Of a DNA stretch of 64,000 bases, positions 1-64,000 are shown piece after piece. Numbering within the stretch: the stretch's first letter is position 1; each line of letters begins with the position of its first letter. Position numbers and translations under genes: made by a program. Source of the DNA: Salinigranum rubrum (GTDB lineage: Archaea; Halobacteriota; Halobacteria; Halobacteriales; Haloferacaceae). Where the stretch lies: positions 1 through 64,000 of the forward strand of contig NZ_CP026309.1 in the NCBI RefSeq assembly GCF_002906575.1, given 5' to 3'. The notes beneath the pieces were generated by a model that was not told the origin of the DNA, made no database searches, and saw only the letters and a list, made by a program, of their open reading frames with translations.

Positions 1-1107
1 ATGTCTGACACCTCATACAGCCGTGTCCAGAAGTCGTTCCTGAAGTATCAGCACGTGTTCGTCCTCATCGCACCCGTGCTGTTCGTCACCTCGGTGTACT
101 TCGCGGCGCCGACGCCCGCGGACGCCGGCCTCGACTACTGGCTGGAGTTCTGGTGGCTCCTCCCGGTGTTCATGCTGGGGGCGACCATCGTCAACACCGT
201 CGGCATCAGCGGCTCCGCGCTGTTCGTCCCGTTCCTCATCTTCGTCTTCCCGCTGTTCGCCCAGCCGCTGACGCCACAGACCATCGTCAAGGTGGGGCTC
301 ATCAGCGAGGCCTTTGGCCTTTCGAGTTCGGCGGTGGCGTTCATCCAGTACGGCCTCGTCGACCGCCGACTGGCGCTGTCGCTCGTCGCCGGGTCGGTTC
401 CGTTCGTCGTCGGCGGTGCGTTGCTCTCCTTCGTCATCCCCGAGGTGCTGTTCCACTCGCTGCTCGGCATCGCGCTGCTGGCGGCGTCGTACCTGCTGTT
501 CACCGCCGACCTCGGCCACGGCGACTCCGACGAATCGTCGGGGTCGAGTTCGGGTACCGACCCGGCCGCGCCCGCGCCCGACGGCGGGACGGCGGTCGAC
601 CTCCCGAACGACCCCGGTAAACTCGGTCCGGCGGGCGTCCGCACCGACGACGACGGGACGGTGACCCGTGTCGACCGGGAAGGTGACGACTACACCTACA
701 CCCGGTCGGGTTACCTCCGGCGGTTCGGGAACTACAGCATCGGCGGCACGTTCCAGGGGCTGGCCGGCTTCGGCGTCGGCGAACTCGGCATCGTCTCCAT
801 GCTCGGGACGAAGGTCCCCGTGCGAGTGGCTATCGGTACCAACCACATCGTCGTCGCGCTCACCGCCATCCTGGCGTCGCTCGTCCACGTCTTCGGCGGC
901 GGTCTCGTCGGCGGCCACTCGCTCAGCCTCGCGACGACGCCGTGGAACATGGTCGTCTTCACCGTTCCCGCGACGGTCGTCGGCGGGCAGATCGCCCCGT
1001 ACGTGTCGAACGCGCTGGAGACGGACACCATCAAGAACTTCGTCGGCGGCCTCTTCGCCGTCATCTCGGTCGCGCTGTTCCTCATGGCCGCGGGGGGTGT
1101 CATCTGA
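1..1107 (+). CDS. TauE/SafE family membrane transporter
   Basis: Predicted integral membrane permease of 368 aa in the TauE/SafE family, which exports sulfite or other sulfonate-related anions. The N-terminal half has hydrophobic segments around residues 20-40, 48-85 and 95-165, including the family-like stretch NTVGISGSALFVPFLIF. A polar, glycine- and aspartate-rich cytoplasmic insert (about residues 170-240) separates it from a second membrane half with TFQGLAGFGVGELGIVSMLG. The start is the first base of the window, so an upstream start cannot be excluded. A UspA gene follows one base after the stop, suggesting co-transcription. The substrate is not determined by sequence. Confidence 0.85.
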   Translation: MSDTSYSRVQKSFLKYQHVFVLIAPVLFVTSVYFAAPTPADAGLDYWLEFWWLLPVFMLGATIVNTVGISGSALFVPFLIFVFPLFAQPLTPQTIVKVGLISEAFGLSSSAVAFIQYGLVDRRLALSLVAGSVPFVVGGALLSFVIPEVLFHSLLGIALLAASYLLFTADLGHGDSDESSGSSSGTDPAAPAPDGGTAVDLPNDPGKLGPAGVRTDDDGTVTRVDREGDDYTYTRSGYLRRFGNYSIGGTFQGLAGFGVGELGIVSMLGTKVPVRVAIGTNHIVVALTAILASLVHVFGGGLVGGHSLSLATTPWNMVVFTVPATVVGGQIAPYVSNALETDTIKNFVGGLFAVISVALFLMAAGGVI

Positions 1108-1108
1108 G

Positions 1109-1606
1109 ATGACCGACGCCGAATTCGACACCACGACCGACGAGGACGCCGCCGACATCGCGGTCGACGCCTACGACGACGTCCTCCTCCCGACCGACGG
1201 GAGCGAGGCGACCCTGGCGGCGGTCGAGGAGGCCGGACGGGTCGCGGCGCTCTCGGGGGCGACGGTCCACGTCCTGAGTGTCGCCGACACGCGGAACCGG
1301 TTCGAGAGCCCCACTGCCGGCCTCGCGCCCGACGCCTGGGACCGAGCGGAACACGAGCGCGCGGAGGCCGCCATCGACCACGCCGTCGACGCGCTGCCCG
1401 ACGGGATTCGGACGGAGCGCGTCGTCCGCGAGGGCATCCCGAAGACGGAGGTGCTCGCGCACGTCGACGAGGCGGACGTCGACCTGGTCGTCATGGGGAC
1501 GCACGGGCGAACCGGCCTCGACCACTACCTCATCGGGAGCGTCACCGAGCGCGTCGTCCGCAACTCGCCGGTGCCGGTGCTGACGGTCCGTGCGGCCGAG
1601 GACTGA
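1109..1606 (+). CDS. Universal stress protein (UspA family)
   Basis: A 165-aa soluble UspA-fold protein. The core begins at YDDVLLPTDGSEAT, and the C-terminus has the ATP-binding glycine pattern GTHGRTGLDHYLIGS followed by VPVLTVR, as expected for nucleotide-binding Usp proteins. The ATG at 1109 lies one base after the TGA of the transporter gene, so the two probably form an operon. Haloarchaea often pair UspA domains with transporters, where they are thought to modulate transport. A longer in-frame reading upstream exists but lies inside the transporter gene and is not needed. Confidence 0.9.
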   Translation: MTDAEFDTTTDEDAADIAVDAYDDVLLPTDGSEATLAAVEEAGRVAALSGATVHVLSVADTRNRFESPTAGLAPDAWDRAEHERAEAAIDHAVDALPDGIRTERVVREGIPKTEVLAHVDEADVDLVVMGTHGRTGLDHYLIGSVTERVVRNSPVPVLTVRAAED

Positions 1607-1666
1607 CGCCGCTGTCGACCGTCGACTCGGCGACGGGTGCGCCGGCGATTCGACGACCCGCCCCGA

Positions 1667-2119
1667 CTACTGCGTGCCCGCGTCGTCCGGGTCGCCGTCC
1701 TTGTCTTTGTCGACCTTTCCCTCCCCGTCGTCGAGTTCTCCGTCGCCGTCGAACCCGTCCGCGGCGAGCGCCTCGCTCGGTGTCGACCCCTTGTCGTCGA
1801 CGTACACGTCGGCGTGACCCTTCTCCATCCTGAGGCCGTGCCAGTCGACGCCCCACTCGGTGAGGCGGGCGACCGTCTCCTGTGCCGCCTCCCACGGACG
1901 GGCCGTCCAGACGATGATGGTGTGGCCCTGTCGGTACTGGTAGTTCACCCACTCGACCATCTCCTCGTCGGGTTCCTCCGCCGCCTCGGTGATGTACGAC
2001 TCGTCGCCCCCGGTCAGCGTCTCGTCGAAGTCGACCGCGATGCGCTGGTGATCGGCCGCGAACGGTTCCTCACCGTCGGGCATCACCCCGCCGTCGTGGT
2101 CGTCGGTTGGATCGCTCAC
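1667..2119 (-). CDS. HAD-superfamily-like phosphatase domain protein
   Basis: 150 aa from a GTG start at 2119. The motif RIAVDFDETLTGGD (about residues 26-39) matches HAD motif I (DxDxT), and HTIIVWTARPWEA is a plausible motif II. DVYVDDKGSTPSEA fits the C-terminal DD of motif IV. These support a small HAD hydrolase without a large cap. The last 30 residues are a highly acidic Asp/Gly/Lys tail with no recognisable fold. The substrate is unknown. The gene converges with the UspA gene. Confidence 0.75.
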   Translation of the reverse strand: MSDPTDDHDGGVMPDGEEPFAADHQRIAVDFDETLTGGDESYITEAAEEPDEEMVEWVNYQYRQGHTIIVWTARPWEAAQETVARLTEWGVDWHGLRMEKGHADVYVDDKGSTPSEALAADGFDGDGELDDGEGKVDKDKDGDPDDAGTQ

Positions 2120-2254
2120 GTCTTGCGGTGAGCGACCATGATCAAAGAGCCGGGCCTTGCAACACCGTTTCGGGTGCCCCCTTCGACCGATCGGTCCGCA
2201 CGGCGCCGACCGGAGCGGCCGCTCGGGAGACGCTCGTGACGCCCGAGAATCCGG

Positions 2255-2404
2255 TCAGGGCCGTCTGTTACCGACGCGCATCTCGACGTAGCGCCGCGGC
2301 CACGTCCTGAAGTGGTCGCGGACGCGTCCGACCAGTCGGTACAGCGGTGCGGCGGGTGGTCGTCCCTCTTCGGGTGCCGGAACCGAACCGCGCTCGTGGC
2401 TCAT
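2255..2404 (-). CDS. Small basic protein, 49 aa
   Basis: Short ORF beginning MSHERGSVPAPEEGRPP and ending RYVEMRVGNRRP. A TATA-like CGTTTATGAAAG sits at about 2428-2439 on this strand, roughly 27 bases before the ATG, the spacing of a leaderless haloarchaeal transcript. I therefore prefer this ATG over the in-frame upstream start near 2530, which lies upstream of the promoter. The central LVGRVRDHFRTWPRRYVEMR segment could be an amphipathic helix. I do not recognise a family. Confidence 0.5.
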   Translation of the reverse strand: MSHERGSVPAPEEGRPPAAPLYRLVGRVRDHFRTWPRRYVEMRVGNRRP

Positions 2405-2568
2405 GGCTCTAGTTCGCTGATGGTCTTTCATAAACGTTGGTGGTGGTTCCGCGACCCGAACCGTCCCGTTCGTGGGCCGGAGTCGATTCGCCGTCGACGG
2501 TCGTCGTTTCGCGGCGGGTGTGACGCCCACTCACAACGTTTTTGTCCGCGCGACGTTCTCTCTGGGAC

Positions 2569-2646
2569 ATGGCGCTCGAACCCCACGCGCGGCGTACCGC
2601 TCCCCAGCCACCGGTTTCGGGGTTCGGCTTCTTCTTCGCGGGCTGA
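2569..2646 (+). CDS. Phe-rich leader peptide of pheST (putative)
   Basis: A 25-codon ORF (ATG 2569, TGA 2644-2646) in the 5' region of pheST. It starts MALEPHARRT and ends VSGFGFFFAG, so four of the last seven residues before the stop are phenylalanine (TTC codons at 2623, 2629, 2632 and 2635). A T-rich element (GTTTTTG, about 2538-2544) lies some 27 bases upstream of the ATG, consistent with a leaderless transcript starting at this ORF. It ends 141 bases before pheS. Regulatory Phe codons before phenylalanyl-tRNA synthetase genes are the hallmark of bacterial pheST attenuation (PheM). That this works in an archaeon is my inference. Confidence 0.6.
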   Translation: MALEPHARRTAPQPPVSGFGFFFAG

Positions 2647-2697
2647 CCGTCGGTGGACCCCGCTCGCGTCCGAGGGGACGCGACGGGCGAAACCGAC
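2612..2697 (+). promoter_or_regulatory. Mutually exclusive stems in the pheST leader
   Basis: Two competing pairings are visible. CGGTTTCG at 2612-2619, just before the Phe codons, is perfectly complementary to CGAAACCG at 2688-2695. The same downstream segment (ACCGAC, 2692-2697) can instead pair with GTCGGT at 2649-2654, enclosing a perfect 8-bp GC-rich hairpin, TCGCGTCC (2664-2671) and GGACGCGA (2676-2683) with loop GAGG. The arms overlap, so both cannot form at once. A ribosome paused at the Phe codons would cover the first arm. There is no obvious U tract, so the output (termination, processing or pheS initiation) is unknown. Confidence 0.45.
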
Positions 2698-2787
2698 GCT
2701 CCCGGCCGGTTCCCCCAGACGCCGGTCACGACCCGCAACGGCTAACTGACGACCGGACACCTCACCAGATAGACCCAGACGCGACAC

Positions 2788-4302
2788 ATGACACGCACAC
2801 TCCCGGAAGCCCAGCACGCGGTCCTCACGACCGCGTCGGCGGACGACGCACAGACCATCGACGAACTCGCGGCGGAGACGGGGCTGAAGCCCGAGACCGT
2901 CACCGGCGCGGCGTTCGAACTCGAAGACGCAGGTCTCGTCGCCATCGACGAGTCGGTCGTCGTCGACTACACGCTCACCGGCGAGGGCGAGCGATACGTC
3001 GAGGCTGGCCTCCCAGAGGTCCGTCTCTACCGCGCCGCCGTCGACGCGGGCGCCCGCGACGACCCCGTCTCGATGGGGCAGGTCATCGGCGCATCGGGAC
3101 TCAACGGAGGGGAGGTCGACGTCGCCCTCGCCAACCTCGCACGCAAGGGGTACGGGCGGATCGACAGCGGCCAACTCTCCGCCGACGACGCCGACCCCGA
3201 CGCCGACCCCGAGGCCGACGCGCTCGCGGCACTCGCCGACGGAAGCGACGAGGGACTCGACACCGCAGTCCTCGACCAGCTCGAATCCAGAAACCTCGTC
3301 GAGCGACACGAACGGACCGTCCGCTCGGTTCGACTCACCGACGACGGCGTCGACGCCGTCATGCTGGAGGGCGTCGAGGCGGCGGAGACGGTCGACCGGC
3401 TGACGCCCGAGATGCTCACCACCGGCGAGTGGCGCGACGTCGAGTTCACGGCGTACAACGTCGAGGCTGACGCTCCTGAGCACCGGGGAGGGAAGACCCA
3501 CATCCTCAGACAGACCGCCGAGCGTGTCAAGGACGTCCTCGTCGGGATGGGGTTCGAGGAGATGGACGGCCCCCACGCCGACGCCGAGTTCTGGATCAAC
3601 GACTGCCTGTTCATGCCGCAGGACCACCCCGCCCGCACCCACTGGGACCAGTTCGCGCTGGACGTTCCGCCCATGGGAGAGCTCCCCGAAGAACTCGTCG
3701 AGCGAGTCGAGTCCGCACACCGAAACGGCGAAGGCGAGGACGGCGACGGCTACCACTCGCCGTGGACCGAGGAGGTGGCGCGGGAGGTCGACCTCCGCGG
3801 GCACACCACGTCGCTGTCGATGCGATACCTCTCGGGCCACGCGGTCGGTGAGTTGGAGCCGCCCCAGCGGTACTTCTCCGTCGAGAAGGTGTACCGAAAC
3901 GACACGCTCGACCCCACTCATCTGTTGGAATTCTTCCAGATCGAGGGGTGGGTGATGGCCGAGGACCTGTCGGTCAGGGACCTGATGGGCACGTTCACGG
4001 AGTTCTACAGCCAGTTCGGCATCACCGACATCCAGTTCAAGCCCCACTACAACCCCTACACCGAGCCGTCGTTCGAACTCTTCGGGCGGCACCCCGAGAC
4101 GGACGAACTCATCGAGATCGGAAACTCGGGGATGTTCCGCGACGAGGTTTTGAGACCCCTGGGTGTCGACTGCGACGTGATGGCCTGGGGGCTCGCCCTC
4201 GAACGCCTGCTGATGCTCATCTACGGCTTCGACGACATCCGCGACGTCCACGGGACGCTGTGTGATCTCGACCTCTTGCGGGAGACGGAGGTGCTGTACT
4301 GA
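2788..4302 (+). CDS. pheS: Phenylalanine--tRNA ligase alpha subunit
   Basis: Class II aminoacyl-tRNA synthetase subunit of 504 aa that, with PheT, charges tRNA-Phe in an (alpha-beta)2 tetramer. The N-terminus (about 1-95) is winged-helix-like, as in the archaeal/eukaryotic type. The catalytic core (about 230-504) shows SLSMRYLSGHAV, the motif 2 region QRYFSVEKVYRND, NPYTEPSFELFG, and motif 3 GLALERL at about 468-474. The stop overlaps the pheT start by one base (TGATG), so the two are translated together. The leader ORF and stems upstream suggest regulation by Phe-tRNA supply. Confidence 0.97.
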   Translation: MTRTLPEAQHAVLTTASADDAQTIDELAAETGLKPETVTGAAFELEDAGLVAIDESVVVDYTLTGEGERYVEAGLPEVRLYRAAVDAGARDDPVSMGQVIGASGLNGGEVDVALANLARKGYGRIDSGQLSADDADPDADPEADALAALADGSDEGLDTAVLDQLESRNLVERHERTVRSVRLTDDGVDAVMLEGVEAAETVDRLTPEMLTTGEWRDVEFTAYNVEADAPEHRGGKTHILRQTAERVKDVLVGMGFEEMDGPHADAEFWINDCLFMPQDHPARTHWDQFALDVPPMGELPEELVERVESAHRNGEGEDGDGYHSPWTEEVAREVDLRGHTTSLSMRYLSGHAVGELEPPQRYFSVEKVYRNDTLDPTHLLEFFQIEGWVMAEDLSVRDLMGTFTEFYSQFGITDIQFKPHYNPYTEPSFELFGRHPETDELIEIGNSGMFRDEVLRPLGVDCDVMAWGLALERLLMLIYGFDDIRDVHGTLCDLDLLRETEVLY

Positions 4303-6035
4303 TGCCCGTCGTCGACGTCTCCCTCGAGGAGTTACAGCGGCTCACCGGCGAGGAGAAGAGTGAAGAGGAGTTCAGAGCGGACCTGTTCGCGCTCGGCCTC
4401 GAGTACGAGGGCGAGACCGAGGAGGGGAAGATGCAACTCGAATTCGGTCCCGACCGCCTCGACCGACTGTCGGTCGAGGGCGTCGCCCGGTCGCTCCGGT
4501 ACCAGTACGGTTCCGACAGGGGCGTCGCCGTCCCGAAGACGAACGACGCCGACTGGACCATCGAGGTCGATTCGTCGGTTCCGGAGGAACGACCGTACGT
4601 CACGGGCGCAATCGTGCGAGGGCTCGACCTCGACGAGGCCGGCCTCGAATCGCTCATCCAGTTGCAGGAGAAACTCCACGCGACGATGGGGCGCAAGCGC
4701 GCGAAGGGCGCCATCGGCATCCACGACCTCGCGATGGTGAAAGGCGAGGTGTTGAACGAGGAGACCGGGGGCAACTCCATCACCTACCGTGGCGTGGCAC
4801 CCGACGGCGACCGCTTCGTCGCGCTCGATTCCGACGCCGAGTTGACGCCGGGGGAGGTGCTCGAACAGCACCCCACCGGTCGGAAGTACGCAGACCTCGT
4901 GAGCGAGTACGACCGCTACCCGGCCATCTACGACGAACTCGGGCTGTTCTCGTTCCCCCCGGTGATCAACGGCCGCCGGACCGAGGTCGACACCGACTCC
5001 CGCGAACTCCTCGTCGAACTCACGGGGACGGACCAGTGGACCATCGACCGGATGTGTACCATCATCTGCTACGCGCTCTCCGCGCGTGGCGCGACCATCG
5101 AAGAGGTCGAAGTCGAGTACGAGGACGCATCGCGCGCGCCCGACGACGGGGCGAGCCTGGTGCGCCCGGACCTCTCGGTTGACCGGAAGACGGTCTCACA
5201 CGACCGCATCGAGTCCATGCTCGGCGTGGACCTCGACGCCGACGAAGTCGTCGACCTCTTCGAGCGCTCGGGTCTCGACGCGACGTACACGCTCGGCGAC
5301 GACGTGGAGTACGAGGTGGAGATTCCGCCCTACCGGGTGGACGTGCTCCACCCGCTCGACCTCATCGACGACGTGGGTCGCGCCTACGGATTCAACGACC
5401 TCGAACCGAAGTACCCCGACGTCTCGACCGTCGGCGGTCGTCACGAGCGCTCCCGCCTGGAGAACGTCGCCCGCACCTCGCTCGTGGGACTGGGCTTCGA
5501 GGACCTCCTGAACTTCCACATGATCTCCGAAGAGGAGAACTACGACCGGATGCGACTCGCGGAGGGCGACGACGCGCTCGGCGGCGGGGAGGCGGTGACC
5601 ATCACCGAACCCTACAGCGAGGATTACACGATGCTCCGGACGTGGGCGCTCCCTTCGCTGCTGATGGTGCTGGAGAACAACACCCACCGGTCGTACCCGC
5701 AGGACCTCGCCGAAATCGGCCTCGTCGCCAACGAGGACGAGGCCGAGTCGACACACGTCCACGAGTCACGACACGTCGCGGGCGTGCTCGCCCGGCACGA
5801 CGCGACCTACGAGGACGCGAAGGCTCGCCTGAGCGCGCTCTGCCGCGACTTCGACGCGGACCTCGACACCCCCGCGACCGACCACCCGTCGTTCATCCCC
5901 GGTCGCGCCGCCGAAATCGTCGTCGACGGCGAGTCGGTGGGCGTGGTCGGCGAGTTCCACCCCGAGGTGCTGGTCGAACACGACCTCGAACTTCCGGTTG
6001 CAGGGTTCGAGTTCGAACTCGACGCGCTGCGGTGA
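4302..6035 (+). CDS. pheT: Phenylalanine--tRNA ligase beta subunit
   Basis: 577-aa beta subunit of archaeal/eukaryotic-type PheRS, which lacks the long C-terminal modules of bacterial PheT and is normally near this length. It begins MPVVDVSLEELQRLTG. B3/B4-like editing sequence (about 100-250) precedes a B5 tRNA-interaction region (about 275-350, EVEIPPYRVDVLHPLDLIDDVGRAYGF) and a class II-like pseudo-catalytic core ending GVVGEFHPEVLVEHDLELPVAGFEFELD. The start overlaps the pheS stop. No other gene follows on this strand until 7529. Confidence 0.97.
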   Translation: MPVVDVSLEELQRLTGEEKSEEEFRADLFALGLEYEGETEEGKMQLEFGPDRLDRLSVEGVARSLRYQYGSDRGVAVPKTNDADWTIEVDSSVPEERPYVTGAIVRGLDLDEAGLESLIQLQEKLHATMGRKRAKGAIGIHDLAMVKGEVLNEETGGNSITYRGVAPDGDRFVALDSDAELTPGEVLEQHPTGRKYADLVSEYDRYPAIYDELGLFSFPPVINGRRTEVDTDSRELLVELTGTDQWTIDRMCTIICYALSARGATIEEVEVEYEDASRAPDDGASLVRPDLSVDRKTVSHDRIESMLGVDLDADEVVDLFERSGLDATYTLGDDVEYEVEIPPYRVDVLHPLDLIDDVGRAYGFNDLEPKYPDVSTVGGRHERSRLENVARTSLVGLGFEDLLNFHMISEEENYDRMRLAEGDDALGGGEAVTITEPYSEDYTMLRTWALPSLLMVLENNTHRSYPQDLAEIGLVANEDEAESTHVHESRHVAGVLARHDATYEDAKARLSALCRDFDADLDTPATDHPSFIPGRAAEIVVDGESVGVVGEFHPEVLVEHDLELPVAGFEFELDALR

Positions 6036-6185
6036 GCGGGAGTCTTCCTCGGGACCCCGAACGGCCCATCTGCCAGACGGCGTCGGGGTCGAAACGCTGA
6101 GACAGCGCCCGTCACGAGGAGGGAAACGGGGTACACCGCCCTGCGTTCTCACCGGTGGATACGCCCTCGGAACGGCTGTGTCTCT

Positions 6186-7408
6186 TCAGTCCCGTCCGCG
6201 CAACGCTCGGACCGTTCCGTCGTGAGTGGTGTACACCAGGTCGTCGACGAGGGCGACCCCCGACCCGATGTCCTCCGCCGTTCGGGTCCACCGTCGGCTG
6301 CCGTCCGACGGGTCGAAACAGCGGAGTTCCCCGTCGGTCCGGACGAGGACAGCCTCGTCGGCCACGGCGGGCCGTCCGCTCAGTTCGCCCGGGAGGCTCG
6401 CCTGCCACCTGGTCACCCCGCTGGTCTTCGAGAGAGCGTACAGCACCGGGTCGGGGTGTTCGGCGGCGACGTAGACGTGGTCGGCGCCGCCCGCCAGCAC
6501 GACCGGGGCGTAGGCGTCGAGGCTCGTACTCCACTCCTCGTCGTACCCCCCGAGTCGACGACGGCGGCCTCCACCTCCCCGAACATCGGGTCCACCGCGA
6601 ACACCGTTCCCTCGGACACGAACCGCTCGGCGATCATGTCGCTTCCCCCCGGTTCGGGGCGACGGTTCCACTCGAACTGCCCGGTGTCGACCGCGAACGT
6701 CCACGGCTCGTTCCAGTGCGCGCCCGTCGAGACGAACACGTGCTCGTCGCTCGTGAGCAGCGGCGACTGCCACGGCTCGTTTATCTCCGCTTCCCAGCGT
6801 CGTTCCCCGGAGCGTTCGAGCGCGACGACGGTCGGCCCGCTGGCGTCGACGTAGTACAGGCCGTGTCGGGCGGCGACGAAGTCGCTTCGAGCGGGAGTCT
6901 CGAACCGCCTTACCGACCCGCCACCGTCGGCGTCGAGAGCGACGACGGCCCCGGGCGTCGGGACGAAGAGTCGGTCACCGACGACCCACGGCGTCTCTGC
7001 CGGTGCATCGAGAGCGGTCGTCCACTGCTCCGCCCCCGTTCTCGCGTCCAGCGCCCGGACGGCGCCGTCGTCGCCTCCGACGTACACCGTCCCATCAGCG
7101 ACGACGGGGTCGGAGAGCGACGCCTCGAACGGGACGCTCCACAGGTCGGCGGGGAGCGTCGTCGGTCCGGTCGCGTCGGGGGAGAAGTTGCTTCGGCCGC
7201 TGTCGTGTGCGGGCATCGGCCACGCGCTGTCGACGCTGTCGGGGGCGGCACGTTCGTCCGGCCGAGTCGCCGAGACGGTCGGCGTAGTCGTCGGTTCGGC
7301 GGTCGGTTCCGGCGTCGGCTCCGCAGGCGACTCCGTGTCGCTCCGAGTCGCACATCCCGCACCGACCAGCGTCCCGAGACTCGCGAGGAACGCGCGCCGG
7401 TTCACCAT
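6186..7408 (-). pseudogene. PQQ-like beta-propeller lipoprotein, frameshifted
   Basis: Secreted lipoprotein resembling the BamB/PQQ-repeat propeller. The start MVNRRAFLASLGTLVGAGC gives a twin-arginine signal and lipobox (LVGAGC), followed by a Thr/Pro-rich linker and repeats of the type GTVYVGGDDGAVRALDARTG and WTFAVDTGQFEW. The first frame reads to EAAVVDSGG, then the propeller resumes one frame over as YDEEWSTSL and continues to RALRGRD. The junction is a six-base C run at 6546-6551; one more base would join the frames into about 407 aa. It is either a real one-base deletion or an undercalled homopolymer. Propellers of this kind are scaffold or binding domains, and the cofactor is not implied. 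Confidence 0.8.
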
Positions 7409-7528
7409 GCTCCGCCCTACTCGACGGAGCGGTAAGTGCCTCGTGTCGTCTCCGGCGCCGCCTTCCCGCCCCCGCTCGCGTCGGTCCGAAACGAAGGGCC
7501 TACCACGCGGGCACGGCCACGTCACGGT

Positions 7529-8020
7529 ATGGAGCACGGGACGGCCAAATCGAGCCTCTACGCCGGCGCCCTCCTCGTCGTCGTGGGACTGCTCGCGTGG
7601 GCGACCGGCCGACCGTTCGTCTTCCCGAGCCTCGGCCCGTCGGGCTACGCGCTGGCGACCCGCTCCGCCGACGACATCAGCCCGCGACGGGTCGTCGGCG
7701 GGCACGTCATCGGCCTCGGTGCCGGCCTCCTGACGTACCACGTGCTCGCGTCGGGGCTGCTCATCACCGTGACCGCCCCGACCTTCTCGCCCTCGCAACT
7801 CCGACTGGTCGCGAGCGGTGTCGCCGCCGTCGTGCTCACGACGGCGGGCATGCTCCGGACGGACCTCGTCCATCCCCCCGCCTGTGCGACGACGCTCATC
7901 GTCGGTCTCGGTCTGCTCTCCTCCGCCGTCGAGGCGGGTGTCGTCGTCGCCTCCGTCGTGGTCCTCGTCGGCGTCGACGCGGTCCTCCGTTCGACCGTGG
8001 GTTCACTCGCCCACGAGTGA
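7529..8020 (+). CDS. HPP family integral membrane protein
   Basis: 163 aa, beginning MEHGTAKSSLYAGALL. At least four hydrophobic segments are visible. The segment PFVFPSLGPSGYALAT, and later LVHPPACATTLIVGLGLL with its His-Pro-Pro, are the signature of HPP-domain membrane proteins, some of which have been linked to nitrite transport. I prefer the ATG at 7529 to upstream in-frame codons, because those overlap the promoter region of the divergent PQQ gene. The substrate is unknown. Confidence 0.8.
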   Translation: MEHGTAKSSLYAGALLVVVGLLAWATGRPFVFPSLGPSGYALATRSADDISPRRVVGGHVIGLGAGLLTYHVLASGLLITVTAPTFSPSQLRLVASGVAAVVLTTAGMLRTDLVHPPACATTLIVGLGLLSSAVEAGVVVASVVVLVGVDAVLRSTVGSLAHE

Positions 8021-8132
8021 TCGGCCCGGCATCGTATTCCTAACAGTAATAATTTTACATATAGGTATTATAATCGAAGATTTGTTGAAAAGCGTCGAAA
8101 GGACTACCTTCCACCCCCGTCTCTCCCCGGGT

Positions 8133-9332
8133 ATGGCCCGTGACGCACACTTCGACACCCGCGCTGTGACCCACGGTGAGGGTCGTCGGCGGATGGCTGC
8201 CGAGGACGTCGTCGTCCCGCTCCACCTCACCTCCACGTACGAGATAGACGAAATCGACCCCGACGCGAGCCTCGAAGACCTGGACCCCGACGCGGGCGAG
8301 TACCTCTACTCGCGCCTGTCGAACCCGACGCGGAACGCCCTCGAACACCGACTGGCCTCGCTCGAAGGCGGCCAGCACGCCATGGCGTTCGCCTCCGGAA
8401 CCTCGGCCATCGTCGCGACCGTCATGGCGTGTGTCGAACCGGGCGACCACGTCGTCGCGTTCGAGGACCTGTACGGCGGCACGAAGACGATGCTCTCGCG
8501 GTTGTTCGAAGAACGGCTCGGGGTCGACGTCTCGTTCGTCGACGCGCGCGACCCGCAGAACGTCGCGTCTCACCTCAGCGAGGAGACGACTCTGGTCTGG
8601 ATGGAGACGCCCACGAACCCGCTCATGCGGCTCTGTGACGTCGCGGCCATCGCGGACCTCGCTCACGACGTGGGCGCGGTGCTCGGCGTCGACAACACCT
8701 TCGCGAGTCCCGTCCTTCAACGTCCGCTCGAACTCGGCGCCGACGTGGTCGTGCACTCGACGACGAAGTACCTCAACGGGCACTCCGACTCGCTGGGAGG
8801 TGCGGTCGTCACCGACGACGCCTGCCTCGCCTCTGAGGTACAGTTCCTCCAGCAGGTCGGGATGGGGAACGTCCTCTCGCCGTTCGACTCATTCCTGACG
8901 CTCCGCGGCGTGAAGACGCTCCCGCTCCGGATGGAACGCCACGAGGCCAACGCGGGCGCGATTGCGGAGTTCCTCGCGGAGCATCCTCGGGTGACACAGG
9001 TGCACTACCCAGGCTTGCCCTCCCACCCGCAGCACGACCTCGCCGCGCGACAGATGGACGGCTTCGGCGGGATGCTCTCGTTCGAGGTCGACGGGGGGTT
9101 AGACGACGTGGCGGCGTTCCTCGGGTCGCTGTCGGCGTTCCCGCTCGCGGTGAGTTTGGGTGGGGTGGAGAGCCTCATCGAACACCCCGCGACGATGACG
9201 CACTCGCCGCTCACGCCGGAGGACCGCGCGGCGCTCGGCATCACCGACTCGCTCGTTCGAGTGTCGGTGGGCGTCGAGAACGTCGACGACCTCATCGCCG
9301 ACCTCGACACGGGGCTCGCGGCGCTGCGGTGA
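8133..9332 (+). CDS. PLP-dependent trans-sulfuration enzyme (cystathionine gamma-synthase/lyase type)
   Basis: 399-aa Cys/Met-metabolism PLP enzyme. YLYSRLSNPTRNALEHRLASLEGG and the cofactor-binding FASGTSAIVATVMACVEPGDHVV are family hallmarks. Lys about 212 in HSTTKYLNGHSDSLGG is the Schiff-base lysine, and SLGGVESLIEHPATMTH is the conserved C-terminal motif. The family includes cystathionine gamma-synthase, gamma-lyase and O-acetylhomoserine sulfhydrylase, which cannot be separated reliably by eye. An AT-rich promoter-like block (about 8043-8085) precedes the gene. The start at 8133 matches the usual haloarchaeal N-terminus, a short lead before HFDTRAVTHGE. Confidence 0.9.
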   Translation: MARDAHFDTRAVTHGEGRRRMAAEDVVVPLHLTSTYEIDEIDPDASLEDLDPDAGEYLYSRLSNPTRNALEHRLASLEGGQHAMAFASGTSAIVATVMACVEPGDHVVAFEDLYGGTKTMLSRLFEERLGVDVSFVDARDPQNVASHLSEETTLVWMETPTNPLMRLCDVAAIADLAHDVGAVLGVDNTFASPVLQRPLELGADVVVHSTTKYLNGHSDSLGGAVVTDDACLASEVQFLQQVGMGNVLSPFDSFLTLRGVKTLPLRMERHEANAGAIAEFLAEHPRVTQVHYPGLPSHPQHDLAARQMDGFGGMLSFEVDGGLDDVAAFLGSLSAFPLAVSLGGVESLIEHPATMTHSPLTPEDRAALGITDSLVRVSVGVENVDDLIADLDTGLAALR

Positions 9333-9433
9333 AGGGGCGTCGCCGGCGGGGACGGGCGGGTGAGCGGGACGAGCGGTCGAGACGGGCCAACCGAGGTGTT
9401 TAACAGGCGCGCAAGCGGTAGACCCACCCGAGA

Positions 9434-12061
9434 ATGCCGAGCGGAGAATACGACCCCGACACCGTCGAGGCGGAGTGGCAAGACCAGTGGGTCCGAGAGG
9501 ACACCTACGCCTACGACGGGGAGGCGGTAGACCCGAACACCGTCTTCTCCATCGACTCCCCGCCGCCGACGGTCTCGGGGAGCCTCCACTGGGGCCACGT
9601 CTACGGGTTCACGCTCCAGGACTTCGTCGCTCGGTTCAACCGCATGCGGGGGAACGAGGTCTTCTTCCCGTTCGGCTACGACGACAACGGCATCGCCTCC
9701 GAACGGCTGACGGAGGACGAACTCGGCGTCCGCCACCAGGAGTACGAGCGCCGCGAGTTCCAGGAGATGTGCCGCGAGGTCTGCCAGCAGTACGAGGCCG
9801 AGTTCACCGAGAAGATGCAGAGCCTCGGCATCTCCATCGACTGGGACGAGACATACCAGACCATCTCGCCGGAGGTCCAGCGCATCTCGCAGCTCTCCTT
9901 TTTGGACCTCTACGACCAGGGCCGCGAGTACCGCCAGCGCGCGCCGACTATCTGGTGTCCCGAGTGCGAGACGGCCATCTCGCAGGTCGAGACCGAGGAC
10001 GACGAGCAGGCGAGTCACTTCCACGACATCGCGTTCGAGGTGGTCGAGACCGGGGACGACCTGCCCGAGACGTTCACCATCTCGACGACGCGTCCGGAAC
10101 TGCTGCCCGCCTGCGTCTCGGTGTTCGTCCATCCCGACGACGACGAGAACCAGCACCTGGTGGGGAACCACGCGCGGATTCCGCTCTTCGGCCAGGAGGT
10201 CCCCATCCTCGCGGACGACCGCGTCGACATGGAGACGGGATCGGGGCTGGTGATGTGCTGTACCTTCGGCGACCAGACCGACATCGAGTGGTACCAGGCG
10301 CACGACCTGGACCTTCGTATCGCTATCGACGAGTCCGGGACGATGACCGAAGAGGCCGGCGAGTACGCGGGGCTGTCTTCGGACGAGGCCCGCGAGGCCA
10401 TCGTCGCCGACCTGGAGGACGCGGGCGCGCTACTGGACAAGCGCGCCATCACCCACACGGTGAACGTCCACGAGCGCTGCGGGACGAGTATCGAGTTCCT
10501 CGTCGCCGAGCAGTGGTACATCAGGCTCCTCGACAAGAAGGAGGAGTACCTCCAGGCCGGTCGGGAGATGGACTGGTACCCCGAGAAGATGTTTACCAGG
10601 TACAAAAACTGGATCGAGGGCCTCCAGTGGGACTGGTCCATCTCCCGCCAGCGCTCCTCTGGGATTCCGTTCCCCGTCTGGTACTGCGCGGAGTGCGACC
10701 ACGCGGTGATGGCCGAGCGCGCTCAACTCCCGGTGGACCCGCTGCAGGACGACCCGCCCGTGGATACGTGTCCCGACTGCGGCCACGCCGATTTCGTCCC
10801 CGAGGACGACGTCTTCGACACGTGGGCCACCTCCTCGTTGACGCCGCTCATCAACGCCGGGTGGGAGTGGAACCCTGAGACAGAACGGATGGCGGTCGAA
10901 CGCGAGGAACTGTACCCCGTGAACCTCCGCCCGCAGGGCCACGACATCATCTCCTTCTGGCTCTTCCACACGGTCGTCAAGTGCTACGAACACACCGGCG
11001 AGGTGCCGTTCGACAGCGTGATGATCAACGGGATGGTCCTCGACGAGAACCGCGAAAAGATGTCCAAGTCCAAAGGAAACATCGTCGCGCCCGACGAAGT
11101 CGTCGAGAAGTTCCCGGTCGACGCCGCCCGCTACTGGGCCGCCGGGAGCGCGGTGGGCGACGACCTCCCGTACAAGGAGAAGGGGCTCCGCGCGGGCGAG
11201 AAGCTCCTCCGGAAGCTGTGGAACGCCTCGAAGCTCGTCGACTCGCTCACGCCCGCCGAACGGGTCGAGTTCGACCACGACGACTTACAGGAACTCGACC
11301 GGTGGCTCCTGGCGTCGCTCGACGAGGAGGTCGCGTACATCACCGAGAAACTGGCGGCGTACGAGTTCTCGAAGGCCCGGGACCGCCTCCGAAGCTTCTT
11401 CTGGCACACGTTCTGCGACGACTACCTCGAAATCGCGAAACAGCGCATTCGGGAGGGCGAGGACGAGTCGGCGGCGTACACGCTGCAGGTCGCACACCGG
11501 CGCTTCCTGAAGCTGTTCGCGCCGTTCCTCGCCCACATCACCGAGGAGTTGTGGCGCGACATGCACGACGTGGCGGGCGAGGAACGAAGCGTCCACCGCG
11601 CCGACTGGCCCGAACCGCTCGGACTGGAGGCGGACGTCGAGGCGGGCGAGACGGCGCTGGCCGTCGTGAGCGCGCTTCGGAGGTACAAGTCTGACAATCA
11701 GCTGTCGATGAACGCCGCTCTCGACTCGGTCCGGGTGTACGGCGACGTCGCGGGCTTCGCGGAGGACATCCGACGCGTGATGCACGTCGAGGAACTGGAG
11801 ACGCGCGACGAGGAACCGCCCATCGAGTCGGTCGTGACCGGCATCGACCTCGACTACTCGCTCGTCGGTCCCGAGTTCGGGGGGAAGGTCCCGGAGATCG
11901 ACGCCGCCATCGAGGCCGGCGAGTACGAGATCGTCGACGGGACGCTCCGGGCGGCCGGTGCCGAACTCGACTCGGAGATGTTCACGGTCGAGGAGGAGCG
12001 GCAGTACACCGGTGCGGGCGAGATGGTCGAGGCCGAGGACGCCGTCGTCATCGTCCAGTAA
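9434..12061 (+). CDS. valS: Valine--tRNA ligase
   Basis: Class I synthetase of 875 aa. The HIGH-type motif is HWGH at residues 52-55, and KMSKSKGN is at about 542. Zinc-knuckle cysteines appear as CPEC (about 175) and CAEC/CPDC (about 418-450). The editing CP1 domain lies between, with TISTTRPELLPACVSVFVHPDD. The anticodon-binding region follows (KLAAYEFSKARDRLRSFFWHTFCDDYLE). TTTAAC at about 9399 gives a short 5' leader. Unlike pheS, I see no Val-rich leader ORF upstream. It is followed convergently by pyrD. Confidence 0.97.
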   Translation: MPSGEYDPDTVEAEWQDQWVREDTYAYDGEAVDPNTVFSIDSPPPTVSGSLHWGHVYGFTLQDFVARFNRMRGNEVFFPFGYDDNGIASERLTEDELGVRHQEYERREFQEMCREVCQQYEAEFTEKMQSLGISIDWDETYQTISPEVQRISQLSFLDLYDQGREYRQRAPTIWCPECETAISQVETEDDEQASHFHDIAFEVVETGDDLPETFTISTTRPELLPACVSVFVHPDDDENQHLVGNHARIPLFGQEVPILADDRVDMETGSGLVMCCTFGDQTDIEWYQAHDLDLRIAIDESGTMTEEAGEYAGLSSDEAREAIVADLEDAGALLDKRAITHTVNVHERCGTSIEFLVAEQWYIRLLDKKEEYLQAGREMDWYPEKMFTRYKNWIEGLQWDWSISRQRSSGIPFPVWYCAECDHAVMAERAQLPVDPLQDDPPVDTCPDCGHADFVPEDDVFDTWATSSLTPLINAGWEWNPETERMAVEREELYPVNLRPQGHDIISFWLFHTVVKCYEHTGEVPFDSVMINGMVLDENREKMSKSKGNIVAPDEVVEKFPVDAARYWAAGSAVGDDLPYKEKGLRAGEKLLRKLWNASKLVDSLTPAERVEFDHDDLQELDRWLLASLDEEVAYITEKLAAYEFSKARDRLRSFFWHTFCDDYLEIAKQRIREGEDESAAYTLQVAHRRFLKLFAPFLAHITEELWRDMHDVAGEERSVHRADWPEPLGLEADVEAGETALAVVSALRRYKSDNQLSMNAALDSVRVYGDVAGFAEDIRRVMHVEELETRDEEPPIESVVTGIDLDYSLVGPEFGGKVPEIDAAIEAGEYEIVDGTLRAAGAELDSEMFTVEEERQYTGAGEMVEAEDAVVIVQ

Positions 12062-12129
12062 TCCCGACCACCGACGCGCACTCGCTGTCCCCACCACTTC
12101 GGACGACGAACCGAGACGGAGTCACTACG

Positions 12130-13185
12130 CTACAGATCGACGCCGACGGCCTCGGAGACGTGATCGAAGCCGTCGCGGTCCAGCAGTTCGAGCAGTCCGC
12201 GGTTGATCTTCCGTGCGACGGTCGGCCCCTCGTAGACGAGGGCGGTGTAAAGCTGAACGACGCTCGCGCCCGCGCGTATCTTGGCGTAGGCGCCCTCGGC
12301 GTCCGAGACGCCGCCGACGCCGACGACGGGGACGTCCGTCTGTCGCGCGACGTTCGCGACGAACGCGGTCGAGGTGTGCTCGATGGGTTTGCCCGAGAGG
12401 CCCCCGCGCTCGGCCCGCTCGGGCGACCGAAGGCTCGACGGGCGCGACGTGGTCGTGTTCGTCGCGATGACCCCGTCGAGGTCGAGGTCGTCGACGACGG
12501 CGAGCGCCTCTTCGACCGCTCTCTCGGGGAGGTCCGGCGAGAGTTTCACGAGGAGGGGTCGAGCGCCGGCGTCGAGGAGCGTCCCGAGGATCGCTTCCAG
12601 CGCGTCGCGGTGCTGGAGTTCCCGAAGCCCGGGTGTGTTGGGGCTGGAGACGTTGACGACGGTGTAGTCGACCCTGTCCCCACAGCGCTCGAACGTGTAG
12701 CGGTAGTCGGCCGGAGCGTCGTCCAGCGGTGTCGACTTCGACTTCCCGATGTTGAGGCCGACCGGAACGTCCGGCAGTCGAATCTCCGCGAGTCGCTCCC
12801 CGACCGCGTCGGCCCCGTGGTTGTTGAAGCCCATCCGGTTGACGATGGCGCGGTCCGCGCGGAGGCGAAACATCCGCGGCTTCGGATTACCCGGCTGTCG
12901 TTCGGCGGTCACGCCGCCGACCTCGACGTGGCCGAAGCCGAGCGCAGCGAGCATTCCGGGGAGTTCGGCGTTCTTGTCGAAGCCGGCTGCGACCCCGACG
13001 GGGTTCGGAAACGACTGGCCGAACGCGGTGGTCGCGAGGCGCGCGTCGTCGACGCGAAGGCGCTCGCGCGCGAGACGTTCGACGGGGGTCCCCTGCGCGA
13101 CGCTTAGCACGCTCGTCCCGACGCCGTGGGCCGTCTCGGCGGGCAACGCGAACAGGGCAGGACGAACGACGCCGTAGAAACTCAT
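12130..13185 (-). CDS. pyrD: Dihydroorotate dehydrogenase (quinone), class 2
   Basis: 351 aa. It oxidises dihydroorotate to orotate in pyrimidine synthesis, passing electrons to quinone at the membrane. The N-terminal segment MSFYGVVRPALFALPAETAHG is the class 2 helical quinone/membrane-binding extension. FMN-barrel motifs are GVAAGFDKNAELPGMLAALGFG, NRMGFNNHGAD, VVNVSSPNTPGLRELQ, LVKLSPDLPE and VVGVGGVSDAEGAYAKIRAGAS. It ends convergent to valS with a 68-base gap. It stands alone, with no other pyrimidine gene beside it. Confidence 0.95.
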   Translation of the reverse strand: MSFYGVVRPALFALPAETAHGVGTSVLSVAQGTPVERLARERLRVDDARLATTAFGQSFPNPVGVAAGFDKNAELPGMLAALGFGHVEVGGVTAERQPGNPKPRMFRLRADRAIVNRMGFNNHGADAVGERLAEIRLPDVPVGLNIGKSKSTPLDDAPADYRYTFERCGDRVDYTVVNVSSPNTPGLRELQHRDALEAILGTLLDAGARPLLVKLSPDLPERAVEEALAVVDDLDLDGVIATNTTTSRPSSLRSPERAERGGLSGKPIEHTSTAFVANVARQTDVPVVGVGGVSDAEGAYAKIRAGASVVQLYTALVYEGPTVARKINRGLLELLDRDGFDHVSEAVGVDL

Positions 13186-13254
13186 CGACCACCCGCCCGT
13201 ACCCGACGCGGACTCTCCGCTCGCTCGGACTGTCGCTGTCGTCTCACAGGGGAG

Positions 13255-13452
13255 TCAGAAGTCGTGTTCCACGTCGTCCGGGTCCGCTTTCTGGATGATG
13301 ATCTTCCCGTCTCTGACGCGGACGAACACTTCGTCGCCGATCTCCATGCCCGCGACCGTGAGTTCGTCCTCGTGGAGATTGAGGTGCACGTTGTGGTACT
13401 CGCCGTTCTCGTCTTTGGCGCCACTCGGACTGAGCTTCTTTTTCCGGACCAT
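13255..13452 (-). CDS. Small AbrB/SpoVT-like protein, 65 aa
   Basis: Begins MVRKKKLSPSGAKDENGEYHNV and ends KIIIQKADPDDVEHDF. The C-terminal half, ELTVAGMEIGDEVFVRVRDGKIIIQ, resembles the swapped-hairpin strands of AbrB/MazE-type DNA-binding proteins (a basic start, then GDEVFVRV and IIIQ strands). Its AT-rich promoter is at about 13480-13495 (ATATACATAAG). Between it and the rRNA promoters there is no other gene. The target DNA is unknown. Confidence 0.7.
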   Translation of the reverse strand: MVRKKKLSPSGAKDENGEYHNVHLNLHEDELTVAGMEIGDEVFVRVRDGKIIIQKADPDDVEHDF

Positions 13453-13519
13453 CGGGGGTGTCTACCCGATGCTTCGACATAGGATATACATAAGTGTTGT
13501 CTACACCGAGAGGCAACTA

Positions 13520-13861
13520 CTTGGCAGCTAACCGTGATTTTCGGGTGGATTCGGGGGTGAACCCGCTCGTCTCGTTCTCCCCGTGGTCCGGTCGGTTTCG
13601 TGTCTCCCCTGGGTCGGCACTGCACTTCGCAGTGTCGATGCGACTCCGGGGAACCGTGTGCGGGTCCGACGGTGGTGAGAGTAGCAAGAGTATTGTCGCT
13701 CGCGCGGACACCCACGCACGCGCGGCCAACACCCGGTCCGACCTCACGCGCGACGCGCGGGATGACCGACCGACCTCCAGCCGCGCCACAGTTCTCGACT
13801 GTCACTTGACTCCTCGACCGGCGGGGTTGCCCTCTCACTCACCGTGGTATGTTGTCCCATT
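13520..13861. other. Gene-free region upstream of the rRNA promoters
   Basis: I see no convincing gene here on either strand. It contains a short hairpin, CACTGC(ACTTC)GCAGTG, at about 13618-13634 with no T tract. A TATA-like CTTTATGAG lies near 13863 just beyond the end and may be an additional upstream rRNA promoter. The frames that stay open through this stretch are Arg/Thr/Ser-rich with no domain or start signal, typical of GC-rich non-coding reading. Confidence 0.5.
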
Positions 13862-13909
13862 GCTTTATGAGACACGAACCCGTGAAACCGACTGACGTGG
13901 CCGACCTCG

Positions 13910-13926
13910 TTCGACGGCCTTTTATG
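13910..13926 (+). promoter_or_regulatory. rRNA promoter copy 1 (BRE/TATA)
   Basis: TTCGACGGCCTTTTATG, followed by GCATTCGAGTGAATGCGAACG at the expected initiation area. This resembles the repeated rRNA promoters described for other haloarchaea, where a TTCGA box precedes a TTTATG TATA element. It is the first of three similar boxes upstream of the 16S gene. Confidence 0.75.
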
Positions 13927-14028
13927 TAACCCCGGCATTCGAGTGAATGCGAACGACGCGCCCGGGTCACTCCGGGCGTGTCAGCGTCACCCCCGACGCG
14001 TCACACGCACACTCACACTCCATCACGC

Positions 14029-14045
14029 TTCGATGGGGTTAAGTG
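14029..14045 (+). promoter_or_regulatory. rRNA promoter copy 2 (BRE/TATA)
   Basis: TTCGATGGGGTTAAGTG carries the same TTCGA box and spacing as copy 1, but with TTAAG in place of TTTATG, so it may be the weaker site. GATGTGATGCGAAGC follows at the initiation distance and resembles the downstream part of copy 1. Confidence 0.65.
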
Positions 14046-14144
14046 CGACAGGCCGTTTCGATGTGATGCGAAGCACAACACAACGCACTGCGACTGCGGG
14101 CCGTTCAACCCGGCCCGCGCTCGCCTCGGACACTCCCACCGAGC

Positions 14145-14160
14145 TTCGACGGGTTTATGC
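14145..14160 (+). promoter_or_regulatory. rRNA promoter copy 3 (BRE/TATA)
   Basis: TTCGACGGGTTTATGC is the strongest match among the three boxes (TTCGA plus TTTATG) and the closest to the 16S gene, about 285 bases before its 5' end. The tandem arrangement at about 116-119-base intervals suggests multiple initiation points for rRNA synthesis. Confidence 0.75.
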
Positions 14161-14330
14161 CTGTCACCCTCGTTGGTTCAGGTCCGAACCACTCGTGAGG
14201 ATTCCCCCCCTGCGGTCCGCCGTAAGACGGAATCTGATGTTAGCCCTGGTAGTTCGGTGACACCCGGACGGACTCTCCCGAATCGACTCACACCAGAGTC
14301 GATTCGACTCGATATCGAGTCCGTGTGCGC

Positions 14331-14344
14331 GTGTCACTGGACGG
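14331..14344 (+). other. 16S precursor processing stem, 5' arm
   Basis: GTGTCACTGGACGG here pairs with CCGTCCACTGACAC at 15949-15962 downstream of 16S (13 of 14 positions). The paired arms enclose the whole 16S gene, as in archaeal pre-rRNA. Unpaired bases just inside the arms would form the bulge-helix-bulge cut by the splicing endonuclease. Confidence 0.75.
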
Positions 14345-14430
14345 ACCTTGCAATGCAGAACGGTGATTCGTGCTTTCACACCTGTGAAAGCGCAAATCCC
14401 GCCACCCCCTGTCTCTGACGAGACAGGAAC

Positions 14431-15897
<1,467 letters not shown>

Positions 15898-16022
15898 AAC
15901 GAACGGGACTCACCTGTACGGTGAGCCCACTTTCACTGCACGCAAAGACCGTCCACTGACACTCTCAGACACTCGACACAGTCCGAGTCCGCCCGGGCAC
16001 CTAAGAACTACCAGGGCTAACC

Positions 16023-16094
16023 GGGCCCGTAGCTCAGCGGCAGAGCGCCTCCTTTGCAAGGAGGAAGCCCTGGGTTCAAATCCCAGCGGGTCCA
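16023..16094 (+). tRNA. tRNA-Ala (UGC)
   Basis: A 72-nt cloverleaf in the 16S-23S spacer. Acceptor stem GGGCCCG pairs with CGGGTCC, the anticodon stem-loop is CCTCC-TTTGCAA-GGAGG with anticodon TGC, and the T arm is CTGGG-TTCAAAT-CCCAG. CCA is not encoded and there is no intron. A spacer tRNA-Ala(UGC) is the standard haloarchaeal rRNA operon arrangement. Confidence 0.98.
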
Positions 16095-16232
16095 CTCCCG
16101 GGACTCATCCCGAACCGTGTTCCTTATAAGGACCACGGCGATACGATGAGTCCCGAACGAACCGATGCACCATCCCGCGAAAGCGCGGTTGGGAAGGGTC
16201 GAACGCGCTCGGCGTCACCGAGAGCGTAATGA

Positions 16233-16279
16233 GATCGTATGTACGTGCAATCCAGGCGTCCACTGGACTCGTTTCAGTT
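16233..16279 (+). other. 23S precursor processing stem, 5' arm
   Basis: This 47-nt arm starts GATCGTATGTACGTGCAATC and is nearly fully complementary to 19268-19314 downstream of 23S. The two arms are broken symmetrically where CCAGGCGTCCACTGG faces CCAGGCGCAAACTGG. That is a clear bulge-helix-bulge motif for the archaeal splicing endonuclease, so it should release pre-23S. Confidence 0.85.
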
Positions 16280-16318
16280 TATCGAGTCAAGTGCGCCCAC
16301 ACAACACAGTCACAACAG

Positions 16319-19230
<2,912 letters not shown>

Positions 19231-19404
19231 CCACTGTCTGTGTGGACCGCACTGTGACTCGAATCAGAACTGAACCGAGTCCAGGCGCAAACTGGATTGC
19301 ACGTACAAACGATCAGACCCGCTCTCGCACAGAGAGCGCGACCGAGACGCTCGGTTCGTCTACCGACGTTGGACGCGACAGCGGTTCGATTCCGCTGGTC
19401 GGCA

Positions 19405-19526
19405 TTGAGGCGGCCACAGCGGCGAGGTAACACCCGTACCCATCCCGAACACGGAAGTTAAGCTCGCCTGCGTATCGGCAAGTACTGGGGTGCGCGAGCC
19501 CCTGGGAACACCGATTCGCCGCCTCC
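19405..19526 (+). rRNA. 5S ribosomal RNA
   Basis: About 122 nt, with the terminal helix GAGGCGGC pairing with GCCGCCTC. The core CCCGTACCCATCCCGAACAC and GGAAGTTAAGC are the conserved loop B/C region, followed by AGTACTGGGGTGCGCGAGCC. It lies 175 bases after the 23S end, the usual operon order. Confidence 0.95.
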
Positions 19527-19527
19527 C

Positions 19528-19621
19528 ACTCATACTTCATACTCATATTCGTACTCGTACTGGTACGTACAGTCGTACTTTTAGTCGTCCTCGTACCCAC
19601 ACTCGTACTCGTACTCATACT
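19528..19621 (+). repeat. Degenerate TACTCR microsatellite after 5S
   Basis: A run of imperfect 6-mers of the form TACTCA/TACTCG (for example ACTCGTACTCGTACTCATAC at about 19602-19621) spans about 90 bases immediately after the 5S gene. It is pyrimidine-biased and includes short T runs (TACTTTTAG). It may contribute to 3' end formation of the rRNA transcript or simply be slippage-prone spacer. The rest of the spacer up to tRNA-Cys shows no gene. Confidence 0.55.
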
Positions 19622-19838
19622 CGGAGGTGGATTCACACGCAGCGTGACGACTCGAACGCGACGCGTCCGCACCCGCTTCACCCTTTCAGCCTCCACCGCG
19701 TTTTTCATCACAGAGCCGCAGGCTCGACGAACGCACTCGCCCACGCGCGTTCGGGATGCAGAGCGAGTCGTCACTCGGCCTGTCGACGGACGGGCACCCT
19801 ACGGCCACGAGTCCAACTCACCCACGCGAAGCGTGAGG

Positions 19839-19844
19839 CTTAAG
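19839..19844 (+). promoter_or_regulatory. Box A (TATA) of tRNA-Cys
   Basis: CTTAAG within GAGGCTTAAGCGG, 27-32 bases before the tRNA-Cys 5' end. The position fits an independent promoter for this tRNA in addition to read-through from the rRNA operon. Confidence 0.5.
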
Positions 19845-19870
19845 CGGCTCTCCGAAGTAGCTTCGAGCGC

Positions 19871-19946
19871 GCCAAGGTGGCAGAGTCCGGCCTAACGCGT
19901 CCGCCTGCAGAGCGGATCATCGCCGGTTCAAATCCGGCCCTTGGCT
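19871..19946 (+). tRNA. tRNA-Cys (GCA), integration target
   Basis: A 76-nt tRNA. Acceptor GCCAAGG pairs with CCTTGGC, the anticodon stem-loop is TCCGC-CTGCAGA-GCGGA (anticodon GCA), and the T arm is GCCGG-TTCAAAT-CCGGC. The last 13 bases, plus one beyond, are duplicated at 28334-28347, marking it as the attachment site of the adjoining 8.4-kb element. The tRNA itself remains intact, as is usual for tRNA-targeting integrases. Confidence 0.97.
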
Positions 19947-19947
19947 T
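19934..19947 (+). repeat. attL direct repeat (tRNA-Cys 3' end)
   Basis: CCGGCCCTTGGCTT, covering the T-stem/acceptor 3' strand of tRNA-Cys plus one base. It is identical to the right copy at 28334-28347. The flanks diverge immediately (A/TCC before, GAT after), so 14 bp is the full visible core. Confidence 0.9.
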
Positions 19948-19990
19948 GATACTTCCTTTATATGTTTAGTTCAAAGCCATCCCCAACCAT

Positions 19991-20569
19991 TCATATGTAT
20001 CGTCGGAGCTGTTTGTAGATTCGCCACACCGTTGCCAGTCCCACGAGCGCCCCGTTTGCCCCGTCGCTTCCGGTGGCCTTTGGCGGCTCAATGTCGGCCG
20101 CTTCGCCGTCGGTGATGGTCAACTCCTCGAAATACCCCGCGAGAACGGGCCACGCCTCGGCCTGTTCGCACACTTCCAGTAGTTCCGCGCCGTCGACGAG
20201 GATCACGCCGAGGTCCGGGGCCATGTCCTCGGCCTGCTCGGTGAACGTCCCGGTCGTGACGATTGTGACGGTGTCGACGCCGTCCTCTTGGAGCCGAAGG
20301 CTCGCGTACTGTTGTACCTCCGGCGAGCCGACCGACGTGTTCGGCCCGTAGCGTTTGGCCTGAATGAGTTGAGTCTCCTTGCCCTGCGTGGCGATCACGT
20401 CAATCCCCCGGTCGCCCGGTTCGCTGACGACTCTCGTCTCCCACCCGAGCCGTTCCCATACGTCGGCGACCAAGTGCTCGAATCGCTCCGGGTCCATCTG
20501 TTGCAGCCGGGCGAGTAGATACTCCCGGCTTGGGACGGTGTGCTCGCTGTGGCCGTCCTTCCGAGACAT
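19991..20569 (-). CDS. Mrr-like restriction endonuclease domain protein
   Basis: 192 aa. The PD-(D/E)XK nuclease core of the Mrr_cat type is visible: E31 in RFEHLVADVWERLGWETRVV, then D57 in GDRGIDVIA, and Q70-A-K72 in QLIQAKRYG, with SPEVQQYASL downstream. The C-terminus has a short hydrophobic helix before KQLRRYI, hinting at membrane association. Mrr-type enzymes cleave modified or foreign DNA, so this is a plausible defence cargo of the element. It is three bases downstream of the winged-helix gene and probably shares its promoter. It is the gene nearest attL. Confidence 0.85.
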   Translation of the reverse strand: MSRKDGHSEHTVPSREYLLARLQQMDPERFEHLVADVWERLGWETRVVSEPGDRGIDVIATQGKETQLIQAKRYGPNTSVGSPEVQQYASLRLQEDGVDTVTIVTTGTFTEQAEDMAPDLGVILVDGAELLEVCEQAEAWPVLAGYFEELTITDGEAADIEPPKATGSDGANGALVGLATVWRIYKQLRRYI

Positions 20570-20572
20570 CGA

Positions 20573-20812
20573 TTACTCCTCGGTGTCGTTCGTGAGCGTC
20601 CACACAAGCGATCGGCCGATCTTCTTACTCGCCACGCGACCCCCCTCACGGAGTTGTCGGAGCCGGTAATCCGCGTTCTGTGTCGTACACCCGACCGCCT
20701 CGGCTACCTCACTCGTCCCCGCTGGTTCGTGTTCGCGAACGGCGTTAAGGAACTCCTCGGTGGTGTACTCCGGAGCGAATTGTCCGTGTTCGTCGCGTCG
20801 GTCCTCGGTCAT
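20573..20812 (-). CDS. Winged-helix DNA-binding regulator, 79 aa
   Basis: Begins MTEDRRDEHGQFAPEYTTEE. The helix-turn-helix TSEVAEAVGCTTQNADYRLRQLREGGRVASKKIGRSLVW has the typical recognition helix and wing of small haloarchaeal wHTH proteins. It is divergent from the SWIM gene, and the intergenic region holds two palindromes it may bind. The Mrr-like gene follows three bases later, so it may control expression of the nuclease and itself. No other domain is present. Confidence 0.8.
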   Translation of the reverse strand: MTEDRRDEHGQFAPEYTTEEFLNAVREHEPAGTSEVAEAVGCTTQNADYRLRQLREGGRVASKKIGRSLVWTLTNDTEE

Positions 20813-20846
20813 TCACACGTCGATACGGGACACTGCTACTTTACCG

Positions 20847-20896
20847 TTTGTTATATAACAAACCGTGATACTTATTGCCGTTTGTCCCGTAACAAA
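20847..20896. promoter_or_regulatory. Paired palindromic operators between wHTH and SWIM genes
   Basis: A perfect 16-bp palindrome TTTGTTATATAACAAA (20847-20862) and a related gapped copy TTTGT-cccgt-AACAAA (20881-20896), 34 bases apart start to start and each preceded by CCG. The element ATACTTAT between them (about 20868-20875) is a likely TATA box for rightward transcription. The ATATAA centre of the first copy can serve leftward transcription. The layout fits an autoregulated divergent promoter. Confidence 0.65.
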
Positions 20897-20942
20897 TGGT
20901 AGAGACAGACCCGTTCCTTGGGGCGCATCTGTTTCGAGAAGT

Positions 20943-20989
20943 GCCCGGGTGCTGGAACACCCGAGCGGGGCTGTTGGGATGCAACAGCC
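20943..20989 (+). promoter_or_regulatory. Tandem RNA hairpins abutting the SWIM start codon
   Basis: Hairpin 1 is GCCCGGGTG-CTGGAA-CACCCGAGC (20943-20966; 9 pairs with one C-A mismatch). Hairpin 2 is GGCTGTTG-GGATG-CAACAGCC (20969-20989; 8 perfect pairs), ending on the base before the ATG at 20990. A start codon placed directly against a stable stem suggests translational control by the RNA or a protein bound to it. Confidence 0.6.
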
Positions 20990-21469
20990 ATGACCGCTTA
21001 CGAATCCGACGCTAACGAATGTATCGAACCCCGAACCGAGCGCGCCCTTAACCAGTACCTCACGGTCCTCCCAGATTACGACCGCGCTCGGGGCGCGGAT
21101 GACCTGTTCATGGTCGTCTCACAGTCCGGCAAAGAGTACCTCGTCGACACCCGACTCGGGGCGTGCGAGTGCCCCGACCACGAACACCTGGGCGTCCGTT
21201 GTAAGCACCTTCGCCGGGTGGCCTTCGCCATGGGTGAGCGCCCCATCCCCGCCGGCGTTGATGGCGTTGACCCCCAACTCGGTGAGCACGTCTACGCGAC
21301 GCCCCAGGTGGCCGCAACCGACGGCGGGATCATCGACGGCAGCGACGACGCAAGCGGCGACGAACAGCGTCCCGATGACTGTGACTGTGGCGAGTGGAAC
21401 GCCGATTCGGACCTGCCGTGTTGGCCCTGCGCTCGTGAGAAATTCGATCAACCCGCCACAAACGAGTAA
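20990..21469 (+). CDS. SWIM zinc-finger protein
   Basis: 159 aa, starting MTAYESDANE. The SWIM motif CxC...CxH is clear: C59-x-C61 and C71-x-H73 in GACECPDHEHLGVRCKHLRRVAFAMG. The middle is Gly/Asp-rich and unstructured. A second Cys cluster near the C-terminus, DCDCGEWNADSDLPCWPC, could bind another zinc. SWIM domains mediate DNA or protein binding, and single-SWIM proteins are common on haloarchaeal plasmids and proviruses. I chose this ATG rather than an in-frame codon at 20918 because the hairpins end exactly before it. Confidence 0.85.
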   Translation: MTAYESDANECIEPRTERALNQYLTVLPDYDRARGADDLFMVVSQSGKEYLVDTRLGACECPDHEHLGVRCKHLRRVAFAMGERPIPAGVDGVDPQLGEHVYATPQVAATDGGIIDGSDDASGDEQRPDDCDCGEWNADSDLPCWPCAREKFDQPATNE

Positions 21470-21470
21470 T

Positions 21471-21617
21471 CTAGTCGTCTCCTTTGTTTTGATAGGAGTC
21501 GATGAGTCTGTTAATCACGTCGTCGAATGAATCGCCCGGACGTTCCTTGAGGTGGTTCAGTCGTCGCCACGTCTCCCTGTACACTTCTATATTCGTCTTC
21601 TCTTGATCGGAAGACAT
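21471..21617 (-). CDS. Small ribbon-helix-helix/antitoxin-like protein, 48 aa
   Basis: Starts MSSDQEKTNIEVYRETW and ends DVINRLIDSYQNKGDD. The layout of one strand (TNIEVYRET), a helix (WRRLNHLKE) and SFDDVINRLIDSY is that of haloarchaeal VapB/RHH-like antitoxin or regulator proteins. A TATA-like CTAATATACC lies about 30 bases upstream of the ATG, near 21650. No toxin gene sits directly beside it, so a free-standing regulator is as likely as an antitoxin. It is convergent with the SWIM gene, one base apart. Confidence 0.7.
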   Translation of the reverse strand: MSSDQEKTNIEVYRETWRRLNHLKERPGDSFDDVINRLIDSYQNKGDD

Positions 21618-21751
21618 GGCGTTTCTATCAGCCCACGGTCAGCGTGGTATATTAGCGATTGCGAATAATATACGAACTTCAGAACCACGGAATCAAAGAA
21701 CCATGGCCACCACAGAAAGTACTATACTTTTTGGCATTATTGGTCGGGGCT

Positions 21752-22258
21752 ATGAATCGACGAGAGTACCTGCTAACAGGGTGCGGCCTTGCGGTGTTGT
21801 CGATCGCAGGTTGTACCAGCGACGGTAGCGAAAGTGGCGATACTGGAGAGAGTGGCGATACTGGGGAGAGTGGCGATACTGGGGAGAGTGGTGATCAAAC
21901 TAATACTGAGGAATCGCTGGCTCCACCGACGCTTGAGAGCCACGACGTACGACCGATGACCGGAGGCTACGAAATGGAGGTGACGATGACGAACGAAACG
22001 GAACAAACGCTAAACCGAGCAGTCGGTGAGGTATCGGTCTATGACGGGAATACCCGTTTGACGGACGGACGGGCGGCAGTGATTGATCTCGAATCGGGAA
22101 TAACAAGCAGTGAAACAGCCCTTCTTGAGCAGATTAACCCTGACGACGTTACTCGGTACACAATAACGATGAGCGGCGAAACAGAGGATTATGAAGGAAC
22201 TGGAACAGAAGAACACGAATTCGACGGGGAAGAGTTCCGCAACCGACTGTCCGGATAG
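21752..22258 (+). CDS. Lipoprotein with SGDTGE tandem repeat
   Basis: 168 aa. MNRREYLLTGCGLAVLSIAGC is a short Tat-type signal (RR) with lipobox SIAGC, so it is exported and lipid-anchored outside the cell. Directly after the anchor is an 18-bp tandem repeat coding for SGDTGE (three near-identical units, about 21832-21893), acting as an acidic linker. The remaining ~110 residues contain an immunoglobulin-like pattern (GYEMEVTMTNETEQTLNRAVGEVSVYDG). A TATA box (CTATACTTT, about 21722-21730) precedes it. A surface lipoprotein as element cargo could affect virus entry or exclusion, but nothing in the sequence proves this. Confidence 0.8.
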   Translation: MNRREYLLTGCGLAVLSIAGCTSDGSESGDTGESGDTGESGDTGESGDQTNTEESLAPPTLESHDVRPMTGGYEMEVTMTNETEQTLNRAVGEVSVYDGNTRLTDGRAAVIDLESGITSSETALLEQINPDDVTRYTITMSGETEDYEGTGTEEHEFDGEEFRNRLSG

Positions 22259-22307
22259 ATACGAGGAGCATCCGGTCCAAATCTCCCGTCCCCGATAAAC
22301 CGAGGTG

Positions 22308-22475
22308 TTAGAATAGCTTCTCGGCTGTTTCAGCTAGCTCTTCAAGCGTCTCTTCGTCAGTACCGCCTTCATTATCGGTACTCTCCCGTAACGACCGGGT
22401 GAGACTCTGACTCTCTTGAATCTCTTTGAGTCGTTCCACTTCACGCAATAACTCCCTCTTCGAGGGTCGAGTCAT
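22308..22475 (-). CDS. Small coiled-coil protein, 55 aa
   Basis: Starts MTRPSKRELLREVERLKEIQ and ends LEELAETAEKLF. It is almost all charged and Leu/Glu, predicting two short helices capable of coiled-coil pairing. Its ATG overlaps the stop of the 90-aa gene by four bases (ATGA), so the two are translationally coupled. No known family is recognised. It ends convergent to the lipoprotein gene. Confidence 0.7.
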   Translation of the reverse strand: MTRPSKRELLREVERLKEIQESQSLTRSLRESTDNEGGTDEETLEELAETAEKLF

Positions 22476-22744
22476 ATGCCTCTTTGTCTCGTTTTGATTT
22501 CCTCAATTTCCTCAGCTAACTCTTCGAGATCGCGGTCATTCGCCACCTGCCGGCGGACGTTCACGGTATACGCCAGCGCCCGCACCCACTTGATTCGGAC
22601 CTTCTCCTTGTCCTCGTCACGCACGCGGCCGTTCTCGATTTTCCGGCGCGCTTCGTCGATCGCCACATCGAGCGTCTCAAGCATTTCGTCGTAGTCCGCC
22701 GTCGACACGTCCGGCGCGTCGGGCGCGGGCGCGTCCGCGCTCAT
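22472..22744 (-). CDS. Haloarchaeal plasmid-type hypothetical protein, 90 aa
   Basis: Starts MSADAPAPDAPDVSTADYDE, then a long helical stretch rich in Arg/Glu (EMLETLDVAIDEARRKIENG, KVRIKWVRALAYTVNVRRQV, DRDLEELAEEIEEIKTR). It reads like a small all-helical DNA- or protein-binding component such as those accompanying replication genes on haloarchaeal elements. It overlaps the minigene upstream and the 55-aa gene downstream by four bases each, making a coupled trio. The function is unknown. Confidence 0.75.
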   Translation of the reverse strand: MSADAPAPDAPDVSTADYDEMLETLDVAIDEARRKIENGRVRDEDKEKVRIKWVRALAYTVNVRRQVANDRDLEELAEEIEEIKTRQRGI

Positions 22745-22815
22745 CTCCCCACACCCCAGGGGGTAACGGCCTCCTTCGACGTTATGCGGTCGGCTCGGTG
22801 AGGATTTCGGTTCAT
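22741..22815 (-). CDS. Minigene, 24 aa, coupled to the 90-aa gene
   Basis: ATG at 22815, ending with TGA that overlaps the next ATG (ATGA). The peptide starts MNRNPHRADR and ends TPWGVGR. Its own start in turn overlaps the stop of an 11-codon GTG ORF (22812-22847). Such chains of overlaps recur across this element, which is my main reason for calling it. It may serve to deliver ribosomes to the downstream gene rather than to make a functional peptide. Confidence 0.4.
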   Translation of the reverse strand: MNRNPHRADRITSKEAVTPWGVGR

Positions 22816-23099
22816 AGGAAGGTCACAACCCGGTTCTTATCTACCACTTACGCGGGAGAACCGAATAAACCCACGTGACACTGACGCCGCTGTAGTATAT
22901 CACAGAGTCTATAAATGGACGCGATGGACGCGTTTTTTGGGCACTATCGCGGGTGCGCTCGCGACCCTCACCTACTAACTGTGAAAATAAGAAAGGCCGA
23001 ATAACGCGCCCATCGTGTCCACTCCGGAAGGAGTTGCCGATAGTTCCGTGATAGTAGAGCGCGCGGTGCGTCACGTCCCGAAGCGACGCTGTCGGGTCG
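22816..23099. other. Intergenic region behind the primase; candidate origin
   Basis: About 285 bases with no gene larger than the 11-codon ORF. It contains AT-rich patches (AGTATATCA at about 22894 and CTATAAATGG at about 22909) and a direct repeat TGGACGCGA/TGGACGCG at about 22916-22932, followed by a TTTTTT run. Leftward TATA-like elements TTTATAG and TTTATTCGG fit a promoter for the trio at 22815-22308. Proximity to the primase-helicase makes this the best place to look for a replication origin, but I see no clear iteron set. Confidence 0.35.
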
Positions 23100-25808
23100 T
23101 TAGAATAATCCGGTTTGCTCGCCGTCGCGTTCTGTACTCGCGTCCGGGTCCGGGATCCGGTCCTCGATCAATTCGACGCCTGTGTACACCCACGTGCGGT
23201 TTCCATCGACGGTTTCCCGTCGGTCACCGACGCCGGAGGTGTTCATCATCTCGCGGCCGAACTTCTGTTTCGACTCGGCGGGGATGCCTTCGGCCTCACA
23301 GAACGTCCGGTAGGCGTCGTAGGCGTCACCCTTCGGAACCGACGCGGTCGCTTCGGCGTCGTCGTCGAGACACCGCTCTTTGAACCGGTCGATCGACCGC
23401 CCCCACGACCGCCACTTACCCTGCGTCTCGGCCGGCGGAAGGTCGGCGGTGAAGTGGTCCTGTTCTCGAAGCCGGTCGAGTCCGTCGAGCGCCCAATTCA
23501 ACACACCAGGGAGTTCGTCGGTCAGCCGGTCGAGAAGCCGGGGATCCCTTTCGTTGCGCGGGACCGTTTTCGGGAATGAGACGAGCAGGATCCGACGGAA
23601 AAACGCGTCGTCGTCAATCTCAGCCGACGGGAGCGTGTTCGCCGCAAAGAGGTGTTTCGCCGCCGGGCGAATCATAATCGGATCTTGGTGTTTCTTCTCG
23701 ACTTTGATGGCGTCACCCGCGACGAGTTCCTTGAATTTCCCGGTGTTTTCGATGAGGCCCGACGGAATATCCGAGCGGATATTCGCCCACGCGCCCCACA
23801 GGTCGTAGCCCGCGAATCGTTCCTCGGTTATTTCTTGTGGCGCGAGCGAACACGTCGGATCCTCGCCGAGCAGGGCGTGAACCACATCGAGAAACGTCGA
23901 CTTACCGCTCGCCTGTGGTCCGGCGAGGAATAGCGCCTTGTGGTAGGGGAGTCCCCAGTGCAAAAGCGTGTACCCGACGTATTCCTGTAGCTTCTGCCGG
24001 TCGACCTGACGCGGACACACGTCGCTAAGAAACTCCTCGAAGGCCGGGCACTCGGTGTCCGGATCGTATACGACCGGAAGCGTGGTGAGGGCGTAGTCCC
24101 TCGGTTCGAGCGGTCGGAGGTCGCGACTGTCGACGTCAAGGAGTCCGTTCGCCACGGGGACGGTTCCCTCCGGCGCGCCGAACGCGTCGATATGGACCTG
24201 GCCCGCCGGCTGGCCGTCGCCGTTCGTAGTTCGGACCTGTTCTCCGAGTTCGCGACCGACGCCACTGGTATACGCCTCACCGAGCGCCTCACGCCCGACC
24301 GTCCGGAGGTCGTCGTCGCCGGTCTGCCGCCACGTTCCGGTATCGGGATCGTAAGCGAACAGCGCGCCGTCGGCCTGTTCGCCCATTCGAGCGACGACGT
24401 GCAACTCGTCGCTGCGACGGATCCGTTCCCATACGCGGTACGCAAGCGTCCCGTTCGATTCGTCGCCGAGGTCCGCGACCGGAACACCGAGCGCGGCAGC
24501 AAGTGCCTCCGGCGAGAGGTCGGCGTCGTCAAACGACCGGGCGACGGTGACGTCCCACTCGTCGGGATTCTGCCGCCACGCTTGGAGCGCGTCGTCGATC
24601 CCGTCAGGGACGTCGCCCCCTAAGACTGCGTCGGCGAGGGCGGCGTCGGCGTCGCCGGGAAGTTCGCCGTCGTCGACCGTGTCGGCGATCGTGTCGGCGT
24701 CGTAGTCCTCAGTCGCGCGGACGGTCCACGTCTGTGCGTCGGGATCGATCCATGCGTCGGGATCGGCGAGCAGGGCGTCGATCAACTCCGAGTTGATCCG
24801 GTCGGCTGTTCCGTGTTGGTCGGCCGTCGGCGGCGTTCCGCGCTCGCCGTGGTCGCTCGGATCGTAGAACTCGGTACGACCCTCAAGCGCCTTGTCGATC
24901 GTTCGCTCGCCGTAGGTCTGAGCGCCCCGATCAGCGTCCCACTTGTCACGGTAGAGTCCCGACTCTCGAAAGAGCCGGTCGATCTGCCGGCGGTCGACCC
25001 CAGTCCAAAACGCGAGCAGTCCACACAGCGCGAGGTCCGCCTCACTGTGGCTTTCGTAACCCGAGGTGTCCCCGTTCCACAGTCGGCGGAACTTCTTGCC
25101 GTTCTCGGCGTCCCGCGCGCGGTCGAGCACGTCGTCGGTGAGGACGGCGTCGGCGTCGCCGGGAAGTTCACCGTCGACGGCCGCGTTCGGCGTATCGCCG
25201 TCCGTGACGTCGTCGGCGATATACTCCGCGTGAACCTCGGCGATTGCGTCGTTCGCTTGGCGGACGTCGGCCGGCGCATCGGCGACGGTGTGGCCGGTCA
25301 CAGTCAGATAGCGGCCGTCATCGTACATTTCGAGGTGGCCTTCCGCGCCGTCGACATCACCACGGTTCCCACCGTCGGGGACGAACCCGAAACCGAACAG
25401 CCGAAGGCCGGTCCCACTCGGTGATACCTCGGCATAGGTGGGGACGTCGTCGAGCAACGCCTCGGCCCAGGCTTCGAGGTCGCCCGTCTCCGGGTCGCGG
25501 ACGTCGTCGAGGTCGATCCCGACGACAAGATCCTCCTCGGTCACTACGAACCCGACGCCGTCCGTATCCGTGTCGTCACGGTCGTGGTATGCGACGGCGT
25601 CCTCGAACGCAGTCCACGTGTCCGCGTTCGTCGACGACGCGAACCCGTCGGTGTCGACATCGACGGGGATCTTGGTCCACTCGTCGTGGTCGCGATCCCA
25701 CTGGTAGCGCCACGCGACCCACTGCTCGCGCTCGCGGAGTTCCTCGGGGACCGGCTCGGGATCGAACGCGAGCGGATCCGGTCGGGGCGGGTGGGCGTCG
25801 TCGCTCAT
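23100..25808 (-). CDS. Primase-helicase (PrimPol plus D5/VirE-like SF3 ATPase)
   Basis: 902 aa, replication protein of the element. The N-terminal half resembles a bifunctional primase/polymerase: VVGIDLDDV (acidic catalytic pair at about 99-102) and EVSPSGTGLRLF (about 128-139). The C-terminal half is a helicase: Walker A GPQASGKST (about 630-638), ANIRSDIPSG and HLFAANTLP as Walker B/sensor regions, and DDDAFFRRILLVSFP. The middle carries a duplicated ELPGDADA-type segment encoded by a 24-bp direct repeat. I chose MSDDAHPP (25808) because its ATG overlaps the preceding minigene stop. It has the lowest-complexity acidic sequence in the element. Confidence 0.9.
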   Translation of the reverse strand: MSDDAHPPRPDPLAFDPEPVPEELREREQWVAWRYQWDRDHDEWTKIPVDVDTDGFASSTNADTWTAFEDAVAYHDRDDTDTDGVGFVVTEEDLVVGIDLDDVRDPETGDLEAWAEALLDDVPTYAEVSPSGTGLRLFGFGFVPDGGNRGDVDGAEGHLEMYDDGRYLTVTGHTVADAPADVRQANDAIAEVHAEYIADDVTDGDTPNAAVDGELPGDADAVLTDDVLDRARDAENGKKFRRLWNGDTSGYESHSEADLALCGLLAFWTGVDRRQIDRLFRESGLYRDKWDADRGAQTYGERTIDKALEGRTEFYDPSDHGERGTPPTADQHGTADRINSELIDALLADPDAWIDPDAQTWTVRATEDYDADTIADTVDDGELPGDADAALADAVLGGDVPDGIDDALQAWRQNPDEWDVTVARSFDDADLSPEALAAALGVPVADLGDESNGTLAYRVWERIRRSDELHVVARMGEQADGALFAYDPDTGTWRQTGDDDLRTVGREALGEAYTSGVGRELGEQVRTTNGDGQPAGQVHIDAFGAPEGTVPVANGLLDVDSRDLRPLEPRDYALTTLPVVYDPDTECPAFEEFLSDVCPRQVDRQKLQEYVGYTLLHWGLPYHKALFLAGPQASGKSTFLDVVHALLGEDPTCSLAPQEITEERFAGYDLWGAWANIRSDIPSGLIENTGKFKELVAGDAIKVEKKHQDPIMIRPAAKHLFAANTLPSAEIDDDAFFRRILLVSFPKTVPRNERDPRLLDRLTDELPGVLNWALDGLDRLREQDHFTADLPPAETQGKWRSWGRSIDRFKERCLDDDAEATASVPKGDAYDAYRTFCEAEGIPAESKQKFGREMMNTSGVGDRRETVDGNRTWVYTGVELIEDRIPDPDASTERDGEQTGLF
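24642..25169. repeat. 24-bp direct repeat inside the primase gene
   Basis: The same 24 bases, starting GGCGTCGGCGTCGCCGG and ending GAAGTTC, occur at 24642-24665 and 25146-25169. The copies are 504 bp apart, an exact multiple of three, and both read as ELPGDADA in the protein. Recombination between them would remove 168 codons without a frameshift. Confidence 0.8.
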
Positions 25809-25933
25809 ACGTGGCCCTCCCATACGCCCATCATAGGGTAGACGGTTCGCCAGCCGGCCGAGGGACTTGGTTCGTAGAGGTCATGGTCGAAACCGGCCGA
25901 ACGTTCTTGACCGAGGGGGGTGTAACTACTCAC
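25805..25933 (-). CDS. Minigene, 42 aa, coupled to the primase
   Basis: GTG start at 25933, beginning MSSYTPLGQERSAGFDHDLY and ending MMGVWEGHV. Its TGA overlaps the primase ATG by four bases (ATGA), and its GTG overlaps the stop of the preceding 26-aa ORF (GTGA). Aromatic content (Tyr, Phe, Trp) and normal codon use suggest a real peptide rather than random frame. No family is recognised. A role as primase cofactor or translational coupler is inference from position. Confidence 0.6.
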   Translation of the reverse strand: MSSYTPLGQERSAGFDHDLYEPSPSAGWRTVYPMMGVWEGHV

Positions 25934-26010
25934 GACGACCACCTCGTCGGTGCGTCGTCGCTCCTCGTCGTCGTGGCGGCCGCCCCCACGGCCGTCGCTC
26001 TTTGGTCCAT
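25930..26010 (-). CDS. Minigene, 26 aa
   Basis: ATG at 26010, starting MDQRATAVGAAATTTRSDDA. It begins four bases after the stop of the 38-aa gene and ends by overlapping the GTG of the 42-aa gene. The composition is simple (Ala/Thr/Arg), so coding is supported mainly by its place in the overlap chain. Confidence 0.4.
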   Translation of the reverse strand: MDQRATAVGAAATTTRSDDAPTRWSS

Positions 26011-26014
26011 GCGC

Positions 26015-26131
26015 TCAGTCCTCCGTCTCCGTTAGTTCGAGTAGGGCCTCAGCGTACTTGCTACACCGGAGGTCGTCACGGCCGGCGAGGGCCTGGAGAT
26101 CTTCGCGGGCGTCGGCGATGGTGTCAATCAT
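26015..26131 (-). CDS. Small protein, 38 aa
   Basis: Starts MIDTIADAREDLQALAGRDD and ends EALLELTETED. It is predicted to be two short amphipathic helices with one cysteine (RCSKYAEALLEL). The ATG overlaps the last eight bases of the AbrB-like gene (ATGATTGA), so it is coupled to it. It may act as a partner of that regulator. No known family. Confidence 0.6.
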   Translation of the reverse strand: MIDTIADAREDLQALAGRDDLRCSKYAEALLELTETED

Positions 26132-26276
26132 CGACACTAACCCCCTCTACAAGCTTGACTCGTATTCTCACGAGATCCCCACGTTCGAGATCTAACTGAC
26201 GACGGACGGCCGCCGGGATGGTTATCCGCCCTTCTTTTCGCACATAGGTTGTGCCAATCCCTTCTGTCGAACTCAT
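26124..26276 (-). CDS. AbrB/MazE-type DNA-binding protein, 50 aa
   Basis: Starts MSSTEGIGTTYVRKEGRITI. The sequence RKEGRITIPAAVRRQLDLERGDLVRIRVKLVE is a textbook swapped-hairpin AbrB domain (GRITIPAAVR, then GDLVRI). It is the first gene of a leftward chain AbrB, 38 aa, 26 aa, 42 aa, primase. As promoter-proximal gene it is a natural candidate for autoregulation and copy control of the replication operon. A divergent gene starts at 26332, so the 55-base gap holds both promoters. Confidence 0.85.
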   Translation of the reverse strand: MSSTEGIGTTYVRKEGRITIPAAVRRQLDLERGDLVRIRVKLVEGVSVDD

Positions 26277-26331
26277 ACGGATACCGACGCGCTCCGACAC
26301 ATTTAACCAATCGACGCTTGAGATTATTTAC

Positions 26332-27021
26332 ATGGCAGACAACGCCGCCCTACTCACGGCGACGCAACGAGATTACCTGAAAGGCGAGAACAAGCCCGAC
26401 CGGTCCTCGCATGAACGAGAGCTTCGAACTCGGATACGGAACCGGCTTCGAGACGGGATCTCCGACTTTTCTATTTTGCTTGAATACCTATCGGCTAAGG
26501 ACCGTGAAATGGTATTTATGGGTCCTCGCGACTCCTCCGAGGGCGACGCGGAGGAACAGAACGCACCAGAAACGCGCAACCTCCACGAGGGCGATGTAGA
26601 GGCCGGCAGCCAGCGGGGATGGAGCACTCCCAACAGGGCGATTAGTCGAACCAGTGCCGAGCTTGAGCGTGGTATGGTCGACGCTATCGCGTTCTTCTAT
26701 ATCGCCGCTTCCGACGCAAGTCTTGACGCGAAGAAGCTTATCGAACACGGCGTTCGGCAGGGGGAAGAGCAGTTGTATGACGACCGGTGGATTATCAATG
26801 ACGTGAGCCTCGAAGTTGACAAGGATATGCAGGATCACCTCGCGTCACGGGCGCTACAGAAAATGCAGGACGGTGCGGAACTGACTAACGCGGAAGTCCG
26901 GGTCTTACACACGTCCAAGCGGGGGCGAGCGTCGGTTACGCCGGAGCAAATCCAGGGCTATCTCATGAGGGAGCGGGAACCCGAAGAATCGAAAGCAGCC
27001 GACCCCTCAGACGGGGATTAG
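26332..27021 (+). CDS. Haloarchaeal element hypothetical protein, 229 aa
   Basis: Starts MADNAALLTATQRDYLKGEN. The N-terminal block TATQRDYLKG...ERELRTRIRNRLRDGISDFSILLEYLS is a pattern I associate with proteins of haloarchaeal plasmids and proviruses of unknown function. The C-terminal part (RALQKMQDGAELTNAEVRVLHTSKRG, TPEQIQGYLMRE) is helical and could contact DNA. A TATA-like ATTATTTAC lies at its start. It ends convergent with the integrase gene, overlapping it by four bases. The function is unknown. Confidence 0.75.
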   Translation: MADNAALLTATQRDYLKGENKPDRSSHERELRTRIRNRLRDGISDFSILLEYLSAKDREMVFMGPRDSSEGDAEEQNAPETRNLHEGDVEAGSQRGWSTPNRAISRTSAELERGMVDAIAFFYIAASDASLDAKKLIEHGVRQGEEQLYDDRWIINDVSLEVDKDMQDHLASRALQKMQDGAELTNAEVRVLHTSKRGRASVTPEQIQGYLMREREPEESKAADPSDGD

Positions 27022-28259
27022 TCCTCGCCGAGTTTTTCGAGGAGTGCGGCTTTCACCTCGGGATCGTCAAGAAGGGTATCTAGCGTGTCGAGCTTCTCGG
27101 CGGTGTCGGTATCCTTGGGGTCGGTATCGCGGTAGTCCGCTTTGACGTCTGACTCAATGTCCCGCACCTCAGCAGCGGCCTCGGCCCGCATGGCTTGGCC
27201 ACACCGTGAACAGAAATGCGCCTCGCGCTTCTCTTGATAGCTACACCGAGGGCACTCGACAGGTCCAATCGAACCGCCCTCCTCCTCTTCAACGTCAAGC
27301 CCGTGTAGCTTGGCTAATTCGTGGTCGGCCTGTTTTGCGAACACCTTGATGTATCGGCTAGCTGCGTCTGATCCTGTTACCCATCCGTATCTGTTTTCGA
27401 GATGGGCCTGGCTCAGCCCTTTGCTGGCGTGGTAGCTCGCGGAACTCTTGCGGAAGTTCGTCAGCGTGACCGGCTTGTCTACCTCGGCGCGTTCGGCCGG
27501 CTTCTTGAACATCTTGGTGAGCATCCGGTAACTGATTTCCTCCGGCGTCGTGAGTTTCGACCACAGCGGGACGTCCCGGTCGTTCGGGGCCGGGTGCTCC
27601 TCAAGCCAATCCCGGACGTATGGGACACTCGGGATAAGCAGCACGGTCCGGCGGCCCTGTTTGCCGTCGACCGTCACCTGTAACCCGTGGTCGTGGTCCG
27701 TGATACTTCCCACAGTGAGGTCGCTGAACTCGAAACCACGGAGGCCAGCGTCGAACTGTAGCGCGATTGCGGCCGCGTCGCGTTCGTGGTTCGTCTCCTC
27801 GATCATCGGGACCACGTCGTCGTCCCAGTCGAGCATCTGTCCCGGGTCGGGGGCGGGGTCGTAGTTATTCGAGGTTCCCGACGGAATCCAGTCGAGTGAC
27901 GCTGGCGGTTCGTCGGGATCGTTACGGACACCCTCGTCGGTCACACGTCGGCCAAACACCTTCAGCGCGACGCGGTAATCCTGATTGGTCTCCTCGTTAT
28001 CGTAGTTCCGATTGATCCACCGAACGATCTTCTCGGCGGCCTCACGGTCGGTAAGAGCCGCGTCAATCTCGCCCACACGTTCCGCGAGAATGGTCACGTG
28101 CCGGAGGAGCTTCACGTGGCGGTAGGTGGAGTAGTTGGAATTGAGTAGCGTCAGCGCGTCGTCGAACGCGAGTAGCGCGTCTTGGTCGGCGTCGTTGATT
28201 TCCTCGGCGTCGTCGATTCGTTCGCGGAGATTTTCGAGTTGTACTTCGGGCGCGGTCAT
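27018..28259 (-). CDS. Tyrosine integrase with C-terminal zinc ribbon
   Basis: 413 aa; catalyses site-specific recombination at tRNA-Cys. The core shows Arg I in FDAGLRGFEFSDL (R174), K200 in TVDGKQGRR, the second Arg region TLTNFRKSSASYHASKG (R270) and the nucleophile Y303 in ASRYIKVF. The canonical HxxR is replaced by NFRKS, as in several haloarchaeal integrases. The C-terminus adds a zinc ribbon, CPRC...CSRC (336-353), then an acidic tail. The N-terminal SAM-like domain covers about 1-120. It lies 75 bases from the right attachment repeat and points into the element. Confidence 0.95.
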   Translation of the reverse strand: MTAPEVQLENLRERIDDAEEINDADQDALLAFDDALTLLNSNYSTYRHVKLLRHVTILAERVGEIDAALTDREAAEKIVRWINRNYDNEETNQDYRVALKVFGRRVTDEGVRNDPDEPPASLDWIPSGTSNNYDPAPDPGQMLDWDDDVVPMIEETNHERDAAAIALQFDAGLRGFEFSDLTVGSITDHDHGLQVTVDGKQGRRTVLLIPSVPYVRDWLEEHPAPNDRDVPLWSKLTTPEEISYRMLTKMFKKPAERAEVDKPVTLTNFRKSSASYHASKGLSQAHLENRYGWVTGSDAASRYIKVFAKQADHELAKLHGLDVEEEEGGSIGPVECPRCSYQEKREAHFCSRCGQAMRAEAAAEVRDIESDVKADYRDTDPKDTDTAEKLDTLDTLLDDPEVKAALLEKLGED

Positions 28260-28333
28260 GGTTCACCCGTCGTGAGCGACCATAATAGTCTTTGGGAGTG
28301 GCCTTGAACCAAATTTAAATAACCCATTCAGGG

Positions 28334-28347
28334 CCGGCCCTTGGCTT
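28334..28347 (+). repeat. attR direct repeat
   Basis: CCGGCCCTTGGCTT, identical to the tRNA-Cys 3' end. It is followed by a T run (TTTTTTCG). The chromosomal gene order resumes after it with a pilin-like gene at 28462. Confidence 0.9.
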
Positions 28348-28461
28348 TTTTCGCGACGAACGTGGCAGCCGAACGGATTTGTACCGTCCCGACCAACGTC
28401 GAGTGCAGATGTCGCCGTGTCCGACCGACCCGCCACAGCCTCTCAGCAGCCGTGAGCAGCC

Positions 28462-28839
28462 ATGCTAGACGACGGCGACCGACTGTTGACCCTGTTCGGC
28501 GTCGCTGTCACGCTCTTCGTCGTCGTCGGACTCGTCGGTGTGGTCGTCGCGGGTCTCAGTGGCCCCTCGACCGAAATCAGGGAGGCGCCCGATTCGGACT
28601 GGTCGCTCGAACGGCTCAACGACTCGCACGTCCGGATCACACATCAGGGCGGTGAGGCGGTCCCAGCGACCGACCTCGTGGTGACGGCCGACGGGGTACG
28701 ACGTCGCGTCTCGTGGCGCGGCGTCGTCAGCGACGGCGACACGGGCGTGGTCCGCGCCGACCGGGGCGTGCTCGTCCAACTGTACTGGACGTCCGACGCG
28801 GGCGAGCGCGTGAAGCTTCGGTCGTGGGACGACGTTTGA
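28462..28839 (+). CDS. Type IV pilin-like membrane-anchored protein
   Basis: 125 aa. A single hydrophobic helix (about residues 8-31, LLTLFGVAVTLFVVVGLVGVVVAG) is followed by a beta-rich extracellular domain with DSHVRITHQGGEAVPATDLVVTADG. That pattern recurs in the C-terminal domain of haloarchaeal pilin-like and archaellin-like proteins. There is no clear class III signal peptidase site, so I cannot say it is processed as a pilin. It is the first gene after the element's right end. Confidence 0.65.
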   Translation: MLDDGDRLLTLFGVAVTLFVVVGLVGVVVAGLSGPSTEIREAPDSDWSLERLNDSHVRITHQGGEAVPATDLVVTADGVRRRVSWRGVVSDGDTGVVRADRGVLVQLYWTSDAGERVKLRSWDDV

Positions 28840-29055
28840 CGGAACGGACCTTTCCTTGACCCACCATGGCGCTACGTTTCGTTTTCGGGCGCATCACTCT
28901 TCGAAGCCGAAGGTCTCTACACGCACACGTGGGCGTGTCTTGCTTTTTCCCGTAAGAGTTATGATACACATGTGGTAATGGTAGGCTGGTGGCCGTCGAC
29001 TCTCTCTTGACCGGCTGCCGAGTTGGGTGTCCCCTCCCCCAACTCTCCACACTGC

Positions 29056-29436
29056 CTACGACGTGAGCGACCCGACCGCTTCCGTCGCGGACTCCTCGTC
29101 GGCGAGCCACTCGTTCGCCCACGACTCGATGGCGTCGAACACCGGTGCGAGCGACTCGCCCTTGTCGGTCAGCGAGTAGTACGTCGCGACGGGTGCGTCC
29201 TCTTCGAGCCGTCGGTCGACGAAGCCCGTCTCCTGGAGGTCGTCGAGAACACGCGAGAGCGTCCGGGCGCTCGACCCCGTCGAGCGCTTGAGTTCGTTGA
29301 ACCGCTTCTCGCCCTCCTGGAGGTCGTGCAACACGATGAGCCGCCACTGGGACCCGATCTGTTCGAGCGAGTCGATGACGACGCAGGCCTCTTCGCTGTA
29401 CCGCTCGTCCGGATCGGCCGGTCCTCTCGTTGTCAC
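29056..29436 (-). CDS. HxlR-family transcriptional regulator
   Basis: 126 aa from GTG at 29436. The wHTH core EACVVIDSLEQIGSQWRLIVLHDLQEGEKRFNELKR and SSARTLSRVLDDLQETGFVDRR is HxlR-type, ending with ATYYSLTDKGESLAPVFDAI. An in-frame ATG at 29481 would add 15 residues, but a strong TATA (ACTATATA) with a BRE-like CGAAACGA lies inside that extension, about 26 bases before the GTG. I therefore prefer the GTG. Cys18 near the N-terminus is positioned like the redox-sensing Cys of some HxlR proteins, although that role is inference. Confidence 0.85.
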   Translation of the reverse strand: MTTRGPADPDERYSEEACVVIDSLEQIGSQWRLIVLHDLQEGEKRFNELKRSTGSSARTLSRVLDDLQETGFVDRRLEEDAPVATYYSLTDKGESLAPVFDAIESWANEWLADEESATEAVGSLTS

Positions 29437-29481
29437 GTCCAGCGATAGGGACGCGTCGTATATAGTGATTCGTTTCGACAT

Positions 29482-29502
29482 CAGCTAACAGTTTGTTAGC
29501 TG
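29482..29502. promoter_or_regulatory. Inverted repeat upstream of the HxlR gene
   Basis: Perfect 9-bp arms CAGCTAACA and TGTTAGCTG separated by GTT, ending about 20 bases upstream of the HxlR TATA box. The position suits autoregulation, or control of the divergent ASCH gene at 29601. Confidence 0.6.
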
Positions 29503-29600
29503 TCAGCCCCCCGTCCGGACTGTCTCACGGTCCGACTCACCGACGCGAGGGGGAGCGGGCGGCCCGCGGGTTTTTGTCCGTCCCACCCGCCGCCCCTAGT

Positions 29601-29921
29601 ATGGCAACCATCGACGCCAGCGACCTCCTGCCGAACGAGCGCGTCGAACAGACGGCGCTTTCGGGCGAACTGACACAGCTCCACCGCGGTGACCGTTACG
29701 CCGACGCGGGGGACACGTTCGAGATCGACGGCGTCACGTTCGTCGTCACCGCGGTCGACGAGCGCACCCTGGGTGACCTCACCGACGCCGACGCGCGCGC
29801 GGAGGGCTCCGAGGACCTCGCGGCGTACAGACGACGGCTCGAAGCCGTTCACGACTCCTTCGAGTGGGACGACGACTCCGCCGTCGTCCGACATCGGTTC
29901 GAGCGGCGCGACGACGCGTAG
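29601..29921 (+). CDS. ASCH-domain protein
   Basis: 106 aa. LPNERVEQTALSGELTQLHRGDRYADAGDTFEIDGVTFVVTAVDERTLGDLTDADARAEG matches the PUA-like ASCH fold: an initial loop, RGDRYADAGD...FEI, then VVTAVDERTLGDLTD. The family binds RNA or modified nucleotides. The ATG at 29601 is a short haloarchaeal start with no overlap with the HxlR promoter. It is divergent from the HxlR gene. Confidence 0.8.
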   Translation: MATIDASDLLPNERVEQTALSGELTQLHRGDRYADAGDTFEIDGVTFVVTAVDERTLGDLTDADARAEGSEDLAAYRRRLEAVHDSFEWDDDSAVVRHRFERRDDA

Positions 29922-30000
29922 GTATCACGACGCGACTCGAGACCGCGCGACCGAGGCACGTTCAGTAACCGTTATACACCGCGTGGCCTATCGTCCGACT

Positions 30001-30870
30001 ATGCAACGACGCGCCGCGGCAATCTACGTCGCGTTCTTCCTGGTCGTGGGGGCGGCGTCGTACTCGCTCATCGCGACCGCCGAGGAACCGACGATCGGCT
30101 TCGAGAACCCCGACTACTCGCTCGAACAGGGCGATACGTTCACCATCGACGGCCAGCAGTACACCGCGACCGAAGTGGTGACGGAGGTCGAAGAGAGCAG
30201 CGGCGGTGGGCACGGCGGCGGCGGCGGCGCCACGGTCTCCCGCTCCGCGACGTTCGCGTGGACGAACCAGTCCGCCCTCTACACGGAGACGTGGGAGAAC
30301 AACTCCACCGTGACGTACGACGGCCAGGAGTGGACCGTCCTCGTCCCGAACGAGTCGGACCCCTCCTCTGCCACGCTGCGCGAGTCGATCGACCGCGCGG
30401 GCATCCTCGCCAACGACACCAACGCGGACAACGAGACGGTCACCCGGAACGGTCAGGCGTACGTCATCGTCACCGAGAACGGGTCCTCGACGCTCGTGCC
30501 GGCCAGCGAGTACTTCCCGGCGCCCGCAGAGCAACAGATCTCCGAGAGCCAGTCGCTCGACTACAACGGGAACCAGACGAGCGTGGACGTCGCGGCCGAC
30601 GCGGTGACGCTCTCGTGGAACGCGCCGCGGGAGAACACCGTTCAGGCGTCGAACCACGCGAACGTCTCTCTGAGCGGACAGACCTACCTCGTCCACTTCC
30701 CGACCAACGACTCGGTCCAACTCACGCAGGACTTCGAGAACTTCCGAGCGCAGAACGACGACATCGATCAGTTCACCGAGCAGAAGAACGGTCTCTGGGG
30801 CGTGACCATCCTCTCCGGTCTTTCCGTCGTCTTCCTCATGGGGATGGCGTTCCTCCCCTCGCGGTACTGA
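30001..30870 (+). CDS. Secreted two-anchor membrane protein of unknown function
   Basis: 289 aa. One helix near the N-terminus (about 6-26) and one at the C-terminus (LWGVTILSGLSVVFLMGMAFL, about 265-285) flank a large acidic beta-rich domain. A glycine-rich run (SGGGHGGGGG) lies near residue 68. Numerous Asn-X-Ser/Thr sequons (NQS, NNS, NST, NES, NDT, NGS) suggest an N-glycosylated surface domain. The repeated theme GDTFTIDGQQYTATEV / NSTVTYDGQEWTVLVP / NETVTRNGQAYVIV / NHANVSLSGQTYLVHFP hints at four internal beta repeats. Family unknown. Confidence 0.75.
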   Translation: MQRRAAAIYVAFFLVVGAASYSLIATAEEPTIGFENPDYSLEQGDTFTIDGQQYTATEVVTEVEESSGGGHGGGGGATVSRSATFAWTNQSALYTETWENNSTVTYDGQEWTVLVPNESDPSSATLRESIDRAGILANDTNADNETVTRNGQAYVIVTENGSSTLVPASEYFPAPAEQQISESQSLDYNGNQTSVDVAADAVTLSWNAPRENTVQASNHANVSLSGQTYLVHFPTNDSVQLTQDFENFRAQNDDIDQFTEQKNGLWGVTILSGLSVVFLMGMAFLPSRY

Positions 30871-30903
30871 GTCGCCTCGCTTCGGTTTTCGCTCTCGTCT
30901 CCG

Positions 30904-31296
30904 TCAGCAGCAGAACATGAACGGATAGATGAGAGCGACGCGGTCACCGTCTTCCAGTTCCGTATCCAGCCCGTCGAGGTTCTCGTTGAACCGCCCGTTG
31001 ACACAGACCCGGGCGTAACAGCGCGTGTTCTCGCCTTCGGGGTTCTTCCGCCAGCTTCCCGGTGGCTCGTCGACCTTCGCCCACCCGTGGGCAGTCGCCT
31101 CCTCGTCAGTCTCGGCGATGAGCAGGTCGGCGACGTCGTACTCCGCGAAGAACGCGTCGAGGAACGCCCGGAGGGTGTCGCCCTCGAACTCGAACGTGAG
31201 CTCGTGCGTGCCGAGCGCCGTCCGGACGTGGCCGGTACACCGAACCGTGACCGTCGTCTGTCGGTTCTGGGTCTCCGTCGTCGTGGTCGTGCTCAT
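30904..31296 (-). CDS. MoaD/ubiquitin-like protein ending in Cys-Cys
   Basis: 130 aa with a beta-grasp (MoaD/SAMP-like) pattern: VTVRCTGHVRTALGTHELTFEFEGDTLRAFLDAFFAEY, then RVCVNGRFNENLDGLDTELEDGDRVALIYPF. MoaD, ThiS and SAMP proteins end in Gly-Gly, which is activated and carries sulfur or forms an isopeptide. This protein ends YPFMFCC instead. The stop codon directly follows the two TGC codons and no alternative frame gives GG. It may be a sulfur carrier or metal ligand using the Cys pair, or a MoaD relative that lost conjugation. No moa gene is adjacent, but a tungstopterin enzyme lies at 38554. Confidence 0.75.
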   Translation of the reverse strand: MSTTTTTETQNRQTTVTVRCTGHVRTALGTHELTFEFEGDTLRAFLDAFFAEYDVADLLIAETDEEATAHGWAKVDEPPGSWRKNPEGENTRCYARVCVNGRFNENLDGLDTELEDGDRVALIYPFMFCC

Positions 31297-31394
31297 GTGT
31301 CGCCGTACGTCCCGTGACAGCCTCAGCGTCACTCCGAACACGTTCGGGTTACGGGCGACGACGAGGCGTACGCCGCTGGGCTCGCTCCCGTCGT

Positions 31395-31766
31395 TCAGTC
31401 CGCACCGCGCCGTCGTCCGTCGTGCTCGGTCGTGACCTGCCGGGACGGAGCGCGTGTGTCGTCCGTGTCGTCGACGCCGACGTACAGCGAGTAGACGAGG
31501 ACGCCGAACCCGGCAGCGGTGACGAGGCTCTCGATACCGACTCCGAGCGTGAATCCGATGTCGGCGACGTGATACAGCGCGCCGCCGAGGGCCGACCCGG
31601 CCGTCACGAGGCCGAACCCGACCATCAGTGCTCTGAGCGCCGGTGCTCCCTGTCGACGGAACGCCCGGTACGCGAGGAACGTGATGAGCGCGCCCAGAAT
31701 GAGCGTCACCGTCTTCGTCACCACGAGGAGGACTGTCGCGTCGTTCGTGCTCAGGTTCACGGTCAT
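31395..31766 (-). CDS. Three-helix membrane protein
   Basis: 123 aa from the ATG at 31766 (MTVNLSTNDATVLLVVTKTV). Hydrophobic helices are at about 10-32, 43-63 and 70-92 (FTLGVGIESLVTAAGFGVLVYSLYV), followed by a polar tail. This size and topology is common among small haloarchaeal proteins next to HTH or stress genes. No catalytic motif. I rejected the longer start at 31802 because its extra residues are a basic run without hydrophobic character. Confidence 0.65.
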   Translation of the reverse strand: MTVNLSTNDATVLLVVTKTVTLILGALITFLAYRAFRRQGAPALRALMVGFGLVTAGSALGGALYHVADIGFTLGVGIESLVTAAGFGVLVYSLYVGVDDTDDTRAPSRQVTTEHDGRRRGAD

Positions 31767-31912
31767 ACTTCGTACGGACACCTCCCGTCGACGTGTCGTC
31801 ACCTCGGCATAAATACGGCTGCGGTGGTTTCAAGCAGCTGAGAACGGGTTCGACCGCGTCGACGCGAACCCGTCAGAAGACATATGTCCGTCGCGGGTGC
31901 GCAGTTCGACGC

Positions 31913-32650
31913 ATGAAGAAAGTCCTCGCGAGCGTCGGTATCGGCAACGCGACGGTCGACACGGTGCTGGCCTCCTCGACGGTCGAACCGGGTCAGTCGG
32001 TCGACGTCGAGATACACATCGAGGGCGGCTCCGCCGAACAGACGGTCGACGCCATCGAACTCGAAGTCGAGACGCGGTGTGCGACCGACGACGGCTACAC
32101 GGAGGTCGACGTCGGCCGACTCCGCCTCTCCGACGGCTTCACCATCGAACCCGGCCGGAGCGACGTCCGGACCGCGACGATCGATATCCCGTACGCGACC
32201 CCCGTGACTCTCGGGCGCGTGGAGGTGTGGGTCGAGACCGAACTGGACATCTCGATGGCGGTCGATCCCGAGGACCGAGACCACCTCGACGTTCAGCCGA
32301 CCCCACGGATGCGGGCCGTGTTCGACGCCATGGACGAACTCGGCTTCTCGTTCCGCTCCGCCGAGTGTCAGATCGACCGCTCGGGACGCTACGCCTCCGG
32401 ACGAGCCTTCGTTCAGGAGTTCGAGTTCCACGCGGCGGACGGGCCGTTCAGGGGACGGGTCGACGAGGTCGAACTCGTCTTCGACCCCGCGGCGGACGCC
32501 CTCACGGTCTTCGTCGAAGTCGACCGCCGCGCTGGCGTCCTCAGCGAACTCGCCGACACCGACGAGCGGACGACGTCGATCAGGGTCGACTCGACGGACG
32601 TCGCGGCGATCCGCGACCGGCTCGAAGCCACTATCGACGGCTTCGCTTGA
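31913..32650 (+). CDS. SpoOM (sporulation-control) family protein
   Basis: 245 aa. Starts MKKVLASVGIGNATVDTVLA; the following VEPGQSVDVEIHIEGGSAEQTVDAIELEVETRC is the SpoOM arrestin-like beta sandwich. HLDVQPTPRMRAVFDAMDELGFSFRSAEC is the conserved middle, and the C-terminal VEVDRRAGVLSELADTDERTTSIRV completes the family. Archaeal members are not linked to sporulation. The fold suggests a role in membrane or protein trafficking, but this is unproven. It converges with ureF. Confidence 0.9.
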   Translation: MKKVLASVGIGNATVDTVLASSTVEPGQSVDVEIHIEGGSAEQTVDAIELEVETRCATDDGYTEVDVGRLRLSDGFTIEPGRSDVRTATIDIPYATPVTLGRVEVWVETELDISMAVDPEDRDHLDVQPTPRMRAVFDAMDELGFSFRSAECQIDRSGRYASGRAFVQEFEFHAADGPFRGRVDEVELVFDPAADALTVFVEVDRRAGVLSELADTDERTTSIRVDSTDVAAIRDRLEATIDGFA

Positions 32651-32659
32651 TTCGCCCGT

Positions 32660-33403
32660 TCAACTGACGAACAGCCGGCGTTCGGCGCGCTCGTGACCCA
32701 TCCCCATCACGTCGACCAGCGGCGCGAACGGTGCCATCGTCTCCGGGTCGCGCCCGGCGTACGTCTCGCACACGTCGCACATGACCGGGCGAAGCGTCGT
32801 GAGAAGTCGCTGGGCGTCGGTGTGGGTCAGGCGGACGAGTCGCTGTGCGGCACCGAGCAACCCGACCACGAACGAGTGACAGGCGAGCAGACACGCGTCC
32901 TCCCGTGCGATCCCCTGTCGGCGCGCGACGAGCCCCAGCGCGACGGCGTGGTTCCCGGGCGCCTCCTCTGCGAGGACGCGTCGGTAGTACGCCTCGATGA
33001 CGTCGTCGTCGGTCGTCTCGGCCATCAGTTCGAGCAGCCGACGCCCCGAGTTCTCCGAACTCTCGCGGAACTCCCGCGGGAGCGTCACCGACCGCTGTCG
33101 TTCGTCGACCGCGGCGAGCGCGTCGAGGGTCTCTCCGTCCGCGGCCTCCGCTCGGTCCCACGCCGCCGCGAGCGCGACGACGTCGCACGGGCCGACCTGT
33201 TGGTGGAGGTAGTCGCGGAGGAGCGCCTCCAGGTCGTCTCTCGTTTCGACTCGCCCCGTCGCGGCGAACTGTTCGACCCCGTAGGAGATGGTGTACGTCC
33301 CCACCGGGAGGAACGAATCCGCCAGTTGGAACGCGGCGAGCGATGCGCTCGCGTCCGCGTCCTCGCTCGCCGAATCGCCTCTCTCGGACTCGTTCTCACT
33401 CAT
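32660..33403 (-). CDS. ureF: Urease accessory protein UreF
   Basis: 247 aa, last gene of the urease operon. LAAFQLADSFLPVGTYTISYGVEQFAATGRV is the conserved N-terminal helix region, with LEALLRDYLHQQVGPCDVVALAAAW following. APGNHAVALGLVARRQGI and AQRLVRLTHTDAQRLLTTLRPVM are family motifs in the middle. UreF joins UreD and UreG in the GTP-dependent loading of nickel into the urease active site. It starts eight bases inside the end of ureE, so translation is coupled. An acidic N-terminal tail of about 22 residues precedes the conserved part. Confidence 0.95.
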   Translation of the reverse strand: MSENESERGDSASEDADASASLAAFQLADSFLPVGTYTISYGVEQFAATGRVETRDDLEALLRDYLHQQVGPCDVVALAAAWDRAEAADGETLDALAAVDERQRSVTLPREFRESSENSGRRLLELMAETTDDDVIEAYYRRVLAEEAPGNHAVALGLVARRQGIAREDACLLACHSFVVGLLGAAQRLVRLTHTDAQRLLTTLRPVMCDVCETYAGRDPETMAPFAPLVDVMGMGHERAERRLFVS

Positions 33404-34061
33404 CCGTCGCCTCCCGCGCCGTGCGCCTGAGCCGGTCGCGTGTCATCGTCGTGGCGTCCACGTGGACGTGGTCGTGTTCGTGTGCGCGCCCGTGGTCGTG
33501 GTTTTTCTGGTGGCCGTCATCATCGCCGTGCTCGTGCTCGTGGTCGTGCGAGTGAGCGTGGCCGTGACCGTGTTCGGGGCTGTGGCCCCCCTCCTCGTCC
33601 CCGTGTCCGGTCTGGCTCTCGTCGAACAGCGACGGCTCGACCGATTCGGTTCTCACCTCCGCGTTCGGTGGGAGGTACGGTTCGACAAAGGCGAGACGCT
33701 CTCCGGCGTTTCCACCGCTCGGGACGTACACCCGTCCCTCGTGAGCGACGAGGTCCCAGTGGCGGTTGCCGACGGCGTGGCCGGCGACGACCATCGCCGC
33801 CGGGTCCGCGTCGCCGTCGAACTCGACGACGAGCGCCTCGACGGCTTCGAGTTCGACGACGAACCGCTCGCCGTCTTCCGTCCGGAGGACGTCGCCGGCC
33901 GACAGCACCCGTGCGCCGTCGACGACGACGCCGACTTCCTCGCCGCCCGCCGTTCGTGTTCGAAACCGGGAGCGCCGCCGCTGCGTCTCGTCGACGACGA
34001 TTTCCCCCGCACGCTCGCCGTCATCGTCCGCTCGTTCGACGGGGCCGCGTACGACGCGCAT
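33396..34061 (-). CDS. ureE: Urease nickel chaperone UreE
   Basis: 221 aa. UreE donates nickel to urease. The N-terminal domain includes RRRSRFRTRTAGGEEVGVVVDGARVLSAGDVL, and the C-terminal domain has AMVVAGHAVGNRHWDLVAHEG (GNRHW motif) and YVPSGGNAGERLAFVEPYLP. It ends in an unusually long histidine-rich tail (about residues 155-205, alternating His, Asp, Glu and Gly) for nickel storage. The start at 34061 overlaps the ureD stop by one base (TGATG). Longer in-frame starts would lie inside ureD. Confidence 0.95.
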   Translation of the reverse strand: MRVVRGPVERADDDGERAGEIVVDETQRRRSRFRTRTAGGEEVGVVVDGARVLSAGDVLRTEDGERFVVELEAVEALVVEFDGDADPAAMVVAGHAVGNRHWDLVAHEGRVYVPSGGNAGERLAFVEPYLPPNAEVRTESVEPSLFDESQTGHGDEEGGHSPEHGHGHAHSHDHEHEHGDDDGHQKNHDHGRAHEHDHVHVDATTMTRDRLRRTAREATDE

Positions 34062-34990
34062 CAGAACTTCCTCGTGTCGGGCGCGCTGGCCCCGACGAGC
34101 GTTTCCCGCGCGCGGTTCCACACGCGGTGGAACCGGTCGGTCACGTCGCTCGCCCGCGCTCCGAGGACGCGGACGGCGACGCCCGATTCTCTGGGGAGGA
34201 CGGACGCCCCGCCGACGGCGGACGGGTCTTCGCTCCCGCCTTCGGGCTGGACGCGCTCGTGGAGGGCGTCCGCGAGCGCGGCCACCTCGTCGTGGTCCGG
34301 TGCGACCACGTAGAACGTCCCGACCACTCTGAACTCGCCGAACAGCCCCGGCCCGCGCAGGTGGTCACCGCCGTCGAGGCGGACGGCGTCGGCGAACAGT
34401 TCTTCTCCCCGACTCCGTGCCTCGACGCTCGTGTGGAGCCGTTCGAACGCGAACAGTTCGTCGCGGGCGAGTCGTCCCGGGACGACGACGTCCGCGAACA
34501 GCACGCTCGCTCCCGGTGCGAGGTCCATCTCCACCTGCTGCCAGAACCTCGCCCCCTCGTGGAGAATCGTCTCCTCGGGCAGGTATTCGAGGTAGCCGCC
34601 CTCGCCGACGTCGATTCTCGTCGTCGACGCGCCGTAGTTGCGCTCCATCCGGAGGACCTTCGTCGCGCTCCCGGTCGAGACGTGTGCGCGCGCGCCGGCC
34701 CCGACCTCGACGGTCGCCTCGTACCGGTCGCCCTGTGCGATGCCGCCCGTCGGGTCCTGGACGTACGCGGAGGCGATGTCCGGAAGCGCCTCGTCGTGGT
34801 ACAGGCCGCCGGTGAGGTGAAACGGCACGGTCGCCCGGTCGTACACCAGCCGCGACTGTCCGTCCCGGCCGCGAGCGAACCGGAGGTCGAGTTCTCCCCC
34901 TTTGCCGACGGCGCCCGCGGGCGACTGCGCGAGCGACTCCGCGGCGTACGACCGGAACTCGGGCGGCGGGCCGTTCGTCGACGCCGCCAT
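34061..34990 (-). CDS. ureD: Urease accessory protein UreD
   Basis: 309 aa. UreD (UreH) scaffolds the UreDFG complex on apo-urease. GELDLRFARGRDGQSRLVYDRATVPFHLTGGLYHDEALPDIASAYVQDPTGGIAQGDRYEATVEVGAGARAHVSTGSATKVLRM contains the conserved P-GGIAQGD and ATKV blocks, and EYLPEETILHEGARFWQ follows. It starts immediately after the ureG stop and overlaps ureE at its end. The size and motifs are normal. Confidence 0.95.
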   Translation of the reverse strand: MAASTNGPPPEFRSYAAESLAQSPAGAVGKGGELDLRFARGRDGQSRLVYDRATVPFHLTGGLYHDEALPDIASAYVQDPTGGIAQGDRYEATVEVGAGARAHVSTGSATKVLRMERNYGASTTRIDVGEGGYLEYLPEETILHEGARFWQQVEMDLAPGASVLFADVVVPGRLARDELFAFERLHTSVEARSRGEELFADAVRLDGGDHLRGPGLFGEFRVVGTFYVVAPDHDEVAALADALHERVQPEGGSEDPSAVGGASVLPRESGVAVRVLGARASDVTDRFHRVWNRARETLVGASAPDTRKF

Positions 34991-35653
34991 CTACGCGAAC
35001 AGCACCTCCCGTTCGACGTGTGCGGCGACCTCCTCGATGCCCGACTCCTCCTTGCAGTTCGTGAGGACGTACGGCCTTCCGTTTCGGACCTCCTCGGTGT
35101 CGCGTTCCATCACGTCGAGGTCCGCGCCCACGTGCGGCGCGAGGTCCGTCTTGTTGATGACGAGCAGGTCGCAGTCGACGACGCCCGGCCCCCGTTTTCG
35201 GGGGATGTCGTCGCCCTCGGCCACGGAGATGACGTAGATGAAGTAGTCGGCGAGTTCGGGATTGAACGTCGCCGCGAGGTTGTCGCCGCCGGATTCGAGG
35301 AGGACGAGGTCCAACTCGGGGTAGTTCTGCGCGTACTCGGTCACCTTGTCGAGGTTCATCGTCGGGTCCTCTCTGATGCCCGTGTGCGGACACGCGCCCG
35401 TCTCGACCCCCTGGACGAGGTCGTCGGGAATCTCGCCCGCGAACGACTCCTTCAGCACGTTCGCGTCCTCCTGGGTGAGGATATCGTTGGCGATGAGCCC
35501 GATGGTTCGGTCGTCGGTCTTCAGATGGGGGACGAGCCGCTCGATGAGCGACGTCTTTCCCGACCCGACGGGGCCCCCGATGCCGACGACGGGGACGTCG
35601 CGGTAGCTTCGCGGGCGGGTCGCGTCCTCGTTCTCCCGCTCGGTCCGGCTCAC
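34991..35653 (-). CDS. ureG: Urease GTPase UreG
   Basis: 220 aa, GTPase powering nickel insertion. Walker A is GPVGSGKT (27-34), and the G-domain continues with [37 protein letters not shown] (conserved CPH nickel-binding motif), [63 protein letters not shown], with the NKTD specificity motif. The GTG start at 35653 overlaps the ureA stop (GTGA). An acidic/basic N-terminal tail precedes the core. Confidence 0.96.
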
Positions 35654-35979
35654 TCGCCCACCTCCAGCGGTTCGTCCCTTCGAATCGGGTCGTGGATGGT
35701 GACGAGCTTCGTCCCGTCGGGGAACGTCGGCTCGACCTGGATCATGTCGATCATCTCGGGCACGCCCTCCATCACGTCTTCGCGGGAGAGCAGTTCCGTG
35801 GCTTCGGCGCGGATGTCGGCGACCGACATGCCGTCGCGCCCGCGCTCGAACACCCAGTCGGAGATGTACGCGACGGCTTCGGGGTGGTTGAGTTTCAGCC
35901 CGCGCTCCTTGCGGCGGCGGGCGAGTTCTGCGGCCATGAACACGGTCAGTCGTTCGGTGTCTTTCGGGGTGAGTTGCAT
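35650..35979 (-). CDS. ureA: Urease gamma subunit
   Basis: 109 aa. Starts [20 protein letters not shown], then [40 protein letters not shown] and [28 protein letters not shown], all canonical for UreA. It packs on UreB and UreC in the (abc)3 holoenzyme. It lies 42 bases after ureC. The order B-C-A differs from the bacterial A-B-C and is usual for haloarchaea. Confidence 0.97.
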
Positions 35980-36021
35980 CGATGTGGTGTCCTGAGTCCT
36001 GAGGTGCGTGTGTGGTCGTGG

Positions 36022-37734
36022 TCAGAGCGTGTACCGCTGTGCCAGCGATATCTCCTCGGCCGGTTCGCAGGTGACGACCTCGTCGTCGATGGTCACCTCG
36101 AACGTCTCGGGGTCGACCGCGATCCCGTCGGGGCAGTACTCGTTGCGGACCATGCTGTCCTTCGCGAGGTTTCTCGTCCCCTTGATGGGGACCACTTCCT
36201 TCGTGAGGCCGTACTGTTCGCCGACGTCGTTTTCGAACCCGGCCTGCGAGACGAACGCGAGGCTGAGGGCGTTCTTCGCTTTCCCGACCGCACCCGCACG
36301 CGGCCGCTGGGTGATGGGTTCGCAGGTCATCAAGGAGCCGTTCGCCTCGCCCATCTTCGACAGCGCGGGGAACCCGCCCTTCATCACGAGGTCCGGCTTG
36401 ATGCCGAAGAACGCGGGGTCCCACAGGCAGACGTCCGCGAGTTTGCCCGTCTCCAGGGAGCCGACGTACTCGTCGATTCCCGCGGTGATGGCGGGGTTGA
36501 TGGTGTACTTCGCGATGTATCGCAGGATGCGCTCGTTGTCGTTCTCGCTCTCCTCGTCGCCCGGAAGCGGCCCCCGCTGTTTCTTCATTTTGTCGGCAGT
36601 CTGCCACGTTCGACAGACCAGTTCGGCCATCCGGCCCATCGCCTGCGAGTCGGTGGTCATCATGCTCACCGCGCCCATGTCGTGGAGGACGTCCTCGGCG
36701 GCGAGCGTCTCGTGTCTGATCCGGGACTCGGCGAAGGAGACGTCCTCGGGGACGTCGGGGTTGAGGTGGTGACACACCATCACCATGTCGAGGTGTTCGT
36801 CGAACGTGTTGGTGGTGAAGGGCATCGAAGGGTTCGTCGAGGAGGGGAGGGCGTTCGGTTCCCCGACGAGTTCGAGGATGTCGGGGGCGTGCCCGCCGCC
36901 CGCCCCTTCGATGTGAAACATGTGCATCGTCCGGCCGTCGATGGCGTCGAAGGTGTCCTCGACGAAGCCCGACTCGTTGAGGGTGTCGGTGTGAATACAC
37001 GTCTGGACGTCCATCTCGTCGGCGACTTCGAGACAGGTGTCGATGACCGCGGGGGTAGAGCCCCAGTCCTCGTGGAGTTTGAGGCCGCAGGCACCGGCCT
37101 CGACCTGCTCGTACAGTCCCCCTTTGCCGGAGGAGTTGCCCTTGCCGTAGAAGCCGACGTTGATCGGCCACTCCTCCGCCGCCTGGAGGAACCGCTCGAT
37201 GTTCACGGGGCCGGGCGTGACGGTGGTCGCTCCTCCCCCGTACCCGCCGCCGAGCATCGTCGTGATGCCCGACGCGAGCGCGTGCTCTGCGAGTTGGGCG
37301 CTGTTGAAGTGGACGTGGATGTCGAGCGCGCCGGCCGTCGCGATGAGCCCTTCGGCGGGGTAGACGTCGGTGGAGGGTCCCACGACGAGGTCGGGGTCGA
37401 CGCCGTCCATCGTGTTGGGGTTTCCAGACTTCCCGATTCCGGCGATGCGGCCGTCCTTGATGCCGATGTCGCCCTTCACGATTCCCACGACGGGGTCGAT
37501 GACCGTCGCGTTCGTCAGCACCCAGTCGAGCGCCCCCTCCTCGGCGGTGACGCCCGGGGCCATTCCCATGCCGTCCCGCAGGGTCTTGCCGCCGCCGAAC
37601 ACCGCTTCGTCGCCCGGCGTTCCCAGGTCCCGTTCGACTTCGGCGACGAGGCTCGTGTCGCCCAGTCGGACGCGACTCCCCTCGGTGGGGCCGTACAGGT
37701 CGGTGTACTGCTTCTTCGAGAGTTCGCGCGCCAT
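36022..37734 (-). CDS. ureC: Urease alpha subunit
   Basis: 570 aa catalytic subunit hydrolysing urea to ammonia and carbamate on a di-nickel centre. Nickel ligands are in [13 protein letters not shown] (HxH), the carbamylated lysine in [14 protein letters not shown] (about 217), and further histidines in [17 protein letters not shown] and [49 protein letters not shown]. The length equals the usual 567-572. It starts one base after the restored ureB stop. Confidence 0.98.
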
Positions 37735-37735
37735 C

Positions 37736-38115
37736 TCACGCCCCCTCGAAGCCGCCGTCGCGTGCCCGTTCGAGGGCGTCGGCGGGCGCGCCCTTGCTCG
37801 TCGCCCCGTTCGTGAGGTTGTTCAGCCCGCTCACTCGGCGCTTCCCCCGAACGCGACGAGGTCGACCTCCATCTCCTCGCCGGGTTCGAACCGGACCGCC
37901 GTGCCGGCGGGGATGTCGAGTCGCATGCCGAACGCCTCCTCCCTCGAAAACGACAGCGCGCGGTTCGTCTCGAAGAAGTGAAAGTGCGACCCGACCTGGA
38001 TGGGACGGTCGCCGGTGTTGGCCACGTCGACGGTGGCCGTCTCGCGCCCCTCGTTGATGACGACGCTCCCCTCGCCGGGGTCGACCTCGCCCGGTATGAG
38101 ATTCTCGTCGTCCAT
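37736..38115 (-). CDS. ureB: Urease beta subunit, one-base frameshift near the 3' end
   Basis: Starts [41 protein letters not shown] is the conserved core. As given, the frame ends after LVAFGGSAE (TGA at 37831), about 32 codons short. Directly after the FGG, the +1 frame reads [14 protein letters not shown] and runs to [11 protein letters not shown], stopping one base before ureC. This is the expected UreB C-terminus. Adding one base to the five-base C run at 37844-37848 restores a 126-aa protein. I therefore think the gene is intact in the organism. It is first in the urease operon; TATA CATAAATA is at 38189-38196. Confidence 0.9.
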
Positions 38116-38553
38116 TCTATACGCTCGTTTCGCTGTTCGAGTCGTTCGTGGTCATCGTTGCGTATACACGTCCGTCGGGCGTCTCGGTCATAAATACTGG
38201 TGACAGACCAATATCTGCTCTCATACCACGACAATGTCAGGAAATATATGAATACTATTCGTCTCCGTCCGGTTCGAAAGGAGATTCATCTCTCCCCGTC
38301 ACTGGCGTTCTGTCACGTTAGCCCGCGACACGGTCGACACGTGTCGAATCGGAAGACCCCCGACGCGCTCGCGGTCGAGGCGAGTACTTATGTTCCGTCT
38401 CCGCATCCCCGACCACACACGCACAACCCGTGCGAGGGGCTCACAGCCTCCGGACGGAACGACACACATGATACACGAAACCACGCAGTTCGAGACAGGG
38501 TCACGCGGTCGGGCGGCGCCGACGACTGCTGTCCGCGGCGAAGGAGTCGGCCG
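38116..38553. other. Divergent promoter region of urease and AOR
   Basis: Gene-free except for two short ORFs. Leftward: TATA CATAAATA (38189-38196 as read on +) and a 12-codon [15 protein letters not shown], ending one base before the ureB ATG. Rightward: TACTTATG at about 38385-38392 is the best TATA for the oxidoreductase, and a 29-codon ORF (38468-38557) overlaps its start. An AT-rich patch at 38201-38265 (with AAATATATGAATAC) may be a further promoter. Confidence 0.5.
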
Positions 38554-38557
38554 GTGA
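38468..38557 (+). CDS. Possible upstream ORF coupled to AOR, 29 aa
   Basis: ATG 38468 to TGA 38555-38557, starting MIHETTQFETGSRGRAAP. Its TGA overlaps the GTG I chose for the aldehyde oxidoreductase (GTGA). The peptide has no recognisable motif. Coding is suggested only by the coupling geometry, so it may be fortuitous. Confidence 0.25.
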   Translation: MIHETTQFETGSRGRAAPTTAVRGEGVGR

Positions 38558-40404
38558 CCGGGTCGGTTCCTCCTGTTTACGGCGGTGAAGTCCTCCACGT
38601 CCATCTCGACACCGGGGAGACGGAGACCGAACCCATCGCGCCCGCTGACGCGCGCCGCTTTCTCGGCGGGAACGGCTTCGTCGCCAAGGCAGTCGCCGAC
38701 CACGTGCCGCCGGATGCCGGCCCGTTCGACCCCGAGAACGTCGTCGCGTTCGGCGTCGGCCCGCTGAACGCTACCCCGTTCCAGAGCACCTCCCGAGGGG
38801 TTCTCGGCTTCGTCTCGCCCATGACGAACGGTTTCTTCGACAGCACCTTCGGCGGGACCTTTCCGCGGGCACAGAAGACGACCGGATTCGAGAGCGTCGT
38901 CCTCCACGGCCGCGCGCCCGACCCGTCGTACGTCGTCGTCACCGAGGAGGGCGCCCGCCTCGAACCCGCCGAGGACCTCGCGGGACTGGATACCTACGAG
39001 ACCTGTTCTGCGGTGCGCGAGCGTGAAGGGGTCGGCCACGACACGCACGTCATCGCCGCCGGTCCGGCCGGCGAGAACCAGGTCCGCTACGCCTGCTTGC
39101 TTCACGAATCGAAGATCCGCGAGGGCGTCGCCGGTCGCGGCGGTGCCGGGGCCGTGTTCGGCTCGAAGAACGTCAAGGCCGTCGCCGTCCGGGAGGGGTC
39201 GTTCGAGCCGGAACTCGCCCGCAACGACGACCTCCGAGAACTGGCGACGAGTCGGATGGCCCCGCTCATGCAGGAGACGACGATGCTGCAGAACTACGGG
39301 ACGGCGGGGCTGGTGAACCCCATCAACGAGATGGGCAAACTCGGCCAGCGGAACAACCAGACCGAACAGACCGACCCCGAGACTGCGGAGAAGGTGAGCG
39401 GCGAGACGCTCAGAGAGGAGTACGTCACCGAGGACACCACCTGCGCGAACTGTGCCGTCCGCTGTGGCAAACACGTCACCGTCCAGTCGGAGGGCGTCAC
39501 CGACGGGAAGATCCCCGAGTTCGAGAGCCTCTTCGGGACGTCGACGATGCAGGACGTCTACGACCTCCCGCGGGTGGTGAAGGTCAACGACCTCTGTGAC
39601 CGCCTCGGCATGGACACCATCAGTTTCGGCGTCACCGTCGCGTTCGCCCGCGAGTGCTTCGAGAAGGGCCTCCTGACCGAGGACGACTCGTCACACCTCG
39701 CATTCGGCGACGCGGACGGCCTCGTCGAGTTGACGAAGCAGACCGCCCACCGCGAGGGGTTCGGCGACCGACTCGCCGACGGGTCGTTCACGCTCGCCGA
39801 GGACCTCGGCGGCGACGCCGAGAAGTACCTCCACGGGTCGAAGGGGTTAGAGTTCGCTGCCCACTCGCCGCGGGGGCTGAAAGGCATGAGTATCGGCTAC
39901 GCCACCTCCACGCGGGGCGGCTCTCACCACGACACCAGACCGACCCTCCAGTACGGTTCCGAGGAGCCGTACACGCCCGAGAACTCCCCGGAGTTCGCGG
40001 CGCGCTCACAGCACTTCACGGCGCTGGGCGACTCGCTCACCCAGTGTCGGTTCGTGAGCGAAGGGGGGTGGGGGAAGAACATAAACGACCGCTACCGCGA
40101 CGCGATCAACCACGCGACGGGCTGGTCCCTGTCCACGGAGGAGGTCGAGACCATCGGCGAGCGCGTCTACAACCTCGAACGGCTCATTAACGTCCGGAGG
40201 GGGGTGGCGAACCGCGAGACCGACACCCTCCCGTACCGCGTGATGCACGAGCCCATCCCGGACGGCCCCTCGGCGGGGATGTACTGTCCGCCCGAGGAGT
40301 TAGCGGGGATGCTCGACGACTACTACGCCGTCCGCGGGTGGGACGACGACGGGGTCCCCACCCCGGAGACGCTCGACCGGCTCGACCTCGCGGAGTTCGC
40401 CTGA
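38554..40404 (+). CDS. Tungsten-containing aldehyde ferredoxin oxidoreductase
   Basis: 616 aa from a GTG at 38554; oxidises aldehydes to acids with ferredoxin as acceptor, using tungstopterin. The N-terminal GGEVLHVHLDTGETETEPI, then ARRFLGGNGFVAKAV, match AOR domain 1. RGVLGFVSPMTNGFFDSTFGGTFP and EGVAGRGGAGAVFGSKNVKAVAV are pterin-binding motifs. The 4Fe-4S ligands are CANCAVRC (about 294-301) and a C-terminal Cys in DSLTQCRF. The first codons are uncertain, because an open frame extends further upstream without homology. A haloarchaeal AOR-family enzyme of unknown aldehyde specificity. Confidence 0.93.
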   Translation: MTGSVPPVYGGEVLHVHLDTGETETEPIAPADARRFLGGNGFVAKAVADHVPPDAGPFDPENVVAFGVGPLNATPFQSTSRGVLGFVSPMTNGFFDSTFGGTFPRAQKTTGFESVVLHGRAPDPSYVVVTEEGARLEPAEDLAGLDTYETCSAVREREGVGHDTHVIAAGPAGENQVRYACLLHESKIREGVAGRGGAGAVFGSKNVKAVAVREGSFEPELARNDDLRELATSRMAPLMQETTMLQNYGTAGLVNPINEMGKLGQRNNQTEQTDPETAEKVSGETLREEYVTEDTTCANCAVRCGKHVTVQSEGVTDGKIPEFESLFGTSTMQDVYDLPRVVKVNDLCDRLGMDTISFGVTVAFARECFEKGLLTEDDSSHLAFGDADGLVELTKQTAHREGFGDRLADGSFTLAEDLGGDAEKYLHGSKGLEFAAHSPRGLKGMSIGYATSTRGGSHHDTRPTLQYGSEEPYTPENSPEFAARSQHFTALGDSLTQCRFVSEGGWGKNINDRYRDAINHATGWSLSTEEVETIGERVYNLERLINVRRGVANRETDTLPYRVMHEPIPDGPSAGMYCPPEELAGMLDDYYAVRGWDDDGVPTPETLDRLDLAEFA

Positions 40405-40429
40405 GTCGAGCGCACCCCCACGAGGGTGT

Positions 40430-41173
40430 TCACGCCGGCGGAACGTCCGTCGAACTCGCATGCCCGCCGGCGAGGGCCGAGAGCAGTTCGGACAGCGCGA
40501 GAGAGCGGGACGTACTGCCCGTCCGGACGTCGACTGCGTCCGTCTCCTCGCTCGTCTCCGTCGCCACGTCGACCACGCTGTCGAACAGGTGTGCGAGGGT
40601 CGCGACCTCCCGGTCGGTGTGGGCGTCGGCGTGGATGATCTGGATGGTCACGCCGTCGAGAGCCCGAACCCGGCTGTTCAGGACGTGCAGGAACCGGTAG
40701 ACGCGTTCGATATCGTTGTACTGCAGAAGCGTCGAGGGGCTGTCGACGACGACCCGCGGGCGCTTTCCCTCCGCGTGGACGGCCGAGAGCGCGTCGGTCG
40801 TCGAGATCCCGATCCCGGTCAGGTCGCTCGGTGAGGAGGCGTACCAGGTTCGCCTGTCCCCGCCGTCGGTCCGGGTCACGGCCTGCCCGGAGACCTGCGA
40901 GCGGACCGCGTCGACCACGTAGCAGTCGTCGCTCAGGTCGGCACCCTCCGTCGCGACCAGTCGCCGCCGGACGTTCGCCGCGTCGTCAGCCGCCGAGACC
41001 ACGACCGGACGTTCGTCCGGCGCGAGCGCCGCGAGGAGTTCGAGCGCGATGTCGCGCTTCCCCGCGAGCGACGGACCCCGGACCAGCACGTTAGACCCGG
41101 GCCGGAACGCCGGGAGTGTCTCACCGTCCGGTGTCGTCGGCCGGGCAGTGTCTCGTTTCGTTACCATGTTCAT
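40430..41173 (-). CDS. RecA-like ATPase domain protein (KaiC/RadA superfamily relative)
   Basis: 247 aa. Walker A-like GPSLAGKRDIALELLAAL lies near residue 33, PRVVVDSPSTLLQYNDI is a Walker B-like strand, and VTIQIIHADAHTDREVATLAHLFDSVVDV is the C-terminal part. This is the single-domain haloarchaeal family of RecA/KaiC-like proteins often found near sensory or HTR genes. The P-loop has Lys-Arg-Asp in place of the usual K(S/T), so ATP hydrolysis is uncertain. TATA GTTATATCATAG is about 25 bases before the ATG at 41173. Confidence 0.75.
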   Translation of the reverse strand: MNMVTKRDTARPTTPDGETLPAFRPGSNVLVRGPSLAGKRDIALELLAALAPDERPVVVSAADDAANVRRRLVATEGADLSDDCYVVDAVRSQVSGQAVTRTDGGDRRTWYASSPSDLTGIGISTTDALSAVHAEGKRPRVVVDSPSTLLQYNDIERVYRFLHVLNSRVRALDGVTIQIIHADAHTDREVATLAHLFDSVVDVATETSEETDAVDVRTGSTSRSLALSELLSALAGGHASSTDVPPA

Positions 41174-41394
41174 TCCACAGTTTTCGTTCTATGATATAAC
41201 GATACTCCTGACTGAATCAGTATCGAGAACGAGAACAGTCTGACGCCCGTGTGCTCGCCGTGTCCCGGTCTGTCGTCGGTCTGCCGGTTCGCCGGTCCGG
41301 CGGTTCGTCGTTTGCGTCGACCACTGCTCGACGCTCGCGCTCCGGTCGCGGGTGCCGCCATCGGACTTTTGCCCGACGGGACCGACCGACACGC

Positions 41395-41802
41395 ATGTCC
41401 ACTGACGAGCACGCCGACGAGGAGAACGTCCTCGGCACCACTCTGACCCCCTGTAGCCTCGCTCCCGACACGGGCTACCTGCGCGACGGCCACTGTCGCC
41501 ACCTCCCGTCCGACCGCGGTCGACACGAGATGTGCGCCGTCGTCACGCAGGAGTTCCTCGAGTTCAGCCGCGAGCGGGGAAACGACCTCGTCACGCCCCG
41601 TCCGGAGTTCGACTTCCCCGGCTTGCATCCGGGCGACCGCTGGTGTGTCTGTGTCGGGCGGTGGCTCGAAGCGTACGAGGCCGACTGCGCGCCGCCGCTC
41701 GTCCTCGACGCGACGAGCGCGGCCGTCCTCGACGACGTCCCGCTCGAAACGCTCCGTGAGTACGCCCACGATGACGAGGACGAGGACGAGGACGAGGCGT
41801 AG
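41395..41802 (+). CDS. DUF2237 family protein
   Basis: 135 aa. NVLGTTLTPCSLAPDTGYLRDGHCRHLPSDRGRHEMCAVVTQEFLEFSRERGNDLVTPRPEFDFPGLHPGDRWCVCVGRWLEA spans the whole DUF2237 domain, with conserved Cys at CSLAP, GHC, MCAVV and WCVC. The cysteines suggest redox or metal binding. The protein ends in an acidic DDEDEDEDEA tail. The function of the family is unknown. Confidence 0.9.
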   Translation: MSTDEHADEENVLGTTLTPCSLAPDTGYLRDGHCRHLPSDRGRHEMCAVVTQEFLEFSRERGNDLVTPRPEFDFPGLHPGDRWCVCVGRWLEAYEADCAPPLVLDATSAAVLDDVPLETLREYAHDDEDEDEDEA

Positions 41803-41818
41803 GAAACGCGCGACCGCC

Positions 41819-41902
41819 TCAGAACACGCTCGCGACGGCACCGACCGACGAGAGCACCATCAGGCCGACGAAGACGAGCGCGATGAGCTGTTGTCTGTTC
41901 AT
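41819..41902 (-). CDS. Single-helix membrane minigene, 27 aa
   Basis: MNRQQLIALVFVGLMVLSSV is followed by GAVASVF. It is one predicted transmembrane helix with a basic N-terminus. Similar tiny MNRQQL-starting membrane peptides occur in haloarchaea to my recollection, but I cannot verify this here. It converges with the DUF2237 gene, 16 bases apart. Confidence 0.55.
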   Translation of the reverse strand: MNRQQLIALVFVGLMVLSSVGAVASVF

Positions 41903-41993
41903 ACCCGTCACATCGGCGGCTCGGACTTGAACCTCCTGGTCCGGTTCTCAGGCTTGAACCTCGGGGCGACGAACCCACCCGCGAAGCGGTGGT

Positions 41994-42995
41994 TTAGTCC
42001 TGTCCGGTCGGTTCCCTGCCCCGTTCGTACTCGTCGAGCCGTTCGAGGTCCGTCTCCAGTTCCGCGCGGAGCCGCGTGACGAGTTCGCCCCTCTGTGACC
42101 CGCTCCCTGCCCACCGGTGGAACGACCGCATGCTCGCGAGTTTGTACGCGACTCGGTAGAAGGCGCGGCGACGCTCCCAGCCGGGGGCGAGGTCGCCCCG
42201 CTCGCGGTAGCCGGCGTAGACGTGCGGCCGGAGTTCGTCTCTGACCGCCGGGTCTCGCACCTCTCCGAGCAGGAAGTTCTTCTCGAACTGGAACAGGTCG
42301 TACTCGGCGTGACCCGACACGGCGAACCCCCAGTCGACGACGCCGACGATGGCGTCCCCGCGCGCGAGGAGGTTCCCCGGCGCGTAGTCGAAGTGCAGAC
42401 AGACCGGGTCCGGAGCCACAGAGAGGAACGACTCCGGCGTCAGTGCGGTTTCGAACGTCCCGCGCAGGTCGGCGAACCGACTTTCGTCGAGTTCGGTCAG
42501 CCACCGCTCGACGAGCGTCGAGAGGAACGCCGGCCACGTGAGCGCGGGGTCGACCGTCACTTCTCCCCCCTCACGACGGAGCGGCCCGCTCGACTCGAAC
42601 CGGACGCCCCCGTGGAGCTCTGCCAGTACGCGCCCGGCCGCTTCGAGCAGCGCCGCCTGCGTCGCCCGCGGACACGCGGCGAACCGCCCTCGGAGGTCCG
42701 GGGCGTCGACGTACTCGGTCACGTGGTACGGTCTCGCCCCGAAAACGTCGCTCGCCAGCACTCGCGGCACCGGGAGCGACGTCTCACGGTGTACGAGTCG
42801 CATGAGCGCCGGTTCGAGCGCGAACGACTCCTCGTACCAGGGCTCGCGCGGGAACGCGACGACGACGGTCTCCTCCCCCAGTTCGACCCGGTAGGTGTCC
42901 TTACAGCCCCCGGAGAGTCGTTCGACGCCACGGACGTCGCTCGCGCTCCCGAACGCGTGAGCGAGGGCCGCCACGACCGCCTCGGGAGGTTCCAC
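41994..42995 (-). CDS. Aminoglycoside phosphotransferase-family kinase
   Basis: 333 aa. The APH/choline kinase fold is shown by VERLSGGCKDTYRVELGEETVVVAFPREP (nucleotide loop and substrate Lys region), VCLHFDYAPGNLL (catalytic HxDxxxxN, with Asp) and GVVDWGFAVSGHAEYDLFQFE (DxD/DWG metal site). Natural substrates in archaea are unlikely to be aminoglycosides; small alcohols or sugars are more likely. I chose the GTG at 42995 (MEPPEAVVAAL); a GTG at 43025 adds ten residues (MFVCCHLRRS) without homology. Confidence 0.85.
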   Translation of the reverse strand: MEPPEAVVAALAHAFGSASDVRGVERLSGGCKDTYRVELGEETVVVAFPREPWYEESFALEPALMRLVHRETSLPVPRVLASDVFGARPYHVTEYVDAPDLRGRFAACPRATQAALLEAAGRVLAELHGGVRFESSGPLRREGGEVTVDPALTWPAFLSTLVERWLTELDESRFADLRGTFETALTPESFLSVAPDPVCLHFDYAPGNLLARGDAIVGVVDWGFAVSGHAEYDLFQFEKNFLLGEVRDPAVRDELRPHVYAGYRERGDLAPGWERRRAFYRVAYKLASMRSFHRWAGSGSQRGELVTRLRAELETDLERLDEYERGREPTGQD

Positions 42996-43082
42996 GCTCC
43001 GTCGAAGGTGGCAGCACACAAACACCTGTCGGCGTCCCCCGGCGGGAGATACAGCTATGTCTCCGTCGGCTCTCTCTCACGT

Positions 43083-43628
43083 ATGGACTCCGAGGTGACC
43101 CACCCTCGAACGCTCGCGCTGTTCAGAGCCGTGCTCTACCTCGCTACCTTCGTCGCCGCTCTCGGTCTGGTGGGCGTCGGCCTCTCGGTCCTCGGCGCGG
43201 CGTTCGTCCTGGCCGGCGTCTCGCTCTTCCTGACTGGCGACGCGAACGCGCTCGGCCTCGCCCTCCTCGCCGGGACCGGGCTCGTCACGACCGTCGGCCT
43301 CGCGGTCGGGGTCGCGTTCGGCGCTCGCCGCGTCGACCGTCGCGTCACGGACGCCGACCGACGCCCCGACCCGGTCGAGGAACTCACACGGCAGTACGTC
43401 GCGGGCGCCATCGACGAACGGACGTTCGAGCGCCGAGTCGAGCGCGTCCTCACCGGCGATGCGACGGACGACCGCCGACTCGTCCGCCGCGCCCTCGGTT
43501 CGGTACGCGCCCGGTTCGACCCACGCGCTCGCCTCCCATTCCGTGGTCGACTCGGCCGGAGCCGACGGGGTCGACAGCGTCGGCGCGACGGCGAGCGCGA
43601 ACCCGACCCCGAACCGGAACTGCTGTAG
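43083..43628 (+). CDS. Membrane protein with SHOCT domain
   Basis: 181 aa. Hydrophobic helices at about 12-50 and 55-82, then a SHOCT motif DPVEELTRQYVAGAIDERTFERRVERVL (about 99-126), ending in a strongly basic and acidic tail (RSRRGRQRRRDGER). SHOCT domains are short helical oligomerisation/adaptor motifs at the end of membrane proteins. Divergent from the kinase gene, with promoter space of 87 bases. Confidence 0.8.
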   Translation: MDSEVTHPRTLALFRAVLYLATFVAALGLVGVGLSVLGAAFVLAGVSLFLTGDANALGLALLAGTGLVTTVGLAVGVAFGARRVDRRVTDADRRPDPVEELTRQYVAGAIDERTFERRVERVLTGDATDDRRLVRRALGSVRARFDPRARLPFRGRLGRSRRGRQRRRDGEREPDPEPELL

Positions 43629-43664
43629 CCGACCCCTCTCCAGAGTTCGTCTGGTCCCCCGGCG

Positions 43665-44309
43665 TCAGCGCGATTCCACCTCGGCTGCTGACCCGGCGAA
43701 CTCCTTCAGCACCGTCCCCTCGATACGGTGGAGGCGCTCGCTCAGCGTCGACTTCGCCAGGTCGAGTTCCTCGGCGAGTTCGGTGAGCGTACAGCCCCGC
43801 GGGGTGTCGTAGTAGCCGTGTTCGACCGCCCGGTCGAGCAGGTCGCGCTGCCGCGTCGTCAACAGCTCCGACGACGTGGGGGACTGCCGCAGGTACTCCA
43901 CCTCGTACGACATCCCGAACTCTTCGAGCTGGGTCGTCAGTTCGGCGAGCCGCGACTGTGCCGCCGTCAGTTCGAGTTCCGCCTGTCCACCGACGATATC
44001 CAGCGGGAGTTCGAGGGGGACCATCGAGTTGCGGACGGCCATGAGCAGGAACGGCTGGGTGGTCTCGAACTGCACGAGCGCCTCGTTCTGACCCGCCTGG
44101 AGCAGTTCGACGTCGTCGATACCCGCGTGTTCCTCGATGGCGGTGAGGACCGCGCGCATCTCCTCGGACGTGATTTCGAGCAACCCGACCCCTCGGTCGT
44201 CGGCCGGCAGCGCGGCGAGCACCCGGAAGACGCTGGCGGGATACGCCGACGACACCTCGCCGATCCACGTCCCCGGCGGGAGGTCGACGACCAGCTTCGT
44301 GAGCGCCAT
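43665..44309 (-). CDS. Bat-type HTH transcriptional regulator
   Basis: 214 aa. The C-terminal LTTRQRDLLDRAVEHGYYDTPRGCTLTELAEELDLAKSTLSERLHRIEGTVLKEF is the HTH_10 domain of bacterio-opsin activator-like regulators. The N-terminal ~150 residues (TWIGEVSSAYPASVFRVLAALPADDRGVGLLEI...) form the ligand- or sensor-like domain usual in this family. The effector is unknown. The start at 44309 is the ATG directly before MALTKLVVDLPPG. Confidence 0.93.
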   Translation of the reverse strand: MALTKLVVDLPPGTWIGEVSSAYPASVFRVLAALPADDRGVGLLEITSEEMRAVLTAIEEHAGIDDVELLQAGQNEALVQFETTQPFLLMAVRNSMVPLELPLDIVGGQAELELTAAQSRLAELTTQLEEFGMSYEVEYLRQSPTSSELLTTRQRDLLDRAVEHGYYDTPRGCTLTELAEELDLAKSTLSERLHRIEGTVLKEFAGSAAEVESR

Positions 44310-44417
44310 ACAGGGTCTTGAACGCCCGACCACTGAATACCCTGGGCGAACATGTTCGGGACTGCGCGCGCTCACGCTCACGTGTTCGGGGTTCGCGGTT
44401 CGTCACCGGGTTGGTCG

Positions 44418-45182
44418 TCACTCGACGAGTCCCGACACACAGCGCTCGACGTCGGCCAGCGACTTCATCTCGAGGACGTTGTACGCCGCCCCGATCCGTT
44501 CGCCGACCGACCGGAACGTCGGGAGCGGGTCGTGGTCGTCGTCGGTCCCGTCGTTGTCGTGGAGGTGTGCGACGACGATGCGGTCGCCGAACCGCTCGAC
44601 GAACTCCTCGAACGCGACGCCGGTGACCTTCGCGTGTCCCACGTCGAGCGTCACCCGGAGGGAGTCGACGCCGACGTCGTCGAGAAGGGTCGCGAGTCGC
44701 TCGGGGGTCGCGGTGTGGCGCCGCTGTGACGACTTGTCGCGCTGGTTCTCGACGCAGAGGGGGACCCCGACTTCCTCGGCGTACCTCCCGCAGGCGCGGA
44801 GCGACCTGACCGCCTGCTCGCGCGACTGCCCCTGCACGCGGTCGGGGTAGCGCGGACGGACCGACCCGCCGTGGACGACGACGGCTTTCGCGCCCGCCTC
44901 GGCGGCGAAGTCCAGCGAGTCACACACCGCCGCGACGGTCGCCTTCCGGAGTCGCTCGTTGAGGTTCCCGAGGTTGCAGTCGCGGTACGGCGCGTGGAGC
45001 GTCACGGTGAGGTCGTTCTCGGCGGCGACCCGGCGGACGCGTTCCGGCGACGGCGCGTCGGGGTGGGTGTCGAGGTGGCCCTGTCTGATTTCGACGTGCG
45101 AGAGCCCCTGCTCGCGGAGGAACGAGACGTACTTCTCGAACGACTCGTCGAACCGGAGGTCGAGTGCGGCGCCGAATCTCAT
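44418..45182 (-). CDS. TIM-barrel sugar-phosphate isomerase/epimerase family protein
   Basis: 254 aa. Starts MRFGAALDLRFDESFEKYVS; the xylose-isomerase-like AP_endonuc_2 fold is seen in VTLHAPYRDCNLGNLNERLR (metal His), AKAVVVHGGSV, PLCVENQRDKSSQRRHT (Glu metal ligand), LRVTLDVGHAKVTG (Asp/His) and VVAHLHDNDGTDDDHDPL (His-x-His). Metal ligands are therefore complete. Substrate unknown: hydroxypyruvate, inosose or an AP endonuclease activity are all possible. Confidence 0.88.
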   Translation of the reverse strand: MRFGAALDLRFDESFEKYVSFLREQGLSHVEIRQGHLDTHPDAPSPERVRRVAAENDLTVTLHAPYRDCNLGNLNERLRKATVAAVCDSLDFAAEAGAKAVVVHGGSVRPRYPDRVQGQSREQAVRSLRACGRYAEEVGVPLCVENQRDKSSQRRHTATPERLATLLDDVGVDSLRVTLDVGHAKVTGVAFEEFVERFGDRIVVAHLHDNDGTDDDHDPLPTFRSVGERIGAAYNVLEMKSLADVERCVSGLVE

Positions 45183-45535
45183 CGCCTTGGGTGAGAGAGG
45201 AGGTGCGGACGTAAAGCGAGGCGGGTTCGGCTCGTCGGGGTGCGGACGGACGACTCGATAGCGGTTGGTTGGAGGTGACGCGGCGACAGTCGCTCTCGCA
45301 CGCCATCGCTTTGTCTTGTGGCGACCGGCGCGCGAAAGCGAGTCACCGGAGGGAACGAGCGGCGTGCGAGGGGGCTGTGCTCGCGCCTCCGTGCGCGAGC
45401 ACCCGGCTGGGGAGGAGAGAGGCTGCGGTCCACCGCGTCCGTGTGCCACGCGGCCTTCCTGCTCTCGTGGGTCGGTCCGATGAGAACTCTTCACCCACTC
45501 ACGCGGACGTAGACTACTCCACCCCTCGCAACGAC
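45183..45535. other. Gene-free spacer with repeat-like GC element
   Basis: About 350 bases with no supported gene. The central part (about 45330-45430) is a run of GC-rich, oddly purine/pyrimidine-skewed sequence containing GGGGCTGTGCTCGCGCCTCC, CGCGAGCACCCGGCTGGGG and GAGGAGAGAGGCTGCGG. It reminds me of dispersed intergenic repeats seen in haloarchaeal genomes. Inverted GTGCTCGCG / CGCGAGCAC (45378-45386 and 45396-45404) would form a hairpin. Confidence 0.4.
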
Positions 45536-46276
45536 TCAGTCCGACGCCGACTCCAGTCCCCGCCGGACCACGTCCACCAGCGACCGCCCCTCCAGCCGCG
45601 GTATCACCTCTCTGCTGTCGAACGCGAGCGCGTAGTCGTGGACGTCGCGCCGGCGGAGGTCGTTCTTCTGGGCGTAGTTCGGCCCCTTCGCGGTCCGCAC
45701 CTGCTCTTCGAAGACCGCCCGTTCCGCCGTCGAGAGTTCGATGCCGTCGAGCGCCCGGCTGATGAGCGTCGCGCCCACGTGGTCTTCGAGCGCCTCGTCT
45801 CCTCCCGACCCGGCGCTGACGATGTACGTCGGGCGGTCACGTCCTTCGAGATGCGCCGCGAGCGCGCTCGCGTTCATCGTCGAGCCGACGTACACCGCGC
45901 TCTCGTCGCCGAGCACCCGGCGGAGTCGGGCCACCGCGCGTCCCCCGTTCGAGGAGGTCATTCCCACCGGCCGACCGTCGATGTCGAGGTTCTGGACGTA
46001 GCTCGGCGAATTGAAGAAGTCGTAGCCGGGTTCGGGGTCGTACGCGGGCGTCGCGCCGCCGCCGATACGAGCTTCGGGGTGGTCGGCCTTGAACGCCGGT
46101 TCGTCGCCCCGTTCGTCGGTGATGTGGACGTAGTCGGCCCCGTTCGCGAACAGTTCGATGACCGTGTTCGAGAAGTGCAACACGTCGACGACGACGTAGT
46201 CGCCGACGGGCGGGTCGTCCGGAACCTCCTCACAGCGCGCGATGAGCCGGCTATCGAGCCGGTTCGTCCGCCTCAT
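45536..46276 (-). CDS. ComB-like 2-phosphosulfolactate phosphatase family protein
   Basis: 246 aa. DYVVVDVLHFSNTVIELFANGADYVHITDERGDEPAFKA, then PGYDFFNSPSYVQNLDIDGRPVGMTSSNGGRAVARLR and DHVGATLISRALDGIELSTAERAVFEEQVRTAKG, match ComB. In methanogens ComB makes sulfolactate for coenzyme M; haloarchaea lack CoM, so here it may serve sulfolactate metabolism or another phosphate ester. I chose the ATG at 46276 (MRRTNRLDSRLIAR), where conservation begins. Confidence 0.85.
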   Translation of the reverse strand: MRRTNRLDSRLIARCEEVPDDPPVGDYVVVDVLHFSNTVIELFANGADYVHITDERGDEPAFKADHPEARIGGGATPAYDPEPGYDFFNSPSYVQNLDIDGRPVGMTSSNGGRAVARLRRVLGDESAVYVGSTMNASALAAHLEGRDRPTYIVSAGSGGDEALEDHVGATLISRALDGIELSTAERAVFEEQVRTAKGPNYAQKNDLRRRDVHDYALAFDSREVIPRLEGRSLVDVVRRGLESASD

Positions 46277-46507
46277 CGCGGCACCTCCGACGAACCCGTC
46301 GTCGGCTCCGGCGGTCCGTCCGCGAGTGAGTGTGCGCTCCCCACGCCGCGCCGGACCCGGTGCTGTGCTCGACTCCCCCACGAGAAACTCCCTGTTTCTG
46401 CCATCGATTCGGTATCTTCCCTCCGTGCGGGTGCCGCTAAGCGTTTGCTACGTGTGGGTATGTGATGCTATATATTCGACCGGCGCTCGACGGCGCGGGC
46501 GGGCGAC

Positions 46508-47326
46508 TCACCGGAGACAGTCCGCGATGGACTCGGTGAGCGCGTCCTCCAGGCCGGTGCCCCGAAAGCTCGGACAGGGGTTGAGGTCGACCGCGTACCA
46601 GTCGTCGTCGTCGACGAGCACCAGGTCGACGCCGACCGCGCGCATCCCCAGTCGTTCCATGAGGTCGCCGATGCGCTCGACGTGTTCGGCGAGGGGTTCG
46701 GCCTCGCCGATGACGCGCTTCTCGCCGAACAGCTTCGACGTCGCGCGGAGCACGCGCGCGTGGAGTCGCTCGCCGTCGTCGACGACGTAGTACTTGTAGT
46801 CGACCTTCGCCGCCGGGAGGTACTCCTCGTAGAGGTCGCCCTCGCCGTTGAGTTCCGGCGACATGTTCCAGTGGAAGCGGTTCTTCGCGACGTAGTCGCC
46901 GTCGGGCTTCGTTCGGGAGGCGCCGGGCACCGCGAAGCCGACGCCTTCGAGCACACACCGCTGTGAGAACCGCGAGACGCAGGCGAGGACGCCCGTCGCG
47001 CTGTTCCACGTCGGCACGCCCAGTCGCTCCGCCCGGAGGAGTGTCTCGACCGACGCGGGACGCGTCTTCTTGCTCACGAACAGCGCCAGGTCGGAGAGGA
47101 GCGCCTCGCTCACCGGTCGTTCGTAGTCGAAGAACGTCACCGCGTAGCCCCGCTCGACGAGGTTCGACGCGACCGTCGAAAACACCGCGTGGTCGGGCCG
47201 ACAGGTGATGCCGATCCGTGCCGTCGTCCCCCGTGACTCCCCGGTTCCGGCCACGTCGTCCCTCGCGTCGGTACCGTTGCTCCCCTCTTGAGCGGACCAC
47301 GCTCGCTCCGACTTCCGAGGCGACAT
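46508..47326 (-). CDS. ATP-grasp (RimK-like) ligase
   Basis: 272 aa. ARIGITCRPDHAVFSTVASNLVERGYAVTFFDYERPV is the N-terminal domain. GDYVAKNRFHWNMSPELNGEGDLYEEYLPAAKVDYKYYVVDDGERL gives the ATP-grasp nucleotide Lys and adenine hinge, and RAVGVDLVLVDDDDWYAVDLNPCPSFRGT gives the magnesium site (DxNxxPxF). It forms carboxylate-amine bonds on an unknown substrate. A 34-residue low-complexity N-terminus may be spurious, because an alternative start near residue 35 would also be acceptable. Confidence 0.85.
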   Translation of the reverse strand: MSPRKSERAWSAQEGSNGTDARDDVAGTGESRGTTARIGITCRPDHAVFSTVASNLVERGYAVTFFDYERPVSEALLSDLALFVSKKTRPASVETLLRAERLGVPTWNSATGVLACVSRFSQRCVLEGVGFAVPGASRTKPDGDYVAKNRFHWNMSPELNGEGDLYEEYLPAAKVDYKYYVVDDGERLHARVLRATSKLFGEKRVIGEAEPLAEHVERIGDLMERLGMRAVGVDLVLVDDDDWYAVDLNPCPSFRGTGLEDALTESIADCLR

Positions 47327-47442
47327 TCGCTTCCGAGTACCGCACCCTGATACTTCAACGCGTGCCCCGCGCCCGGTCGCCGAGATGCCGTCGAGAACGA
47401 CGGGAGCGCCGGCAAGCTATTTGGACCTGTCCCTCGTGGGTT

Positions 47443-47470
47443 CGTGTACACGTGTTGTGTTACCAACACA
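47443..47470. promoter_or_regulatory. Palindromes upstream of the molybdenum hydroxylase operon
   Basis: CGTGTACACG (47443-47452) is a perfect 10-bp palindrome, directly followed by TGTGTT-ACC-AACACA (47456-47470). They lie about 75-100 bases before the first gene. Either could be an operator, and no cognate regulator gene is adjacent. Confidence 0.35.
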
Positions 47471-47541
47471 CATACACGGGCACCGGACGATAGTGCCCGT
47501 GGCCTCGGCGTCTCCCGGGCGGAGGCGCCCCTGGAGACACG

Positions 47542-48048
47542 ATGACCACACACGACATCACACTCACGGTGAACGGAACCGCACACGACCTGACGGTGGA
47601 GTCTCGGACGCTCCTCGTCCACGCGCTCAGGGACGACCTGGGCTACACGGGGACGAACGTCGGTTGTGAGACGAGCATGTGCGGGGCCTGTACGGTCCTC
47701 GTCGACGACGAGGCGGTCAAGTCCTGTACGCTCCTCGCGGCGGCCTGCGACGGGGGCGAGGTCCGCACGGTCGAGGACCTCGCCGACGGGAGCGAACTCC
47801 ACCCGCTCCAAGAGGCGTTCTCACAGGAACACGGGCTACAGTGTGGCTACTGCACGCCCGGGATGTTGATGACCTCGGTCGACCTGCTCGCAGACGACCC
47901 CGACCCCTCGCGCGAGGAGATCCGCGAGGCGCTGGAAGGGAACCTCTGTCGCTGCACCGGCTACCAGAACATCGTCAACGCGGTCGAATCGGCGGCCCGG
48001 ACGATGCGGCCCGCGACCGACGGCGGCCGCGGAGGGGGAGGCGACTGA
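47542..48048 (+). CDS. Molybdenum hydroxylase 2Fe-2S subunit
   Basis: 168 aa. Two [2Fe-2S] clusters: the plant-ferredoxin type (C42, C47, C50, C62 in [22 protein letters not shown]) and the all-helical type ([10 protein letters not shown]...[10 protein letters not shown]). It passes electrons from the molybdopterin subunit to FAD. It overlaps the next gene by one base (TGATG). Order S-L-M: this, the large subunit, then the FAD subunit. A Gly-rich C-terminus follows the second cluster. Confidence 0.95.
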
Positions 48049-50458
48049 TGTCCTCGACCCCGGAGTTCGTGGAGGCCCACGAGGCCCAGCGACTGCGCGG
48101 CTCCCCGATCCGCCGCCGCGAGGACCGACCGCTCCTCACGGGTGACGCACAGTACACCGACGACATCTCCCCGGAGAAACTCCTCCACCTCGCCTTCACC
48201 CGGAGCCACCACGCCCACGCGCGCATCGAGTCTATCGACACGAGCGCCGCGGAGGCGATGGAGGGGGTCGTCGCCGTCTACACCGCGGACGACGTCGCCG
48301 CGTCGGGCGTGGACGGAGAGGTGCCGCCGGTGTGGCTCCTCCCCGAACTGAAGACGCCACCGTACCCGATGCTCGCGCGCGAGCGGGTCCGATTCCAGGG
48401 CCAGCCGGTCGCGGCCGTCGTCGCCGAGCGCCGGTACCTCGCTGCCGACGCCGCGGACGCCGTCGAGGTCACGTACGAGAAACTCGACGCCGTGACCAGT
48501 CCGGGCGAGGCCACGAAGGACGGCGCGCCCCAACTCCACGAGGAGGCCCCGAACAACGTCGCCGCCGAGTGGGAAATCGGGGACCGGGAGGCGACCGACG
48601 ACGCGTTCGAGCGCGCCGACCACGTCGTCGAACTCGACCTCGTGAACCAGCGCCTGTTGCCGACGGCGATGGAGCCGCGGGCGGTGCTCGCGGAGTACCG
48701 CGCCAGCACCGAGAAGCTGACCGTCCACATGTCGACGCAGTGTCCCCACCTCCACCGTCGCTTCTTCTGTGAGATGCTGGACTTCCCCGAGCACCGGATG
48801 CGCGTCGTCGCCCCCGACGTGGGGGGCGGCTTCGGGAGCAAAGACTCCGCACACCCCGACGAGGCGCTCACCATCTGGGCGTCGCTCCAGTTGGAGCGTC
48901 CCGTGAAGTGGGTCGCGACGAGGACGGAGGGGTACGCTTCGACGGGTCACGGCCGCGGTCACGAGACGCACGCCGAGATGGCGCTGTCGGGAGCGGGGGA
49001 CATCCTCGCCATCCGCGTCCACACCGACGGGGACCTGGGAGGATACCTCTCGACGTTCGGCGCGCTCAACCCGACCTGGGGGTACGCGCCGATGCTCCCC
49101 GGGCAGTACGCGATGGAGGCGATGCACTGCACCGTCACCGAGGCGTTCACCAACGCGGTCCCGACGGAGCCGTACCGGGGAGCGGGCCGTCCCGAGGCGA
49201 GTTACGTCATCGAGCGACTCGCGTCCCTCGCCGCGAAGGAGGTGGGAATGGACCCCGCCGAATTCCGCCGGCGCAACTACATCTCCTCCGAGCAGTTCCC
49301 CTACGAAACCGTCGCGGGCTACCTGTACGACAGCGGCGACTACGAGAAGCCCCTGGACAGAGCCCTCGAACTCGTCGACTACGACGAACTGCGGGAGCGA
49401 CAGGCGCGGCTGAGAGAGGAGGGTCGCTACCTCGGCATCGGCATCTCCAGCTACGTCGAGTCCTGTGGGTACGGCCCGAGCGAAATCGTCGGCCAGATCG
49501 GCGGGCAACTCGGACTGTGGGAGACGGGCGTCGTTCGCTTCCACCCCTCCGGAACGGTCACCGTCTTCTGCGGGACGTCGGGCCACGGCCAGGGCCACCA
49601 GACGACGTACGCGCAGATCGTCGCGGACGAACTCGGCGTCGACTTCGACGACGTCGACGTGGTCGAGGGCGACACCGACGAGATACCGATGGGGATGGGC
49701 ACCTACGGGAGTCGGAGCGTCACCGTCGGCGGCGCTGCCGTGCTCACCAGTGCCCGGAAGGCGGTCGAGAAGGCGCGACAGATCGCCGCCCACCAGCTCG
49801 AAGCCGGAGTCGAAGACGTCGAGTTCGAAGACGGCGAGTTCAGCGTGACGGGCGCGCCCGACCGCTCCATCCACATTCAGGAGGTGGCCCGGCAGGCGTA
49901 TCTCGCACACGACCTGCCCGAGGGACTGGAACCGGGGCTCGAAGAGGAGTCCTTTTACGACCCGGAGAACCTCGTGTTCCCGTTCGGGGTCCACGTCGTG
50001 GTCGTGGAAGTCGACGCGAACACGGGAGAGGTGTCGTTCGAAAAGTACGTCGCCGTCGACGACTGCGGCGAACAGATCAACCCGAAAATCGTCGAGGGGC
50101 AGGTCCACGGCGCCATCGCGCAGGGGCTCGGTCAGGGTCGGTTCGAGGGCGTCGTCTACGACGAGGGCGGCAACCTCGTCACGGGGTCGATGCAGGACTA
50201 CGCGATTCCGAAGGCTCACCAGCTTCCGCACTTCGACACCGACCACACGGTGACGCCGTGTCCGCACAACCCTCTCGGGGTGAAGGGAGTCGGAGAGGCG
50301 GGGACCATCGCCGCGCCGCAGGCGGTCGTCAACGCCGTCTGCGACGCGCTCGCGCCGCTCGACGTCACCCACGTCGACATGCCGGTGACCGACGAGGCGG
50401 TGTGGCGCGCCATGTCCGCCGCGCGTGGACCGGTCGCGACCGACGGGGGGTGGAGTGA
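48048..50458 (+). CDS. Molybdenum hydroxylase large (molybdopterin) subunit, one-base frameshift at the 3' end
   Basis: About 803 aa. RREDRPLLTGDAQYTDDI, VAPDVGGGFGSKDSAHPDEAL, TEPYRGAGRPEASYVIERLA and KGVGEAGTIAAPQAVVNAVCDAL are XDH/CoxL-family motifs. The active-site loop reads AYRGAGR-like, as in form II CoxL and aldehyde/xanthine-type enzymes; the form I CO-dehydrogenase loop is not present. The given frame runs past the FAD gene start into 110 junk residues to 50777. One extra base in the six-base G run 50445-50450 instead gives VE and a TGA overlapping the next ATG. The substrate is not defined. Confidence 0.9.
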
Positions 50459-51345
50459 TGTTCCCCGCCGAGTTCGACTACTTCCGGGCGACGACGGTCG
50501 ACGAGGCGCTCGCCCTCCTCGATGCGAACCCCGAGGCCGAACTCCTCGCCGGCGGCCACTCGCTCTTACCGACGATGAAGCTCGGACTCGCGAGCCCCCC
50601 CGCCGTCGTCGATATCTCCGGTATCGACGCGCTCTCGGGCGTCGAAGTCGACGGCGAGGTCGCACGCGTCGGGGCGCTCACGCGCTACGTAACCCTCGCG
50701 GACGACGCTGCCCTCGAACGGGCGTCTCCGGCGGTCACCGCGGCCGCGGCCGCCATCGGCGACGTGCAGGTCCGTAACCGCGGCACCATCGGCGGCAACC
50801 TCGCTCACGCCGACCCCGCGTCCGACCTGCCCGCCGCCGTGCTGGCGAGCGACGCGACGCTCGTCCTCGTGGGGCCGGACGGCGAGCGGACCGTCCCCGC
50901 CGACGACTTCTTCCTCGCCATCTTCACCACGGCGAAGGAGGAGGGCGAACTCCTCGCGCGGGTCGAACTGCCCGTCCTCGGCGAGGAGAGCGTCGGCGTC
51001 TACGTGAAGAAACCCAGCCCCTCGTCGGGGTACGCCGTCGTCGGCGTCGCCGCGGTGCTCGGGTTCGAAGACGGCGTCGTCACCAACGCGCGCGTCGCGG
51101 CCAACGGCGCGTTCGACCACGCGACCCGCCTGCCAGGGACCGAGGACGCACTCGTCGACGAGTCGCTGGACGACGGGGTCATCGAGACGGCCGCCGCCGC
51201 GGCCATGGACGGCCTCGACGAGTCGGCGCTCATGGCCGACCACCACGTCTCGGCCGACTACCGGGCGGAGTTGCTCCGGGCGTACACCGCCCGGGCGCTC
51301 ACACAGGCGGCCGAACGCGCCGACACGCCGGTCGCGGCCGACTGA
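50458..51345 (+). CDS. Molybdenum hydroxylase FAD subunit
   Basis: 295 aa. Starts MFPAEFDYFRATTVDEALAL; FAD-binding motifs are AGGHSLLPTMKLGLASPPAVVDI and IGDVQVRNRGTIGGNLAHADPASDLPAAVLA, typical of CoxM/XdhB. The C-terminal domain includes SGYAVVGVAAVLGFEDGVVTNARVAANG. It accepts electrons from the 2Fe-2S subunit. ATG overlaps the restored stop of the large subunit. Together the three genes make one heterotrimeric hydroxylase. Confidence 0.95.
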   Translation: MFPAEFDYFRATTVDEALALLDANPEAELLAGGHSLLPTMKLGLASPPAVVDISGIDALSGVEVDGEVARVGALTRYVTLADDAALERASPAVTAAAAAIGDVQVRNRGTIGGNLAHADPASDLPAAVLASDATLVLVGPDGERTVPADDFFLAIFTTAKEEGELLARVELPVLGEESVGVYVKKPSPSSGYAVVGVAAVLGFEDGVVTNARVAANGAFDHATRLPGTEDALVDESLDDGVIETAAAAAMDGLDESALMADHHVSADYRAELLRAYTARALTQAAERADTPVAAD

Positions 51346-51424
51346 TTCGGGTCGGTTCTGTTCGGTTCGGCCGCGGGCGGCGCGTCGTGTGAACCGTTAT
51401 CGCGGTTGCGTGTGATGGGGGCAC

Positions 51425-52186
51425 ATGGCACACCACATCGACATCAACTGCGACATGGGCGAGAGCTTCGGGACCTACGTGAAAGGCAGAGACGAGGAGG
51501 TGATGCCGTACATCACGACGGCCAACATCGCGGCGGGCTTTCACGCGGGCGACCCCCACGTCATGCGCGAGACGGTCGCGCTCGCGGACGAACACGGGGT
51601 GAACGTCGGCGTCCACCCCGGCCTGCCGGACATGATGGGGTTCGGACGGCGGACGATGGACGCGACGCCCGAGGAAGTGAGAGATTACGTCGTCTACCAG
51701 TTGGGCGCGCTCCGAGCGGTCGCCGACGCGCTCGGCGTCACGTTCGGCCACGTCAAGCCCCACGGCGCGATGTACACCATGTTGTCGGAGAGCGCCGACC
51801 ACGCCCGCGCCGTCGTCGAGGGGGTGTTGGCGGTCGACCCGGACCTCACGTTCCTCGCCACGGACATGAACATCTACGAGGTCACCGAGGAGTACCCCAT
51901 CACGGCGGTGTTCGAGGGGTACGTCGACCTCGACTACCGCGCGGACAGGAGCGTCGTCATCCCGCGGACGAAGGAGGCGCGCGACCCGGACCTCGTCGCC
52001 GACCGGTTCGTCTCCATCGCCACCGAGGGGGTGGTGGAGACGCCCGACGGCGTCGAAATCGAGGTGCCGGCGGAGAGCATCTGTATCCACGGCGACGGGC
52101 CGAACGTGGTCGAACTCCTGGAGGCGATTCACGCTCGCCTCGACGAGGCCGACGTCGAACTGACGAGCCTCACCGAACTCGCGTGA
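51425..52186 (+). CDS. pxpA: 5-oxoprolinase subunit A (LamB/YcsF family)
   Basis: 253 aa. HHIDINCDMGESFGTYVKGRDEEVMPYITTANIAAGFHAGDPHVMRETVALA, GVHPGLPDMMGFGRRTMDATPEE and GHVKPHGAMYTML are LamB_YcsF signatures. PxpA with PxpB/PxpC hydrolyses 5-oxoproline (pyroglutamate) to glutamate. No pxpB or pxpC follows in the window. Its place 79 bases after the molybdenum hydroxylase may mean shared metabolism of a cyclic or heterocyclic substrate (inference). Confidence 0.92.
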   Translation: MAHHIDINCDMGESFGTYVKGRDEEVMPYITTANIAAGFHAGDPHVMRETVALADEHGVNVGVHPGLPDMMGFGRRTMDATPEEVRDYVVYQLGALRAVADALGVTFGHVKPHGAMYTMLSESADHARAVVEGVLAVDPDLTFLATDMNIYEVTEEYPITAVFEGYVDLDYRADRSVVIPRTKEARDPDLVADRFVSIATEGVVETPDGVEIEVPAESICIHGDGPNVVELLEAIHARLDEADVELTSLTELA

Positions 52187-52244
52187 CCGACGTCGTCTCC
52201 TTCCCGCCCCCAACGTTACCACCGTCGAACACGTAGCGCGGCGC

Positions 52245-52598
52245 ATGGTCCGCTACCGGTCCCTCGTCGCGGCCGCCGCTGCGCTCCTCCTGCTCGCACC
52301 GGCCGTCGTCGGTGTCGCGGCCCTCCTCGACGTGGCGCTCGTCCGGGTCGGGTACGCGTCGGTCTGGCTCGGCGTCGCCCTCTGTGCCGTCCTCGTGATG
52401 CTCGGCGTCGTGATTCGGCGCGACGCGCGACGCGAGGGCGACGACTCCGACAGGGCCGAGAGCGTCTGGGAGTTCATCCCCTCCTGGCAGTACACGGGCC
52501 GACACGTCGAGTCCGGCGGCCTCGCCCGCGGCGAACAGGAGGCCGCGCTCGCGGACGTCGACGAACAGGCGAAGCAGCGCGAGCACGGCCCACAGTGA
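52245..52598 (+). CDS. Two-helix membrane protein, 117 aa
   Basis: Starts MVRYRSLVAAAAALLLLAPA. Two hydrophobic segments (about 7-30 and 35-58) are followed by a polar tail beginning RRDARREGDDSDRAESVWEFIPSWQYTGRHVESGG. No known catalytic motif. The conserved-looking WEFIPSWQYTGRH block after the membrane suggests a genuine haloarchaeal family of unknown function. Confidence 0.7.
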   Translation: MVRYRSLVAAAAALLLLAPAVVGVAALLDVALVRVGYASVWLGVALCAVLVMLGVVIRRDARREGDDSDRAESVWEFIPSWQYTGRHVESGGLARGEQEAALADVDEQAKQREHGPQ

Positions 52599-52680
52599 GC
52601 CGTGGTCCGGAAGGTGAATCGGACGAGGTGAGGCGAGTCGAGATGGAGTGAGGTGACGTGAGCCGCGGTGCGGCGGACGG

Positions 52681-53256
52681 TCAGTACTCGGACTCGACGA
52701 CCGTCTCGTCGGTCGGAACGTCCATCCCCTGTTCCGCCTCTGACTCGGTCGACGTCTCCGCCTCGCGCTCTTGCACCTGCCCGTTTCCGACGTTCGACGA
52801 CTCGGGGGGTTCGGTGTTCGCCTCCGTCTCCGCCTTCGCCGACCGCCCACGGTTCCCTGCGGGGGTGGGTCGGTTGCCGTCCCCGTGCGACCGGCCGACG
52901 AGTTCGTCGAGCAGGAGCGCTTCCCGGTCGGTGACGTCGTACCGTTCGTCGACGACGGACCGGGCCTCCTCGACCTCGCCGTGAAGCAGGTGTCGCCGGA
53001 CCCGGATGTACGTCTCTAAGAAGGGCTCTTCGCCCGAGGGCTCCTCGAACGCCTCGTCGAGTTCCCTGCCGAGGTCGTCGAAGATTTCGCCGTAGCCGAG
53101 CACTGACGGCTGGTGGTCGGGGTCGAGCAAGGAGAGGAGGTACTCGGAGGCGAACCGGTGGTACTCGGACTTCGACTCGAACGCCGACGAGTCGGTCACG
53201 AACGCTTCGATTTGGGCCACCAGCGCGTCCGGGTATCGCACCGTCTCCTTCGCCAT
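52681..53256 (-). CDS. Ribbon-helix-helix (CopG-like) regulator with long acidic tail
   Basis: 191 aa. The N-terminal MAKETVRYPDALVAQIEAFV and KSEYHRFASEYLLSLL form a ribbon-helix-helix DNA-binding domain. The middle (LDEAFEEPSGEEPFLETYIRVRRHLLHGEVEEARSVVDERYDVTDREALLLDELVG) is helical, and the last ~70 residues are low-complexity Glu/Ser/Thr. I chose the ATG at 53256 over 53262, two codons earlier. The target operon is unknown. The length exceeds simple CopG proteins. Confidence 0.75.
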   Translation of the reverse strand: MAKETVRYPDALVAQIEAFVTDSSAFESKSEYHRFASEYLLSLLDPDHQPSVLGYGEIFDDLGRELDEAFEEPSGEEPFLETYIRVRRHLLHGEVEEARSVVDERYDVTDREALLLDELVGRSHGDGNRPTPAGNRGRSAKAETEANTEPPESSNVGNGQVQEREAETSTESEAEQGMDVPTDETVVESEY

Positions 53257-53395
53257 ATCCAACCCGTTCGTGTGACCCGTACTTAGTTTCCGAGGTCGCG
53301 TCAGACGAGCGCGTGCCGCCCGTCCGCATCGTCGGCCGCGACCCGGTTCGTGGCCGGCAAGAAGGTATATGTGCCGACACGCCTTGTCGTCCAGT

Positions 53396-53617
53396 ATGTC
53401 GGAGTCAACCGACCCCGAGAAGCGTATCGAGGAGACGACGACGTGGCCGGACCTGGCGATCAGTCTCTACGACCGGCTGACGGGGCGCGGTGCGGAGATC
53501 GTCTACGAGTTCGAAGACATGGAGGTCGACGTCCCGAGCGGTACCGGCGAGGACGCCGAACACGCCCACTGGCGACTCGACGGGTCGGTTCGCGTCACGA
53601 CCCGCGAGCGCGAGTGA
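53396..53617 (+). CDS. Small acidic protein, 73 aa (paralog of 54203 gene)
   Basis: Starts MSESTDPEKRIEETTTWPDL. The C-terminal half EIVYEFEDMEVDVPSGTGEDAEHAHWRLDGSVRVTTRE closely parallels the product of 54203-54475 (DFTVDVPISYGDDPERARWRFNGSVTVTVDG), with a shared V-D-V-P...A-x-W-R-x-(D/N)-G-S-V core. Two strands and a turn with conserved Trp suggest a small beta domain. The function of this haloarchaeal family is unknown. Confidence 0.75.
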   Translation: MSESTDPEKRIEETTTWPDLAISLYDRLTGRGAEIVYEFEDMEVDVPSGTGEDAEHAHWRLDGSVRVTTRERE

Positions 53618-53624
53618 CCGGACG

Positions 53625-54041
53625 GTGAACCCCGACCCCGACCGAGCGTCCGATCACGCTGACGATCCGCGCGCTCCGCTCTCCGTCTCGGCCGACCTCA
53701 CCCTCTCTATCGACGGCATCGACGCGACGGTCACGTCGACGGGCGAACGGGTGTTCGTCGAGTTCGCGTCCGTTCCCGACGCGGTTCGGGTGCTCCGCGC
53801 GGGCGCCGTCTCGTCGGCCCGGACGGCCCGACTTGACGCGCTGTTGCACACGACCGACCTCACCGTCGAACTCCGCGTTCACGGTCGGACCGTCGGCGTC
53901 GTTGGTGTCGACGCTCGGCCGGGCGCTCTCTCCCGACAACTCGGCGTCGCGCCGGCCGAACTCCGCCTCGGCGGGGGAGTCGGTGCAGTCGGTCGGGAAC
54001 TCGCCGACGGGGTCGCGACGCTTCGGCGCGCGCTCCGGTAG
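53625..54041 (+). CDS. Hypothetical protein, 138 aa
   Basis: From GTG at 53625, seven bases after the previous stop, so probably in its operon. The protein begins MNPDPDRASDHADDPRAPLS, then has strand-rich ADLTLSIDGIDATVTSTGERVFVEFASVPDAVRVLRAG and TTDLTVELRVHGRTVGVVGVDARPG. This is a beta-sheet pattern with no family I can name. The surrounding two paralogs may form a set with it. Confidence 0.65.
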   Translation: MNPDPDRASDHADDPRAPLSVSADLTLSIDGIDATVTSTGERVFVEFASVPDAVRVLRAGAVSSARTARLDALLHTTDLTVELRVHGRTVGVVGVDARPGALSRQLGVAPAELRLGGGVGAVGRELADGVATLRRALR

Positions 54042-54202
54042 GCGCTCTGTGGCTCCGTTTTTACAACGTCCGTGTACCGCACGACCATCGCGTTCACGCT
54101 CGTCTTATCGCTCCGATTCGCCTCCCGATTCAGACCGCACCACACCGGACCCACCACTTCAGAGAGGCACAGACACAAGAGCCTCGACGCCGAAGCGAAC
54201 GT

Positions 54203-54475
54203 ATGACCGGACAGCTCCACGAGTTGGACCCGCCGGGGCGGACGTGGCTGGACGTCGTCGAGCAGGTGCTCGACGAGGAGATCGACCGGGAGGAGGCGAT
54301 ACGGCTCGTGGCCGACGATTTCACCGTCGACGTTCCGATCTCGTACGGCGACGACCCCGAGCGGGCGCGCTGGCGGTTCAACGGCAGCGTCACCGTCACC
54401 GTCGATGGGATGCGCGGCCCGCTCGCGGACTGGCTCAAACTGTGGCTCAGCGGGTCGCCCGAACGGGACGACTGA
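54203..54475 (+). CDS. Small acidic protein, 90 aa (paralog of 53396 gene)
   Basis: Starts MTGQLHELDPPGRTWLDVVE; the core IRLVADDFTVDVPISYGDDPERARWRFNGSVTVTVDGMRGPLADWLKLWL shares the V-D-V-P...W-R-F-N-G-S-V pattern of the 53396 gene. It adds a C-terminal helix (DWLKLWLSG). The two proteins sit 586 bases apart and on the same strand, suggesting local duplication with divergence. Function unknown. Confidence 0.75.
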   Translation: MTGQLHELDPPGRTWLDVVEQVLDEEIDREEAIRLVADDFTVDVPISYGDDPERARWRFNGSVTVTVDGMRGPLADWLKLWLSGSPERDD

Positions 54476-54675
54476 GTCTCCTGGTGAGCGAACTGACGAT
54501 ACGGCGGTTACCTGGGCTCTTCCACCCGATGTCGTCGGTTCCAGTCGACGAATCGGACGGTCCCGTCGGATTCGGTCGGCATCCGCTCTAGATTGGTCGA
54601 CTGTCTACAGAAACGGAGATATCGCTGAACTCTTTCGGAAGGCTTATGAACTTAACGCGGTTTTGTTCAGCCGCA

Positions 54676-54870
54676 ATGGCGAAAGGTACGGTTGATTTCT
54701 TCAACGACACTGGCGGCTACGGTTTCATCGATACTGAGGACTCGGACGAGGACGTGTTCTTCCACATGGAAGACGTTGGCGGCCCTGACCTGGAAGAAGG
54801 ACAGGAAGTCGAATTCGAGATTCAGGACTCCCCCAAGGGTCCCCGCGCGGCGAACCTGACGCGGCTGTAA
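54676..54870 (+). CDS. Cold-shock domain protein
   Basis: 64 aa CspA-type RNA chaperone. Starts MAKGTVDFFNDTGGYGFIDT; RNP-1-like GGYGFI and RNP-2-like DVFFHM are intact. VEFEIQDSPKGPRAANLTRL completes the five-strand OB fold. Promoter elements TTATGAACTTAAC (about 54643-54655) sit upstream. It stands alone between promoters, typical for an abundant stress-responsive mRNA. Confidence 0.97.
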   Translation: MAKGTVDFFNDTGGYGFIDTEDSDEDVFFHMEDVGGPDLEEGQEVEFEIQDSPKGPRAANLTRL

Positions 54871-55110
54871 CTCGGTTCTCGTCGTCTCCAGTCTCAGACG
54901 AGGTAACGGCATACCACTACGTTCTTTGAACGTCTCACGCCCGCGAGCGACAGCGCCCGCGGTGGGGGCCACGACGACGACGGAGCGTGTCAGTTCCGCC
55001 CCGCGCGATTCTCTGCCGTCGCTCCCCGTCGATAGAAGTGAAAACGAGTGTCGTCCGGGGGTCTCGATGGGAGGGGGACCGGATGTCGGGCGACGACGTC
55101 GGTCCGGAAG

Positions 55111-55266
55111 TCACCCCATCATCGATGCTTTGCGTTCGGTGCTCACCTGCTGGATGCCAGCGTTCGCCGTGCAGTTCGGACAGGCGTAGACGCGGCCCTT
55201 CTCGTCGCCGAAGACGCGCACGAAGTCGGTCGAAACGAACGTGTCGCAGTATGTGCAGTGACTCAT
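55111..55266 (-). CDS. Small zinc-finger protein, 51 aa
   Basis: Starts MSHCTYCDTFVSTDFVRVFG. Two CxxC pairs, CTYC (4-7) and CPNC (29-32), form one zinc ribbon (YACPNCTANAGIQQV). Haloarchaeal genomes hold many such single zinc-ribbon proteins. TATA CGATATATCC lies about 55 bases upstream and an 18-bp palindrome just before it. I chose the ATG at 55266, which directly precedes the first CxxC. Confidence 0.85.
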   Translation of the reverse strand: MSHCTYCDTFVSTDFVRVFGDEKGRVYACPNCTANAGIQQVSTERKASMMG

Positions 55267-55328
55267 GGTCGATGTGGCAGGGATGTCTGCCCTATTTCCA
55301 CACAGGAGCGCAACGGATATATCGACAC

Positions 55329-55346
55329 TACCCAACTAGTTGGGTA
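55329..55346. promoter_or_regulatory. Perfect 18-bp palindrome in a divergent promoter
   Basis: TACCCAACTAGTTGGGTA, followed by TTTTT on the + strand. It lies between the zinc-finger gene (-) and the Lrp/TRASH gene (+), next to the zinc-finger TATA. An operator is more likely than a terminator, because no + strand gene ends nearby. Confidence 0.6.
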
Positions 55347-55492
55347 TTTTTGCCCGGGTGTCGCCGAACCGTGATACACACTCCCGTTCGAAGCCGGCGA
55401 CGTTTCGGTCCGGGGCATGTATCGCCTTTGAGACTTCGAATCCGAAGCCGAACGGCCGCATCACTTTTGGTACACCGGATCGGACGGTGGGT

Positions 55493-56089
55493 ATGCGCGA
55501 CCTCGACGAGACCGACCTCGAGATCGTTCGGCTCCTCCTCGCCGACGCACGCCGGCCGTACAGCGACATCGCGGACGTCGTCGGCCTCTCCCCGCCCGCG
55601 GTTTCGGACCGCGTCGCGCGGCTCGAGGAGGTCGGCGTCGTCCGCCGGTTCACCGTCGACATCGACCGGACCAAGTTCCACGGCGGGACGCCCGTCCTCG
55701 TCGACCTCACACTCGACCGGAGCGTCGACCTCCCGACGCTCCGCGAGGACCTCCTCGACGTCGGACCCGTCGAACACGTCTTCACCACCGCGGAATCGCA
55801 CCTCGTGTTCCACGCGCGTGTGCCCGACAGCGACGTCGCCGCGTGGCTGTTCGACGTCGTCGACAGGGACGCCGTCGACTCGTACGAGGTGACGCTCCTC
55901 TCGGCGACCGACTGGTCGCCGGACCTCTCGGGGACGGAGTTCGGCCTCTCGTGCGCACAGTGTGGGAACACCGTCGACAGCGAGGGGGTGTCCACTCGTA
56001 TCGACGGCGACCTCTACCAGTTCTGCTGCCCCTCGTGTGAGTCGCGGTTCCGCGAGAAGTACGCCGAACTCGCCGAGGGGCTCGACTGA
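55493..56089 (+). CDS. Lrp/AsnC-type regulator with TRASH metal-binding domain
   Basis: 198 aa. The N-terminal DETDLEIVRLLLADARRPYSDIADVVGLSPPAVSDRVARLEEVGVVRR is an Lrp winged helix. The C-terminal LSCAQCGNTVDSEGVSTRIDGDLYQFCCPSCESRFREKY is a TRASH domain, whose cysteines bind copper or other soft metals. Regulators of this type control copper efflux in other archaea. The following gene is a cupredoxin lipoprotein, but that gene carries DtxR-type operators, so direct control by this protein is uncertain. Confidence 0.9.
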   Translation: MRDLDETDLEIVRLLLADARRPYSDIADVVGLSPPAVSDRVARLEEVGVVRRFTVDIDRTKFHGGTPVLVDLTLDRSVDLPTLREDLLDVGPVEHVFTTAESHLVFHARVPDSDVAAWLFDVVDRDAVDSYEVTLLSATDWSPDLSGTEFGLSCAQCGNTVDSEGVSTRIDGDLYQFCCPSCESRFREKYAELAEGLD

Positions 56090-56341
56090 ACGGCACGCAA
56101 CCGTCCACGAACCGATCTCCGACGTGGCAGCGACCCCTGTCGCCCTGTGGTTACGGGGCCTGACCACGTCACACTCGCCTGACCGGGTCGGCCCGAACGG
56201 CACGCTGTCCCGCGACACACCCCGAAGCCACCGACACACACGCGCCGAGGACCGGATACGTCACTGGAAACTCCGTCAGACACGTCGACAACACCGAGCA
56301 GTCGGCTCTCCCCGTTCCCGTACTCCCGAGTTCGTTCTGTA

Positions 56342-56393
56342 TTAGGCGCACCTAAAATTCGAAGGTATTTTACGTCGTTTAGGCATGCCTAAA
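56342..56393. promoter_or_regulatory. Two DtxR-type operators flanking the TATA box
   Basis: TTAGGCGCACCTAA at 56342-56355 and the perfect palindrome TTTAGGCATGCCTAAA at 56378-56393 match the TTAGG-N-CCTAA layout of DtxR/SirR/Idr metal-repressor sites in haloarchaea. They bracket a TATA (GTATTTTAC, about 56365-56373). The second ends four bases before the ATG at 56398. Repression by iron or manganese is the natural inference. Confidence 0.75.
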
Positions 56394-56397
56394 ACAC

Positions 56398-58881
56398 ATG
56401 CACCAGACCAGACGTGGCGTTCTCAGGACGACAGGCGCTGCGCTTCTCGTTGGCGGACTCGCAGGCTGTAACGAGGCGAACTCGGAGTCGACTGCGACGG
56501 AGACGAGCGGTTCGACCGGGACGAGCAGTTCGAGCGAATCGAGCGGTTCGACGGACACCTCGTCGTCGGAGTCAGAGCCCGAGGCGGCCACGGCGAGTGC
56601 CGAGACCGCCGTGGCGGCCGAGTGGAACGCGATGCGAGCCCGGCTCTTCGATGCCGTCGCGCTCGGCACCGCAGGTTCGTTTGCCGACGGCGCGAGCGTC
56701 GCACAGAACGTCTTCGCGCGTTTCGAGCAGTCTTCGGGCGAGTGGGGAGCACACGAACAGCTGGAGGCGACGAACGAACAGGTGTACGAGTCGTTCGAGT
56801 CGAACCTCGGGGAGCTCGGGTCGGCGCTGGAGGCCGGCTCGCTCGACGAAGCACGCGACGCCGCGAGCGACGCGGACCAGCAGCTCCAGTCGGCCATCCG
56901 CGGCCGAACCGACGCGGGGACCGCGGCGGCGTTCGACCTGCAGTTGCTCGGGACGCGTGTGAAGAACGCGGCCGTCGTCGCCCCCGTCGACGCCGAGGCG
57001 GCGGTGACCGTCGCCGAACGCGCCATGGAGGCGTTCGAGGCCAGCGAGGTCCACGACCTGGTCGAGGAAGCCGATTCGGAGTCGTACGGGGCGTTCGAGG
57101 GCGGAGTCGAGTCGGTCGTCGACGCCGCGGACTCCGGCGACGTCGAGGCCGCGCAGTCGGCTGCCGACGACGCGCTCGCCGCCGCAGTCTCCGGCTCGTA
57201 TGCGGTCTCTGGGACGCCGGCCGTCGCCGGGACCGGCCACCTGTCGACGTACCAGGCCGAGGCGTTCGACGCCGCGGCGCTGTCGGGACTCGGTGGTCCC
57301 TCGACCGACTTCGCCCACGCCGCCGCGCTCACGCTCTACCGGGCGCGCGTCGACGATGCCGGCTGGCTCTACGCCGCCGGCGAGTCGGACGCGGCGCGAT
57401 CAGCCGTTCGGAGCGTCTTCCAGCACTTCGAGGGCGCTCGGGCGCACGAGGCGCTCGAAGAAGCCAGCGAGGAGGCGTACACCGGTTTCGAGGACGACGG
57501 GCTCAGTGCCCTCATCGAGGCCATCGACGCGGGCGACGACGAGGGTGTCTCCTCGGCGATATCGACGATTCATGAGAGCCTCGTGACCGGTGTAACGACG
57601 CTCGGATCCGGACCCGAACCCGCCGTGCTGGAGGCGGGCTACTTCCGCTCTCGGCTCGGCGACGCCCGCGAACTGTTCGAGGCGGGCGACATGGCGGGCG
57701 CGAGGGCGGTCGCACAGGGCCTGTTCCAGACGTTCGAGGCGAACGAGGCCGACTTCCACGAGACTCTGGAGGAGACCTCCGCGGAGCTGTACGAGACGTT
57801 CGAGGAGGAACACCTCGTCGGTGCCATCGAGGCGCTCGACGCCGGCAACGCCGAGGAGGCCGACGCCCACCTCACGGGTGCGATGGGTGCTCTCCTGCAG
57901 TTCGAGGCGGAGGCCGGGACCGTGGCACACGTCTCGGATGCCGAGGCGGGCTTCATGGCCGCACGTGGGTTCGACGCGAGCGGCGTCGCCGCGCTCGGCC
58001 GCACGGAGCGCGCAGCGACCATCGTTCAGGAGACCTTCGCCGGCTTCGAGGAGGGGGCGGGCGGCTTCCACGAGGCGCTCGAAGAGGCCGACGAGGAACT
58101 GTACGAGACGTTCGAGGCGGAACTGAGCGCGATCAGCGAGGCGGCGTCGGGCGACGGTGACGTCACCGCCGCCGCACAGGCGTTCAACGCCGAGGCCGTC
58201 GCGGCGATGTACGCCGTCGTGAGGAGTTCGGGAGACTCGTTCGGCGGGATGGCCGGGGCGCTCGCACAGGACGTCTTCGTCGACTTCGAGGAGGCGCGGG
58301 TTCACGAACTCCTCGAAGAGGCTGACGAGGGCACGTACGAGACGTTCGAGGAGCGACTCGGCGCGTTCATCGAGTCGATGTCGGGGGAGACGCTGTCGGC
58401 GTTCGCCGCGGCGACGCTCCGCGCGCAGTTCGCCGTCGCCGGCGCGCTCGACAGAGCCCCCGTCGACGCGGGCGAGGGAGACAGCGGCGAGTCGGGCGGC
58501 GACTCCGACCTCCAGGGTGGTCCGAACGTCGTCGAGGGCATCCCCGACGACGCCGACCACGTCGTGGCGATGCAGGCTGTCGCGTTCGAGCCGAAGGAAC
58601 TCACCGTGAGCGTCGGCGACACGGTCGCCTTCGAGCACGTCGGCGGCGAGCCCCACACCGTGTTCGCGTACGAGGACGAGATTCCCGAAGGCGCCGCGTA
58701 CTGGGCCTCCGGCGGCTTCGAGTCCCAGGAGGCGGCCGAGGCCGGCTGGGAGGAGGGTGCGGGTGCCATCCAGGCAGGCGAGTCGTACGTCCACACGTTC
58801 GAGACCCCCGGCACGCACGGCTACTACTGTGCGCCCCACGAGGCCGCCGGCATGGTCGGAACGATAGTCGTCGAGGAGTGA
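56398..58881 (+). CDS. Lipoprotein with six helical repeats (DUF5059-like) and a cupredoxin domain
   Basis: 827 aa. MHQTRRGVLRTTGAALLVGGLAGC is a Tat signal with lipobox GLAGC. A Ser/Thr linker is followed by about six ~110-aa helical repeats (roughly 70-690), each ending in a pattern like FEGARAHEALEEASEEAYTGFE or FEEARVHELLEEADEGTYETFE. The C-terminus (about 715-827) is a type 1 copper domain: AFEPKELTVSVGDTVAFEHVGGEPHTVFAY (His) and GYYCAPHEAAGM (Cys-His-Met). DtxR-type operators upstream suggest metal-limited expression, so iron or copper acquisition at the cell surface is plausible. Confidence 0.9.
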   Translation: MHQTRRGVLRTTGAALLVGGLAGCNEANSESTATETSGSTGTSSSSESSGSTDTSSSESEPEAATASAETAVAAEWNAMRARLFDAVALGTAGSFADGASVAQNVFARFEQSSGEWGAHEQLEATNEQVYESFESNLGELGSALEAGSLDEARDAASDADQQLQSAIRGRTDAGTAAAFDLQLLGTRVKNAAVVAPVDAEAAVTVAERAMEAFEASEVHDLVEEADSESYGAFEGGVESVVDAADSGDVEAAQSAADDALAAAVSGSYAVSGTPAVAGTGHLSTYQAEAFDAAALSGLGGPSTDFAHAAALTLYRARVDDAGWLYAAGESDAARSAVRSVFQHFEGARAHEALEEASEEAYTGFEDDGLSALIEAIDAGDDEGVSSAISTIHESLVTGVTTLGSGPEPAVLEAGYFRSRLGDARELFEAGDMAGARAVAQGLFQTFEANEADFHETLEETSAELYETFEEEHLVGAIEALDAGNAEEADAHLTGAMGALLQFEAEAGTVAHVSDAEAGFMAARGFDASGVAALGRTERAATIVQETFAGFEEGAGGFHEALEEADEELYETFEAELSAISEAASGDGDVTAAAQAFNAEAVAAMYAVVRSSGDSFGGMAGALAQDVFVDFEEARVHELLEEADEGTYETFEERLGAFIESMSGETLSAFAAATLRAQFAVAGALDRAPVDAGEGDSGESGGDSDLQGGPNVVEGIPDDADHVVAMQAVAFEPKELTVSVGDTVAFEHVGGEPHTVFAYEDEIPEGAAYWASGGFESQEAAEAGWEEGAGAIQAGESYVHTFETPGTHGYYCAPHEAAGMVGTIVVEE

Positions 58882-59110
58882 GCGGACGGACGCGCGCCGG
58901 AGAGTGAGTAATCGCTGCCCGTACCGGCGCTCGGCCGATACGGTGTTCCAGTCCTCCCAATCCGGACAGGGTGTCGTGGCGACGGCGGACGGCCGGCGTC
59001 GTACGCACCCAGGCGTGACGAGCCGTTCCGCTCGGCGTCTCACCCGCCAGAGAGACGGCGGGAGGTGGGCCGGACCGTGCCCGACCCGCTGCAGCCGCTC
59101 GGTCCCGGGT

Positions 59111-59554
59111 CTACGCCGACTCTGCCGTCCGCTCTTCGACGAAGTACTCGTCGAACAGCGCGACCACGCGCGCCTCGATGTCGTCCCTGATCGCTCGGAC
59201 CTCCTCTTCGCTCTTCCCGTCCGGGTCGGTGAGCGCCCAGTCGCGCACGTCGACGTCGTCGGCGTCGAGTTCGAGCGTCGAACAGCCCATCGTGGCGACG
59301 ACGTCACACGCTTCCAGTTCCGCCGTCGACACCTCGCGGGGCGTCCGGTCCGAGAGGTCGATGTCGAGTTCGCGCATCGTCTCGACGACTTCTTCGTGGA
59401 CGTGGTCCGCCGGGTGGGTGCCGCCGGTGACGATGTCGACCCGGTCGCCGAGCCCGCGTCGGTCCCGTTCGCGCTCGGCGAACGCGGCCGACATCTGACT
59501 CCGCCCGGCGTTCTGTACGCAGACGAACCCGAATGTGATCGTCTCGTCGCTCAT
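59111..59554 (-). CDS. arsC: Arsenate reductase/low-molecular-weight phosphatase
   Basis: 147 aa. Starts MSDETITFGFVCVQNAGRSQMSAAF; the active-site loop CVQNAGRS (C12 to R18, CX5R) and DWALTDPDGKSEEEVRAIRDDI (general acid Asp in DPDG) show the LMW-PTPase fold used by thioredoxin-type ArsC. It reduces arsenate to arsenite. Cys also occurs at ACDVVATMGCSTLELD, the position of the ArsC Cys triad. No arsB or arsR is adjacent. Confidence 0.88.
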   Translation of the reverse strand: MSDETITFGFVCVQNAGRSQMSAAFAERERDRRGLGDRVDIVTGGTHPADHVHEEVVETMRELDIDLSDRTPREVSTAELEACDVVATMGCSTLELDADDVDVRDWALTDPDGKSEEEVRAIRDDIEARVVALFDEYFVEERTAESA

Positions 59555-59667
59555 GCCTGATGGGTCGCGTCGGCTTCCGGTTAACGGCTGCTATGTGGGG
59601 TATAGAGCCCTCGGTACCTCCTTCTGAGCCGCCTGGACCCACACTTCCGATTGGCGAGCACCCGGCG

Positions 59668-60075
59668 TCACTCCGTCTCGCTCCGTTCGACGTTCGGGCG
59701 TCCCTCCCTTGAGAGGTCGTCGCTGGACCCGACCACTTTCCGGCGGGCGCTGTACAGCGTGAGGCGGTACAGGAGGTAGCTGAACGCGGCGAACGCCACG
59801 ACTTCGATGAGGTACAGTTCGGCCGCCTCCGCCAGCGTGAGTTGCCCGAGGGCGACGCTCCGTGTCGCCGTCAGCGCCACGTACGCCACCAGCAGCGTCA
59901 ACGCCGGCAGGGTGACGACGAGCAGACCGGTCACGAGCACCCAGAACCGGTCCGGGAACCCCGCTGCTGTCGCGTCGTTCCACGGGACCCGCCACCCGTC
60001 CGTGTCGGATGCGTCTTTCGTGTGTGCGTCCGCGTCCCCGTCCGGTGTCCGTCGCTGTGCTCGTCCCATACCCAT
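59668..60075 (-). CDS. Two-helix membrane protein, 135 aa
   Basis: Starts MGMGRAQRRTPDGDADAHTK, then helices at about 40-65 (FWVLVTGLLVVTLPALTLLVAYVALT) and 80-105 (LIEVVAFAAFSYLLYRLTLYS), ending in a charged tail. TATA TTTATG about 25 bases before the ATG supports this start rather than an in-frame codon 51 bases earlier. No known function; it is divergent from the antiporter operon, and both promoters share the AT-rich gap 60076-60192. Confidence 0.7.
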   Translation of the reverse strand: MGMGRAQRRTPDGDADAHTKDASDTDGWRVPWNDATAAGFPDRFWVLVTGLLVVTLPALTLLVAYVALTATRSVALGQLTLAEAAELYLIEVVAFAAFSYLLYRLTLYSARRKVVGSSDDLSREGRPNVERSETE

Positions 60076-60192
60076 GCGTTGTAGCGAGAGAGCATAAATG
60101 AATCTAAAATTTACCGATACGGTCAAATAGACTGGATTCTTTTACCAGAATATGATTAAATTGCGGACCGGTGGTCGCTTGGGAGGCGGGGC

Positions 60193-60765
60193 GTGACCCG
60201 ACTGGCAGTGGCGACCGGGTCGACGCGGTCGACGGCCACCCGATTCGGCGCGACGGTGCTCGTCGCGTTCGGCTTCTACCTCGCGCTCGGCGACCCGACC
60301 GACCCGTTCGACCTCGTGACCGGCGCGGTGAGTGCGCTGGTCGTCGGCGCCGTCTTGGGGCGCATCGCCTTCGAGCGAACGCCCTCCGTTGCGACCGCCG
60401 GGGCGTTCGGCCGCGCGCTCGTCTTCCTCCCGGTGCTTCTCGCTGCGGTCGTCCGTGCCAACCTCTCGCTGGTCCGCGTCGTCCTCGACCCCGACCTTCC
60501 CATCGACCCGGCCGTGGTTCGCGTTCCGGCGCCCCAGAGCGCCTTCGGTCGCGCGCTCTTAGCGAACAGTATCACTCTCACTCCCGGAACCGTCACCGTC
60601 GACGTGGCCGACGGCGAACTCGTCGTCCACGCGCTGACCGCCGCGAGCAGAGCGGATCTCTTGGAAGGCTCGCTCGCGCGCTGGGTCGCGTACGTCACGG
60701 GTGAACCGCTCCCCGCGCCCGACGCCGAAACCGCTGTCGAGGGACGGACGGAGGGGTCGGTGTGA
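60193..60765 (+). CDS. mnhE: Na+/H+ antiporter subunit E (MnhE/MrpE)
   Basis: 190 aa, first gene of the Mrp-type antiporter operon, exchanging Na+ for H+ across the membrane. TRFGATVLVAFGFYLALGDPTDPFDLVTGAVSALVVGA and FLPVLLAAVVRANLSLVRVVLDPDLPIDPAVVRVP are MrpE motifs, followed by LLANSITLTPGTVTVDVADGELVVHALT. GTG start at 60193. It overlaps mnhF by four bases. Confidence 0.93.
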   Translation: MTRLAVATGSTRSTATRFGATVLVAFGFYLALGDPTDPFDLVTGAVSALVVGAVLGRIAFERTPSVATAGAFGRALVFLPVLLAAVVRANLSLVRVVLDPDLPIDPAVVRVPAPQSAFGRALLANSITLTPGTVTVDVADGELVVHALTAASRADLLEGSLARWVAYVTGEPLPAPDAETAVEGRTEGSV

Positions 60766-61040
60766 CACCCCTGGTCTCGACGGCACTGCTCGCAGGCAGC
60801 GCCGCGCTCGTCGTTCTCGCCGCCGCGCTCTGCTGGCGCGTCGTCGTGGGACCGACGACGGCGGACCGCGTCGTCGCGGTCAACGTCGTCGGCACCGCGG
60901 CCGTCGTCGTCATCGCGCTCCTCGGCGCGGCGCTGGGTGAACCGGGCTTCCTCGACGTGGCGCTCGTGTACGCCCTGCTGAACTTCCTGCTCTCGCTCGG
61001 TCTCGCGCGGTTCTCCGTCGAGCAGGGGGGGCTGCTGTGA
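60762..61040 (+). CDS. mnhF: Na+/H+ antiporter subunit F (MnhF/MrpF)
   Basis: 92 aa with three hydrophobic helices. VVVGPTTADRVVAVNVVGTAAVVVIALLGAALGEPGFLDVALVYALLNFL is the MrpF signature (GPxxxDRVVAxN...DVALVYALLNFL). GTG start overlaps the stop of mnhE, and its end overlaps mnhG by four bases. Confidence 0.95.
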   Translation: MTPLVSTALLAGSAALVVLAAALCWRVVVGPTTADRVVAVNVVGTAAVVVIALLGAALGEPGFLDVALVYALLNFLLSLGLARFSVEQGGLL

Positions 61041-61408
61041 CGCCGTACGAGGCCGCCGTCGTCGCCCTCGTCGCCGCGAGCGTCTTCTTCTCGCTCGTCG
61101 CTGTCGTCGGCTTCGCCCGCCTCCCGGACGTGTTCGCCCGTGCCCACGCGGCGTCGAAGAGCGAGACGCTCGGCGCGCTGTTCGGCCTGCTCGCCGCCGC
61201 CGTCGCCTTCGGACAGGGCGCGACGACGGTGAAACTCGCGCTGCTCGCGATGTTCCTCCTCGTGACCGGGCCGACGGCCGCTCACGCCATCGTCCGGGCG
61301 GCCGCGCTCGCCGGGGCGACGCCGTGGACCCGTTCGAACCGGGACCCGGGACCGTCCACTCACGACCGGCCCGAGGCGACGACCGGCACCGGTGGAGGCT
61401 CCCGATGA
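61037..61408 (+). CDS. mnhG: Na+/H+ antiporter subunit G (MnhG/MrpG)
   Basis: 123 aa. VFFSLVAVVGFARLPDVFARAHAASKSETLGALFGLLAAAV contains the MrpG motif RLPDxxxRxHAxxKxxTLG. Helices then give LALLAMFLLVTGPTAAHAIVRAA, and a polar C-terminal tail ends in GTGGGSR. GTG start at 61037; stop overlaps the next ATG. Confidence 0.95.
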   Translation: MTPYEAAVVALVAASVFFSLVAVVGFARLPDVFARAHAASKSETLGALFGLLAAAVAFGQGATTVKLALLAMFLLVTGPTAAHAIVRAAALAGATPWTRSNRDPGPSTHDRPEATTGTGGGSR

Positions 61409-61953
61409 TTCCCTCCGACGTCCTGCTCGTCGCTCTGCTGGGCTTCGTCGTCGTGACCGCCCTGGCGACGGCCGCCGCGCGGACACTCCTCGCAACGCTC
61501 GTCGCATTCGCCGCGTACAGCCTCGGCCTCGCGATGGTCTGGGTGTTCTTCCGCGCACCCGACGTCGCGCTCACCGAGGCGGCCGTCGGCGCCGGCGTCA
61601 CCACCGCGCTGTTCCTCCTCGTGGTCCGCCGGGCGACCGACCCCGAGACGGGACGCCTCCCCGAGGCACCCGCAGAGCGGATGCGCCCCGCGTCGTTCGC
61701 CGTCGCCGGCCTCGTGACCGTCGGGTTGCTCCTCACGGTGCCGGCGCTCCCCGCTGTGGGGGCGGCTGACTCCCCGGCGTTCGGCGCCGTCACGGAGTTT
61801 TACCTCGCCGACACGGTCGACCGCGGCATCGACAACGCCGTGACCGCCGTTCTCGTCGTCTACCGCGGGTTCGACACGTTCGGCGAAATCGCGGTCGTCT
61901 TCGCGGCCGCCGTCGCGGTGCTGGCCGTCCTCGGCCGGGAGACGGTCGTATGA
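61405..61953 (+). CDS. Antiporter subunit with DUF4040 domain (MnhA C-terminal/MbhD-E-like)
   Basis: 182 aa. VFFRAPDVALTEAAVGAGVTTALFLLVVRRA is the DUF4040 motif found in the C-terminal part of MrpA and in MbhD of hydrogenases. The rest (VYRGFDTFGEIAVVFAAAVAVLAVLGRE) matches MbhE, giving one fused subunit. It corresponds to the section of MrpA between the large NuoL-like part and MnhB. No NuoL-like MnhA is seen before mnhE, so it must be encoded elsewhere or its role be taken by a downstream gene. Confidence 0.85.
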   Translation: MIPSDVLLVALLGFVVVTALATAAARTLLATLVAFAAYSLGLAMVWVFFRAPDVALTEAAVGAGVTTALFLLVVRRATDPETGRLPEAPAERMRPASFAVAGLVTVGLLLTVPALPAVGAADSPAFGAVTEFYLADTVDRGIDNAVTAVLVVYRGFDTFGEIAVVFAAAVAVLAVLGRETVV

Positions 61954-62414
61954 GCGGCGCGCCCCGGCGGGCGGACAGTCCGGTCGTCACGGTGACCGTC
62001 CGGACCCTCGCGCCGTTCGTCCTGACGTTCGCGCTCTTCACGCTCTTTCACGGGACCAGTTCGGTCGGCGGCGGCTTCCAGGGCGGCGTCGTCGTCGCGG
62101 CGACAGTGGTGACGCTCGCGTTCGCCTTCGGCGTCCGCGACACCGCCGCGTGGCTCTCCGCGGGGACGCTCCGCGCGCTCGTCGTCACCGCGCCGCTCGT
62201 CTTCGTCGCCGTCGCCCTCGCCGGCGTCGCCAGCGGCGGCGCCTTCCTGCAGTTCGATACCCTCCCGATTCCGAAGGCATCGGTGTACGCCACGGAGGCC
62301 ATCGAACTCGGCATCGGCGCAACCGTCGGGGCCGTCATCGTCGTGCTGTTCGTCGCCCTCGCCGGACCGTCCGCCGACGCGGACGCTCGGACCGACGGAG
62401 GTGAGCGCGCGTGA
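61950..62414 (+). CDS. mnhB: Na+/H+ antiporter subunit B (MnhB/MrpB)
   Basis: 154 aa. TVRTLAPFVLTFALFTLFHGTSSVGGGFQGGVVVAATVVTLAFAFG contains the MrpB motif GGGFQGGxVxAxxxxL. The helices PLVFVAVALAGVASGGAFLQFD and EAIELGIGATVGAVIVVLFVAL complete it. ATG overlaps the previous stop by four bases; the end overlaps mnhC. Confidence 0.95.
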   Translation: MSGAPRRADSPVVTVTVRTLAPFVLTFALFTLFHGTSSVGGGFQGGVVVAATVVTLAFAFGVRDTAAWLSAGTLRALVVTAPLVFVAVALAGVASGGAFLQFDTLPIPKASVYATEAIELGIGATVGAVIVVLFVALAGPSADADARTDGGERA

Positions 62415-62797
62415 CCGTCACGTCGGCGCTCTCGCAGTCGGGCGCGTACGTCGTCTACGCGCTCTTGGTCGGCGTCGGTCTGTTCGTCCTCGTCGACGAG
62501 GACGACCTCGTGAAGAAGGTCGTCGGCCTGAACCTCTTTCAGACGGGGGTCTTCCTGTTCTTCATCACGGCGGCGTTCCGAACCGGCGGGCGCGCCCCTC
62601 TCGTCTCCGCGGCCGGGCCGTACGTCAACCCCCTGCCGCACGTGCTCATCCTGACGGCCATCGTCGTCGGCGTGAGCGTCACGGCCGTCGCGCTGGCGCT
62701 GGTCGTCCGACTCTCCGACGCCCACGGTACGTTCAGCGAACGCGAGATCCGAGCGAAGCGAGAGGGCCCGACAGTCCCGGAGGAACCCCAGCCGTGA
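62411..62797 (+). CDS. mnhC: Na+/H+ antiporter subunit C (MnhC/MrpC, NuoK-like)
   Basis: 128 aa. VKKVVGLNLFQTGVFLFFITAAFR and PHVLILTAIVVGVSVTAVALALVVRL match MrpC/NuoK, with the GLNLFQTGV and DPLPHVLILTAIVV-type core (here NPLPHVLILTAIVV). Helices at about 10-30, 35-60 and 80-105. GTG start overlaps the mnhB stop; the end overlaps mnhD. Confidence 0.95.
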   Translation: MTVTSALSQSGAYVVYALLVGVGLFVLVDEDDLVKKVVGLNLFQTGVFLFFITAAFRTGGRAPLVSAAGPYVNPLPHVLILTAIVVGVSVTAVALALVVRLSDAHGTFSEREIRAKREGPTVPEEPQP

Positions 62798-64000
62798 CCC
62801 CGAGCGACCTCCTCCCACTTCTCGTCGCGCTCCCGCTCGTCGGTGCCGTCGCGCCGTTCGTCCTCGGCGCGACCCGACGCGGCCGCGTCGTGACGGCGGG
62901 GATTCTGACCGCACAGGTCGCGCTCGCGCTCGCCGTCACGGTCGTCGTCGCGACGAGCGGGCCGGTCTGGACCGTCGTGGGCGGCCTGCCCGCCGCGGTG
63001 GGAATCGCCCTCGTCGTCGACCCGGTGTCGAGCGTCTTCGTCGTCCTCGTCGCCGTGGCCTCCTGGCTCCTCTACGTCACGGTCCGGACCGACGCCACCG
63101 GTCCCACCGACAGCCTGTGGCTCCTCTTCACCGCCGGCCTGACGGGCATGACCGTCACCGCCGACGTGTTCAACCTCTACGTCTTCCTCGAAATCTCGGG
63201 GCTGGCGGCGTACGCACTCGTCGCGAGTCGTCGGGGGACGAGGGCGGCGCTCGCCGCGCTCCACTACCTCCTCGTGGGGACCGTCGGGGCGACCCTGTAC
63301 CTCCTCGGTGTCGGCTACCTCTACGTCGCCACCGGCACGCTCGCGATGGCGGACCTCCGGACCGCCCTCCCCGCGGTCGGCTACGACTCGCCGCTCGTCG
63401 TCGCGGCGTTCGTTCTCATCGCCGTCGGGTTGGGCGTGAAGCTCGCGCTGTTCCCGCTCCACGCGTGGAAGCCCGACGCCTACGCCGCCTCGGCGCTCGA
63501 CGTGAGCGCGCTGCTGGCGACGCTCGGCTCTACCGTCCCGGGCTACGCGCTCGTCCGTCTCGTCTTCGACGTGTTCACCGGGTCGTTCCTCGCGGCGGTG
63601 CCCCTCGCGGAGGTGGGCCTCCTCGCCGCCGGCCTCGTCAGCGTCGCCGCGGGCGGCTACCTCACCTTCCGGCAGACCGACGTCCGCCGCTTCCTCGCGT
63701 ACTCCTCCATCCTGCAGTTCGGGCTCGTCGTCGTCGGGGTGGCGCTGGCGACGCCCGCGGCCGTGACGGCGGCGCTCGTCCTCCTCGTGGCGAACGCCGT
63801 CGCCAAGGGCGGCCTCTACGTCGCCGTCGGCCTGTTCGACCGGGAGTTCGGCGCGACGACGGTCGCCGACTACGCCCGACTCGCCCGCGACGCTCCCGTC
63901 GTCGCTGTCGGCGTCGCCTGCGCGTTCGCCTCGCTCGTCGGCCTCCCGCCCACCGTGGGCTTCGCCGGCAAGTGGTATCTCGCGCTCGCCGCTGTTGAGA
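62794..64000 (+). CDS. mnhD: Na+/H+ antiporter subunit D (MnhD/MrpD), cut by window end
   Basis: NuoN/MrpD-like ion-translocating subunit; 402 codons visible, no stop before the window ends. GTG start at 62794 (GTGA overlap with mnhC). LFTAGLTGMTVTADVFNLYVFLEISGLAAYALVA (with the conserved Glu), LHYLLVGTVGATLYLLGVGYLY, GVKLALFPLHAWKPDAYAAS and QTDVRRFLAYSSILQFGLV are the proton-channel helix motifs. In many MrpD proteins the loop after the Lys/His reads PLHAWLPDAHP; here it is PLHAWKPDAYA. Full-length members are about 490-500 aa. Confidence 0.93.
   Translation, partial: MTPSDLLPLLVALPLVGAVAPFVLGATRRGRVVTAGILTAQVALALAVTVVVATSGPVWTVVGGLPAAVGIALVVDPVSSVFVVLVAVASWLLYVTVRTDATGPTDSLWLLFTAGLTGMTVTADVFNLYVFLEISGLAAYALVASRRGTRAALAALHYLLVGTVGATLYLLGVGYLYVATGTLAMADLRTALPAVGYDSPLVVAAFVLIAVGLGVKLALFPLHAWKPDAYAASALDVSALLATLGSTVPGYALVRLVFDVFTGSFLAAVPLAEVGLLAAGLVSVAAGGYLTFRQTDVRRFLAYSSILQFGLVVVGVALATPAAVTAALVLLVANAVAKGGLYVAVGLFDREFGATTVADYARLARDAPVVAVGVACAFASLVGLPPTVGFAGKWYLALAAVE

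Follow-up and report, generated by a model that had tools for sequence, protein, structure and literature searches.

The window, a stretch of 64,000 nucleotides from the haloarchaeon Salinigranum rubrum, carries pheS, encoding the alpha subunit of phenylalanine--tRNA ligase (2788-4302, plus strand; NF003210, 581.5 bits), followed by pheT, encoding the beta subunit (4302-6035, plus strand; TIGR00471, 442.6 bits). Upstream of pheS on the same strand, a 25-codon ORF (2569-2646) runs from an ATG to a TGA stop at 2644-2646 and encodes MALEPHARRTAPQPPVSGFGFFFAG. Its Phe codons, at 2623, 2629, 2632 and 2635, form a cluster at 2623-2637 on the plus strand, and 141 nt separate its stop from pheS. Sequence comparison supports the assignment of 2569-2646 as a Phe leader of archaeal pheST with a predicted regulatory role, pheS being the proposed controlled gene. 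Between the ORF of a universal stress protein and pheS we also noticed two ORFs, at 2255-2530 and 1667-2119, both on the minus strand: one of 150 aa has weak similarity to HAD phosphatases, and one of 91 aa matches no known family.

The first-pass annotation had pointed out the short ORF with four Phe codons upstream of pheST and proposed a search for its like at related pheS genes. Orthologues are present at the same place across Halobacteria. In a collection of 179 pheS upstream regions, 80 of them from named GTDB species and with some genomes counted twice, 146 loci had a short ORF with a cluster of Phe codons at its end. Stricter rules retained 131 distinct ATG leaders. At 65 of the 80 named loci the leader is an ORF of 22-32 codons with at least three Phe among its last 12 residues, and only five other Phe-ended ORFs occur among 1119 of that size on both strands of these loci; the Phe-ended ORF is thus beyond chance. 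The leader was cast as a covariance model, R1, defined by the Phe cluster upstream of pheS and two RNA structures described below, helix A:B and P1-P2 with its GGA/GAAA motifs. R1 had matches in 121 of 145 haloarchaeal genomes, representing 51 of 59 genera, and with few exceptions a genome carried a single match. Those principal matches that were checked against pheS coordinates lie just 5' of pheS; the few second matches are weak. The match in the window (2569-2702, 104.5 bits, E = 1.5e-22) belongs to a training sequence, and R1 also scores high outside the training set, for example at 109 bits in genome G076. Across 148 genomes sampled from the phylum, R1 had no match outside Halobacteria under stricter Infernal filters, which may lose weak matches. 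A comparison with all families of Rfam 15, Phe and Trp leaders and the T-box among them, assigned the leader to none at E values up to 1, in the window as in 12 relatives.

Some lineages, among them Halonotius and Halalkalirubrum, have no Phe leader (loci L014, L018, L020, L022, L068, L118 and L172). At several leader-free loci another ORF ends just 5' of pheS, and pheS may there be transcribed from an upstream promoter. Among 20 prephenate dehydratase loci, no Phe leader was found in the form of a short ORF with at least three Phe in eight residues.

A putative leader promoter lies at 2535-2543 on the plus strand, with a BRE-like AA at 2535-2536 (-34/-33) and a TATA-like TTTTT at 2539-2543 (-30 to -26), positions that fit a haloarchaeal BRE and TATA box for a transcript start at about 2569. 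The TATA-like element, already seen in the first-pass annotation, keeps its position across the 131 leaders. When their upstream regions were aligned on the leader ATG, A/T made up 96% of bases at -34/-33, rising to 95-100% over positions -29 to -26, and the distance from promoter to ATG was fixed. No comparable A/T promoter signal was found upstream of the pheS ATG at these 131 loci. The fixed distance predicts a leaderless transcript, and by this sequence criterion the leader mRNA is probably leaderless.

Data from Haloferax volcanii are consistent with this reading. Table 2 of a differential RNA-seq study (PMC4983044) lists a 26-aa uORF in the 5' region of pheS (HVO_2948), with a transcription start upstream of the uORF and no second start at pheS. 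Together with the fixed promoter distance, this agrees with the earlier suggestion that the transcript begins with the leader; a start between 2647 and 2788, which the first-pass annotation had regarded as incompatible with its reading, has no counterpart at pheS in that table. The Haloferax leaders collected here are 26 aa long, and one has a computed pI of 5.9, equal to the listed value; the mass listed for the H. volcanii uORF is off by 50 Da from that of this congener. The listed uORF is likely the pheS Phe leader. As the leader ORF shares its transcript with pheS, it could also act by translational coupling, ribosomes leaving the leader to reinitiate at pheS. Termination-reinitiation in Haloferax likewise lets an upstream ORF influence the gene behind it via the ribosome, but in H. 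volcanii this coupling is reported to fade beyond 30-40 nt (PMC12548453), against a gap of 141 nt in the window, and we consider this explanation exceedingly improbable.

Within the leader, Phe is nearly confined to the end of the peptide. Three or four Phe stand among the last 12 residues in 126 of the 131 leaders, and outside these residues Phe accounts for 7 of 1912. At the Phe codons past helix A:B, TTC and TTT are mixed (79:41, 67:36 and 78:21 in the 131 leaders). This exchange of codons with retention of Phe argues that selection acts on the amino acid. Typical forms of the peptide are MASEPKRGTRASEPTTDGFGFFFLTA in Haloferax, MASESHRAGVARQLSDSPGFGFFFAA in Haloarcula, MALERAGSGIASGVDGDAFGFFFA in Halorubrum and MAPEPTAAIGVASEKPTGNGFGFFFAR in Natronomonas. 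Its conserved parts are the start, M-x-x-E-P/S, and the end, GFGFFF; in an alignment of 74 sequences the middle varies in sequence and length.

The start and the end of the ORF are linked by RNA pairing. Segment A (2576-2584, plus strand, UCGAACCCC), which covers leader codons 3-6, is the 5' arm of a covarying helix A:B, whose 3' arm is segment B (2619-2627, plus strand, GGGGUUCGG) with the Gly-Phe-Gly codons. This in-ORF helix was absent from the first-pass annotation. Codon 5 combines with the codon ahead of the first Phe as CCC-GGG (46), TCC-GGA (32), TCC-GGG (24), CGC-GCG (4) and CAC-GTG (1). Codon 5 thus tracks the codon before the first Phe, which indicates that RNA pairing largely explains why the start of the peptide is kept. 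The conserved ends of the peptide might otherwise suggest a functional microprotein that stands beside pheS by mere position. The pairing of CCC with GGG, TCC with GGA, CGC with GCG and CAC with GTG accounts for the conserved start, however, the middle of the peptide is variable, and the R1 matches that were checked occur only before pheS. A microprotein is therefore very unlikely in our view.

A second structure, P1-P2, follows the ORF and starts 0-8 nt past the stop in most leaders. Its order is P1, Y-GGA, the hairpin P2, GAAA and the closing strand of P1. In the window, all on the plus strand, the 5' arm of P1 (2648-2653, CGUCGG) begins 1 nt past the stop codon and pairs with the 3' arm at 2693-2698 (CCGACG). 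Between them lie the GGA of the P1/P2 internal loop (2655-2657), P2 (2659-2687; basal pairs 2659-2662/2684-2687, apical 8 bp 2664-2671/2676-2683) and the GAAA of the same loop (2689-2692). Both loop motifs are invariant in the 74-sequence alignment, whose members were picked partly by these motifs, while helices P1 and P2 vary by compensation around them. A reading of the loop as a K-turn was dropped on reasoning, since the loop departs from the K-turn consensus.

Taken as a whole, the leader has an unexceptional and uninformative folding energy (z = -0.9), and structure was judged by covariation and comparison instead. In the 74-sequence alignment 91.8% of cells are paired, compared with 73.5% after shuffling, and in A:B, P1 and P2 both partners have changed in 281 cells, compared with 99 +/- 10, levels reached in none of 500 shuffles; P1 pairs 1-3 served to locate P1, so that only the outer P1 pairs and P2 are independent of that choice. 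RNAalifold recovered all three helices unaided. By parsimony on the pheS protein tree, double changes that keep the pair number about 17 for A:B, about 31 for P1 and about 67 for P2, and the energy of A:B was -17.53 kcal/mol within species compared to -14.53 kcal/mol between species. Comparative analysis thus supports A:B and P1-P2 as conserved leader RNA structures.

These results bear on the pairings first proposed, in which two competing arrangements were to be formed around the Phe codons. The pairing of GTCGGT (2649-2654) with ACCGAC (2692-2697) is present, covaries and is conserved as P1 of P1-P2; the perfect 8-bp hairpin that it encloses (2664-2671/2676-2683) is the apical part of P2. 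The other pairing, of CGGTTTCG (2612-2619) with CGAAACCG (2688-2695), can be formed in the window and is species-specific, showing neither covariation nor other comparative support. The idea of two competing pairings accordingly did not hold up. Competition by a pairing of B with segment D was also rejected: it does not covary, and its energy was -10.41 kcal/mol within species and -10.42 kcal/mol between species, no gain over mismatched partners.

The position of P1-P2 relative to the ORF is close to constant. Counted from the last Phe codon, its GGA comes after 21.5 +/- 1.9 nt, and counted from the stop, after 12.2 +/- 2.3 nt, unlike the distance from GAAA to pheS, which has a spread of +/- 28 nt. 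The footprint of an ordinary ribosome extends from the A-site codon 15 nt back and 12 nt forward. With a ribosome on the last Phe codon, folding of 102 leaders with the covered bases masked gave 0.48 for P1 and 0.00 for A:B; with the ribosome at the stop the values were 0.02 and 0.68. As masked bases were barred from pairing, this switch is partly true by construction and describes geometry rather than function, and the folding parameters are those for 37 C, not haloarchaeal salt. Five footprint sizes gave the same direction, more weakly at the longest forward edge. Without a ribosome P1 was computed at 0.49, so P1-P2 forms in that state too and an off state requires a ribosome at the stop codon.

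Starting from these comparative features, we infer a course of events from translation of the ORF and stalling to the sign and the step of control. Transcription would start at or beside the leader ATG and a ribosome would load on the leaderless mRNA. When Phe-tRNA is ample, it would reach the stop and cover the 5' arm of P1, and A:B would form in its wake. Under a shortage of Phe-tRNA, the ribosome would stall in the Phe cluster and cover B, preventing A:B; P1 would be left free, and P1-P2 with its GGA/GAAA loop would fold and raise pheST expression. This sign is proposed by analogy, because synthetase genes usually respond to a shortage of their charged tRNA in this way. The opposite sign would make P1-P2 an off structure, a pause, termination or processing site whose formation is prevented by a ribosome at the stop. 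P1-P2 is stable, has a conserved loop and forms without a ribosome, and as an off structure it would keep untranslated transcripts off. However, pheST expression would then fall at scarce Phe-tRNA, against the usual control of synthetase genes, and no U-run follows P1-P2. We regard the opposite sign as unlikely.

With P1-P2 as the on structure, the step that is controlled has to be considered. None of the 131 leaders has a U4 run between the leader stop and pheS, so that intrinsic terminators of both the bacterial and the archaeal kind are absent, and any premature termination must therefore be factor-dependent. As neither a competing pair nor a terminator was found, a classical antiterminator/terminator pair is unsupported. 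Archaeal polarity has been attributed to aCPSF1/FttA, and haloarchaea are suspected of coupling transcription to translation (PMC12548453, PMC8116511, PMC8576121). For these reasons we favor, as the most likely output, that P1-P2 would block aCPSF1/FttA termination, or a pause, in the untranslated 140-nt leader. We consider it probable that the locus is a ribosome-sensing leader of pheST with P1-P2 as on-structure and termination as the probable output.

A further conserved sequence, element E (2735-2750, plus strand, GCAACGGCTAACTGAC), lies upstream of pheS. Its consensus is GGAACNGNTAACTGAC, and it is found 30-60 nt 5' of pheS. Exact matches to the pattern in 40 genomes stood at pheS wherever they were checked, so a general promoter motif was rejected, and judging from sequence E seems specific to pheS. 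An E-like site occurs at 111 of the 131 leader loci and at 34 of 48 loci without a leader. Candidate roles are a weak promoter, an operator or an RNA element. Complementarity to 16S rRNA was dropped on inspection, the matching bases varying between genera.

E may be relevant to another output, in which the place of the ribosome within the leader would govern pheS translation or mRNA stability, possibly with E as part of that output. The conserved E and the lack of an intrinsic terminator would fit such control, as would the report that SD motifs do not work in H. volcanii 5'-UTRs (PMC8576121), so that pheS needs another entry route. On the other hand, E is also retained at leader-free loci, and a search for downstream partners of segments D, C, P2, A and B in the downstream region, in E and at the pheS start gave no convincing covarying pairing by which the leader structures could reach either. 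An output in translation or stability is a serious alternative that we hold with low confidence.

A second leader was found upstream of the bacterial-type trpS2 gene (TIGR00233) of many haloarchaea, where 28 distinct sequences, for example MVSTSHANCWRWHVSREVDSIAV and MTSALECWWRWQTPSRADSVVVADDVA, contain Trp codons (loci L180-L187 and L210-L239, upstream of trpS2, and L280, 1501-1569, of Haloferax mediterranei pHME505). A hairpin within the ORF encloses the Trp codons, and its two arms show covariation (GC/AU, CG/UA/GC and CG/UA). In the H. mediterranei pHME505 plasmid record the leader ORF is unannotated. Between the Trp leader and trpS2 we also noted a conserved pyrimidine-rich stretch (GCTCACTCGCTTTCTC-like). 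The H. volcanii list (PMC4983044) includes a 23-aa uORF at HVO_A0127; the haloarchaeal bacterial-type trpS2 is apparently the family of HVO_A0127, and the listed uORF is almost surely the Trp leader. At 20 trpE loci, no short ORF with at least three Trp in eight residues was found, a search that a two-Trp leader would escape. Like the Phe leader, the Trp leader is a cognate short ORF with a covarying in-ORF hairpin before a synthetase gene; it differs in having the Trp codons in the hairpin loop, in its other downstream elements and in the absence of a recognised P1-P2.

That the Phe and the Trp leader each match their own synthetase is the strongest argument for the codons as the sensor. It also bears on a reading of P1-P2 as mainly an operator for PheRS or another RNA-binding protein, to which the leader ORF merely gates access. 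The GGA/GAAA internal loop, invariant between covarying helices, has the appearance of a recognised site. Binding to it is a prediction, however, and the reading leaves both the Phe cluster and the Trp leader of trpS2 unexplained, and an operator as the main function is improbable.

In its working, the ribosome-sensing leader proposed here would resemble the bacterial attenuators trpL, hisL, pheL and pheM (of pheST), minus competing pairs and intrinsic terminator. As in these, a short ORF rich in cognate codons stands at the start of the transcript, and formation of a helix hinges on the position of the ribosome. Clustered cognate codons before pheST and a transcript start upstream of or at the leader ORF are thus features shared with classical attenuators. 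Two others were not found: mutually exclusive pairings, since A:B and P1 alternate only via ribosome masking, and, in the 131 leaders, an intrinsic terminator. Bacterial systems rely on antiterminator/terminator competition and such a terminator, whereas here a conserved GGA/GAAA loop is found instead; the pheST leader is also archaeal and probably leaderless, and one arm of a helix inside its ORF consists of the codons that would be sensed.

In the open-access literature, with most subscription papers outside the scope, no description of archaeal leader-peptide attenuation was found, and a review of archaeal transcription-translation coupling makes no mention of it. One tool paper states in general terms that attenuation is a mode of regulation by uORFs in archaea as well, with no case given there (PMC10219788). 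The closest precedent is the set of H. volcanii uORFs of Babski 2016 (PMC4983044), which likely includes the same ORFs at HVO_2948 (26 aa) and HVO_A0127 (23 aa). Their entries present them as small proteins in long 5'-UTRs and name no role of Phe or Trp codons, structure, conservation or mechanism.

As a broader proposal, held tentatively and at less than even confidence, haloarchaea may have independently evolved cognate leader switches, Phe for pheST and Trp for trpS2, in which a stalled ribosome exposes P1-P2 as an antitermination element that acts on polymerase or a termination factor without an intrinsic terminator. The analysis supplies a new RNA family, R1, and the matching Trp case. 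If the proposal is true, a leader-peptide attenuator would exist in Archaea, in most haloarchaea including the genetically tractable Haloferax, and ribosome-sensing control would have arisen in a domain other than Bacteria, acting on leaderless mRNAs with no intrinsic terminator. It would also offer a gene-specific natural handle on the functional coupling of transcription and translation in archaea and on the regulation of aCPSF1/FttA.
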